Source: Hyphomicrobiales bacterium
GTDB lineage: Bacteria; Pseudomonadota; Alphaproteobacteria; Rhizobiales; Aestuariivirgaceae
Length of the DNA: 51,497 nt
NCBI GenBank assembly: GCA_027024225.1
Contig: JALVSR010000016.1
Location: 1 to 51,497 of the forward strand
Reading direction: 5' to 3'
Shown: positions 1-51,497 of the stretch, piece by piece
Layout: every line of letters starts with the position of its first letter
Numbering within the stretch: the stretch's first letter is position 1
Program-made: the position numbers and the translations under genes
The notes under the pieces: model-generated
Seen by the model: only the letters and a program-made list of their open reading frames with translations
Told to the model about the DNA's origin: nothing
The model's database searches: none

Positions 1-122
1 GTTGGGCGGGGCGCGGGGCGGTGGGTGGTCTTTCATGCTATTCCTGAGTCAGCGCTTGAATCACTTTCTCAGGAAGTTGAATCGAAATCTTTCGTTAACC
101 ATGAAATGAGGCGGGCAAACAG

Positions 123-887
123 TCATTTATCCACGCTTTCGGATTCATCTTGTTCATTCCGTGCAATTGCTTTCTCAATCAGCGCCCTCAATTCCCGCGC
201 GTCCGTCACCGCGCAGGCCGCGGCGTCGTTGTTGAAATAGGCGAACACGCGCTTGCCTTCGCCTGCCAGCGCCGCCAGTTCCTGCGCCGGCGTCAAGAGC
301 TGCTCACGGCCATAGCATTCGCCCCGCATGCCCGTGCCATGAAAGCGCCAGTAGGTAACATCGGCCGTGGTCACGTGCGGCACGTTCATGCCGCCGTGGT
401 CATGCACGCAAAACACGCAGCCGTGTTCTTCCAGAAGGTCAAAGACCTCCCGCGCAAACCAGCTCTCGTGCCGGAACTCGAACACGTGCGTGAAGCCCTC
501 CGGCAGCTCTTTCAGGAAGGCGCGCAGCCGCGTGAGATCCGCCTTCAGGTTGGGCGGCAGCTGATACAGAACCGGCCCCAGCTTCTCGCCCAGGTGGATT
601 ACGGCATCGAAGAAGTTCTTCAGCGGTTCGGCGCAGTCCCACAGCCGCCGGATGTGGGTGATGATCCGGCTGGCCTTCACCGCGAACAGAAAGTTTTCCG
701 GCGCCCGCGCCGCCCACTCGATAAAGCGTTCTGGCTCCGGCAGGCGGTAGAAGGTGGCGTTCAGCTCCACCGTGTTGAAGTGCTGCGCATAATATTCAAG
801 CCATCCGCCGGGCTTCACCTCGCGCGGATAGAACCTCCCCCACCACCAGCGATAGGAAAAGCCGGAGGTGCCGATGCGAATGTCCAT
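123..887 (-). CDS. DUF72 (YecE-like) family protein
   Basis: ORF MDIRIGTSGFSYRWWWGRFYP...LNATFYRLP...FLFAVKASRIITH typical of DUF72. Confidence 0.9.
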   Translation of the reverse strand: MDIRIGTSGFSYRWWWGRFYPREVKPGGWLEYYAQHFNTVELNATFYRLPEPERFIEWAARAPENFLFAVKASRIITHIRRLWDCAEPLKNFFDAVIHLGEKLGPVLYQLPPNLKADLTRLRAFLKELPEGFTHVFEFRHESWFAREVFDLLEEHGCVFCVHDHGGMNVPHVTTADVTYWRFHGTGMRGECYGREQLLTPAQELAALAGEGKRVFAYFNNDAAACAVTDARELRALIEKAIARNEQDESESVDK

Positions 888-1040
888 GCGCAGCCTCTCG
901 CCGTTTCACCACGCGTCCGGAAAATTCTCGTGCGCCCGCGGGACCGCCCCCAGGACGCGCTTTTCATTGGTCAGATAGGCGCCGCAAAATGTGTTCGCCA
1001 CCCGCGGGGGTGAAATCGCAGGCGTAAACTGAAGGGAGTC

Positions 1041-1952
1041 TCATTCCTTCAGGAAGGCTGCGATGGCGTCCGCCACGTCTTCCGAGGCGAAGTCGGTGAA
1101 AAAATGATCCGCTCCCTCGATCACCGCCAACTGCACCTTCTTGCCATCGGCCAGTGACTTCACCCGCTCGATGAGGTCGGGAAAGATCTCGTCTTCCGGC
1201 GTGGCGATCACCAGAACCGGCACGGGCAGTCTGGGCAGCAGCGAGGGCGTGTCGAACTCCTGCCTTGGCGCATGGTAGCTCAGGAAAGCCTTTGCCGTGC
1301 CCGTGGCGTCCTTGCAATAGATCAGCCCGCGCCAGTTCACCGGCTCGTCGCCGCGCCCGGCTTTCAGCAGGGTGTGCGCGGCCTCAAGCGCCACGTCCAG
1401 CTTCATGCCGAAGCGCTTCTCGTATTTCTCCGCCGCCTTTTTCGCGTCATGGGTCATGGGCGCCAGCAGCACGGCCTTCTTCACCGCCGGGTCGTGCCGC
1501 CGCAGCAGGTAGAGCGCCACCTGGTTGCCCCCGCGCGAATGCCCCAGCACCCAGATGGTTTCCGCCCCCTGTTGCTTGAGCCAGTCCACCCAGGCGGCGA
1601 TTTCCTCCACCGCGTCGTCGTGCAAATGGCGGATGGGCTGGTTGCAGTCGAACATGCCCTTGCGCCGGTCCATGCCCAGCGAGAGGGTGATGGCCAGCGT
1701 GTTGATGCCGCGTTTCTTCAGGTTTTCCTGCAGGTCGGCGATGGTCTGCATGCGGTGGTGACCCAGCGTGCCATGCACCATCAGCAGCACGCCATCCTTC
1801 AGCGACTTGCCTTCCGCCAGCTCCAGGTTGCCCAGCAAGGTGAGGTTGGCGAGCTTCAGTGCCACTTCCCTCGCCTGCGCGGGCGCGAAGGCAAGCGCGG
1901 GCAGCAGCACGAGCGCCAGCAGCCATGCGCGCAGATGGGTGATGATGCCCAT
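1041..1952 (-). CDS. Secreted alpha/beta hydrolase
   Basis: Signal peptide MGIITHLRAWLLALVLLPALAFAPAQA; MVHGTLGHH; nucleophile elbow GHSRGG; C-terminal GADHFF. The internal Met is preferred over the 2015 start because of the signal peptide. Confidence 0.75.
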   Translation of the reverse strand: MGIITHLRAWLLALVLLPALAFAPAQAREVALKLANLTLLGNLELAEGKSLKDGVLLMVHGTLGHHRMQTIADLQENLKKRGINTLAITLSLGMDRRKGMFDCNQPIRHLHDDAVEEIAAWVDWLKQQGAETIWVLGHSRGGNQVALYLLRRHDPAVKKAVLLAPMTHDAKKAAEKYEKRFGMKLDVALEAAHTLLKAGRGDEPVNWRGLIYCKDATGTAKAFLSYHAPRQEFDTPSLLPRLPVPVLVIATPEDEIFPDLIERVKSLADGKKVQLAVIEGADHFFTDFASEDVADAIAAFLKE

Positions 1953-2085
1953 GATCGTTTCCTCCCATGATTCTTCGTGAGGTCTGTGGTTTCGGGCGAT
2001 TATGGCCCGGCGCACGTGCGGGAGGAAATGAAAAACACGTCAGCAGCTACGGGAAAAGGTTACGTGGCGCGAACTGCCGGGTGTC

Positions 2086-2829
2086 TCAGTCCTTATCCAC
2101 CAGCAGCCAGCGGTCGTCGATAAGCCGTTCCTGCGGCAGGAAGCGCTCCTTGTAGCTCATCTTCGGCGATCCGGGCACCCAGTAGCCGAGATAGACGTAA
2201 TCCAGCCCCATGCGCGAGGCGCGCAGAACGTGCTCCAGGATCATGTAGCTGCCCAGCGAGCGCTTCGGCAGATGCGGCGCGTAGAAGGAATAGACCATGG
2301 ACAGCCCGTCGTCGTGCACGTCCGTCAGGCAGCAGGCCAGCAACTCGCCCGCGGGGCCTTCATCGGTGTCGATGCGGCGGCGATAGGTAATCAGCCGGGT
2401 ATCGACGAAGGTTTCCTCCACCATGGCGGCGAAGTCCAGCATGGTCATGCTGGCCATGGAGCCATCGCCGTGGCGCGATTCGATATAGCGGCGAAACAGG
2501 CGAAACAGCTCGCGATTCACCTGCGGCGGGCGTTCCTCGGCCACGAGGTCGGCGTTGCGGCGGATGATGCGCCGCTGGGTGCGGTTGGGGCGGAAGCGCG
2601 CCACCGGAATGCGCACCGAGATGCACGAAAGGCAGCCATCGCACGCCGGCCGATAGGCGATGTTCTGCGAACGGCGAAAGCCCGTGCGCGTGAGCACGTC
2701 GTTCAGGCCCGCCGCCTCCAGCCCCACCAGGTGGGTGAACACCTTGCGCTCGCGGCGGCCCGGCAGATAGGGGCATTCGCCCTCCGCCGTGATGAAGAAC
2801 TGGGGAAAACTCTGCCGCTCGATACTCAC
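2086..2829 (-). CDS. bpt: Aspartate/glutamate leucyltransferase (arginyl-tRNA--protein transferase family)
   Basis: ECPYLPGRRERKVFTHL, FRRSQNIAYRPACDGCLSCISVRIPV, YLGYWVPGSPKMSYKERFLP. Confidence 0.93.
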   Translation of the reverse strand: MSIERQSFPQFFITAEGECPYLPGRRERKVFTHLVGLEAAGLNDVLTRTGFRRSQNIAYRPACDGCLSCISVRIPVARFRPNRTQRRIIRRNADLVAEERPPQVNRELFRLFRRYIESRHGDGSMASMTMLDFAAMVEETFVDTRLITYRRRIDTDEGPAGELLACCLTDVHDDGLSMVYSFYAPHLPKRSLGSYMILEHVLRASRMGLDYVYLGYWVPGSPKMSYKERFLPQERLIDDRWLLVDKD

Positions 2830-2963
2830 GTATGCCTCCCGTTCCCGCGCGATGTTCCGCCACGCGACAAGGCCGTTGGGTGAATCGGTTCGTTGCCGAT
2901 TATAAGAAAGGCACCGGCGGCCTCAAGCGAAAGTGCCACCCTGTTCGCAACTCCTTCTGGGAG

Positions 2964-3200
2964 GCGGAAAGGGAGAGCGGGGAGGGCCGAAGCGATGCGC
3001 TTGTGAGCAAGAAACAAGGCCCGCTCCCCCACCCAACCACCTTGCCCACAATATCGGGTGGTTGGGAGGGGGAGCGGGCCGGAGCGATGCACTTCCGTGC
3101 AAGAAAGCCCTCTTCCCCTCCCGGCCACCTGGCTTCACAATTTGGGTGGCCGGGAGGGGGCGAGGGCTGGAGCGACGCACCTCCGTGCAAGAAAATCCCG
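2964..3200. repeat. Intergenic repeat array: long hairpins separated by a conserved GGAGCGAYGCACYTCCGTGCAAGAAA linker
   Basis: Hairpin 1 arms 3018-3041/3057-3080 (23 of 24 paired); hairpin 2 arms 3107-3129/3145-3167 (21 of 23 complementary by eye); linkers at about 2989-3014, 3081-3106, 3169-3194. Confidence 0.85.
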
Positions 3201-3265
3201 TGGTCGGGCAGGGGAGTGGTCCGGCGCCGCCCGCGCCCTGACGCAAAAAAGGAGAGACAAACGAG

Positions 3266-4171
3266 ATGAACACCAGCACCAACACGACATACAGGATCGC
3301 GTGGATCGGTCTTGGCGTGATGGGTTTTCCCATGGCCGGGCACCTGGCGCGAGCGGGGCACGAGGTGACGGTATTCAACCGCACCCGAGAGAAGGCCGAA
3401 CGCTGGGTGAATCAATTTGCCGGAAAGCTGGCGCAAACGCCTGAAGAAGCGGCGGAAAACGCCGATTTCGTGATTGCCTGCGTCGGCGCCGACGATGACT
3501 TGCGACAAGTCACCGTGGGCAAGCGTGGCGCTTTTCATGGCATGAAGGAAGGCGCGGTGTTCATCGATCACACCACCACCTCGGCCGAGGTGGCGCGCGA
3601 GCTGGCGGCGCAGGCGGCGTCGCGCGGATTTCACTTCATCGACGCGCCGGTGTCCGGCGGCCAGCAGGGCGCGGAAAACGGCGTACTGACCATCATGTGC
3701 GGCGGCGAAGAGGCGGCATACCTGCGCGCCGAGCCGGTCATGAGCACGTATGCCCGACAGGTGCGGCTGATGGGCCCTTCCGGCGCGGGCCAGCTCACCA
3801 AGATGGTGAACCAGATCTGCGTTGCCGGGCTCATACAGGCGCTGGCCGAGGGCATTCATTTCGCCAAACGCGCCGGCCTTGACGTCGAGGCGGTGCTGGA
3901 GGTGATCTCGAAGGGCGCGGCGGGCAGCTGGCAGATGGAAAACCGGGGATCCACCATGGCCCGCGGCGAGTTCGATTTCGGCTTCGCCGTGGACTGGATG
4001 CGCAAGGACCTGGGCATCTGCCTGGCCGAAGCGCGCCGCACCGGCGCATCATTACCCGTCACCGCACTGGTGGATCAGTTCTATGCCCAGTTGCAGGCCC
4101 TTGGCGCCGGCCGGCTGGATACCTCCAGCCTCATCCGCCTGCTGGAGGAGGTGCGCCGAGATCCTTCGTGA
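3266..4171 (+). CDS. NAD(P)-dependent oxidoreductase, 3-hydroxyisobutyrate dehydrogenase family
   Basis: IAWIGLGVMGFPMAGHLARAGHEVTVFNRT; FIDAPVSGGQQGAENGVLTIMCGG; GAGQLTKMVNQ with catalytic Lys. Confidence 0.92.
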   Translation: MNTSTNTTYRIAWIGLGVMGFPMAGHLARAGHEVTVFNRTREKAERWVNQFAGKLAQTPEEAAENADFVIACVGADDDLRQVTVGKRGAFHGMKEGAVFIDHTTTSAEVARELAAQAASRGFHFIDAPVSGGQQGAENGVLTIMCGGEEAAYLRAEPVMSTYARQVRLMGPSGAGQLTKMVNQICVAGLIQALAEGIHFAKRAGLDVEAVLEVISKGAAGSWQMENRGSTMARGEFDFGFAVDWMRKDLGICLAEARRTGASLPVTALVDQFYAQLQALGAGRLDTSSLIRLLEEVRRDPS

Positions 4172-4273
4172 GGCGCATTCCGGATGTGCCGGAAGGGGTT
4201 TGTGTCTTTTCGTTCATGCATCCCCAAGGGGCGGAAAGCCGGTGCGCGCCCGCTGGCGAGGCGCCAAGGATGG

Positions 4274-4301
4274 TTGAAAATGCGCTCTGATATCCCCATT
4301 T
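4274..4301 (+). promoter_or_regulatory. Candidate RpoH (sigma-32) heat-shock promoter of lon
   Basis: TTGAAA (4274-4279), 14-nt spacer, CCCCATTT (4294-4301), about 240 bp upstream of the lon ATG. Confidence 0.6.
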
Positions 4302-4542
4302 CGTGACGTGAAACACGCAAAACCGGCTCCGCTGACGCCATTCAGGCGCCCGGAAAGGAAAAGAAACATAACGTGTGCAGGAATCGACCGCTTTTCTGGT
4401 CATGCTCCAAAAGGAGCGGCATACTGAAACCATGATTCCACTCTGCCGTGGCTTTTTTCAACCTGTCCGGCAGGCTGGAGGCGGGGCGGAGAAAGCGGGC
4501 CGGAAAATGCACGCGGCAACGTAAGGGAAACAGGCGAATATC

Positions 4543-6972
4543 ATGACGGACAATCCCATCAACATTCCGGAAGACACCACCGAGGAGCGGCTTCCCGTTT
4601 TGCCGCTGCGCGACATCGTGGTCTTTCCGCACATGATCGCGCCGCTGTTCGTGGGGCGCGAGCGCTCCATCAAGGCGCTGGAAGAGGCGATGAGCCGCGG
4701 TCGGCGCATTCTGCTGGTGGCGCAGAAGAACCCGGCCGACGACGAGCCGCGGCCGGAAGACATCTATTCGGTAGGCACCATCGCCCAGATAATGCAGTTG
4801 CTCAAGCTCCCCGACGGCACCGTGAAGGTGCTGGTGGAAGGGGGTGCGCGCGCGCGCATCAAGGAATACGTGCGCACCGATGACTACTTCGAGGCCGAGG
4901 TGGAGCTCATCGAGGAGACGCTGGGGGACGAGCGCGAGACGGAAGCGCTGGTGCGCACCATCGTCGATCAGTTCAAGACCTACGCGCGGCTCAACAAGAA
5001 AGTGCCGCAGGAGGCGCTGGAGTCGGTGGTGAACATCGACGATCCGGCCAAGCTGGCGGACACCATCGCCGCCCATCTGTCGGTGAAGCTGGCCGACAAG
5101 CAGGAAATCCTGGAAATCGGCAACATCACCGAGCGGTTGCAGAAGGTCTTCGCCGTGATGGAGGGAGAGATCTCCGTCATGCAGGTGGAGAAGCGCATCC
5201 GCAACCGCGTGAAGAAGCAGATGGAGAAGTCCCAGCGCGAGTACTATCTGAGTGAGCAGATGAAGGCCATTCAGAAGGAGCTGGGCGGCGAGGGCGAAGA
5301 CGAGCTGGCCGAGCTGGAAGAGCGCATCAAGAAGACGAAGCTCAGCAAGGAAGCCCGCGAAAAGGCGGAAGCGGAGCTCAAGAAGCTGCGCCAGATGAGC
5401 CCGATGTCGGCCGAGGCCACCGTGATTCGCAACTATCTCGAATGGTTGCTCTCGCTGCCCTGGGGCAAGTGCTCGCGCGTGAAGAAGGACCTCGAATATG
5501 CCCAGAAGGTGCTGGATGCCGAGCACTACGGCCTGGAAAAGGTCAAGGAGCGCATCATCGAGTATCTGGCCGTGCAGCAGCGCGCCAACAAGCTGCGCGG
5601 GCCCATCCTGTGCCTGGTCGGCCCGCCGGGCGTGGGCAAGACCTCGCTGGCGCGCTCCATCGCCAAGGCCACCGGGCGCAAGTTCGTGCGCATGTCGCTG
5701 GGCGGCGTGCGGGATGAAGCCGAGATTCGCGGGCATCGCCGCACCTACATCGGCTCCATGCCCGGCAAGATCATCCAGTCCATGAAGAAGGCGGGCACCT
5801 GCAACCCGCTGTTCCTGCTGGACGAGATCGACAAGATGGGCATGGACTACCGCGGCGATCCGGCGGCGGCCCTGCTGGAGGTGCTGGACCCGGAGCAGAA
5901 CAGCACCTTCATGGACCACTATCTGGAGGTGGAATACGACCTGTCCAACGTAATGTTCGTCACCACGGCGAACACGTTGAACATCCCGGCGCCGCTGCTG
6001 GACCGCATGGAGCTGATCCGCATCGCCGGCTACACCGAAGACGAGAAGATGGAGATCGTGAAGCGCCACCTGCTGCCCAAGGCCATGAAGAGCCACGGGC
6101 TGAAGAAGGGCGAGTTCTCCATTTCCGACGAAGCGCTGCTTGACGTCATCCGCCTCTATACGCGCGAGGCCGGTGTGCGCAACCTCGAGCGCGAGATCAA
6201 CAAGCTGGCGCGCAAGGCGGTAAAGGAGCTCGTTACCGGCAAGAAGAAGTCGGTGCGCGTCACCCGTCGCAACCTGGAGAAATACCTGGGCGTGCCGCGC
6301 TATCGCTTTGGCGAGATGGAAGAGGAGGACCAGGTGGGCGTGGTCACCGGCCTGGCCTGGACCGAGGCCGGCGGTGAGCTTTTGACCATCGAGGCCGTGG
6401 ACATGTATGGCCGCGGCAAGATGACGGTCACGGGCAATCTGCGCGACGTGATGAAGGAGTCCATCGCCGCCGCCTCGTCCTACGTGCGCTCCCGCGCGCC
6501 GCAGTTCGGCATCAAGCCGACGGTGTTCGAGAAGAAGGATATTCACGTGCACGTGCCGGAGGGCGCCACGCCCAAGGACGGCCCATCGGCCGGTGTGGCC
6601 ATGGTCACGGCCATCGTCTCGGTGCTTACCGGCATCCCGGTGCGGCGTGACGTGGCCATGACCGGCGAGATCACGTTGCGCGGCCGCGTGTTGCCCATTG
6701 GCGGGCTGAAGGAAAAGCTGCTGGCGGCCCTGCGTGGCGGCATCAGGACGGTGCTGATACCGGAAGAGAACGTGAAGGACCTGGCCGAGATTCCGGACAA
6801 CGTGAAATCGCGGCTGGAGATCGTGCCGGTGAAGCACGTGGATCAGGTCATCGAGCGGGCGCTGGTGAAGAAGCCCGAGCCCATCGAGTGGGACGAGGAA
6901 GCCGAGGAAGCCGCCCGCGCCGCCGCCATGAAATCAGCTGATTCCGAACCGGCGGGTGCGCCAGCCCACTGA
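4543..6972 (+). CDS. lon: ATP-dependent endopeptidase La
   Basis: [76 protein letters not shown]; catalytic Ser in [11 protein letters not shown]. Confidence 0.99.
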
Positions 6973-7040
6973 ACGGCGGCGGACGAAGGGGCGTGCCGCT
7001 TGCGACGGGCTTCCTTCACGTCTTCACGAAGTTGAACGAA

Positions 7041-7078
7041 AAGGGTCACAGGTAGCGTTTTTGCCGCCTGTGACCCTT
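7041..7078 (+). terminator. Perfect 12-bp hairpin downstream of lon
   Basis: AAGGGTCACAGG-14 nt-CCTGTGACCCTT; no clear U-tract, so the terminator role is uncertain. Confidence 0.45.
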
Positions 7079-7397
7079 GTCTCTTGGCAACGCTCGCTGG
7101 CGGAATGACCGTTTTTCGGGATATTGAACCGGGAAACGCCTTGACTCGCCATGGAGAAGTTTGGCAAGCCACGAGGGTGAACGTCGCTTGCCGCCTTCGT
7201 TCTTTTGGCGTGCGAGTTCATGGAACATGCGATAGCCAGCCAGAATGGACAAGTTATCGCTTGGGGGCGTCGTCCGGCGGGTGTTGGATAACGGAACACC
7301 ACCGGGACGGCATTTGTCTGTGAGGGCGGCCTGCCGTACAGACCGGGGGCGTGTCGTCCTGTGGTTTTTCCAACCCAGATGCGAAAGGGACAATGAA

Positions 7398-7670
7398 ATG
7401 AACAAGCAGGAACTGGTTGCCAAGGTGGCGGAAAAGGCAGGCCTGACCAAGGCCCAGGCGCAGGCGGCGCTGGACGCTTGCATCGAGGTCGTGGTGGAAG
7501 AGCTCAAGAATGGCGGCGAGGTGCGCCTGGTTGGATTTGGCACCTTCTCAGCGCCCATGCGCCCGGAGCGCAACGTGCGCATTCCCACCACCGGCGAGAC
7601 GAAGACGCTGCCGGCCATGCGCGTGCCCAAGTTCAAGCCCGGCAAGGGCCTGAAGGACGCCGTGAACTGA
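7398..7670 (+). CDS. hupB: HU family DNA-binding protein
   Basis: MNKQELVAKVAEKAGLTKAQAQAALDACIEVVVEELKNGGEVRLVGFGTFSAPMRPERNVRIPTTGE; the start is internal to ORF 7245..7670; lon-hup order. Confidence 0.95.
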   Translation: MNKQELVAKVAEKAGLTKAQAQAALDACIEVVVEELKNGGEVRLVGFGTFSAPMRPERNVRIPTTGETKTLPAMRVPKFKPGKGLKDAVN

Positions 7671-8063
7671 CCTGGACGCCGCCCGTATTGCATCGGTTGT
7701 CGGCCCCCTGGCGGGGCCCGGCGCGTGCGGATGGTGTTCCGCAGACAAAAGCCGGGAGGGAAGAGCACCATTGCGGCCAATGGCCGGCGGGGCTTTTCCT
7801 TCCGGCCATCGCCAATCGGTCATGCCTTGCCGCCTTGGCCGACGACAAGGACCTCACGCCGTTTGCCGCACGTCGTTTTCTTCGTCCCCGCCCCTCATGC
7901 CCGGAAGGTGGGGCCTCCCGCATGCCTCCCGCAAGCTGAACCGATTGCCGGCTGCTTTCCTTTTTCGGAGTCCCCATCTTGCGAATCGCTTGGGCGGACG
8001 ACGCGGAAGACCGGCTCCCGCATTCACCTCCACGTGGTCGAAGAATGCCGGCGCTTCGCGCGC

Positions 8064-8183
8064 TCAGCGCGCCCGGCAGGATAGCCATGCGGTGATGAAT
8101 CCCGTGAGCGCCGCCAATATCATCCACAGCCAGTAATGCGCCGGGACCATCATGAAGTCCTTGAAGTTCCAGAACTGATCCAT
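8064..8183 (-). CDS. 39-aa single-TM small protein (not in the ORF track)
   Basis: Reverse-strand translation MDQFWNFKDFMMVPAHYWLWMILAALTGFITAWLSCRAR*; SD-like GGGAGGCGAAAGG immediately before the ATG; 21 bp after the stop of the OmpA-family gene. Confidence 0.6.
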   Translation of the reverse strand: MDQFWNFKDFMMVPAHYWLWMILAALTGFITAWLSCRAR

Positions 8184-8204
8184 CCTTTCGCCTCCCTGTG
8201 CCGC

Positions 8205-10430
8205 TCACTTTCCAAGGCCGGAAGCCACCGGCGAGATCACGATGATTTCAATGCGCCGGTTAAAGGCGCGTCCCGCCCGCGTGCGGTTGCTCACCAGTGG
8301 CCGGCTCTCGCCCGCGCCCTCCACGCTGAGCCTTTCGCTGGCGATACCCAGGTCCACAAGCGCGTTCTTCACCGTGGCGGCGCGACGCTCCGAGAGGGCC
8401 TTGTTGCGCCGGCGTGATCCCACGGAATCCGTATGTCCGACAATATGGAACTTCAGCCCCGGACATTTTTTCATCAGCTCCGCCAGCCCGGCCACGGCTT
8501 CCTTGCCTTCAGGCAACAGCCAGTCGCCATCGCTGGTGAAGCGGATGGGGTGATCCTTCAGCCAGGCGGTTATGTCACGCTGGCATTGGGCGGCGTCGGC
8601 CACCGGCTCGGGTTTCGGTTCTTCCAATTCCGGTTCCGGTTGCGGCAGGGGCTTGGCGGTGGGCTCCGGCTCCGGTTTCGGCTCCGGCTTTGGCTCGGCT
8701 TTCACCACCACGGCCGAGGGGAAGGTCGCGCGCACGGCATTGCCCGCCTCGTCCACCGCCTCCACCAGCGCGTCATGCGCGCCCACGGGCAGCGGCTCGG
8801 GCAGAACCACCTTCCAGTTGCCATTGTCGCGCATCAGTGGCGAGCCTTCCGCCCCCAGCTCGTAGCTATCGCCATGAATGGTGATGCGCATGCCCGCGAC
8901 ATCCGGCGGCAGGGCGCCCGTCAACACCGCCTTTTCGCCTTCCTTCACGGTGATGGCAGTCAGCGATGGCGCTTGTGGCGGGGTGGTGTCGATGATCACT
9001 TGACCCTTGGCCTCCGCCTTGTTGCCGGCCGCATCCATCGTGCGCACCACCACCGCGTGCGCGCCCTCCGGCAAGGGGGCGTCGGGATGAAGTTTCCAAT
9101 GATCGCCATCCACCTTCAGCGCGTCGGTTTCGCCCAGCCGATAGGTTTTGCCGGCCACCTCCACTTCCAGCGTGGTGGCCTGGGTGGAGGGCCAGGAGCC
9201 GGAAATGACCGTGCGGGGATTGTTGGCGAGGTGCGAATCCACCGTCGGGCTCGGGGGCGGCGTGGTGTCCACCACGAAGGCTCGCGGCTTCTCGGCGCTG
9301 GCTTCGTGTCCGGCGGCGTCCGTCACCACGATGCGCACGTCATGCGGCCCATCCTTCAGGCCCTCGGCCGGTAGCTTTAGCCGCCAGTTGCCCTTGCCAT
9401 CGGAGGTCAGCTCCGCGGCCTTGCCCAGCTCGTAGGCCTTGCCATCAACGATGACGACGAGCTTCGTCGCGTCACCTTCTGGCCATGTGCCGGTGAGCAG
9501 CCAGTGGCCGTCGGCCTTGCTGGCGGAACTGAAGGCTGGCGCCGCGGGCGGCGTGGTGTCCACCACGAAGGCCCGCGGCTTCTCGGCGCTGGCCTTGTGC
9601 CCGGCGGCGTCCGCCACCACGATGCGCACGTCATGCGGCCCATCCTTCAGGCTCCCGGCCGGCAGCTTCAGCCGCCAGTTGCCCTTGCCATCGGGGGTCA
9701 GCTCCGCAGCCTTGCCCAGCTCATAGGCCTTGCCATCAACGATGACGACGAGCTTCGTCGCGTCACCTTCCGGCCATGTGCCGGTGAGCAGCCAGTGGCC
9801 GTCGGCCTTGCTGGCGGAACTGAAGGCTGGCGCCGCGGGCGGCGTGGTGTCCACATGCAATTCATCGCGCGTGGTATCGCGCACTTCCGTGCCATTCTCG
9901 GTGACGATCACCACCACGTCGTAGGTGCCATCGGCGGGCGGCTCCTCCAGCCGCAGGGTCCAGCCGTCCCCCTCGGCCTTCAGTTCCGGCGACTTGCCCA
10001 GCACGTAACGCTTGCCGGCCAGCTCCACCGCGAGGTTCACGCCGGGCGCCTGTTTCCATGTGCCGGACAACACCAGCGGCGCCCGCGAAACATCACGCGG
10101 CCTGACCGTGGGGGGAGAAAGTTTCGCCACCTGAACCTTGTCGGTGCGCACCAGGCGAATGCCCCGCACCTTCAACACCGCCTCGCGCGCCAGCTCCACC
10201 GCCTTGCGCGAAGGCGCGCTGCCCAGCAAGGTCGCCTCGCGGCCGCTGATCTTGACCTTACCCCAGTCGTGCCCTGACGTTTTCAGCGCCCGGAGGGCCT
10301 GCTCCCGCAGCTTCTGTTCCAGGCGGGGCTCGCAAATGAGCGCCGCCCCCGCGCCCACCAGGCCAACCCCGATGACCAGACCCGCCACCCAATAGGAGCG
10401 GCGTTTGCCATTGCCGGTATCGTGTTCCAT
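8205..10430 (-). CDS. OmpA-family protein: N-terminal TM, BON-like domain, Ig-like repeats, C-terminal peptidoglycan-binding OmpA domain
   Basis: TM RRSYWVAGLVIGVGLVGAGAALI; BON-like WGKVKISGREATLLGSAPSRKAVELAREAVLKVRGIRLVRTDKVQV; repeated VDTTPPAAPAFSSASKADGHWLLTGTWPEGDATKLVVIVDGKAYELG; C-terminal HIVGHTDSVGSRRRNKALSERRA...NRRIEI. Confidence 0.9.
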   Translation of the reverse strand: MEHDTGNGKRRSYWVAGLVIGVGLVGAGAALICEPRLEQKLREQALRALKTSGHDWGKVKISGREATLLGSAPSRKAVELAREAVLKVRGIRLVRTDKVQVAKLSPPTVRPRDVSRAPLVLSGTWKQAPGVNLAVELAGKRYVLGKSPELKAEGDGWTLRLEEPPADGTYDVVVIVTENGTEVRDTTRDELHVDTTPPAAPAFSSASKADGHWLLTGTWPEGDATKLVVIVDGKAYELGKAAELTPDGKGNWRLKLPAGSLKDGPHDVRIVVADAAGHKASAEKPRAFVVDTTPPAAPAFSSASKADGHWLLTGTWPEGDATKLVVIVDGKAYELGKAAELTSDGKGNWRLKLPAEGLKDGPHDVRIVVTDAAGHEASAEKPRAFVVDTTPPPSPTVDSHLANNPRTVISGSWPSTQATTLEVEVAGKTYRLGETDALKVDGDHWKLHPDAPLPEGAHAVVVRTMDAAGNKAEAKGQVIIDTTPPQAPSLTAITVKEGEKAVLTGALPPDVAGMRITIHGDSYELGAEGSPLMRDNGNWKVVLPEPLPVGAHDALVEAVDEAGNAVRATFPSAVVVKAEPKPEPKPEPEPTAKPLPQPEPELEEPKPEPVADAAQCQRDITAWLKDHPIRFTSDGDWLLPEGKEAVAGLAELMKKCPGLKFHIVGHTDSVGSRRRNKALSERRAATVKNALVDLGIASERLSVEGAGESRPLVSNRTRAGRAFNRRIEIIVISPVASGLGK
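9259..9840. repeat. Two head-to-tail 291-bp (97-codon) repeats inside the OmpA-family gene
   Basis: GGCGTGGTGTCC unit starts at 9259, 9550 and 9841; about 13 differences between the two full copies by eye. Confidence 0.9.
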
Positions 10431-10727
10431 TTCGCAGCCCCCCTCACGGTATCCTGTTCCCACCCATGGGCAGTTTTTAGCAGACCGTCATTGCCAAGTC
10501 GAATTGTTGTTGTTCCGCTTGACCATGGCTGTCGCGGTGGACTGGAGGAGCCGACGGGTTGCGATCTCCAGAAAAGGCCATTTGGCCGCATTGCCTGATC
10601 CCGCCAAAAATGCCAAGAAGCCGGCAAGTCATGTTATACCCGTGAGGGATGCGCGTGCATCCTGACCAACCCGTTCCCACCAATAGCCAGGCTGTCCAGA
10701 ACAACGCCAATAACGTGGAGAAAAGCC

Positions 10728-12710
10728 ATGCCGGTTCCGCTTCAGCAGAAGGCCATGACCATTCAGCTGGACACGGGAGAATTCTCTGTCAGGGAAATCC
10801 CGCTGACGGAGCGTGTTCTGGGGCCCGTTGACTTCGGTTGGCGCGAATACCGCAAGGACAACGAGGTCTTCACTTTCGGCGAAGGAGCGCTGGCCTCCTC
10901 CGCCCTGCCGGGCGCGCGGCGGCTGGTGTTCTGCGCCCACTCCGACCAGTGGGAGGGCTTTTACATCTCCTCCATGGGCGGCGCCGCCTACACGTTCCAG
11001 CACACCGGCGTGCATTACGTGGCGTTGAAGGGTTCCGCGCCGAAGCCCTCGGTGCTGCTGTTGCACAACCGGGGCGAGGGGCCCGAGGTGCGCATCGAGC
11101 CGTTGCCCGAGCACGAGGAAATCTGGAAGGGCTACGAGCACGATGGCAAGACGCTCATTGGTATCTTCGCCCTGCAACAGGCGCTGCTGGACCGGTACGG
11201 CGAAGACTACAACCCGCGCCGGGTGCGTGTGGCCTGTGTCGGCCCGGCGGCGGCGCGCACGAAGGAAGGGGCAATCTGCTCCAGCCCGGTCAAGAAGGGC
11301 GCGCTGCATCCGGCGGTGGTGGATTTCGCCGGTCGCGGCGGGCTGGGCTCTCGCCTGCTGCAAAGGCACAACATCGTCGCCATCGTGTTCGGCGGCGACT
11401 GGGTGGACCCGAACGGCATGAAGGCGAAGGAGCTGAACCCGTGGTTCGTCGAGCACTTCGGAGACAAGATGACGCAGATCGACATGAAGATGTGCGTCAA
11501 GTACCATTATAATGAGAAGCTGGGCACCGGCGGAACCTTCGGCTCTAACTACGCCAGCCTGAAGGATCGGGTGATGACCTTCAACTACCGTTCCACCCGG
11601 CACGCCACCGACGAACGCCTGCGTCACTGGGAAGCCTTCATCCGTGACCATTATCTGGCGCAATTCAACAAGGAGACCATCGAGCCGAAAAATTTCGACC
11701 ACTGTGGCGAACCGTGCTCGGTGGCGTGCAAGAAGATCCGCGACGAATACAAGAAAGACTACGAGCCCTATCACGCGCTGGGGCCGCAGTGTGGCGTGTT
11801 TGATCAACGTGCGGCGGAGAAACTGAACTATTTCGCCGATGCCATGGGGTTCGATGCCATTCAGGTCGGCGGCATGCTGGCCTGGCTCATGGAATGTGTC
11901 TCGGAGGGCTTGATCGATCCGGCCGAATACGGCCTGCCACCGGCGAACGAGATGAATTATCCGGAATTCGTCGTCGAGCCGGGCGATGACTTCGATATCG
12001 TGAACGACTCCATGCGCAACGCCGAATGGTGCATGGCGGCCATCGACGCCATTCTGAACGACGAGAGGGCGGCGCCGCTTCGCGAGGGCATCCGAGCGGC
12101 GGCGGAAACCATTGGTGGCGAGGCGTTTCATCGTGCCGTCTATCTGGCCAACGGCGAAAGGGGCTGCATGGTGCCCAACCAGTATTGGGTGCCCGGCATG
12201 GGCGCGCCCATGCCCATCATGGGCAAGTATTACGTCTATTATGGCTCCGACTTTCTTCCTCCCGACGACCTGGGCCGGCGCTGCGTGGAGCGCATGGTGC
12301 ACGAGCTGATCAACGACAACTGCGGCGAATGTCGGTTCCATCGCGGTTGGGCGGAGGCCTTGTTGCCCGTGATCGTGAACGAGCGCTATGGCCTGCATGT
12401 TGATTTCCGCGCCCATCATTTCGCGCTTGCCAAGGAAATTTTCGACTATCAGGGCCACCTGGCCCGACCATGGCCGACCATGCGCATGGCCGAGATGCTG
12501 AAGGGCTATCTCGAGAACTTCGCGCCGGAGAGCATTTCCACCGAGGGCGAGGTGGTGCTGCTGGAATTCGAGGAGGAAAAGCCCATCGAGGCCTTGCAAC
12601 ACTTCTGGGCCATCATCCGCGCCGGAGTGGAGCGCGCCTTCCGCGCCGGTCCGCAGGCGATTCCGCGGGTGCTCACGCCCAAGCAGCAGCGCGAGAAATA
12701 CGCGCTCTGA
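10728..12710 (+). CDS. Aldehyde:ferredoxin oxidoreductase (AOR) family protein
   Basis: GRGGLGSRLLQRHNIVAIVFGG; CGEPCSVACKK...DYEPYHALGPQCGVFD; GFDAIQVGGMLAWLMECVSEG; C-terminal DNCGECRF. Confidence 0.85.
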   Translation: MPVPLQQKAMTIQLDTGEFSVREIPLTERVLGPVDFGWREYRKDNEVFTFGEGALASSALPGARRLVFCAHSDQWEGFYISSMGGAAYTFQHTGVHYVALKGSAPKPSVLLLHNRGEGPEVRIEPLPEHEEIWKGYEHDGKTLIGIFALQQALLDRYGEDYNPRRVRVACVGPAAARTKEGAICSSPVKKGALHPAVVDFAGRGGLGSRLLQRHNIVAIVFGGDWVDPNGMKAKELNPWFVEHFGDKMTQIDMKMCVKYHYNEKLGTGGTFGSNYASLKDRVMTFNYRSTRHATDERLRHWEAFIRDHYLAQFNKETIEPKNFDHCGEPCSVACKKIRDEYKKDYEPYHALGPQCGVFDQRAAEKLNYFADAMGFDAIQVGGMLAWLMECVSEGLIDPAEYGLPPANEMNYPEFVVEPGDDFDIVNDSMRNAEWCMAAIDAILNDERAAPLREGIRAAAETIGGEAFHRAVYLANGERGCMVPNQYWVPGMGAPMPIMGKYYVYYGSDFLPPDDLGRRCVERMVHELINDNCGECRFHRGWAEALLPVIVNERYGLHVDFRAHHFALAKEIFDYQGHLARPWPTMRMAEMLKGYLENFAPESISTEGEVVLLEFEEEKPIEALQHFWAIIRAGVERAFRAGPQAIPRVLTPKQQREKYAL

Positions 12711-12804
12711 TATATCGTTTCATTCCGGCATTGCAGCATGGTCGTGCCGTGGGGAGCCACCCATGGATAGCCGTGGGGCGTTGCATCGCATTTGAAAGAT
12801 TTCA

Positions 12805-12819
12805 TTAACCCTCGATTCA
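12805..12819. promoter_or_regulatory. Near-consensus CtrA-type box TTAA-N7-TTCA
   Basis: TTAACCCTCGATTCA, one mismatch to TTAA-N7-TTAA, about 120 bp upstream of the 12940 start. Confidence 0.3.
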
Positions 12820-12939
12820 GCTTTTTTCCCGGCTTCAGGCCACGTTAACCGGGCCGGGGCAGTCTGGCCTTGCGCGGGACGGAAAATCGTCTCGCCGGTT
12901 TCATGTGTTCGTGTGAGTGATACTACGAGGGGGCTTGTG

Positions 12940-13635
12940 ATGCTGCGCAAGGCAGGCAAGGGTATCCTGGCGCTGTTGACGCTGGGGATGGTTGGGACTT
13001 CCGCACAAGCCGAGGTGGTGACCTCGCCCACACAGGCGCTCAAGCTGCTGACGGAGGCGCGCATTCTGGCCGAAAGGTGCGGCTACTTGAGCCCGGCGCA
13101 GCGGCGCGAACTCACTGATCTGGCGGCCGAGGCCGAGCTGATTACCGTACGCCGCGCAGGTGCCGCCGCGGCCAGCGCGGCGGTGCGCAAGGGCAAGGCG
13201 GCGGCGAAGGCCTGCACGGATGAGAAGAGCGAACTCGTGAACGCCGTTTACGAGGGGGCCCGGGCCGCGGCCCGGCGTGGTGTATCCAAGCGCCAGGCAC
13301 GGCGCGAAAGGCGTGCCTCTGAAAGCGGGCGCAAGGTTCGCCAGGACTCCGTCGGCAACGACCGGGCGCGAGTGCGGCGCGTTGCCAGGGTCTCCGCCGT
13401 CGGGCAGGGGCGCAAGCATGAACACAGGTCCTCCGATGTGGCGCGTTACCGCTCCTTCGCCACCGCCTACTATCTCGCGCTGAAATGCCGCAACCGTCCG
13501 CAAGGCGAGCTGATGCGCATGTGGCGCAAGGTGCGCGACATGCATTACGCGACCATGCGCAAGGCGGGCGGCCGCGCCGTGGCGCGGGCCAAGGCGGCGG
13601 CGGAACGCGCCGCGCGGGCGAGAAGCTGCCGCTGA
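12940..13635 (+). CDS. Hypothetical secreted basic helical protein with an internal Cys-bounded duplication
   Basis: Signal peptide MLRKAGKGILALLTLGMVGTSAQA; two aligned segments CX44C and CX46C, each with TxR[R/K]AG at the same offset. Confidence 0.75.
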   Translation: MLRKAGKGILALLTLGMVGTSAQAEVVTSPTQALKLLTEARILAERCGYLSPAQRRELTDLAAEAELITVRRAGAAAASAAVRKGKAAAKACTDEKSELVNAVYEGARAAARRGVSKRQARRERRASESGRKVRQDSVGNDRARVRRVARVSAVGQGRKHEHRSSDVARYRSFATAYYLALKCRNRPQGELMRMWRKVRDMHYATMRKAGGRAVARAKAAAERAARARSCR

Positions 13636-13698
13636 GACGCGTCTTGCGTCAGGAAGGTCGGGCGCGGTCCGTCACATTGCGAACAAGGGAGGCGGAGC

Positions 13699-13741
13699 GG
13701 CCACCCGTCGGCATTGCCCGAAGGGCAAACGGCGGGTGGCC
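13699..13741. terminator. Candidate bidirectional terminator between convergent genes
   Basis: GGCCACCCG...CGGGTGGCC outer stem with inner TTGCCC-GAA-GGGCAA hairpin. Confidence 0.5.
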
Positions 13742-13772
13742 ACTTTCCATTTCGGTTTCCGAACTCGGGTTT

Positions 13773-14738
13773 TCAGGCCATGCCGGCGCGGTAGGAGATA
13801 TATGCAAGGTAACTCAGGGTGAACAGCGCCGCCAGCGGGCGCGTCAGCCCCTTGCGCCATGCGAACACCGCTATCATGACCACGGTGGCCGCCAGCATGA
13901 CCATGGCGTCCACCTTCAGCATCACCGACGGCACCGTCAGCCCGCCCACCAGGGCCGCCGCGCCCCCAACGCCCAGGATGTTGAACAGGTTGGAGCCCAC
14001 CACGTTGCCATAGGCCACGTCGGAATGCCCATGGCGCGCGGCGATGATGGAGCTGGCCAGCTCCGGCGAGGAAGTGCCCAGCGCCACCAGCGTGAGGCCG
14101 ATGAGACCGTGCGACACGCCGAAATATTCGGCGATGCCGCTGGCGCCGCGCACGAAATAGTCGCCACCCCACACCAGCATGGCCAGCCCGATGATGGTGG
14201 CCAGCATGGCCAGGGGAGGCTTCTCCAGCAGCGGGTGCACCTGCATTTCCTCTTCCAGTTCCTCCTCCAGCTCGCGGGCCAGCCGCGTTTCGCGCCGAGC
14301 GCGGCGGAATTCCCATGTCATGAGGCCCAGGAGTGCAAGGAACAGAATGAGCCCCTGCGCGGGCTCGACAAGGCCATCGACGGCAAAGGTGATGAACACG
14401 ATGACGGAAAGAAGCAGCGGTGCGGCATCGCGGGCAAACGCGCGCGGCTGGTGGTGCATGGGCAGGATGAGGGCGGTCAGGCCCAGCACCAGCAGGATAT
14501 TGGCGATATTGCTGCCCAGGATGTTGCCGGTGGCGATTTCCGGCTTGCCCAGCAGCACGGCTTGCACGGAAACCACCATCTCAGGCAAGGACGTGGCCAG
14601 CCCGATGATGATGATGCCTACCACCAGCGGCGACAGATCCAGCCAGCGGCCCAGCGCCACGGCGCCGCGCACCATGGTTTCGCCACCGAAGTAGAGCAGG
14701 GCGAACCCCGCCGCCATCATGAGCACGAAAGTGAGCAT
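13773..14738 (-). CDS. Calcium/sodium antiporter (CaCA/YrbG family)
   Basis: GIIIIGLATSLPEMVVSVQAVLLGKPEIATGNILGSNIANILLVLGL and GLTLVALGTSSPELASSIIAARHGHSDVAYGNVVGSNLFNILGV alpha-repeats. Confidence 0.93.
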   Translation of the reverse strand: MLTFVLMMAAGFALLYFGGETMVRGAVALGRWLDLSPLVVGIIIIGLATSLPEMVVSVQAVLLGKPEIATGNILGSNIANILLVLGLTALILPMHHQPRAFARDAAPLLLSVIVFITFAVDGLVEPAQGLILFLALLGLMTWEFRRARRETRLARELEEELEEEMQVHPLLEKPPLAMLATIIGLAMLVWGGDYFVRGASGIAEYFGVSHGLIGLTLVALGTSSPELASSIIAARHGHSDVAYGNVVGSNLFNILGVGGAAALVGGLTVPSVMLKVDAMVMLAATVVMIAVFAWRKGLTRPLAALFTLSYLAYISYRAGMA

Positions 14739-14811
14739 GGTGTGCCTGTGCCCCGTGTAATGGTGTTCCGAGCCAGAGTGAAGATCGTCGCGAACCGCGA
14801 CCGTTGACAAC

Positions 14812-16218
14812 CTAGTAGGACTTGGTGTCCGCAGCGGTTTCGGGTGCGGATTTGGCGGCATTGTGGCGCAGGGTGAAAAGAAGCACCACGAAACCGGCGA
14901 TGGCGGAAAACATCGTGCCGGTCAACACGCCAAGGCGCACCGCGTTCTGCTGGGCGATGCCCTCGAACGAGAGGCTGCCGATGAACAGGCTCATGGTGAA
15001 GCCGATGCCCGCCAGCAGGCTCACCCCCCAGATGCTCCACATGTGAATGCCGTGGGGCAGGCGCATGAGGCCCATGCGGGTGCCCAGCCAGATGGTGCCG
15101 AACACGCCCACCTGCTTGCCGATGAACAGCCCCAGCACGATGCCCAAGGTTATGGGAGCGGTCAGCAACTCCGCCACGTTGCCGGAAAGGGCCACGCCGG
15201 CGTTGGCGAAGGCGAACAGCGGCATGATGAACAGGGTGACATAGGGCACCAGCATGTGCTCCAGCGCCAGGGCCGGGTTGTCGTGCATGTGGTGCACTTC
15301 CACCGTGCCGCGCTCCTTCGGCGTCACGTAGGGAATGGTCAGCGCCAGCAGGAAGCCCGCAAGCGTGGCGTGCACGCCCGATTCCAGCACCGAGGCCCAC
15401 ATGAACAGCCCGATGATGAGATACGGCCCGATGGCGCGAATGCGCAGCACCACGTTGAAGAACACCAGCACGCCCAGGAACACGCTGGCCCACCACAGTG
15501 CCGTGGCGTTGAGCGATTCGGTATAGAACAGGGCGATGACGATGATCGCACCGAGATCGTCGAACATGGCCAGCGCCAGCAGGAAGGTCTTCAGCGCCAG
15601 CGGCACGCGCTTGCCCAGCAGCGAAAGCACGCCCAGCGCGAAGGCGATGTCGGTGGCGGTGGGAATGGCCCAGCCGCGCAGGTTTTCCGGGTGCGCGATA
15701 TTGACGAGCGCATAGATGATGGCTGGCACCAGCATGCCGCCGAAGGCGGCGAGCGCCGGCAAGATGATCTGGTCGCGGCTTTTCAGTTCGCCGACGTAGA
15801 ACTCGCGCTTCAGCTCCAGCCCCACCTGCAGGAAGAAGATGGCCATGAGGCCGTCGTTGATCCAGTGCAACAGGTGCTTTTCTATCCTCACCTCGCCGAC
15901 CTGCACCACGCCCTTCATGTGCAGGAAGTGCTCATACAGGTGGGAGAGCACCGGGTCGTTGGCCATGACGAGCGCGGCGGCGGCGGCGAGGATGAGCAGC
16001 AGGCCGGCGAAGCTCTCGTGCTTGATGACGAGAAAGACGTAATCGATGCCGCGCAGTGGGCGGCCTTCATTCTCTTCCAGCTCCAGGTCGGGCGCATCCA
16101 CCGGACTACTCGCGGCCGGCGGATCGGCGGCGGCCGCGTCGTTCAGCGTGGGCTGTTCCAGTTCGGCGCGACCGCCCTTCCTTTCCGGGATTTGGCGGCT
16201 GTGAGCGTCATCGGACAT
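14812..16218 (-). CDS. nhaA: Na+/H+ antiporter NhaA
   Basis: LHWINDGLMAIFFLQVGLELKREF; PTATDIAFALGVLSLLGKRVP; MFDDLGAIIVIALFYT. Confidence 0.97.
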   Translation of the reverse strand: MSDDAHSRQIPERKGGRAELEQPTLNDAAAADPPAASSPVDAPDLELEENEGRPLRGIDYVFLVIKHESFAGLLLILAAAAALVMANDPVLSHLYEHFLHMKGVVQVGEVRIEKHLLHWINDGLMAIFFLQVGLELKREFYVGELKSRDQIILPALAAFGGMLVPAIIYALVNIAHPENLRGWAIPTATDIAFALGVLSLLGKRVPLALKTFLLALAMFDDLGAIIVIALFYTESLNATALWWASVFLGVLVFFNVVLRIRAIGPYLIIGLFMWASVLESGVHATLAGFLLALTIPYVTPKERGTVEVHHMHDNPALALEHMLVPYVTLFIMPLFAFANAGVALSGNVAELLTAPITLGIVLGLFIGKQVGVFGTIWLGTRMGLMRLPHGIHMWSIWGVSLLAGIGFTMSLFIGSLSFEGIAQQNAVRLGVLTGTMFSAIAGFVVLLFTLRHNAAKSAPETAADTKSY

Positions 16219-16452
16219 GGGAGTGCCGTTCCGTCTTGTCGTGCCCGGCCAGGAGCGTTTTCAAGCCGTGGCGCGGGCAAAGGTGGTTTGAATCAGGCGG
16301 GATTGTGCATCATGCGCAACGCCCGCACAATGGCGCGACGTTTGTGGCGGAAAGATGTTGGAACCGGGCTTTCCGAAATGTGATGCGGCACAGGCCGGCG
16401 GTTTGTCGCCCCGGCAGCGGACGCACGGCAACAGGAAGCCCCCCGGCCACGC

Positions 16453-19400
16453 TCACTCCAGTTCCACCAGCAGGTCCTTCGCGTCCACCTGCTGGCCCGG
16501 CTGCACCAGCACGCGCTTCACCTTGCCGTCCACCTCGGCATGGATGGCCGTTTCCATTTTCATGGCCTCCAGCGTGCACAGCACGTCGCCCGCCTTCACC
16601 GTCTGGCCTTCCTTTACCGACACGGTGGAAACCACGCCGGGCATGGGCGCGCCGATCTGTTTCGGGTCGGCCGGGTCGGCCTTGGGATGCGCGGCGGCCT
16701 TGCGCTTCTCCTCGCCGCCTTCCACGTGGCGCTTTTCCACCTTCACCACGCGCGGCTCGCCGTTGAGCTCGAAGAAGACCTTCACGAACCCCTCGTCGTC
16801 TTCCTCGCCCACGGCCAGCAGGCGAATGTGCGGCGCCTTGCCCTTTTCCAGCTCGACGGTGGTTTCCTCGCCGACCTCCATGCCATAGAAGAAGTTCATC
16901 GTCGGCAGCACCGACATGGGGCCGTATTTCTCGGCCTTCTTCGCGTAGTCCACGAAGACCTTCGGATACATGAGGTAGGAGTAGAGCTCCTCCTCCGTGA
17001 TCTCGCGGCCCACCAGGTCCTCGGCCTTCTTCTTCTCGGCCTCGAGGTCGGCCGGCGGCAGGTCGGCGCCGGGGCGGCCCTCGATGGGCTTTTCGCCCTT
17101 CAGGATCTTCTTCTGCAGCTCCTTCGGCCAGCCGCCCGGGGGCTGACCCAGCTCGCCGCGGAACATGGCCACCACGGATTCGGGGAAGGCGATTTCCTTC
17201 TCCGGGTCCAGCACGTCTTCCGGCGTCAGCCCGGCGGACACCATCATCAGCGCCATGTCGCCCACCACCTTCGACGACGGCGTGACCTTCACGATGTCGC
17301 CGAACATCATGTTGACCTCGCGATACATCTTCGCGACCTCGTGCCAGCGGTCGCCAAGGCCCAGTGCGCGGGCCTGTTCCTTCAGGTTGGTGAACTGCCC
17401 GCCGGGAATCTCGTGCAGGTAGACCTCGGAGGCAGGTGCGCGCAGGTCGGATTCGAAGGCGAGGTAGCGCGTGCGCACGGCCTCCCAGTAGTTGGAGAAC
17501 TCGCGCACGGTGGCCGGGTCGATGCCGGTTTCGCGCTCGGTATTGCGCAGCGCCTCCACGATGGAGCCAAGGCAGGGCTGGCTGGTCAGCCCGCTCATGG
17601 CGTCCATGGCCGCATCCGCCGCGTCCACGCCCGCTTCTGCCGCCGCCAGGATGGTGGCCCCGGCGATGCCGGAGGTGTCGTGCGTGTGGAAATGCACCGG
17701 CAGGCCGGTTTCTTCCTTGATGGCCTTCACCAGGATGCGCGCGGCGGCGGGCTTGAGCAGGCCCGCCATGTCCTTGATGCCCAGGATGTGGGTGCCGGTT
17801 TCTTTCAGCTCGCGGGCCAGCTTCACGTAATAGTCGAGGTCGTATTTCGGCCGGGCGGGGTCGAGGATGTCGCCGGTGTAGCACATCACGGCCTCGCAGA
17901 TCTTGCCGGTCTTCAGCACCTCCTCAATGGAAACCTTCATGTTTTCCACCCAGTTGAGGCTGTCGAAGACGCGGAAGACGTCGATGCCGCTTTCCGCCGC
18001 CCGGCGCACGAAGCCCCGCACCACGTTGTCCGGATAGCTGGTGTAGCCCACCGCGTTGGCGCCGCGCAGCAGCATCTGCAGCAGGTGGTTGGGCATGGCC
18101 TCGCGCAACAGCCGCAGGCGCTCCCACGGGCATTCGTTGAGGAAGCGCATGGCGGTGTCGAAGGTCGCGCCCCCCCAGCATTCCATGGAGAACAGGTTCG
18201 GCAGCCGGTGCGCGTAGGCGCGGGCCACCTTCACGATGTCATGGGTGCGCATGCGCGTGGCCAGCAGCGACTGGTGCGCGTCGCGCATGGTGGTGTCGGT
18301 CAGCAGCAGCCGCTTCTGTTCCAGCATCCACCGCGCCACCGCCTCGGGGCCTTGCGTGTCGAGAATGTGCTTTGCGGTGCCCTCCATGGGCGGCTCGCCG
18401 CCTTCGAACTCCGGCACGCGGATGAGCGGCAGGTGCTCCGGCTTCGGCCGGCCGCGCACCAGGTCGTTGCCGTTCACCGTCACGTCGGCGATGTATTCCA
18501 GCAGCCGCAATGCACGGGCGCGCGGTTTCGGAAACTTGAACAGCTCCGGCGTCTCGTCGATGAAGCGGGTGGAGTACTCGAGGTTGCGGAACTTCGGGTG
18601 CTGCAGCAGGTTCAGCAGGAAGGGGATGTTGTTGGCCACGCCGCGGATGCGGAACTCGCGCAGCGCCCGCAGCATGCGGTCCACCGCGTCGTCGGCCGTC
18701 ATGCCCCAGGTGATGACCTTCACCAGCAGGCTGTCGTAGTAGCGGGTAATGACCGCGCCGTTGTAGGCCGTGCCGGCGTCCAGCCGCACGCCGAAGCCGG
18801 AAGCCGAGCGATAGCCGGTGATGCGGCCATAGTCCGGCACGAAGTTGTTGGCCGGGTCCTCGGTGGTGATGCGGCATTGCAGGGCGTGGCCGAAGAGGCG
18901 GATTTCAGCTTGCGGCGGCACGCCGGTTTCCTCGATCTGCCCGATGCGCCCGCCCTCGGCGATGCGAATCTGCGCCTTGACGATATCGACGCCGGTGACC
19001 TCCTCGGTGATGGTGTGCTCCACCTGCACGCGCGGGTTGACCTCGATGAAGTAGAAGTCCTCGGACTCCATGTCCATGAGGAACTCCACCGTGCCGGCGT
19101 TCACGTAACCGGCGTGGCGCATGAGCTTCAGCGCCGCCTCGCAGATCTCGGCGCGTTTCTCATCCCCCAGGTAGGGGGCGGGCGCGCGCTCCACGACCTT
19201 CTGGTTGCGCCGCTGCACGGAGCAGTCGCGCTCGAACAGGTGCACGATGTTGCCGTGGGTGTCGCCGAGGATCTGCACCTCCACGTGCCGCGCGCGCTCG
19301 ATGAGCTTCTCCAGATACACCTCGTCGTTGCCGAAGGCGTTCAGCGCCTCGCGGCGGCCTTCCAGCACGTTCTTTTCCAGCTCGTCCGGGGAGCGGATGA

Positions 19401-19941
19401 TGCGCATGCCGCGGCCGCCGCCGCCCCAGCTGGCCTTCAGCATGAGCGGGTAGCCGATCTCTTCCGCCAGCCGCTTCACTTCCTCCATGTCATGGGGCAG
19501 GGGGTCGGTGGCGGGCACCACCGGCGTGCCGGCCTCGATGGCGAGTTCACGCGCGGCCACCTTGTTGCCCAGCCGCTCCATGACCTCCGGCGGCGGACCC
19601 ACCCAGATGAGGCCTGCGTCCATGACGGCGCGGGCGAAGTCCGGGTTCTCGGAGAGGAAGCCATAGCCCGGGTGCACGGCATCGGCCCCGGCTTCCTTCG
19701 CCACGTGGATGATGCCCTCGATGTCAAGGTAGGCCTTCACCGGCCCCAGCCCGTGGCCGATGAGGTAGGCCTCGTCGGCCTTGAAACGGTGCAGCGAGAG
19801 CATGTCCTCGTCGGCGTAGATGGCGACGGTGGAAATACCCAGCTCGTTGGCCGCCCGCATGATGCGGATGGCGATTTCGCCTCGGTTGGCTACGAGCAGC
19901 TTGCGGATGCGGCCTTCGGGCTTGCTGGCTGTCACGGGCAT
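16453..19941 (-). CDS. pyc: Pyruvate carboxylase
   Basis: Biotin carboxylase N-terminus RKLLVANRGEIAIRIMRAANELGI; carboxyltransferase LLLTDTTMRDAHQSLLATRMRT; biotinyl site LEAMKMET. Confidence 0.98.
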   Translation of the reverse strand: MPVTASKPEGRIRKLLVANRGEIAIRIMRAANELGISTVAIYADEDMLSLHRFKADEAYLIGHGLGPVKAYLDIEGIIHVAKEAGADAVHPGYGFLSENPDFARAVMDAGLIWVGPPPEVMERLGNKVAARELAIEAGTPVVPATDPLPHDMEEVKRLAEEIGYPLMLKASWGGGGRGMRIIRSPDELEKNVLEGRREALNAFGNDEVYLEKLIERARHVEVQILGDTHGNIVHLFERDCSVQRRNQKVVERAPAPYLGDEKRAEICEAALKLMRHAGYVNAGTVEFLMDMESEDFYFIEVNPRVQVEHTITEEVTGVDIVKAQIRIAEGGRIGQIEETGVPPQAEIRLFGHALQCRITTEDPANNFVPDYGRITGYRSASGFGVRLDAGTAYNGAVITRYYDSLLVKVITWGMTADDAVDRMLRALREFRIRGVANNIPFLLNLLQHPKFRNLEYSTRFIDETPELFKFPKPRARALRLLEYIADVTVNGNDLVRGRPKPEHLPLIRVPEFEGGEPPMEGTAKHILDTQGPEAVARWMLEQKRLLLTDTTMRDAHQSLLATRMRTHDIVKVARAYAHRLPNLFSMECWGGATFDTAMRFLNECPWERLRLLREAMPNHLLQMLLRGANAVGYTSYPDNVVRGFVRRAAESGIDVFRVFDSLNWVENMKVSIEEVLKTGKICEAVMCYTGDILDPARPKYDLDYYVKLARELKETGTHILGIKDMAGLLKPAAARILVKAIKEETGLPVHFHTHDTSGIAGATILAAAEAGVDAADAAMDAMSGLTSQPCLGSIVEALRNTERETGIDPATVREFSNYWEAVRTRYLAFESDLRAPASEVYLHEIPGGQFTNLKEQARALGLGDRWHEVAKMYREVNMMFGDIVKVTPSSKVVGDMALMMVSAGLTPEDVLDPEKEIAFPESVVAMFRGELGQPPGGWPKELQKKILKGEKPIEGRPGADLPPADLEAEKKKAEDLVGREITEEELYSYLMYPKVFVDYAKKAEKYGPMSVLPTMNFFYGMEVGEETTVELEKGKAPHIRLLAVGEEDDEGFVKVFFELNGEPRVVKVEKRHVEGGEEKRKAAAHPKADPADPKQIGAPMPGVVSTVSVKEGQTVKAGDVLCTLEAMKMETAIHAEVDGKVKRVLVQPGQQVDAKDLLVELE

Positions 19942-20209
19942 TCTCCTTGCGTGGCAGTCATCACGATCATCGTTGCTTGCAGAAATGCATCACCGGGCAT
20001 GCTGCCCGGGCCTGCGTGTCGCTCACTTTTAGGCAATTCGGCGGCACGCGCCAAGTCCCGCGCTTGCAAGAAGACTTCACCCACCAGGACAGCCAATGAT
20101 GACTGCATTTCATATGCCGGGATGAAACGGGGGAGGAAAATGCACATATGGCGGAAACAAGCGCGAAAATGCTGCACGGGTTCAATTTCAACCGCATGGA
20201 GAAACGGCC

Positions 20210-21619
20210 ATGGAAAGCTGGTTCGCCGCGGAGTTCCTGGCGCGGGTGCAATTTGCCTTCACGGTGGCGTTTCACATCATTTTTCCGGCTTTCTCCATCG
20301 GGCTGGCAAGCTTCCTTACCGTGCTGAACGGGTTGTGGTTGCTTACGCGCCAGAACGTCTATCTCGACCTGTTCGAATACTGGAAGAAGATTTTCGCCGT
20401 GGTTTTCGGCATGGGCGTGGTGTCCGGGTTGGTGATGTCCTACGAGTTCGGCACCAACTGGGCGAGCTTTTCGGACAAGGCCGGGCCGGTGGTTGGCCCC
20501 TTGCTGGCTTACGAGGTCCTGTCCGCCTTTTTTCTGGAGGCCGGGTTCCTGGGCATCATGCTGTTCGGCCGCCAGAAGGTTGGCGACGCCCTGCACATGC
20601 TGGCCACGGCCATTGTGGCGCTCGGCACGCTCATTTCGGCCTTCTGGATCCTGTCGGTGAACTCGTGGATGCAGACGCCGGCCGGCTTCACGCTGGCGGA
20701 AGACGGGCGCTTCCTGCCGGCGGACTGGTGGGCCATCATTTTCAATCCCTCGTTTCCATACCGGCTGGTGCACATGGTGCTGGCGGCCTTCCTGAGCACC
20801 GCCTTCGCCGTGGGGGCGGTGAGCGCGCTGCACCTGCTGCGCAATTCCCGCGACGAGGCGGCGCGGCGCGCCTTTTCCATGGCCATGTGGATGGCGGCGC
20901 TGATAACGCCCTTGCAGATCTATGCCGGCGACTTGCACGGGCTGAACACGCTGGAATACCAGCCAGTCAAGGTGGCGGCCATGGAAGGGCATTTCGAGCG
21001 CGAGGGAGACAACCAGCCCATTTACATCTTCGGCATTCCAGACCGCGAGGAGGAGCGGCTGAAATACGCCGTGGGCATTCCGTATCTCGGGTCGCTCATC
21101 CTCACCCATTCTTGGAACGGGCAGATCAAGGGGTTGAAAGAGTTTCCCAAGGACGAGTGGCCGCCGCTGGGGGTGGTGTTCTGGAGCTTCCGCGTCATGG
21201 TGGCCATAGGCTTTCTCATGCTGGGGCTGGGCCTGTGGAGCCTGTGGGCAAGATACCGCGGCACCCTGTACGAGAATCACCGGCTGCTGAAGGCGGCGCT
21301 CATCATGGGGCCGTCCGGCTTCGTGGCGCTGCTGGCCGGGTGGTTCACCACGGAAGTGGGGCGCCAGCCGTGGCTGGTGCAGGGTTACCTGCGCACCTCG
21401 GAGGGGCTTTCGCCGGTGGATGCGCCGGCCGTGGCGGCGTCGCTGGCGGGGTTCATCGTCGTCTATTTCTTCGTCTTCGGCGCGGGCATCTACTACCTGC
21501 TGCGGCTGATGAACAAGCCGGTGGCGGAAATCCGCACCTTGCCGCCGGAAGACGAGGCGGACCCCACCCCGGTGCTGTCGCCGGAGTTCGATCCGGATTT
21601 CCTGCCGCCGGAAAAATGA
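20210..21619 (+). CDS. cydA: Cytochrome bd-type (cyanide-insensitive) ubiquinol oxidase subunit I
   Basis: ARVQFAFTVAFHIIFPAFSIGLA; GMGVVSGLVMSYEFGTNW; FWILSVNSWMQTPAGF; GWFTTEVGRQPW. Confidence 0.96.
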   Translation: MESWFAAEFLARVQFAFTVAFHIIFPAFSIGLASFLTVLNGLWLLTRQNVYLDLFEYWKKIFAVVFGMGVVSGLVMSYEFGTNWASFSDKAGPVVGPLLAYEVLSAFFLEAGFLGIMLFGRQKVGDALHMLATAIVALGTLISAFWILSVNSWMQTPAGFTLAEDGRFLPADWWAIIFNPSFPYRLVHMVLAAFLSTAFAVGAVSALHLLRNSRDEAARRAFSMAMWMAALITPLQIYAGDLHGLNTLEYQPVKVAAMEGHFEREGDNQPIYIFGIPDREEERLKYAVGIPYLGSLILTHSWNGQIKGLKEFPKDEWPPLGVVFWSFRVMVAIGFLMLGLGLWSLWARYRGTLYENHRLLKAALIMGPSGFVALLAGWFTTEVGRQPWLVQGYLRTSEGLSPVDAPAVAASLAGFIVVYFFVFGAGIYYLLRLMNKPVAEIRTLPPEDEADPTPVLSPEFDPDFLPPEK

Positions 21620-21654
21620 TGGGCACGGCAAGGGCTGAAAGGGAGGAAAAGGTC

Positions 21655-22659
21655 ATGGAACTGGACCTGGCATTCACCTGGGCGGTCATCATCGGCCTTG
21701 CGGTGCTGTTCTACGTTATCCTGGACGGGTTCGACCTGGGCGTGGGCATCCTGTTCCCCACGGGGAAGAACGACCGCGAGCGCGACGTGATGATGAACGC
21801 CATCGCCCCTGTCTGGGACGGCAACGAGACGTGGCTCATCCTGGGTGGCGGGGGGCTGTTCGCGGTGTTTCCGCTGGCCTACGGGGTCATCCTGTCGGCG
21901 CTTTACATCCCCATCATCATGATGTTGCTGGCGCTCATCTTCCACGGCGTGGCGTTTGAATACCGCTGGCGCACGGTGCGCTGGAAGAAGGTGTGGGATG
22001 CCGCCTTCTTCGGCGGTTCGCTGGTGGCGGCGTTCTGCCAGGGCATCGCGCTGGGCGCGCTGGTGCAGGGCATCCCGGTGCAGGGGCGCGCCTATGCCGG
22101 TGGCTGGTTCGACTGGCTGACACCGTTCTCGCTGCTTACCGGCGTGGCGGTGGTGACGGGCTACGCACTGCTGGGCGCCACCGTGCTCATTTACAAGACG
22201 GAAGGGGTACTGCAGGAGCGCATGCGGCACTACGCCTTCCGGCTGGGCATCGCCACGCTGGCATTCATGGGGCTGGTAAGCATCATTACGCCGCTGTTGC
22301 AGCCGGTCTATTTCCAGCGCTGGTTCAACCTGCCGGGCAGCCTGTGGACCATGGTGGTGCCGTTTTTCATGCTGATGCTGGTCTGGCTGTTCTTCACGGG
22401 CTTGCGCGACCGCAAGGAGTTGCAGCCATTCCTGGCCGCGCTGGGCTTCTTTGTGGCCGGGGTCATGGGTATCGGCATCAGTTTCTACCCGTACATGGTG
22501 CCGCCATCGCTCACCATATGGGACGCGGCGGCGCCGGAAGAAACGCTGCGCTTCACGCTGGTGGGCACGGTGGTGCTGTTGCCGCTGATACTGGCCTACA
22601 CGGCCTATGCCTACTGGGTATTCCGCGGAAAGGTGCGCGAAGGTGAAGGATATCACTGA
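21655..22659 (+). CDS. cydB: Cytochrome bd-type ubiquinol oxidase subunit II
   Basis: FYVILDGFDLGVGILFP...APVWDGNETWLILGGGGLFAVFPLAY. True CDS is the in-frame tail of the spurious 2039-aa ORF 16540..22659. Confidence 0.95.
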   Translation: MELDLAFTWAVIIGLAVLFYVILDGFDLGVGILFPTGKNDRERDVMMNAIAPVWDGNETWLILGGGGLFAVFPLAYGVILSALYIPIIMMLLALIFHGVAFEYRWRTVRWKKVWDAAFFGGSLVAAFCQGIALGALVQGIPVQGRAYAGGWFDWLTPFSLLTGVAVVTGYALLGATVLIYKTEGVLQERMRHYAFRLGIATLAFMGLVSIITPLLQPVYFQRWFNLPGSLWTMVVPFFMLMLVWLFFTGLRDRKELQPFLAALGFFVAGVMGIGISFYPYMVPPSLTIWDAAAPEETLRFTLVGTVVLLPLILAYTAYAYWVFRGKVREGEGYH

Positions 22660-22810
22660 AAACTCGCCCAGCCATCACCGCGCGCAAACCGGGGCGCCGC
22701 CCCTGTGGAGGCGCCTGGCCTGGTTCGTGGCCCTATGGGTGATGGGCGTTATAACGGTGGGCACGGTGGCTCTGCTGTTGCGCTGGCTGCTCAAGCCGGC
22801 TGGCTCATGA
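22643..22810 (+). CDS. DUF2474-like small single-TM protein, probable cytochrome bd accessory subunit
   Basis: GTG-start reading VKDITENSPSHHRAQTGAPPLWRRLAWFVALWVMGVITVGTVALLLRWLLKPAGS, overlapping the 3' end of cydB. Confidence 0.75.
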   Translation: MKDITENSPSHHRAQTGAPPLWRRLAWFVALWVMGVITVGTVALLLRWLLKPAGS

Positions 22811-23407
22811 TGTCTTCTCGTTCACGGCCAGCCGCTGCCTCAACAGGTGATACATGCCGCGCCAGCTGAGCGCATGCGCGGGCGGAAGATGCATGGGCTG
22901 GTCGAGGTTGGCCGGCGCGCACAAGGCGAAGCGGGCGATGTCCGCCGCCGGCATTTTCTCGAACAGCGCGCGCAGGATGGCATTGGCTTCCTGGCGCGTC
23001 AGGTTCAGGTGCGGGCGGCAGAGGGGGGTGGCGTACCGTCTGGAGCCGCCTTCATTCTCGCCCGCTTCTCCGGGGGCGTCCAGGGGCATGGGCGTGACCT
23101 CGAACAGGCCGTCGGGACGGCGCAAGCACGCCAGCGGCAGCAGTATGGCCGGCTCGGCGTCTTCGTCCATGACCAGCATGGGCAGGGGCAGAACGTCCTT
23201 GCCGGATCTTTGCAGCCTTTGCAGGTTCTCCTCGCAGCCGCGCAAGATGTCTTCCGCATTCGCTTGATGCTCTTTCAGCAGCCGGGCGAAGGCGAACGCC
23301 TCCGGCGCGGTGAAGGCCTCCAGCCGCCGGACAGACCAGTGCGGGCTGCCCGCGCGCAGGGTGGCGATCATTGCCCGGGGCAGGGCGGCGATGTTTTCGT
23401 GCCTCAT
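22805..23407 (-). CDS. Hypothetical protein
   Basis: MRHENIAALPRAMIATLRAGSPHWSVRRLEAFTAPEAFAFARLLKEHQ...; no recognised family. Confidence 0.6.
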   Translation of the reverse strand: MRHENIAALPRAMIATLRAGSPHWSVRRLEAFTAPEAFAFARLLKEHQANAEDILRGCEENLQRLQRSGKDVLPLPMLVMDEDAEPAILLPLACLRRPDGLFEVTPMPLDAPGEAGENEGGSRRYATPLCRPHLNLTRQEANAILRALFEKMPAADIARFALCAPANLDQPMHLPPAHALSWRGMYHLLRQRLAVNEKTS

Positions 23408-23639
23408 GTCCCAACTCCCGTGACGCGGTGGTTTCGGCGCCATTGTATCGAATTGAAACGGCGCCTTGATCGTTCGTTATCCGGTCGTGGTGTGAAGCAA
23501 GGCCTGTGCCACGTGGGGGCGACAGGCCGGCCGCGCCTGCGCCGGGCGGGACACTCCTGCGGACAGCGAGGAGAAGGGCGAGGAGAACAGCAAGGAGAAG
23601 GGCGTTGGTGAGAAAGCCGTATGGGCGGCATTGGGCCGC

Positions 23640-23942
23640 TCAGCCCCCGCCACGCTGGAAGTTGCGGCGGAACCGGCGCAGAAATTCCTCGCGCGCGGCA
23701 TTGTCCGGCAGGGGCGACAGGTCGAGCTCCACCCTGAGGCGCGGCAGCACAAGAGCACCCATGCGCCTGGCGCACAGCGGATGAACGCAGATGTCCACGT
23801 TGGCGGGCAGCAACCGCCACCGGCGCGAGGAACATTCCGAAATCGCCTCGCCCGCAGCCGGCAAGCGGTTGATGAGGCGACGGAATTCACCTTCATCCAG
23901 GCTCATCTCCAGGGCGATGGCCTCATGCTCCGCAGATGTCAT
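23640..23942 (-). CDS. Hypothetical protein (100 aa)
   Basis: MTSAEHEAIALEMSLDEGEFRRLINRLPAAG...RLRVELDLSPLPDNAAREEFLRRFRRNFQRGGG; ends 4 bp after the stop of the CX6C gene. Confidence 0.55.
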   Translation of the reverse strand: MTSAEHEAIALEMSLDEGEFRRLINRLPAAGEAISECSSRRWRLLPANVDICVHPLCARRMGALVLPRLRVELDLSPLPDNAAREEFLRRFRRNFQRGGG

Positions 23943-23945
23943 TTG

Positions 23946-24245
23946 TCATTGCGCGCGTTTGCTCTTGCACTCGTCGCGCTTGCGCTTGCAAGCCTCTTCG
24001 GTGAGGGTCTCCTCCACTTCCATCAGTTCCAGGCAGCTCAGATAGACTTCCTCGCAGGCATTGTCGCTCATGCAGGCGTCCACCTTGCGCTGACATTCCG
24101 CCTGGTCGCCGCCCCGCTGGCGGCATTCGGCAGCCACACGGGCGCATTGTTCCAGGGCGCTTGCCTGGGCCGACGGCGGGACGATTCCAGCCATGAGGCC
24201 CGCCCACAGCATGACGCGGGAAACAAGACTGGAAAGACCTTTCAT
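23946..24245 (-). CDS. Hypothetical secreted protein with four CX6C motifs
   Basis: MKGLSSLVSRVMLWAGLMAGIVPPSAQASALEQCARVAAECRQRGGDQAECQRKVDACMSDNACEEVYLSCLELMEVEETLTEEACKRKRDECKSKRAQ. Confidence 0.75.
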   Translation of the reverse strand: MKGLSSLVSRVMLWAGLMAGIVPPSAQASALEQCARVAAECRQRGGDQAECQRKVDACMSDNACEEVYLSCLELMEVEETLTEEACKRKRDECKSKRAQ

Positions 24246-24372
24246 GAAGTCCGGTTCCCTTCTTGATTCGTAACGGGTTGGGCGAAACAACCGGGACATT
24301 CCCTCCGGAATGGCATATTTGACCCATTGCGATGGATAGGGATAGGACAATTACGAAAAAGTGGACGAAAGA

Positions 24373-25170
24373 ATGAAAAATCCATTTCCGGGAGAAACGC
24401 CACGGGCCATGCCGGGTTCTCCGCCGCCGAAACCCGTGGCCGATGTTTCACGCGCGCCGTGGCATGTGTTCATGGCGCCCGTGCATCCCGCCTTCATGGC
24501 TCCGTCCGCGCGAAAACACATGGCGGCGATGGCCGTGTTCGCGGGGGCGCTGGCGGATATCGTGGCGCTGAATGAGCCGGCGGAAGAGCGCGTAAAGCGC
24601 GTGGAACTTCTGGAGCTGGCCTTGGCGGGGGCTTTTGGACCGGCCATGAGCCGGCCGGAGCTGTTGCCGGCGGTCATGCTGCGCGATTCCCTGCTGGAAA
24701 CGGGTGGCGGCTTTGCCGATGCGCTGGCCCTGGCCGATGCCGTGCGCGACGAGATTTCCGGCGCGGTGGAGAAAATGGCCGTGGACGGAGAGGTTCTGCT
24801 GGATCATGCCGCGCGCGCTTCCGCGCCGGTGCTGCGCTATCTCGCGCATTTGCACGGTGAGACGGACGAAGCGGTGCTGCAACATGCCGATGACCTGGCC
24901 CGTGCGTGGTTCCTGCTGCGCAATGCAACGCGCTGGCCGGAGCTGGCGGGCGTTGCCGTGCCGGAGCTGTTGGGCAACGCGGCCGGGCTGCATCGGCACG
25001 TCGCCAATAGGTATCTGAAGGCGCAAGTCTACCGGTTGCACGCGCTGGCGGAGGCCACTCGATCCGCCCGGCAGAGAGGCCACGACGGAGGTGATCCGCT
25101 TTCGGGCATTTCCGCGTTTCGGCGGGCACGTGTTGCCATCGGCGCGAGGATGCGTCTAGGCTTCGGCTGA
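24373..25170 (+). CDS. Hypothetical all-alpha protein
   Basis: MKNPFPGETPRAMPGSPPPKP...ALADAVRDEISGAVEKMAVDGEVLLDHAARASAPVLRYLAHLHGETDEAVLQHADDLARAWFLLRNATRW; GTG at 24361 is an alternative start. Confidence 0.6.
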   Translation: MKNPFPGETPRAMPGSPPPKPVADVSRAPWHVFMAPVHPAFMAPSARKHMAAMAVFAGALADIVALNEPAEERVKRVELLELALAGAFGPAMSRPELLPAVMLRDSLLETGGGFADALALADAVRDEISGAVEKMAVDGEVLLDHAARASAPVLRYLAHLHGETDEAVLQHADDLARAWFLLRNATRWPELAGVAVPELLGNAAGLHRHVANRYLKAQVYRLHALAEATRSARQRGHDGGDPLSGISAFRRARVAIGARMRLGFG

Positions 25171-25216
25171 TTTCGGGGAGCATTCTCCTTCCAGGCCGCT
25201 TTTCGATGGGTGCAGG

Positions 25217-26746
25217 GTGGCGCGATCCGATGAAACATATTTGAGGCGGCTGCGGGCCGACCTTTCGCGCTGGGTGCGCGAAGGCCGTATTCCGCCGGAT
25301 CTTGCCGAGGAGCTCGCACGTGATGCCGGGGTGCATGCCCGGCAGAAGGATGTGCCCGAGGACCATGCCCCCGCAGCCATTCCGAGAACGGAAAAGGGGG
25401 CGAAACCACAAGCGGCGCCGGGCGCCAGGACCGCGCCCGCGCCACGGGAGCGCGGCAGCCACATGGTGGGCGCCATGTTCACGCTGGCGGGCGCGCTGCT
25501 GGCGGCGGGCTTGCTCAGCTTCGTGGCGGCCAACTGGGAGGAGATGAGTCGCCTTGCGCGGTTGGCGTGGGTATTGGGCGGACTGTGGGGCGCTGGCCTG
25601 TTGGCCGTATGGCTGCGGGAAAGGGCGAGCCCGCTGTATGCCGAGGGCATGTTCCTGCTGGCCGCGCTGGCCTTCGGCGGGGCCATGGCGCTGGTGGCGC
25701 AGATTTTCCACATCTCCGGCGACCTGCCGCAATTCCTCTTGACTTGGAGCATCGGCGCGCTGGCGCTGGGCGCGCTCATGGGGGCGGAAAAGGCCAGCGT
25801 GGCCGGCTTGCTTCTGGCTCTGGCCTGGAGCCTGGTGGTGCTGGGCGAAGGGCAGTCTTTCGAATTCCTGCTGATCAACCTGCTGGAGCGGCGGCATGGC
25901 GGCCCGCCATCTGGCTGGCACTGGCCGTTCCTGCTGCCATGGCTGGCGGCGGCGGCGCTGGCCATGGTGCATCGCTGGCGCTGGCTTGCGCGGATGGTGG
26001 CATTTTCCCTGCTGGTGTGGATCAGCGTCCACGCCTTGGTGATGATGGCCTGGTATCCGAGCCTCGCGGAGGGCATTTTCCGCGCGCTTCCCTTCATCGG
26101 ACTATTGACGGCGTTGAAGGGCGCGTGGCTGGTGCGTGATGGTCGAGAGGAGCTGCGCATTTTCGGCATTCCGGCCCTGTGGATGGGAACGCTGCATGCG
26201 TGGCTGTTTTCCCTGCTGATGGCCACGGGATGGGAAGCGAAAACCATACTTGGCGAGCTTCTGGGCGTGCGGCTGGAGCAGACTGGCGGCGAAGTTCTGG
26301 CGCATGCGGCTTTCGCCGCGCTGGTGCTGTTGGCGCTGGCGGGGGTGGCCATGCGGCGGTTGCGCTGGTGGGAGGTGTTGCCGCCGCTCGTCTTCGGCCT
26401 GTGGCAGTGGGGACTACCCTACTGGCCGGAGTTCCTGGTGTCGAAATGGGTGGCCGCGGGCCTGAGCCTGATGCTTTCCGTGTGGCTGATGGCGCTGGGG
26501 CTGGAGCACGAGCGCAAGGGCCTGTGGCGGCTGGGCCTGGTGCTGTTCGGGCTGGCGGTATTCTGGCTTTACGTGGTCACCATCGGTTCGCTGCTGGGCA
26601 CGGCGGGCTTTTTCCTGGGCGCGGGGCTGTTGCTGTTGGCGCTGGCGTTTGCCGGCTGGCGCTTCCTCGCCTGGCTGGAGCGGCGGCATGGTCGCGGCCA
26701 TGATGGCGGGAACGCCGGCGGCGTGCGAGGGGAGGGCGCGGCATGA
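25217..26746 (+). CDS. DUF2157 domain polytopic membrane protein
   Basis: N-terminal LRRLRADLSRWVREGRIPPDLAEELARDAG then many TM segments (AGALLAAGLLSFVAANWEEMSRLARL); GTG start. Confidence 0.85.
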   Translation: MARSDETYLRRLRADLSRWVREGRIPPDLAEELARDAGVHARQKDVPEDHAPAAIPRTEKGAKPQAAPGARTAPAPRERGSHMVGAMFTLAGALLAAGLLSFVAANWEEMSRLARLAWVLGGLWGAGLLAVWLRERASPLYAEGMFLLAALAFGGAMALVAQIFHISGDLPQFLLTWSIGALALGALMGAEKASVAGLLLALAWSLVVLGEGQSFEFLLINLLERRHGGPPSGWHWPFLLPWLAAAALAMVHRWRWLARMVAFSLLVWISVHALVMMAWYPSLAEGIFRALPFIGLLTALKGAWLVRDGREELRIFGIPALWMGTLHAWLFSLLMATGWEAKTILGELLGVRLEQTGGEVLAHAAFAALVLLALAGVAMRRLRWWEVLPPLVFGLWQWGLPYWPEFLVSKWVAAGLSLMLSVWLMALGLEHERKGLWRLGLVLFGLAVFWLYVVTIGSLLGTAGFFLGAGLLLLALAFAGWRFLAWLERRHGRGHDGGNAGGVRGEGAA

Positions 26747-27411
26747 TGACCACGCTGCGGCAGCTCTGGCGGCGGGTGGAGAGCATCTCGCCCTGGTGGC
26801 GCATGCTGCTGTTGCTGGGCGCCTTCACCTTCGTCATCGCGCTGATGATCTGGCAGCAGCAGCGGTTGCTGCGCACGGGGCGGGAGGTCATCGTGCCCAT
26901 GCGCCCGGTGGATCCGCGCGACCTGTTCCGCGGCCATTACGCACGGTTGAATTACGATTTCTCCCGCATCCGGATGAACGAGATTCGTGGGCTGGAAAAT
27001 ATCGGCGAGGATGCAATTCCGAAACTGCCGCTCATGGGCGGGATCTACATTGTGTTGAAGAAAGATCCGCACAACCCGCCCTTCTGGAGGTTCTCCCATG
27101 CGCAGCTGAAGCCCCCGCGGCAACTGGGCGAGGATGAAGTGTTCTTGGCCTGCGACATCGCCGGCCTGGGCTATGAATCCGTTGGCGTGAGATGCGGCAT
27201 CGAGCGGTTTTACGCGCCAAGGGAAAGGGCGTTGGCGCTGGAGCGTGAACTGCGCGGGCGCTGGCGTTTCGACAGCGAGCGGGGCCGCATGATGCCGGCG
27301 CCGGGCGTTCGGCCGCCCGGCGTCATCCTGCGGGTAAACGAGGCGGGCAAGGCGGCCATCGCCGGGCTGCAAGTCGACGGCAGGCGGATCATGGTGGACA
27401 GCCTGTTCTGA
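26743..27411 (+). CDS. GDYXXLXY-type membrane-anchored protein
   Basis: RPVDPRDLFRGHYARLNYDFSRI; overlaps the stop of the DUF2157 gene (ATGA). Confidence 0.85.
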   Translation: MMTTLRQLWRRVESISPWWRMLLLLGAFTFVIALMIWQQQRLLRTGREVIVPMRPVDPRDLFRGHYARLNYDFSRIRMNEIRGLENIGEDAIPKLPLMGGIYIVLKKDPHNPPFWRFSHAQLKPPRQLGEDEVFLACDIAGLGYESVGVRCGIERFYAPRERALALERELRGRWRFDSERGRMMPAPGVRPPGVILRVNEAGKAAIAGLQVDGRRIMVDSLF

Positions 27412-27462
27412 CTTTCCATCCCGCGAAGTGCGATGCCGTCCATGTCCGGCGCCAGCACGAAA

Positions 27463-27495
27463 GATCCGGCCGCCCCGAAAGGGAGCGGCCGGATC
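27463..27495. terminator. Hairpin between convergent genes
   Basis: GATCCGGCCGC...GCGGCCGGATC stem. Confidence 0.55.
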
Positions 27496-27523
27496 ATGTT
27501 TCGCAAGGCAATGAACGGGCGTG

Positions 27524-28063
27524 TCAAGCCGCCTTGGCCGACTTCTTGCGGGCCTTGGACAGCACCTCGCGGATTTCCTCGGTGGCCTGGGTCTCACTCA
27601 CCTTCTTGACCGCCGAAACCTCGCGCGCGAGCCTGTCCAGCGCCGCCTCGAACAGCTGACGCTCGGAATAGGACTGCTCGGGCTGATCGTCGGGCCGGTA
27701 AAGGTCGCGCACCACCTCGGCCACGAAAATGATGTCGCCGGAGTTGATCTTGGCTTCATACTCCTGCGCCCGGCGCGACCACATGGCGCGACGGATCTTC
27801 GGCTTGCCGCGCAGCACCTTCATCACTTCGTCCAGGATATCCTTGCCGGAAAGCTTGCGCATGCCGATCTGTTCGCACTTGTTGGTGGGCACGCGCAGGC
27901 GCATCTTCTCTTTTTCGAAGTCGATGACATACAGCTCCAGCTCCATGCCGGCGATTTCCTCCGTCTCCACCGCCACGATCTTGCCCACGCCGTGTGCGGG
28001 ATAGACGATGAATTCGCCCGGCTTGAACGAAAGTGCCTTTTTCGAACCTTTCTTGCTGGCCAT
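27524..28063 (-). CDS. carD: CarD/CdnL family transcriptional regulator
   Basis: FKPGEFIVYPAHGVGKIVAVETEEIAGMELELYVIDFEKEKMRLRVPTNK...MWSRRAQEYEAKINSGD. Confidence 0.95.
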   Translation of the reverse strand: MASKKGSKKALSFKPGEFIVYPAHGVGKIVAVETEEIAGMELELYVIDFEKEKMRLRVPTNKCEQIGMRKLSGKDILDEVMKVLRGKPKIRRAMWSRRAQEYEAKINSGDIIFVAEVVRDLYRPDDQPEQSYSERQLFEAALDRLAREVSAVKKVSETQATEEIREVLSKARKKSAKAA

Positions 28064-28337
28064 GGTGTTGATCGCCCTCTTGAGTTTCGAGGCGCATGCC
28101 GTCCGTTTTAGGTGGGCGGCCTTGCGCGGGTTGCAGGTACAGGTTGGCTCCCGAAAAAAAACCGGCTTGCATTCGCCCGCCATGCCCTTATTCTGTTGAC
28201 AGGGAGACAGGCCGACGCTTGCTCGAACGGGTATTGAGCGGCATGAGCCGGCGCCAGAAAAACCCGGGCTTCGAGAGATGGAAGCCCGGAAACTGTTGGC
28301 GCGCATGCCCTGTTTCCATCTTCCCTTATACCACGAA

Positions 28338-28352
28338 TTAACCTCTGATTAA
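28338..28352. promoter_or_regulatory. Consensus CtrA-type binding site
   Basis: TTAACCTCTGATTAA = TTAA-N7-TTAA, in the carD upstream region. Confidence 0.55.
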
Positions 28353-28684
28353 AGGTTCGCGCGGGCGCAACACTCTTCCGCCACGGCGGAATTTCAACAA
28401 AAGGTTAACGCACCCCTGAACGGGCGGCCGTCAATTCAAGCAGAATTTTGATCAAATGCGACATGGGGGCGCCCGCGCGGATCAGGCTTTCGCCCGCGGC
28501 CGAATGGCCGGCGCGGGGCCAATGCAAAGATGCATGAAAAAGCGGCTGCCGCCTTGCCCACCCGCCAGAGCTTCCGAATCGTCGAGAATGGGGCTTGAGC
28601 GGGGTGGGGGCTTGCATGGTTGGCGCTGGTTCTTGCGCCGGTCAGCGACGCCTTGCTCCGCTTGGCCCTTTACGCGCTCCGGCA

Positions 28685-29317
28685 TCAGATATCCCGCTGC
28701 ACCCGCAACTCCATCCGTCGACAGCGCTTTTCCCATTCCTCCCAGAGGGGCGCGATGGTCTTCAGCCGCCGGCATGCCTTGAGGGCTTCCCGCCAGCGTT
28801 TTTCCGCCCGCAGGATATGGATGCGCAGGACGAGGGCGGGAAAATAACCGGGGCTTCGCTTCAGCAGCCCGTCCAGCACCGCCAGGGCCGCCTCATGCCG
28901 GCCCAGTTGCCAGAGGAAATATGCCCGGCGGAAATGGGCGTCTTCATATTCCGGCCAGCGCTTCGCCACCATGTCATACAGCTGCCGCGCGGTGCCGATC
29001 AGCCCGTCGGCCTGGGCGCGCGCAGCTTCCTTCAGCAGGGCCTGGGCGCTGGCCGGGCCGCTCGCCGTCCAGGCCCGCATCAGTCTTTCGCGCAAGGCCT
29101 TGGCACGAGCGGGGTCGCGGGCCGTTTTCAGCTTCTCCAGCAGCGCCTTTATGGTCGCCTTGCCATGCTCGCGCAACGGATCGGTCTGCTCCCGCACCTC
29201 CGTGGCGGCCGCGCCGGCCGGTGCGCCCGGCTCTTGCGCCGCGTGTGCGTCCGGGCCGGCCCACAGCGTGAGCGTGGCGAATATGGCGAATGGCGCGAGC
29301 AAACGCCTGGAAGTCAT
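28685..29317 (-). CDS. Secreted TPR-containing protein
   Basis: Signal peptide MTSRRLLAPFAIFATLTLWAGPDAHA; TPR-like AHFRRAYFLWQLGRHEAALAVLDGLLKRSPGY. Confidence 0.75.
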   Translation of the reverse strand: MTSRRLLAPFAIFATLTLWAGPDAHAAQEPGAPAGAAATEVREQTDPLREHGKATIKALLEKLKTARDPARAKALRERLMRAWTASGPASAQALLKEAARAQADGLIGTARQLYDMVAKRWPEYEDAHFRRAYFLWQLGRHEAALAVLDGLLKRSPGYFPALVLRIHILRAEKRWREALKACRRLKTIAPLWEEWEKRCRRMELRVQRDI

Positions 29318-29483
29318 GGCCGCTGGATCCCGTTGAAAACCGATTTTCGTGCCGGCGGCCTGAAAAATAGCATGGATGCTCGCCCACGCGTCATGAAAAA
29401 GCGGCCATGCATGCGAAAGTGGCGACGGAAACGAGAGCGTTCAAAAAAGGAAGCGCTCCAGAGGCGAAGACGGCCGGCAGATG

Positions 29484-29523
29484 AAATGAAAAAGGGCGCC
29501 GAAGACAACTGGTCAGCGCCCTT
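29484..29523 (-). terminator. Intrinsic terminator downstream of tRNA-Gly
   Basis: Minus strand AAGGGCGC-N16-GCGCCCTT followed by TTTCATTTC. Confidence 0.75.
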
Positions 29524-29544
29524 CGCGTGAAATTTCCTAATGAA

Positions 29545-29619
29545 TGGAGCGGGCGATGAGATTCGAACTCACGACCCCAACCTTGGCAAGGTTGTGCTCT
29601 ACCCCTGAGCTACGCCCGC
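29545..29619 (-). tRNA. tRNA-Gly(GCC), CCA encoded
   Basis: Minus strand GCGGGCGTAGCTCAGGGGTAGAGCACAACCTTGCCAAGGTTGGGGTCGTGAGTTCGAATCTCATCGCCCGCTCCA; 7-bp acceptor stem, anticodon GCC, GTTCGAATC T-arm. Confidence 0.96.
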
Positions 29620-29727
29620 TCATGAATATCCAGCCTTCAGGTCCGCTGCATTTCCGCGTGGCCTTCCGGCTGGCGCCCTGTTATATGGCGCAAAGTGATG
29701 TGCATTTCAAGAGGGTTTTGCAACATC

Positions 29728-30237
29728 ATGAGCGAACATGCCGATTTGCCGGTCGAGGCCAAGCAACTCCTTGAATATTTGCGAGAGTTGGGAATAGAAA
29801 CGCACACGCGCCAGCATCCGCCGGCCTATACGGTGGAAGATGCGAAGGAATTGCGCGGCCTCATTCCCGGCGGACATACCAAGAATCTTTTCCTCAAGGA
29901 CAAGAAAGGCAAATTGTGGCTGGTGGTGGCGCTGGAAGATGCGAAGGTGGACCTGAAGAGGCTGCCAGCGCGAATCGGTTCGGCCCGGCTTTCCTTCGGC
30001 AAGGCGGAGCTGCTGGAAGAGGTGCTGGGGGTGAAGCCCGGCTCGGTGACGCCTTTCGCGTTGATGAATGATCGCGAGGGCCGGGTGAGCGTGGTGCTGG
30101 ACGCGCGCATGATGGAGCACGAGGTGCTGAACTTCCATCCGCTGGTGAACACCGCCACCACCACCATTTCCCGCGAGGACTTCCTGAAATTCCTGCGCGC
30201 CACCGGGCACGAGCCGCTGATTGTGGACGTGTCCTGA
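29728..30237 (+). CDS. YbaK/ProX-type aminoacyl-tRNA deacylase
   Basis: LEYLRELGIETHTRQHPPAYTVEDAKELRGLIPGGHTKNLFLKDKKGKLWLVVALEDAKVDLKRL...LNFHPLVNTATTTI. Confidence 0.9.
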   Translation: MSEHADLPVEAKQLLEYLRELGIETHTRQHPPAYTVEDAKELRGLIPGGHTKNLFLKDKKGKLWLVVALEDAKVDLKRLPARIGSARLSFGKAELLEEVLGVKPGSVTPFALMNDREGRVSVVLDARMMEHEVLNFHPLVNTATTTISREDFLKFLRATGHEPLIVDVS

Positions 30238-30261
30238 GCCTGCGCGCAGGCGCGTAAAAAA

Positions 30262-30440
30262 GGTGGGAAAAGGGTGGAAAACCTGTGGATAACCTGTGGA
30301 AATCATGGTGGAGAACTCGTGGGAAGACCCAGGGAAAACCGGTTCGCGGAATGGTGGAGGAACGCAGGAACAACCTGTGGGCCAGGCTGTTAATTACGGC
30401 GTGAGGAAGCTGTGGCGTAAAGGTGAAAAACGTGGATAAT
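30262..30440. promoter_or_regulatory. Helically phased GTGGRAA / DnaA-box-like array
   Basis: GTGG at 30263, 30274, 30285, 30296, 30308, 30319 (11-12 bp spacing); perfect TGTGGATAA at 30284-30292; CGTGGATAA at 30431-30439. Confidence 0.6.
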
Positions 30441-30469
30441 TCACCCGTTCGCTCCGATCCTCGCACCCC

Positions 30470-31708
30470 GTGAAAATGCAGGGCTGCCCCATGCAAAAAA
30501 AGCCAACGACCGTGGTGCTCATCATCACCGGCGGCATCGCCGCCTATCGCGCGCTGGAGCTCATCCGCCTGCTGCGCAAGGAGGGCTTTCGTGTGCGGCC
30601 GGTGCTGACGAAGGGGGCCAGGGCCTTCATCACGCCGCTTTCCGCCGCCGCGCTGGCGGGAGAGAAGGCGCACGCGGAGCTTTTTTCCCTCACCGACGAA
30701 ACGGAAATGGGCCACATTCGCCTGGCGCGCGAGGCGGACGCGGTGGTGGTGGCGCCGGCGACGGCCGATTTCATGGCCAAGGCTGCGCATGGGCTGGCCG
30801 ATGACCTGGCCAGCACGCTGCTGCTGGCCACCACGGCGCCGGTGCTCATGGCGCCCGCCATGAACCCGCGCATGTGGACGCACCCGGCCACGCGGCGCAA
30901 TACGGCGCAGTTGCGCGCCGATGGGGTGGAGATCATCGGCCCCGAAAGCGGCGAGGTAGCCTGTGGTGAAGAAGGCGAAGGCCGCATGGCGGAGCCGGCC
31001 GAAATCCTCGCCCGCGTGCTGGCGCTGATACAGGGGCGCTCCGCCGAGTTGCCGCTGTCCGGCAAGCGGGTGCTGATCACCGCCGGGCCCACGCACGAGC
31101 CCATAGACCCGGTGCGCGTGTTGGCCAATCGCTCTTCCGGGCGCATGGGGTATGCGCTGGCCGAGGCGGCGCGGGAGAAGGGGGCGGAGGTGGTGCTCGT
31201 CTCCGGGCCCGTGGCGCTTTCCGCGCCGGCGGGCGTGGATGTGCGGCGCGTGGAAACGGCGGAAGAAATGCTGCGCGCGGTCAGGCAGGCGCTGGCGGAA
31301 GCACCGGTGGACATCGGCATCTTTACCGCCGCGGTGGCCGACTGGCGGGTGAAGAACGCAAGCGCCTCCAAGATAAAGAAGGGGCCCGAAGGCCCCCCGG
31401 TGCTGGAGCTGGAGGAAAACCCGGACATCCTGGCCACTATCGCCCAGGCGCGGGCGGGCAGGCCAAAGCTGGTGGTGGGGTTCGCCGCCGAGACGGAAAA
31501 CATCGCCCGCAATGCCCGCGCCAAGCTGAAGCGCAAGGGAGCGGATATCATCGTGGCCAACGATGTTTCCGAAAAAACCGGCATCCTGGGCGGAGACGAA
31601 ACGGAGCTGCTGGTCATCTCCCGCACGGGTGAGGAAACGCGCCTGCCGCGCCAGTCCAAGCGGGCCGCCGCGCGCGCCCTGTTGGACCTGTTGAGCCGGC
31701 ATCCGTGA
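30470..31708 (+). CDS. coaBC: Bifunctional phosphopantothenoylcysteine decarboxylase/phosphopantothenate-cysteine ligase
   Basis: IITGGIAAYRALELIRLLRKEGF...APAMNPRMW; ligase domain LITAGPTHEPIDPVRVLANRSSGRMGYALAEAA. Confidence 0.97.
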   Translation: MKMQGCPMQKKPTTVVLIITGGIAAYRALELIRLLRKEGFRVRPVLTKGARAFITPLSAAALAGEKAHAELFSLTDETEMGHIRLAREADAVVVAPATADFMAKAAHGLADDLASTLLLATTAPVLMAPAMNPRMWTHPATRRNTAQLRADGVEIIGPESGEVACGEEGEGRMAEPAEILARVLALIQGRSAELPLSGKRVLITAGPTHEPIDPVRVLANRSSGRMGYALAEAAREKGAEVVLVSGPVALSAPAGVDVRRVETAEEMLRAVRQALAEAPVDIGIFTAAVADWRVKNASASKIKKGPEGPPVLELEENPDILATIAQARAGRPKLVVGFAAETENIARNARAKLKRKGADIIVANDVSEKTGILGGDETELLVISRTGEETRLPRQSKRAAARALLDLLSRHP

Positions 31709-31896
31709 AACAACATCGATGACGGTCATGTCACGGCCCGGCCGGCGCGCACGCCCTTTTCCACAGGGATGGAAAGTCTGCACAAGCCTGTGCGTAACCT
31801 TGCCTTTCGTCTTTTGCCGGCGGCGCCCTTGCGGCACTCTTCCGTGGTATCCTTGAGCACGAAGGTGATTCGCCAAGCATGGAGAGCCGCGGGAAC

Positions 31897-32637
31897 ATGA
31901 GCGGAGCGGACACACTGGACGATATGCAGCAGCTGCTCGCCTCCATTCGCGAGGCGATCCACCATGCGCACGAGGAAACGCGCGTGGCGCAACAGGCCCT
32001 GCGGGCCGAGGCGCCCTCCGGTCTCGCCGAGGAGAATTTCGCCCACGCCGGGACGGTTGCCGCCGCTTCCGTTGCTGCTGCTACTGATGATGACGGTTCG
32101 CGCGGCGGGGCTGGCGGCAGCGGCGGGGAATCCGCGCGCTCCGGCTCCGGCCCGCATCATCCGGCGGCGACCGGGCTGTTCGCCGAAGAAGGACCAACCG
32201 CTGACAAGGCCTCCGCCAGCCACCGCACCCCCCGTCGCGAACCGTCGCCGCGGGCCTCCGCCGTGGTCATGCCTCTTTATCCCGCCGCCGATGCCGGGCA
32301 GCCATCCGCGCCCGGCGCCCCGGCCGCGGGCGCTTCCGCAGAAGGGCGGCGCACCCCCGGTGCGTCGCATCTGCCTCCGAAGGTGCAGGCACGCGTGAAG
32401 AGCGCCATGGCGCGGCTGGAGCGCATCGAGGCCGCACGCCGGGCGCTGGGTGGCGAGGAAGCCCTGCGCCAACTGGTGGCGGATCTTGTCGAACCGCTGC
32501 TGAAGGAATGGCTGGAGGAAAACCTGGCCGAAATCGTGGAGCGGCGCGTGGCGCAAGAGATCGCGCGCATCACCGGCCTCGAGGCGCCGGCCACCGGCTC
32601 CCGCTCTCGCCCGCGCTCCCGCTCCGGCGCCGGATGA
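31897..32637 (+). CDS. popZ: PopZ-like (DUF2497) polar organizing protein
   Basis: N-terminal DMQQLLASIREAI, low-complexity linker, C-terminal LVADLVEPLLKEWLEENLAEIVERRVAQEIARI; directly upstream of valS as in Caulobacter; ATG 31879 is an alternative start. Confidence 0.85.
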   Translation: MSGADTLDDMQQLLASIREAIHHAHEETRVAQQALRAEAPSGLAEENFAHAGTVAAASVAAATDDDGSRGGAGGSGGESARSGSGPHHPAATGLFAEEGPTADKASASHRTPRREPSPRASAVVMPLYPAADAGQPSAPGAPAAGASAEGRRTPGASHLPPKVQARVKSAMARLERIEAARRALGGEEALRQLVADLVEPLLKEWLEENLAEIVERRVAQEIARITGLEAPATGSRSRPRSRSGAG

Positions 32638-32788
32638 TTCCCACACCAAAGGGCGGGGCAGGCTGCCCGCGGCCTCTTGCGCCACCTTCATCACTGGTGT
32701 TTATACACAAGCCAACCGTGCGCGCGTGATTCCGCGCGCCTTTTCGTCATGAATCACCGGGTTTCCGGCACAAGGGGCAGGGCAGGGA

Positions 32789-35479
32789 ATGCTGGACAAG
32801 CACTTCGACCCCAATCAGGTGGAGCAGCGCCTCTACGAGGCGTGGGAAAAGGCGGGCGCCTTCAGACCGTCGGGCAAGGGCGAGCCCTTCTGCATCGTCA
32901 TTCCGCCGCCCAACGTCACCGGCTCGCTGCACATGGGGCACGCGCTGAACAACACGTTGCAGGACATCCTGGTGCGCCTGCGCCGCATGCAGGGGTATGA
33001 CGTGCTCTGGCAGCCGGGCACGGATCATGCCGGCATCGCCACGCAGATGGTGGTGGAGCGCAAGCTGGCCGCCGAGGGCAAGCCCACCCGCTGGGAGATG
33101 GGGCGCGAGAAGTTCCTCGAAGAAGTGTGGAAGTGGAAGGAGGAGTCCGGCAACACCATCATCAACCAGCTCAAGCGCCTTGGCGCCTCCTGCGACTGGT
33201 CGCGCCTGCGCTTCACCATGGACGAGGGCCTCTCCCGCGCCGTGCTCAAGGTGTTCGTCACCCTGTGGAAGGAAGGCCTCATCTACAAGGACAAGCGGCT
33301 GGTCAACTGGGACCCGAAGCTGCGCACGGCCATTTCCGACCTGGAGGTGGTGCAGAAGGAGACGCAGGGGCACCTGTGGCACTTCCGCTATCCCATCGAG
33401 GGCGAGGAGGGCCGCTACATCGTGGTGGCTACCACCCGGCCGGAAACCATGCTGGGCGACACGGCCGTGGCCGTGCACCCGGATGACGAGCGATACAAGG
33501 ATCTCGTCGGCAAGAATGTCATCCTGCCGCTGGTGGGCCGGCGCATCCCCATCGTGGCCGACGAACACGCCGATCCGGAAAAGGGCTCGGGCGCGGTGAA
33601 GATCACCCCGGCGCACGACTTCGACGACTTCGAGGTGGGCAAGCGCCACGACCTGCCCATGATCACCGTCATGGACGAGACGGCGCACATGTTCCTGAAG
33701 GACAACCCGGACTTTCTGGCCGGGCTGGAGATGACGTCGGAGCTGGAAGAGACGCTGAAATATCACGGCCTCGACCGCTTCGAGGCGCGCAAGCGCATCG
33801 TCGAGCGCATGGAAAGGCTGGGCCTGCTGGAGAAGGTGAAAGACCACCTGCACATGGTGCCTTATGGCGACCGTGGCGGGGTGCCCATCGAACCGCGCCT
33901 GACGGAGCAATGGTTCGTCGATGCCGCGGCCCTGGCCGCGGGCGCCATCCGCGTGGTGGAGCGCGGCGACACGAAGTTCTTCCCCGCCAACTGGACGAAG
34001 ACCTATTTCAACTGGCTCAAGGACATCCAGCCCTGGTGCATCTCGCGCCAACTGTGGTGGGGGCACCAGATTCCGGCCTGGTATGGCCCGGATGGCAAGA
34101 TCTTCGTCTCCGAGACGGAGGAAGAGGCGCAGAAACAGGCCGAGAAACACTACGGCGAGGCGGTGGAGCTCAAGCGCGATCCGGACGTGCTGGACACCTG
34201 GTTCTCCTCCGCGCTGTGGCCCTTCTCCACGCTGGGCTGGCCGGACGACACGCCGGAATTGCGGCGCTATTATCCCACGTCGGTGCTGATCACGGGCTTC
34301 GACATCATCTTCTTCTGGGTCGCCCGGATGATGATGATGGGCCTGCACTTCATGCACGACGTGCCCTTTTACGATGTCTATATCCACGCCCTGGTGCGCG
34401 ACGAGCACGGGCAGAAGATGTCGAAGTCCAAGGGCAACGTCATCGACCCGCTGGAGCTCATCGCCAAGTATGGCGCCGATGCGCTGCGCTTCACGCTGGC
34501 GATTCAGGCCGTCATGGGGCGCGACATCCGCCTCTCGGAAGCGCGCGTGCAGGGCTATCGCAACTTCGGCACCAAGCTGTGGAACGCCGTGCGCTTCCTG
34601 GAGATGAACGAGGTGGGGCGCGATGCCGCCTTCGATCCGGCATCCTGCCGCCTGGCGCTGAACCGCTGGATCGTCGGCGAGGCGGTCAAGACCATCGGCG
34701 AGGTCACGCAATCGCTGGACGATTATCGCTTCAACGACGCCGCTTCCGCCATTTACCATTTCACCTGGGACGTGTTCTGCGACTGGTACCTGGAGCTCAT
34801 CAAGCCGGTGCTGAAGGAAGGCGACGCCGCGGCGCAGGAAGAAACACGCAAGACGGCCGGCTGGGTGCGCGATGTCATCCTGAAGCTGCTGCACCCGTTC
34901 ATGCCCTTCATCACCGAGGAGCTGTGGCAGCGCACCGGTGGCGAGGGCTTCCTGATGCTCTCCAGCTGGCCGGAGGCGCGCGAGGAGCTCATCGACGAGG
35001 ACGCGGCGGAAGAGCTCGACTGGGTGATCACCTTCATCCGCGAGGTGCGCTCCACCCGCGCGGAGATGAACGTGCCGGCTGGCGCACAAATCCCGGCGGT
35101 GCTGGTGAGCGCCAACGCCGAGAGCCGCCGCAGGCTGAAGGAGTGGGAGACGGAGATCAGGCGCCTGGCGCGGCTCTCGGAAATCACGCTGGCGGACGAG
35201 GTGCCGCCGAAGTCGGCCCAGATCGTGTTGGCTGAGGCCATCATCGCCCTGCCGCTGGAAGGCGTCATCGACCTTGACGCCGAACTGAAGCGGCTGGAGA
35301 AGGAGCTGGCGGCGACGGAGAAGGAAATGAAGTCGCTGCAAGCCCGCCTGTCGAACGAAAAGTTTCTGACCAAGGCGAAGCCGGAAGTGGTGGAGCAGAC
35401 GAAGCATCGCCTGGAAGAGCTGCAGACGAAACACGCCAAACTGGAGGAAGCCCGCCAGCGCCTGGCCGCCATGGTGTGA
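32789..35479 (+). CDS. valS: Valyl-tRNA synthetase
   Basis: [36 protein letters not shown]-terminal coiled coil. Confidence 0.99.
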
Positions 35480-35528
35480 GCGGCCTGCCGCTTTCAGGCA
35501 CCACCCCAAGAACGAAGCGAGCGGCGTC

Positions 35529-36008
35529 ATGCGCTGTCCCTTTTGCGGATCGGAACAGACACAGGTGAAGGACAGCCGCCCGGCGGAAGGCGGCGCGGCC
35601 ATTCGCCGGCGGCGCGAATGCGCCGACTGTGGTGGACGCTTCACCACTTACGAGCGCGTGCAGTTGCGCGAACTCACCGTCATCAAGCGCTCCGGCCGGC
35701 GCGTACCCTTCGACCGCGACAAGCTGGCCCGCTCGGTGCAGATCGCGCTGCGCAAGCGCGACGTGGATGCCGAGCGCGTGGAGCGCATGATCAACGGCAT
35801 CGTGCGCCAGCTGGAGAGCATGGGCGAGAACGAGGTGACCTCGCAGCAGATCGGCGAGCTGGTCATGGAGGGCCTGCGCAAGCTGGATGACGTGGCCTTC
35901 GTGCGCTATGCCTCCGTTTATCGCAACTTCACCGAGGCGGCCGATTTCTGCGAATTCCTGGCCGAATTGCAGTCTCGCGATGCCGCCGGGGGAGGCGACG
36001 ACGAATGA
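35529..36008 (+). CDS. nrdR: Transcriptional repressor NrdR
   Basis: [46 protein letters not shown] zinc ribbon plus ATP-cone. Confidence 0.98.
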
Positions 36009-36099
36009 CAGGAGCGGGGCACGGGAGCCGATGGCGTCCCGTGCCCGCATGATCCAACGGGAATGGAAAAACGGCATCAAGGCGGGGCAGGGGGCGGTC

Positions 36100-37266
36100 A
36101 TGAAGGTCATTACCGACACGGATGAATTGCGGGATCTGTGCAGCCGGCTGGCGCGCGAGGAATACATAACCGTCGATACGGAGTTCATGCGCGAACATAC
36201 CTTCTGGCCGAAGCTGTGCCTGATCCAGGTGGCGGGGGAAGAGGAGGCCGCCATCATCGACCCCCTGGCAAGGGACATGGACCTTTCGCCCTTTTTCGAT
36301 CTGCTGGCAGACGAGAAAGTGCTTAAGGTATTCCACGCCGGGCGGCAGGATATCGAGATTTTCCATCATCTCACCGGCCAGGTGCCTAGGCCCGTGTTCG
36401 ATACCCAGATCGCCGCCATGGTCTGCGGTTTTGGCGATCAGGTGGGCTACGAGGCCCTGGTGCGCAAGCTGGTCGGCGTGGAAATCGACAAGGGCTCGCG
36501 TTTTACCGACTGGTCGCGCCGACCACTGTCGGAGCGTCAGCTGCAATATGCGCTGGCGGACGTCACCCACTTGCGCAAGGTTTATGAGCGCCTGCGCGAA
36601 GAGCTCGAGCGCACCGGCCGCATGGAATGGCTGGCGGAAGAGCTGCAAACCCTCACCAGCCCCCAGACCTACGAGCAGAATGTGGAACAGGCCTGGCGCC
36701 GGCTGAAGTTTCGTCCGCGCAACCGCCGCCAGCTGGCCCTGCTCAAGCGGCTGGCGGAATGGCGCGAACGCGAGGCCCAGCGTCGCGACATGCCGCGCCG
36801 CCGCGTGATGAAGGATGAGGCCATCGCCGAAATCGCCAGCGAGATGCCAGAGACCGAACGCGACCTGAAGCGTCTGCGCGGCATATCGGAAGGCCACGCC
36901 AAGGGGGCGACGGGGCGGGCCATCCTGCGGCTGGTGCGAGAGGTGAAGAACCTGGCCGAGCACGAACTGCCGGCGCCCGAAAGGCGCCCCCGGCCCCATC
37001 CCGAGGGCACGCAGGCGCGGGCCGACATCCTGAAGCTGGCCTTGAAGATCGTGACGGAACAGAAGGGAATAGCGCCGAAAATCATAGCATCCGCCGCCGA
37101 CCTGGAGCGCTTGGCCGCCGGCGACACGGATGTTCCCGCCATGCGCGGGTGGCGGCGCGAGGTGTTCGGCGAGCTGGCCGAGGCGCTCTTGCGGGGCGAA
37201 AAGGTCATTGGCCTGAAGGATGGCCGCCCCGCCATACTGGACGCTCCGAAACCGGAAGGGGCCTGA
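36100..37266 (+). CDS. rnd: Ribonuclease D
   Basis: ITVDTEFMREHTFWPKLCLIQVAG; DTQIAAMVCGFGDQVGYEALV; LQYALADVTHLRKVYERL; HRDC region. Confidence 0.96.
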   Translation: MKVITDTDELRDLCSRLAREEYITVDTEFMREHTFWPKLCLIQVAGEEEAAIIDPLARDMDLSPFFDLLADEKVLKVFHAGRQDIEIFHHLTGQVPRPVFDTQIAAMVCGFGDQVGYEALVRKLVGVEIDKGSRFTDWSRRPLSERQLQYALADVTHLRKVYERLREELERTGRMEWLAEELQTLTSPQTYEQNVEQAWRRLKFRPRNRRQLALLKRLAEWREREAQRRDMPRRRVMKDEAIAEIASEMPETERDLKRLRGISEGHAKGATGRAILRLVREVKNLAEHELPAPERRPRPHPEGTQARADILKLALKIVTEQKGIAPKIIASAADLERLAAGDTDVPAMRGWRREVFGELAEALLRGEKVIGLKDGRPAILDAPKPEGA

Positions 37267-37365
37267 TACCAGATTGCGCAATGTCTAACCGGCAAACCCG
37301 CCCTGCGCCCCCAGGAACGGGGGAGGAGCCCAGGTCATCATGGTCCGGCGCGTGATGTGGACAAC

Positions 37366-38583
37366 TCAGCGCCGCCGTTCGAGCCTGCCATCCGGGGTGC
37401 GCACCACCTTTCCCGCCAGTTCCAGCTCCATCAGCGCCGCCAGCGTCAAATCGGGCGGCGCGCCGCATTCGCGCAGCAGGGTATCCTGGTCCACCGGCGC
37501 ATCCCCCAACAGGCTCAGCAGCTTCTTGTGCAGCTTTTCCGGGGGCTCTTCGGTTGCCGCCGCTGATGACGGAGCGGGCGGAGCGGTGGTGGCCGGCACC
37601 GATGCAATCTCTCGCGGTGGCGCGGTTGCCGCGGCGTCTTCCCGGCCGCGCTCGGTGAAGGGTGGCGGTGGATGTTCATTCATGATGACCTTCAGTTGCG
37701 CCGCCGCCTCGGCCAGCAGCTCCAGTACATCCGCCGCATGGCGCACCAGCGTGGCGCCTTCGCGGATGAGATGGTTGCATCCGGCTGCGCGCGGCTCCAG
37801 CGGAGAGCCGGGCACGGCCATCACGTGCCGGCCTTCCTCCGCCGCCAGCCGCGCCGTGATCAGCGAGCCGGAACGCCGCGCCGCTTCCACCACCACGGTG
37901 CCCAGGCTCATGCCCGCCACCAGCCGGTTGCGTCGCGGAAACAGCTCCGCCCGCGGCCCCGTGCCGGGCGGCATTTCCGTCAGCAACAGGCCGTGTTCGG
38001 CGATGCGCTCCATCAGCGCCTCGTTGGAGCGCGGGTAGGGCACGTCAATGCCACAGGCCAGCACCGCCACGGTGGCGCCGCCATTCAGGGCGCCTTCGTG
38101 CGCCGCCGCATCGATGCCCGCCGCCAGCCCGGACACGACCACGTATCCTTCGCGCGTCAGCGCCGCCGCCATTTCCCGTGCCATGTGTCGCCCGGCGGCG
38201 GAGGCATTGCGCGCGCCCACCATGGCCACGGGTGGTAATTGCGACACCGCTGGCTGACCGCGCAGGCACAGCAGCGGCGGGGGAGCCTGCGCGTATGCCA
38301 GCAGCGGCGGATAGCCCTTCTCGCCGCGCGCCACCAGCCGCGCGCCCAGTTCTTCCAGCCGCTCCATCTCGCGCGCGGCCTCGTCCGCCGGGCAGATGCG
38401 CGGGCGTTTCTTCTTGCCGCCGCGTGATACCATTTCGGGCAGGGCCTGAAGCGCGGCCTGCGCGGAGCCGAAGCGGTCGATGAGCTGGTAGAACAGGGTG
38501 GGGCCGACGTTTTCCGAGCGTATCAGGCGCAGCCAGGCCAGGCGTTGGTCATCGTCCAGCAACTGCGCCGGCCAACCGGACAT
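37366..38583 (-). CDS. dprA: DNA-processing protein DprA
   Basis: VAMVGARNASAAGRHMAREMAAALTREGYVVVSGLAAGIDAAAHEGAL; GTVVVEAARRSGSLITARLA. Confidence 0.96.
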   Translation of the reverse strand: MSGWPAQLLDDDQRLAWLRLIRSENVGPTLFYQLIDRFGSAQAALQALPEMVSRGGKKKRPRICPADEAAREMERLEELGARLVARGEKGYPPLLAYAQAPPPLLCLRGQPAVSQLPPVAMVGARNASAAGRHMAREMAAALTREGYVVVSGLAAGIDAAAHEGALNGGATVAVLACGIDVPYPRSNEALMERIAEHGLLLTEMPPGTGPRAELFPRRNRLVAGMSLGTVVVEAARRSGSLITARLAAEEGRHVMAVPGSPLEPRAAGCNHLIREGATLVRHAADVLELLAEAAAQLKVIMNEHPPPPFTERGREDAAATAPPREIASVPATTAPPAPSSAAATEEPPEKLHKKLLSLLGDAPVDQDTLLRECGAPPDLTLAALMELELAGKVVRTPDGRLERRR

Positions 38584-39203
38584 CAGCGGGCCTCGTCGTT
38601 GTCGTTTGTCCGTTTGCCGCCGCCAATCTTCGGTTCCGTGCCCGCCAGCAGGCGGCGGATGTTCTCATGATGGGTGGCGAAGATGGCCAGCGAGAGCAGG
38701 ATCACCACCACCCGTTGCGCCGGGGCGATGTCGATGAGGGCGGAAACGATGGGCATGGCGGCCGCCGCCGTGAGCGCGGAGAGCGAGGAGATGCGAAAGG
38801 CGAAGGCCATGACCAGCCAGATGAGAATGAAGGCCAGCCCCAGCACCCAGTTGAGCCCAAACAATACACCGATGAAGGTGGCAACACCCTTTCCGCCCTT
38901 GAACCCCAGCCAGACGGGGAACACGTGGCCCAGGAAGGCGCCCACGCCGGTGATGGCCGCAGCCGCCGGCCCGGCCAGCCAGCCCACCACGAACACCGGC
39001 ACGAAGCCCTTCAGCGCATCCAGCAGCAGGGTAAGCGCGGCGAGCTTTTTCGAGCCGGTGCGCAGCACGTTGGTGGCGCCGATGTTGCCCGAGCCGATGT
39101 GGCGCACATCGCCCAGTCCCGCCAGCTTCGTCAGCAGCAGGCCGAAGGGAATGGAGCCGGAAAGGTAGCCGACGAGAAACAGTGCCAACAGCGCGATGGG
39201 CAT
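38583..39203 (-). CDS. plsY: Glycerol-3-phosphate acyltransferase PlsY
   Basis: [56 protein letters not shown]. Confidence 0.97.
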
Positions 39204-39237
39204 GGATTGTCCTCAACAGGGCCGGTGAATGTCGTGC

Positions 39238-40593
39238 TCAAGCGCCGGCATGGTAGTCGAACACGCTCTCGCCGGCAACGAGGGTCAGCACCGCGCGGCC
39301 TTCGAACACGCGGTTCTCGAACGGTGTGTTGTGCGAGCGCGAATGCAGCGCGCTCTCCTCCACCTTCCAGCTCAGGTGCGGGTCAACCAGCGTCAAGTCG
39401 GCGGGCGCGCCTTCAGCCAGCGTGCCGCCTTCCAGCCCCAGCAGGCGGGCCGGGGCGTGGGCGAGGGCGGCGATCAGTCTTGAGAGGTCGGCCTGGCCGG
39501 AATGGTGCAGCGAGAGCGCGGCGGAAAGCAGGGTTTCCAGCCCCACGGCGCCAAACTCGGCCTCGGCGAAGGGCAGGCGCTTGGTATCCGCGCTCTGCGG
39601 GTCGTGGGATGAGACGATGACGTCGATGACGCCCTCGTTCACCGCTTCCACCAGCGCGACGCGGTCTTCCTCCGTGCGCAGCGGCGGAGAGAGCTTGAAG
39701 AAGGTGCGGTAGGCCCCGATGTCGTGCTCGTTCAGCAGCAGATGGTTGATGCTCACCCCGCAGGTCACGGGCAGCCCCGCCTCCTTCGCGTGGCGGATGA
39801 TCTCCACCGATTCCGCACACGAGATCTGCGCCGCGTGATAACGCGCGCCGGTCATTTCCACCAGCCGCAGGTCGCGCTCCAGCGCGATGATCTCCGCCTG
39901 CCTAGGTATGCCCGGCAGGCCCAGGCGCGCGGCCAGTTCCCCTTCGTGCATCACGCCCGGCCCCGCCAGCTCGGCCTCTTCCACGTGCTGCACGATGAGC
40001 ATGTCGAAGTCCCGCGCATAGGCCAGCGCCCGCGCCAGCACGCGGGCGGAGGCCACCGACTTGCGCCCGTCGGTGAGCGCCACGGCGCCTGCCTCCTTGA
40101 GCAGGCCCACCTCGCTCATGTGCGCGCCCTTGAGCCCCTGCGTGATGGCGGCCATGGGGTGCACCCGCACCTTCGAGGTGCCGCGCGCCCGGCGCAGGAT
40201 GAAGTCCACGATGGCGGCATCGTCGATGACCGGATCGGTGTCCGGCATGACGATCATGCAGGTCACGCCGCCGGCGGCGGCCGCGGCGGAAGCCGAGGCC
40301 AGCGTTTCGCGGTATTCGAAGCCCGGCTCGCCGGTGAACACCCGCATGTCGATGAGGCCGGGCAGCAGCCACTTGCCGGCGCAGTCGAGGATGTTCTCTA
40401 CCGCGATGCCGCGCGAGCGGGCCGCCTCCGCCGTCACCTCCGCGCCGACGGCCACGATGCGCCCGTTCTCGACGATGACGCCGCCGGGCGCATCCAGCCC
40501 CCCGGCCGGATCGAGCAGCCGCGCGTTCACCAGCGCGCGCGCACCAGCGCCCGCTCCAGCTCCCCGTGCCGCATGTGCCGCGCCCGCGCTCAT
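39238..40593 (-). CDS. pyrC: Dihydroorotase-like protein lacking the HxH metal motif (PyrC'/PyrX type)
   Basis: [47 protein letters not shown]; overlaps pyrB. Confidence 0.9.
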
Positions 40594-41555
40594 GCCGCCG
40601 CCTCCCGCTCGAGGTTGCGCGCCAGTGCGTCCAGCACCGCCATGCGCACGGCCACGCCCATCTCCACCTGTTCGCGGATGACCGAGCGCGGCCCGTCGGC
40701 AACGCTCGAATCAATTTCCACCCCCCGGTTCATGGGCCCCGGATGCATGACGATGGCATCCTCCTTCGCCAGCCGCAGGCGTTCCTCGTTTAGCCCCCAG
40801 AAGCGATAGTATTCGCGCTCGGAGGGAATAAAGGCGCCGTCCATGCGTTCCCTTTGCAGGCGCAGCATCATCACCACGTCCGCCCCGCGCAAACCCTCCT
40901 CCAAGGAGTGAAACACCTCCACCCCCAGCCGCTCCGCGCTGGGCGGCAGCAGCGGGCCGGGACCGACGATGCGCACCCGCGCGCCCATGCGCGAGAGCAG
41001 GATGATGTTGGAGCGCGCCACGCGCGAATGCCGGATGTCGCCGCAGATGGCCACCACGACATTTTCGAGCTTGCCCTTGTGGCGCCGGATGGTCAGCGCG
41101 TCCAGCAGCGCTTGCGTTGGGTGTTCGTGCCAGCCGTCGCCGGCGTTGATGACCGCGCAGCTCACCTTCTGCGCCAGCAGCTCGGCGGCGCCGGAATGCT
41201 GGTGCCTGATGACCAGCAAGTCCGGATTCATGGCGTTCAGCGTCACCGCCGTGTCCAGAAGCGTCTCGCCCTTGGACACGGAAGAGCCTTTCACGCTCAT
41301 GTTCATCACGTCCGCGCCCAGGCGCTTGCCGGCCAGCTCGAAGGAGCTCTGCGTGCGGGTGGACGGCTCGAAGAACAGGTTGATCTGCGTGCGGCCGCGC
41401 AACAGGTTCGTCTTCTTCTCGCGCTGGCGGCTGAGCGCGACGTATTCCTCCGCCAAGTCCATGAGCGCGGTGATTTCGGCAATGGAAAGGCCGGCCACCC
41501 CCAGCAGGTGGCGGGAGTTGAGAATGGCCGGCCTTTCCATTGCGTCACTTGCCAT
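40590..41555 (-). CDS. pyrB: Aspartate carbamoyltransferase catalytic subunit
   Basis: [60 protein letters not shown]. Confidence 0.98.
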
Positions 41556-41599
41556 GTTTCGTTCAGTAGCGCACGGGCGGCGCCACTGCCAAGATGGCA

Positions 41600-42766
41600 T
41601 CAGGCATTGTCAACAATCCACTTCAGCCGCTGGCGCATGCGCATCTCGCGGGACGGAGCCAGGCGGAAGAAGGCCGGGCGCTCGAACAGGTATTTCAACA
41701 CCGGAACGTGGCGCACCACCGCGTGCATGAGCAACGGCCCCGTTACCGCCGCGGAGAGCACGATGGCGGAAATGATATCCGGCCCAAGCTGTGGCGCCAC
41801 CTTCACCAGCACGATGCGCACAAACGCCATGAACAGGAAGAAGGCGACATAGACCACCAGCGAGCGCTCGCCCACCAGGCGGACGAAGTTGAACACCACG
41901 CCACCCACGCGCGCCATGAACACGCCCGCGGCCACCACCGCCAGCGAGCCGATGAACCCCAGCGCCAGCGAAATGCCCGGCAGCTTGGCCACGCCTTCCA
42001 CGCCCGGAGCGGTCACCAGCGCCAGCCACGGTTCACCCGGCAGGTTGGTGAACACCAGCGCGGCGTTCGCAAACGCCCAGATGACCAGCGCGGCGGCCAG
42101 GGCCGGCAGCGAGAAACGCCGCATGTCCTCGGCGAAGCGGAACACGTAGGGCGCGGCCACATAGCCGGTGTAGAAATACACGAAGCGCGCGGCGAATTCG
42201 TCCGGCACCATCCAGCCGGTGTGAATGGGCAGAATTTCCAGCAAGGCCGCCACCGTCCACACGGCCCAGGCGGGCACGTCCTTGACCAGCTTCACCACCA
42301 CGGCGAAGATGGCCAGCAGGTAGATGAACCACAGGTGCGAGTAGGGGTCGACGTAGGCCAGCAGATATTCCTTCAGCGCGCCTTCCGCGCCCACCTGCGG
42401 CAGCATGAAGGGCAGGGCGGCCAGAATGGCCACATGCATCCACACCAGGTAGAACCAGGCGAAATGCACCACCCGGCGATCAAGAAAGTCGCGCCACGGC
42501 CAGTTGATGCGCCGGGCCAGGAACAGGCCCGAGAGCAGGAAGAAGGCCGGAATGCGAAACGGCCGCGCCCACTCCACGATGTAGGCGAACCATGTGCAAT
42601 CCCCCAGCGCCTTCTGCACCCCCAGCGAGGAGTGCAGCATGATGACCATGATGAGGCTAAGCCCCTTGGCGTAATCCACCCAGTCGATGCGCCCCTTGGC
42701 GCCTGCGGCAGGTGCCGCGTTGGGGGCGGAGGGGATGTCCCGTGCGATGGGTATGGAAAGAGGCAT
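41600..42766 (-). CDS. Acyltransferase 3 family membrane protein
   Basis: [23 protein letters not shown]...[17 protein letters not shown]. Confidence 0.88.
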
Positions 42767-42889
42767 GGTCTTCTGTCCCGTTTTGAAACGGCTTGTTCAT
42801 CCTTGCCCAAGCATTGCAGGTAGGGTGCCGAACATGAGAAAACGGGACGGAGAGGCGGCGCTTTTTCAGCGGATGGTTAGCGCGGATGG

Positions 42890-43828
42890 TTAATGCGCAA
42901 GCCGCATGGCCAGCCAGATGAACAGCGGCATGGTGAGGAAGGATGCCACCACCTGCGCGGTGGCGGCCGCGGCGTAGAACTCGGCGTCACCCCCCATCTG
43001 CCGGGCCAGCACGTAGCCCGCCACCGCCGTGGGCACGGAGGCGGCGATGACCATGATGACGAAGGCCTCGCCCGAAACGCCGAACAGCCAGCCCAGCGCC
43101 ATGGCCAGCAGGGGCGCGAAGATGAGCTTCATGCCGATGGTGACGAGCACCTCGGCCTGAGCGTTTTTAAGCGCCCGCCAGCTAAGCCCCGCACCCAGCG
43201 CCAGCAGGGAGATGCCCAGCGCGCCGCGCCCCAGCAGCTCAAGCGTGGCGATGATGACGCCTTCCCGCGGCAGGCCGGAGAGCTTCCACGCAACGCCAAT
43301 GGCGATGGCCCACAGGAAGGGGTTCTTGAGCAGTTGCCGCAGCACCAGCGCGGGCGTGGCGCGCGCATGGGAGGCATGAATGGCCAGCACCGCCACGTTG
43401 GCCACGTTCAGCCAAGGGATCATGGCGGCGAACGCGATGGCGATGATGGCCACGCCATCCAGCCCGAACAGGCGTTCGACGATGGCGAAGGCCACGAATC
43501 CGTGCCAGCGGGTGGAGGTCTGGAAGAACGAGCTGAAGGTGGGCCCACCCATGCCGAAAAGGCGCTTCAACGGCACGCGCATGGCATAGGCCGCGATGGT
43601 GAGCACGATGACGAAGGCAAACAGCGCCAGCGCGAAGGAAGAAAGCGAGGTGAAGGAAAGCCGCGAACGCGCCAGCGTGACGATCAAGAGCGCCGGAAAC
43701 AGCAGCCAGTAGAGCACCGCCTCCACCCCGCGCCAGTTCTCGGCCGGCACGGCGTCGCTCTTGCGCAAGGCAAAGCCCAGCGCAATCAGCAGCATGACGG
43801 GCAGCAGCGCACTGGCGATCGCATCCAT
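42890..43828 (-). CDS. AEC (auxin efflux carrier) family transporter
   Basis: MDAIASALLPVMLLIALGFALRKSDAVPAENWRGVEAVLYWLLFPALLI; 10-TM-like pattern. Confidence 0.88.
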   Translation of the reverse strand: MDAIASALLPVMLLIALGFALRKSDAVPAENWRGVEAVLYWLLFPALLIVTLARSRLSFTSLSSFALALFAFVIVLTIAAYAMRVPLKRLFGMGGPTFSSFFQTSTRWHGFVAFAIVERLFGLDGVAIIAIAFAAMIPWLNVANVAVLAIHASHARATPALVLRQLLKNPFLWAIAIGVAWKLSGLPREGVIIATLELLGRGALGISLLALGAGLSWRALKNAQAEVLVTIGMKLIFAPLLAMALGWLFGVSGEAFVIMVIAASVPTAVAGYVLARQMGGDAEFYAAAATAQVVASFLTMPLFIWLAMRLAH

Positions 43829-43981
43829 GGCAGGCTCCATGGGGTGAAGGAAAAACGAGCCTCGGCTGGCTCGGGACGGTGGCCGGCCCCAGGAGATGGG
43901 ATGAGGCCGATGCACAGGAGGTTCGGGCATGTTGAACACCACGGCGCGGGCTGGAGAGAAAGTGGTGCTCATCCCGGAGTA

Positions 43982-45022
<1,041 letters not shown>

Positions 45023-45049
45023 GACGACACCTCCTGCCTGTGTGTGCGT

Positions 45050-45079
45050 GTCTGTGGCGCTCTATGGCGGTCTGTGGCG
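45050..45079 (-). repeat. Three tandem 10-bp units in the trpD 5' leader
   Basis: Minus strand CGCCACAGAC-CGCCATAGAG-CGCCACAGAC. Confidence 0.7.
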
Positions 45080-45081
45080 GC

Positions 45082-45107
45082 TGGCCCGAGAACGGGCCAT
45101 TTTTCTT
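45082..45107 (+). terminator. Intrinsic terminator facing + strand in the trpD leader
   Basis: TGGCCC-gagaac-GGGCCA-TTTTTCTT. Confidence 0.75.
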
Positions 45108-45326
45108 GGTGCGGCAGGGGCGGGGGCTTGTCAAGCCGCCATCGGCGTCGAGCCATCAACGTGTCTTGCCCGCGCCCTTTTGAGCCGATGGTTTGCGGCT
45201 GGGCGCCACGGCCCGGAATTCGCAGCGGGGGAACCGGTGCGCGAAAAAGGGGGAAATTGCCACCACCACGCACGCCATCTTGTGAAAAAGCCACCGGCAT
45301 CCGCGCTCTTGAGCCGGATTCTGGGC

Positions 45327-46295
45327 CTAATACAATGGCCCCAGTTCCTCCTCGGGCTCCGGCACGGGCACGGGGGCTCTTTCCTCGCTGTCCGGCGCCC
45401 CGGCCGGCGCCTCGGCTGGAACATCGGCGCCGGGGAGCGCAGCCGTGGCCTTTTCCGACCGCGCCGGGCGGGTCGGGCCCGAAGCCTCGAGGCCATGCCC
45501 GGGGAGCGCATCCACGCCGGTATCCATCGCGGATTGCGCACCCTCCCTCGCATGCTCCGTTGCGGCGGGAGGCACGTTGTCATGCACCGGCGCCGCCGGG
45601 GTCGTGTGCGGCGTCTCCGCTGGTGCGGCGGCCGCGGCATCAGGCTGCGTCGGCGCCATGCGGACCGAAACGCCTCGTGTTTTCTCAGGCAAGCCGGCGG
45701 CCTCGAGCCTTGCGGAATTTTCCTTCATGGCCTTGGAACCGATGCCGGTGGCCGCATCCTCGCGCCCGTCATCCCCCACGCCGGCCGCATCAGTCTCCTG
45801 TTCCGGCGATACGGAATCGGGAGAATCGGAAGCGGAGTCGGCCTTGCCGGCGCCGGTGGCGGGAGAAGGCATGATGCTGGCTGGCGTGACGCCTTGCGGC
45901 GCGGCATCCAACGGTTCGCGGCAACCGGTGAGCCAGACGTCGAACAAGGGATGCTCCACCGCGTGCAGGCCCGGGCTTTCGGCATTCATCCAGCCGCTGA
46001 ACACCCGCCGGTGCTTCTTGTCGTAGGTGAACTCCTCGATCTCCACGAACGCCATGGTCTTGGGCTTTTCCGTCGGCGGGCGCGTGTGGCAGGTGCGCGG
46101 AACGATGCGAAAGGTGCCGAACTTGGCCGTCTCGTTCAGCGGCACTTCCAGCGTGGTGATGTCGCCCGTGATCTTGTCCAGCGCCGCGAACACCGCCACG
46201 CGGTTCTTCACCGGCCCGGCCAGCGCCGGGGCCGGCGCGAGGCACGCACAGGTCGCCAGCGCCAATAGCAGCTTTTTCCCGATGGGTCCGCCCAT
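45327..46295 (-). CDS. DUF2155-domain secreted protein with long low-complexity C-terminal tail
   Basis: Signal peptide; AVFAALDKITGDITTLEVPLNETAKFGTFRIVPRTCHTRPPTEKPKTMAFVEIEE...VFSGWMNAESPGLHAVEHPLFDVWLTGC. Confidence 0.9.
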   Translation of the reverse strand: MGGPIGKKLLLALATCACLAPAPALAGPVKNRVAVFAALDKITGDITTLEVPLNETAKFGTFRIVPRTCHTRPPTEKPKTMAFVEIEEFTYDKKHRRVFSGWMNAESPGLHAVEHPLFDVWLTGCREPLDAAPQGVTPASIMPSPATGAGKADSASDSPDSVSPEQETDAAGVGDDGREDAATGIGSKAMKENSARLEAAGLPEKTRGVSVRMAPTQPDAAAAAPAETPHTTPAAPVHDNVPPAATEHAREGAQSAMDTGVDALPGHGLEASGPTRPARSEKATAALPGADVPAEAPAGAPDSEERAPVPVPEPEEELGPLY

Positions 46296-46311
46296 GCCAG
46301 GCTCCAGTTTC

Positions 46312-47070
46312 TCAGCGCCGCGGCTTGCGCGCCAGCACGCGCAGACGCATGTAATCCACCGTCCAGCGTCCGGCCGAATCGCACAAGACGGGGCGCAACA
46401 GGTCTTCAACCTCCGCAATCACCGCCGGCGCCTCCTCGCCAAACTGGGCCAGGAAGACGGGGCAGAAGACGTTCAGCCAATCCCCCAGCGAACCGGGCAG
46501 AAGGGTGGGGCGCGGCGCCAGCTCGATGCGCTCCACCCCGAAACCGGTGCGCTCCAGCAATGCCCCGTAGTCTTCCGGGGAAGGGAAATACCAAATCGCG
46601 GCGAGCGATTCATCCGCCCCGCGCCGCCGCGCCACCGCCCTGAGGCCGGTGATGATCGCCGCAACGTTGCCATGTCCGCCGAACTCGGCCACGAAACGTC
46701 CGCCGGGCTTCAGCGCGCGGAACACCCCTTCGGCCACCGATTGAGGGGTGTTGGTCATCCAGTGCAGGGCGGCGTTGGAAAACACCGCGTCGAATTCCCG
46801 CTCGAAGGGCAGTTGTTCGCCCGAGCCCCGCACCACGGTCACGCCGCGCGCCTTCGCGGCCCGCAGCATGTCCGCATCCACATCCAGCCCCAGCACGTTG
46901 CAGCCCTGCCGCATGAGCCGCTGCGCGATCACGCCACTGCCGCAGCCGAGATCCAGAATGCGCTCGCCCGGCCGCGCATCCAGCCAGCGCAGGATCTCTT
47001 CCGCTTCCTCGAAAACAAAGCGCGCCTGCTTCTCGTACTCGTCTGCCAGCCAGCCCGGATGTGACCGCAT
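46312..47070 (-). CDS. Class I SAM-dependent methyltransferase (trans-aconitate methyltransferase-like)
   Basis: ERILDLGCGSGVIAQRLMRQGCNVLGLDVDADMLRAAKARG...FDAVFSNAALHWM. Confidence 0.9.
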   Translation of the reverse strand: MRSHPGWLADEYEKQARFVFEEAEEILRWLDARPGERILDLGCGSGVIAQRLMRQGCNVLGLDVDADMLRAAKARGVTVVRGSGEQLPFEREFDAVFSNAALHWMTNTPQSVAEGVFRALKPGGRFVAEFGGHGNVAAIITGLRAVARRRGADESLAAIWYFPSPEDYGALLERTGFGVERIELAPRPTLLPGSLGDWLNVFCPVFLAQFGEEAPAVIAEVEDLLRPVLCDSAGRWTVDYMRLRVLARKPRR

Positions 47071-47188
47071 GGTTCGCGACTCCTCGCTCGTCTCATGAGT
47101 GGACAGCCCGCAACTCCCGCATATTCACCGGAAATGTGAACATGATATGTCGCGGACAGAAACGTGAACGAAAAACCCGGACGAAATG

Positions 47189-47641
47189 TCACTTGTTCTT
47201 CTTTTCGTCCTTGAAGATGTATTCGTTCACCAGCGCCCACAGGTCGATGGAGCTTTGCGTGTGTTCCAGCACGTCGCCGGGCTTGAGCATCTCTTCCGCG
47301 CCGCCGGGTTCCAGCGCGATGTACTTGTCGCCCAGCAGGCCGTCGGTGGTGATCTTGGCCGATGTATCTTGCGGCAGCTTCACCGAGGCATCGATGCTCA
47401 TCTCGATGATGGCCTGGTAGGTTTCCTGGTCCAGCCGGTGCGCCACCACGCTGCCGATCTTCAGGCCGGCCAGACGCACATCGGTGCCGATGTTGACCCC
47501 CGAGGCATCATCGAAAACGGCCTTGATGACATATCCCCCATGCCCGCGGCCGATATCTGTCGTGGTATATACATACCATGAGAAAGTGGCCGCGACAATC
47601 AGAACGAGCGTGCCGATGAGGGTTTCCAGCAGATTGTTCAT
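47189..47641 (-). CDS. mlaD: MlaD-like phospholipid transport MCE protein
   Basis: MNNLLETLIGTLVLIVAATFSWYVY...FDDASGVNIGTDVRLAGLKIGSVVAHRLD...GLLGDKYIALEPGG. Confidence 0.93.
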   Translation of the reverse strand: MNNLLETLIGTLVLIVAATFSWYVYTTTDIGRGHGGYVIKAVFDDASGVNIGTDVRLAGLKIGSVVAHRLDQETYQAIIEMSIDASVKLPQDTSAKITTDGLLGDKYIALEPGGAEEMLKPGDVLEHTQSSIDLWALVNEYIFKDEKKNK

Positions 47642-47744
47642 CGTTCAACCGCTCTTTGCGATGTCCGGCGGCATCCGGTGCGAAAGCGAACGCCAGCGGC
47701 ATGATCCGTCTCGCCTGTCCGGCCACTTTGCCGCACATTCCTCT

Positions 47745-48155
47745 TCAGGATGTCTCGTCCGCGGCCGATTCCGGCTCCCATGGCTTATAAGGCTTCCTGC
47801 CCATGGGCGCGGGCCTGTGCAGGTACAGCGAACCGGGGGGATATTCGGCCTCGGGCGTTCCCGTGGGGTTGGGACGCCAGCTTTTTTCCCAGGGTTTGGG
47901 CTTGTAGTCGTCATGCGTGGGCGGAGTGTCGGTGCGCCGGTGAATCCAGCCGTGCCAGCCGGGTGGAATGCGCGAGGCCTCCGCATAGCCATTGTAGATG
48001 ACCCAGCGGTGCGCGTCGTCCCGCGTGCGGTAATAGGCGTTGCCCTGCTCGTCCTTGCCCACCAGCACGCCCTTGCGCCGGGTGTAGATGAGAGTGGATA
48101 GCGTGGCATCGTTCCACCAGGTGAAGATGCGCTGGATGACCTTCATCATGCCCAT
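47745..48155 (-). CDS. Complex I accessory subunit NDUFA12/B17.2 family protein
   Basis: GVLVGKDEQGNAYYRTRDDAHRWVIYNGYAEASRIPPGWHGWIHRRTDTPPT. Confidence 0.94.
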   Translation of the reverse strand: MGMMKVIQRIFTWWNDATLSTLIYTRRKGVLVGKDEQGNAYYRTRDDAHRWVIYNGYAEASRIPPGWHGWIHRRTDTPPTHDDYKPKPWEKSWRPNPTGTPEAEYPPGSLYLHRPAPMGRKPYKPWEPESAADETS

Positions 48156-48539
48156 GGCTGCTTCCGTCCGTCCCCGTTGCCAGTTCCGGCGCAAGGATAG
48201 TCGATTTCACCACACTTGCAAGACTTCCCCGGCCATGGGCACGCGCGCGTGCCTGATCCGCCTTTATTTTCTCCAGGGCGGCGAATCGTGCGGGAGAGCG
48301 GCGAGAGCCGCATTTGTGGCGGGCCGTTTGCCCCCGGGCACGGCTTTCGGGATGAACGTGGTGACGGAGGATGGGCGTGCGCGCCCCGCCCACAGGCTGT
48401 CCACAGCTCCTGCACCGTCTTGCCGGCCGGGCGCCGCTTGATTTGGGACGGGGAATCAGACACTTTGAAAAGCCCTCTTCAGGATGAGCCCTTCACTTGT
48501 GCATGACCGGCGCCATTCTTTTTCTCATGCTCCGGGAAG

Positions 48540-48560
48540 TTTTCCACACGATATTGTGCA
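48540..48560. promoter_or_regulatory. Candidate DnaA box overlapping a NrdR-box-like palindrome upstream of nrdJ
   Basis: TTTTCCACA at 48540-48548; CACGATATTGTG imperfect palindrome at 48547-48558. Confidence 0.3.
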
Positions 48561-48828
48561 GCCACCTCTTGCTCCATACCAGACATTGAGGCACAATTCC
48601 TTTCGTCAAGCGGGATTCGCGGCCGGAGCGAGGCATTGGGGCTTCGTTTTCGGCAAATCCTGATTGACTGAAGGTTTCTCTTGTGTAATCGTAATGTTCA
48701 CATAGAGTTCTCATAGGTCTTTGGTGGAGCCAGCAGGACCGGAGGGTGTGCGCGCCTTCTGCAACGGGGGTGCTTTGTCCGCCGGGGCTGATGGAATTCG
48801 AGAAAGCAGGCAAACCTGAGGGGGCGAG

Positions 48829-51497
48829 ATGAAGATCCAGCGTCTGTTCACCCAGCCGGGCAAGGATGTTTACGAAGACATCGAATTCGCTCGCATCACC
48901 AGCGAAATCCGCAACCCGGACGGCTCGCTCGTCTTCCGCATGGAAGACGTGGAAGTGCCCGCGCACTTCTCGCAGGTGGCCTCCGACATCATGGCCCAGA
49001 AATATTTCCGCAAGGCCGGCGTGCCGGTGGCGCTGAAGAAGGTGCCGGAAGAGGGCGTGCCGGAGTGGCTGTGGCGCTCCGAGCCGGACATGGAAGCGCT
49101 GGAGAAGCTGCCCGAGGATGAGCGCACTACCCACGAAACCTCGGCCAGGCAGGTCTATGATCGCATGGCCGGCACCTGGACCTACTGGGGGTGGAAGGCG
49201 GGCTATTTCGATTCGGAAGAAGATGCGCGCGCCTTCTACGACGAGATCCGCCACATGCTGGTCATGCAGATGGCCGCGCCCAACTCGCCGCAATGGTTCA
49301 ACACCGGCCTTCACTGGGCCTATGGCATCGATGGGCCGGGGCAGGGGCATTATTACGTCGATCACGAAACCGGCCGGCTGAGGAAGTCCACCTCCGCCTA
49401 CGAGCGTCCGCAGCCGCATGCCTGCTTCATCCAGTCCATCGAGGACGATCTCGTCAACGAGGGCGGCATCATGGACCTGTGGGTGCGCGAGGCGCGCCTG
49501 TTCAAGTATGGCTCCGGCACGGGCACCAACTTCTCCACCCTGCGCGGCGAGAACGAGCCGCTTTCCGGCGGCGGTCGTTCCTCCGGTCTGCTCAGCTTCC
49601 TCAAGGTGGGCGACCGCGCGGCGGGGGCCATCAAGTCCGGCGGCACCACGCGCCGCGCCGCGAAGATGGTCATCGTGGACATCGACCACCCCGACATCGA
49701 GGAATTCATCGACTGGAAAGTGAAGGAGGAGCGAAAAGTCGCCGCGCTGGTGGCCGGCTCGAAGCTGGTGAAGCGCCACCTGGAGGCCGTCTTCCGCGCC
49801 TGCGTGAACTGTGAGGCCGAGGGTGATGACTGCTTCGACCCGAAGCGCAACCCGGCGCTCAAGCGCGCCATGCGCGCGGCCAGGCGCGACGAGGTGCCCA
49901 TGGGCGCCATCCGCCAGGTCATCCAGCTGGCGAAGCAGGGCTATACCGAGATCGAGGTGGAAACCTTTGACACCGACTGGGACGGTGAGGCCTACCGCAC
50001 CGTGGCCGGGCAGAACTCCAACAACTCCGTGCGCGTGACGGAAGACTTCCTGCGCGCGGTGGAAGCGGATGCCGAATGGCACCTCATCCGCCGCACCGAC
50101 GGCGAGGTGGCGAAAACCGTCTCCGCCCGCGCCCTGTGGGAGAAGATTGGTCTTGCCGCCTGGCAGTCGGCCGACCCGGGCATTCAGTTCCATACCACCA
50201 TCAACGACTGGCACACCTGCCCGGCGTCGGGCGAGATCCGCGCCTCCAACCCGTGCTCGGAATACATGTTCCTGGACAATACCGCGTGCAACCTCGCCTC
50301 GCTCAACCTGCTGCGCTTCTACGACCGCAAGACGCGCACTTTCCGGGTGGAGGAGTTCGAGCACGCCGTGCGCCTGTGGACCATCGTGCTGGAAATCTCC
50401 GTGCTCATGGCGCAGTTCCCCTCGAAGGAAATCGCCAGGCTCTCCTACGAGTACCGCACGCTGGGGCTGGGCTTCGCCAACATCGGCGGGCTCCTGATGA
50501 CCATGGGCCTGCCCTACGACTCGGACGAGGGCCGCGCCCTGTGCGGCGCCATCACGGCGGTCATGACCGGCCGGGCCTACGCCACCTCCGCCGAAATGGC
50601 GCGGGAGCTGGGCGCGTTCGCCGGGTTCGCGAAGAACCGCGAGCACATGCTGCGCGTCATTCGCAACCATCGCCGCGCCGCCCACGGCCTGCGCGAGGGT
50701 TACGAGAAGCTCTCCGTCAACCCGGTGCCGCTGGATCATGCCAACTGCCCGGACGCCACGCTGTCCGAGCGCGCGAAGGCCTGCTGGGACGAGGCGCTGG
50801 AACTGGGCGAAAGGCATGGCTATCGCAACGCGCAAACGACCGTGCTGGCGCCCACCGGCACCATCGGCCTGGTGATGGACTGCGACACCACCGGCATCGA
50901 GCCGGATTATGCGCTGGTGAAGTTCAAGAAGCTGGCCGGCGGCGGCTACTTCAAGATCATCAACCAGGCCGTGCCGGCGGCGCTCGAGGCGCTGGGCTAC
51001 ACGCCGCAGCAGATCGAGGACATCATCACCTATGCCGTGGGCCACGGCACGCTCAAGGACGCCTCGGGCGTGAACCACGAGACGCTCAAGCGCCGCGGCT
51101 TCACGGATGAGAAGATCGCCGCGGTGGAAGAGGCGCTGGGCTCGGCCTTCGACATCCGCTACGTCTTCAACCGCTTCACCCTGGGTGATGATTTCTGCCG
51201 CGACGTGCTGGGCATGACGGAGGAGCAGCTCAACGACATCTCCTTCGACATGCTCGCCCACATGGGCTTCACGAAGGACGAGATCGAGGCCGCGAACATT
51301 CATGTCTGCGGCGCCATGACGCTGGAAGGCGCGCCGCACCTTCGGGAAGAACACCTGCCCGTGTTCGACTGCGCCAATGCCTGCGGCCGTCTGGGCAAGC
51401 GCTACCTGTCGGTGGAAAGCCACATCCGCATGATGGCCGCCGCCCAGCCCTTCATTTCGGGCGCCATCTCCAAGACCGTGAACATGCCCAACGACGC
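48829..51497 (+). CDS. nrdJ: Vitamin B12-dependent (class II) ribonucleoside-diphosphate reductase, 3'-truncated by window end
   Basis: [36 protein letters not shown]...[59 protein letters not shown]; reading frame is open to the window end, which is why the track lists only antisense/out-of-frame ORFs here. Confidence 0.96.

Follow-up and report, generated by a model that had tools for sequence, protein, structure and literature searches.

The gap between ybaK and coaBC in this Hyphomicrobiales genome holds a real, well-formed cluster of DnaA boxes, of a kind that is already known and that we have seen here in one species only. The reading that we consider most probable, at roughly 60%, is that of a lineage-specific DnaA-box cluster that is not an origin and that acts as a sink for DnaA, as a regulator of coaBC, or as both; the two roles may hold together. 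DnaA is the best candidate for the ligand of the array, and a site of DnaA control or storage is a more likely description of it than a start of replication. The stretch that we analysed, hereafter the window, is 51,497 nucleotides long and represents contig C16; the assembly, of 2.2 Mb, is fragmented into 155 contigs. The elements of the cluster and its neighbours are as follows (box scores out of 16.4).

29728 to 30237, plus strand: gene with a ybaK/ProX-type aminoacyl-tRNA editing domain (PF04073)
30238 to 30490, no strand: ybaK-coaBC gap containing the cluster
30262 to 30270, minus strand: phased unit 1, weak DnaA-like 9-mer TTTCCCACC (score 7.7)
30273 to 30281, minus strand: phased unit 2, DnaA-like 9-mer TTTTCCACC (score 11.8)
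30284 to 30292, minus strand: phased unit 3, perfect DnaA box TTATCCACA, the likely anchor
30295 to 30303, minus strand: phased unit 4, DnaA-like 9-mer ATTTCCACA (score 11.8)
30307 to 30315, minus strand: phased unit 5, DnaA-like 9-mer TTCTCCACC, after a 12-bp step (score 8.1)
30318 to 30326, minus strand: phased unit 6, weak 9-mer CTTCCCACG
30329 to 30337, minus strand: unit 7, degenerate (CCAGGGAAA on the plus strand)
30422 to 30430, minus strand: DnaA-like 9-mer TTTTTCACC (score 10.7)
30431 to 30439, minus strand: strong DnaA box TTATCCACG, abutting the preceding 9-mer at a 9-bp step (score 13.2)
30470 to 31708, plus strand: coaBC, with the Pfam domains Flavoprotein (PF02441) and DFP (PF04127)
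31757 to 31765, plus strand: isolated DnaA box TTTTCCACA, 3′ of coaBC

Read directly, the GTGG cores begin at 30263, 30274, 30285, 30296, 30308 and 30319, in steps of 11, 11, 11, 12 and 11 bp, exactly as the earlier note had described them, and together they span 30263-30322, surrounding the perfect box (30284-30292; plus-strand reading TGTGGATAA). The degenerate seventh unit that it had added is present at 30329 (CCAGGGAAAAC), as are the close box at 30431-30439 (CGTGGATAA on the plus strand) and the further box beyond coaBC, and its assignment of the downstream gene to coaBC agrees with the two Pfam domains. GTGG also occurs off phase at 30354 and 30377. A second set of cores, claimed at 30401, 30412, 30423 and 30432, survived in part: 30412 and 30432 do begin with GTGG, whereas 30401 and 30423 begin with GTGA. 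Because of this alternating make-up and a spacing of 11, 11 and 9 bp, the second set is not another GTGG array.

The layout is one of head-to-tail 9-mers separated by 2-bp gaps, with weaker boxes on either side of one strong box. When the seven units are compared, all of them have the GG and the A of GTGGNNA and six retain the GT, while the spacer bases vary, which is as expected if contacts with a protein are being maintained. Read on the other strand, several units have G or C where the DnaA box ends in A, and weak binding is therefore predicted for them.

The array exceeds what chance would produce. Positions 30238-30470 were put through 2000 dinucleotide shuffles, and no shuffle gave as many phased DnaA-like boxes as the real gap (five, against a maximum of two), as long a phased GTGG run (six, against three), as many GTGG (ten, against nine) or as high a summed DnaA-box score (34.2, against 25.2). 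Over 752 kb of its own 2.22-Mb genome, the array is also the top-ranked DnaA-box cluster, scoring 35.4 where the next scores 20.7, and the other same-strand phased runs in those 752 kb are pairs only; these scores are relative, since the DnaA matrix was set by hand to approximate TTWTNCACA. With zero mismatches allowed, GTGGNWAN4 repeated three times, a strict three-unit pattern, occurs in this genome at the array only. TTWTNCACA itself is found 57 times in the 2.22-Mb genome and six times in the 51-kb contig, where about 1.3 would be expected, a count made post hoc. Two other places with strong DnaA-box scores, on contig C28 of this genome (G000) and at 459.6 kb in the same-genus genome G003, lie inside AT-rich genes and were set aside.

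The array fills a gap of about 230 bp in the gene order carD, TPR-like gene, tRNA, ybaK, array, coaBC, DUF2497 gene, valS, nrdR, in which the TPR-like gene and valS were identified by eye. The coaBC reading frame opens with GTG at 30470 and has an in-frame ATG at 30491; its nearest named relatives come from metagenome-assembled genomes labelled Hyphomicrobiales or Alphaproteobacteria. A scan that covers alphaproteobacterial promoters poorly found no sigma-70-like promoter in the gap, and a plasmid search gave no match. The DUF2497 gene (31879-32637), between coaBC and valS, is one that we take to be of the PopZ type.

How widely is the array shared? Among the same-genus genomes seen, G007 alone keeps the order carD-TPR-ybaK-coaBC, and its interval between ybaK and coaBC measures about 32 bp and contains no DnaA box, so that the gap described here exceeds it by about 200 bp. 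In the remaining genomes of the genus, coaBC has different upstream neighbours, and no array was found upstream of it in those that have the gene (in G005, over the 100 bp that are assembled) or around ybaK in the relatives scanned. The three-unit pattern was absent from ten same-genus genomes, and 58 further genomes of the family gave a few matches at one mismatch; the one match that we read, in genus g10, falls within a gene for a protein of the enolase/mandelate racemase type and is not an array. A DNA search recovered only box pairs of 23-24 bp, in two genomes. The conservation of the 11-bp phasing that the earlier note had looked to in relatives thus failed to appear, the array being absent at every same-genus locus tested. 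Its absence marks the array as a lineage-specific feature and deprives a function of support from conservation, although it does not show that the array is non-functional. From the comparison with one relative, the difference looks like either a gain of the array in this lineage or a loss from G007. A phased cluster in one species beside a near-empty gap in its sister species offers a natural comparison, with and without the array, for DnaA availability and for coaBC.

Which protein might read these sites? Besides DnaA, an obvious candidate is MraZ, which binds phased TGGG repeats at 10-bp steps. The genome encodes one DnaA, in which the canonical box-reading signature of domain IV (GGRDHSTVLHA) is retained. 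MraZ (PF02381) had no match in this genome or in nine others of the genus, and steps of 11, 11, 11, 12 and 11 bp between GTGG cores do not correspond to TGGG at 10 bp; we therefore rejected an MraZ operator. The DnaA reading offered initially is upheld as the favoured candidate by the 9-mer geometry, the combination of strong and weak boxes, the canonical DnaA and the lack of a detectable MraZ in the genus. We place DnaA first because the geometry is like that of oriC, because viruses carry 11-bp arrays of the same kind, and because DnaA is canonical and no MraZ was found.

The two model bacteria have DnaA-box clusters outside oriC that tune the timing of replication. To our knowledge, few such clusters are known from alphaproteobacteria. 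Thermotoga has longer DnaA boxes. Two boxes in the same orientation there bind DnaA best when they are 2 bp apart (PMC10316083). The low-affinity arrays of Escherichia coli oriC consist of 9-mers 2 bp apart, to which DnaA-ATP binds cooperatively from a strong anchor box (PMC6727663). The present array is like R5M-tau2-I1-I2 and C3-C2-I3-C1 of that oriC (PMC6727663) in its same-orientation 9-mers, 2-bp gaps and strong anchor. It is unlike them in having its strong box within the run, in having neither a paired opposite array nor an unwinding element, and in occupying a place that differs from that of the hemE-side cluster of its genus. In Bacillus subtilis, DnaA-box clusters exist outside oriC, have been proposed to act as a DnaA sink, and cause early initiation when six of them are deleted (PMC13220808). 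The array shares with these clusters the grouping of boxes, probably outside oriC; its location and phasing differ, and we claim no homology. The E. coli loci datA, DARS1 and DARS2 are non-coding, bind DnaA and lie at a distance from oriC (PMC13220808). The array is likewise non-coding and a candidate for DnaA binding; a member of that group would also be expected to have an IHF/Fis architecture and to stimulate the hydrolysis of DnaA-ATP or the release of ADP. A role at coaBC would have a parallel in Caulobacter, where DnaA serves other genes as a transcription factor (PMC8203912).

The unit and its spacing also have a viral match. Tandem TGTGGAWAACC arrays in microviruses and other viral contigs have an identical 11-bp unit and spacing; in Microvirus mar31, the 11-bp unit TGTGGAAAACC is repeated in tandem about 12 times at the intergenic positions 1954-2076 before the pilot protein gene, and viral contigs contain at least 120 stretches with three units in a row. 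Tandem arrays with the same unit in viruses suggest a recurrent design. Unlike these, the coaBC locus showed no viral genes or wider homology: a phage search returned short stretches only, those that we read being the repeat unit itself. Among the papers searched, none combines Microviridae and the DnaA box.

We propose that DnaA would bind the strong box at 30284 and be passed from there along the weak boxes of the same orientation in 11-bp steps, so that a short head-to-tail oligomer could form on one face of the DNA, with a second patch of DnaA binding at 30422-30439. The cluster would then sequester some DnaA, and transcription of coaBC would be modulated in a DnaA-dependent manner, probably by repression at high DnaA-ATP. 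Because the cluster occupies the promoter-side gap of coaBC, DnaA sequestration and coaBC modulation are the most likely consequences.

Some evidence would also fit other explanations. The array might bind another protein that recognises the GTGGRAA core, or act in the leader RNA of coaBC; several units deviate from the DnaA consensus at the last base, and repeated GTGGRAA is compatible with a regulator of some other kind or with a GGA-binding RNA protein. We regard this as unlikely, although it is the strongest of the alternatives: the obvious other binder, MraZ, gave no match in this genome or the nine others of the genus, an Rfam search returned the tRNA only and no family matching the array, and two strong DnaA boxes are difficult to account for without DnaA. 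Somewhat less likely again is a functionless array that arose when an 11-bp unit was duplicated in tandem and diverged, which would fit the confinement of the array to one species, the short 11-bp arrays reported by TRF and the lengthening of the gap relative to G007. Such a duplication leaves unexplained why the core positions stay constant where the spacers vary, and why more DnaA boxes lie beyond the phased run, at 30422-30439.

That the cluster is a relocated or second chromosomal origin of the species seems to us improbable. The idea draws on its score of 35.4, which no cluster upstream of hemE in a same-genus genome reaches (these score 11.2-31.5), and on the weakness of those clusters in the closest relatives G002, G004 and G007 (11-17), where hemE-upstream boxes are few. 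Furthermore, ppsR flanks the hemE-side cluster in G003, G005, G009 and G010, while in this genome it adjoins uvrB (read by eye), with no strong DnaA boxes, and the assembly, which lacks the 5′ half of hemE together with the sequence upstream, cannot show a hemE-side origin. Against this, all eight same-genus genomes in which the region is assembled have DnaA boxes upstream of hemE, including those with ppsR elsewhere, and the parS of this genome lies in the hemE-rho-mnmE block of another contig, about 6 kb from hemE. The lowest GC content over 40 bp is 42.5% in the gap, compared with 25-40% in the hemE regions, and no AT-rich unwinding element was found beside the boxes of the array. The hemE-upstream oriC of alphaproteobacteria resembles the array in its intergenic, clustered DnaA boxes, and some relatives carry a similar GTGGRAAAAGG motif there; the relatives' boxes differ in being unphased and mostly of mixed orientation, and only they have a more AT-rich segment. 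GC skew, which the earlier note had suggested for locating the origin, showed no switch from negative to positive at 30.3 kb or elsewhere in the 51-kb contig; it could not place the origin, since hemE in G003 is not marked by a clean switch either. The suggestion of an origin-related element is accordingly unlikely to be right, given the hemE-side boxes in relatives, the parS elsewhere, and the lack of an AT-rich stretch and of a skew switch, although skew says little about origins in this genus. The other two roles suggested in that note, a titration or reactivation locus and a DnaA-controlled promoter, stand as candidates. A standard hemE origin is likely in this genome, and in G003, of which 1.07 Mb was scanned, no cluster outside AT-rich DNA is better than that of the hemE region. 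Slimmer still is the chance that the chromosomal origin moved from hemE to the ybaK-coaBC gap, or that a second was gained there, using a one-strand, 11-bp-phased DnaA array; had it moved, an intermediate stage would be seen in the closest relatives, whose hemE-side clusters are weak and whose ppsR is displaced.

Several further observations concern these regions. On the contig that carries hemE (C154), the gene is cut by the contig end and is followed by hemJ, rho, a thioredoxin-domain gene and mnmE (identified by eye, apart from hemE) and by a perfect parS core, TGTTTCACGTGAAAC, at 6289-6303, just past mnmE, with adjoining DnaA boxes at 6331 and 6353. The neighbour of ppsR, on contig C132, is a uvrB-like gene and not hemE, and hemE in G002, G004 and G007 is also without ppsR. 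On contig C11 of G003, the skew is positive over nearly all of the 1.07 Mb; it dips at 460-520 kb and does not switch at hemE (592 kb), a pattern that would suit either a contig that is chimeric or a replication layout out of the ordinary. Finally, the second-best DnaA-box cluster of the window lies at 48397-48548 and includes TTTTCCACA at 48540; it is about 280 bp upstream of a large open reading frame (48829 onward) that by eye resembles a B12-dependent ribonucleotide reductase, and the same window carries nrdR at 35529-36008.
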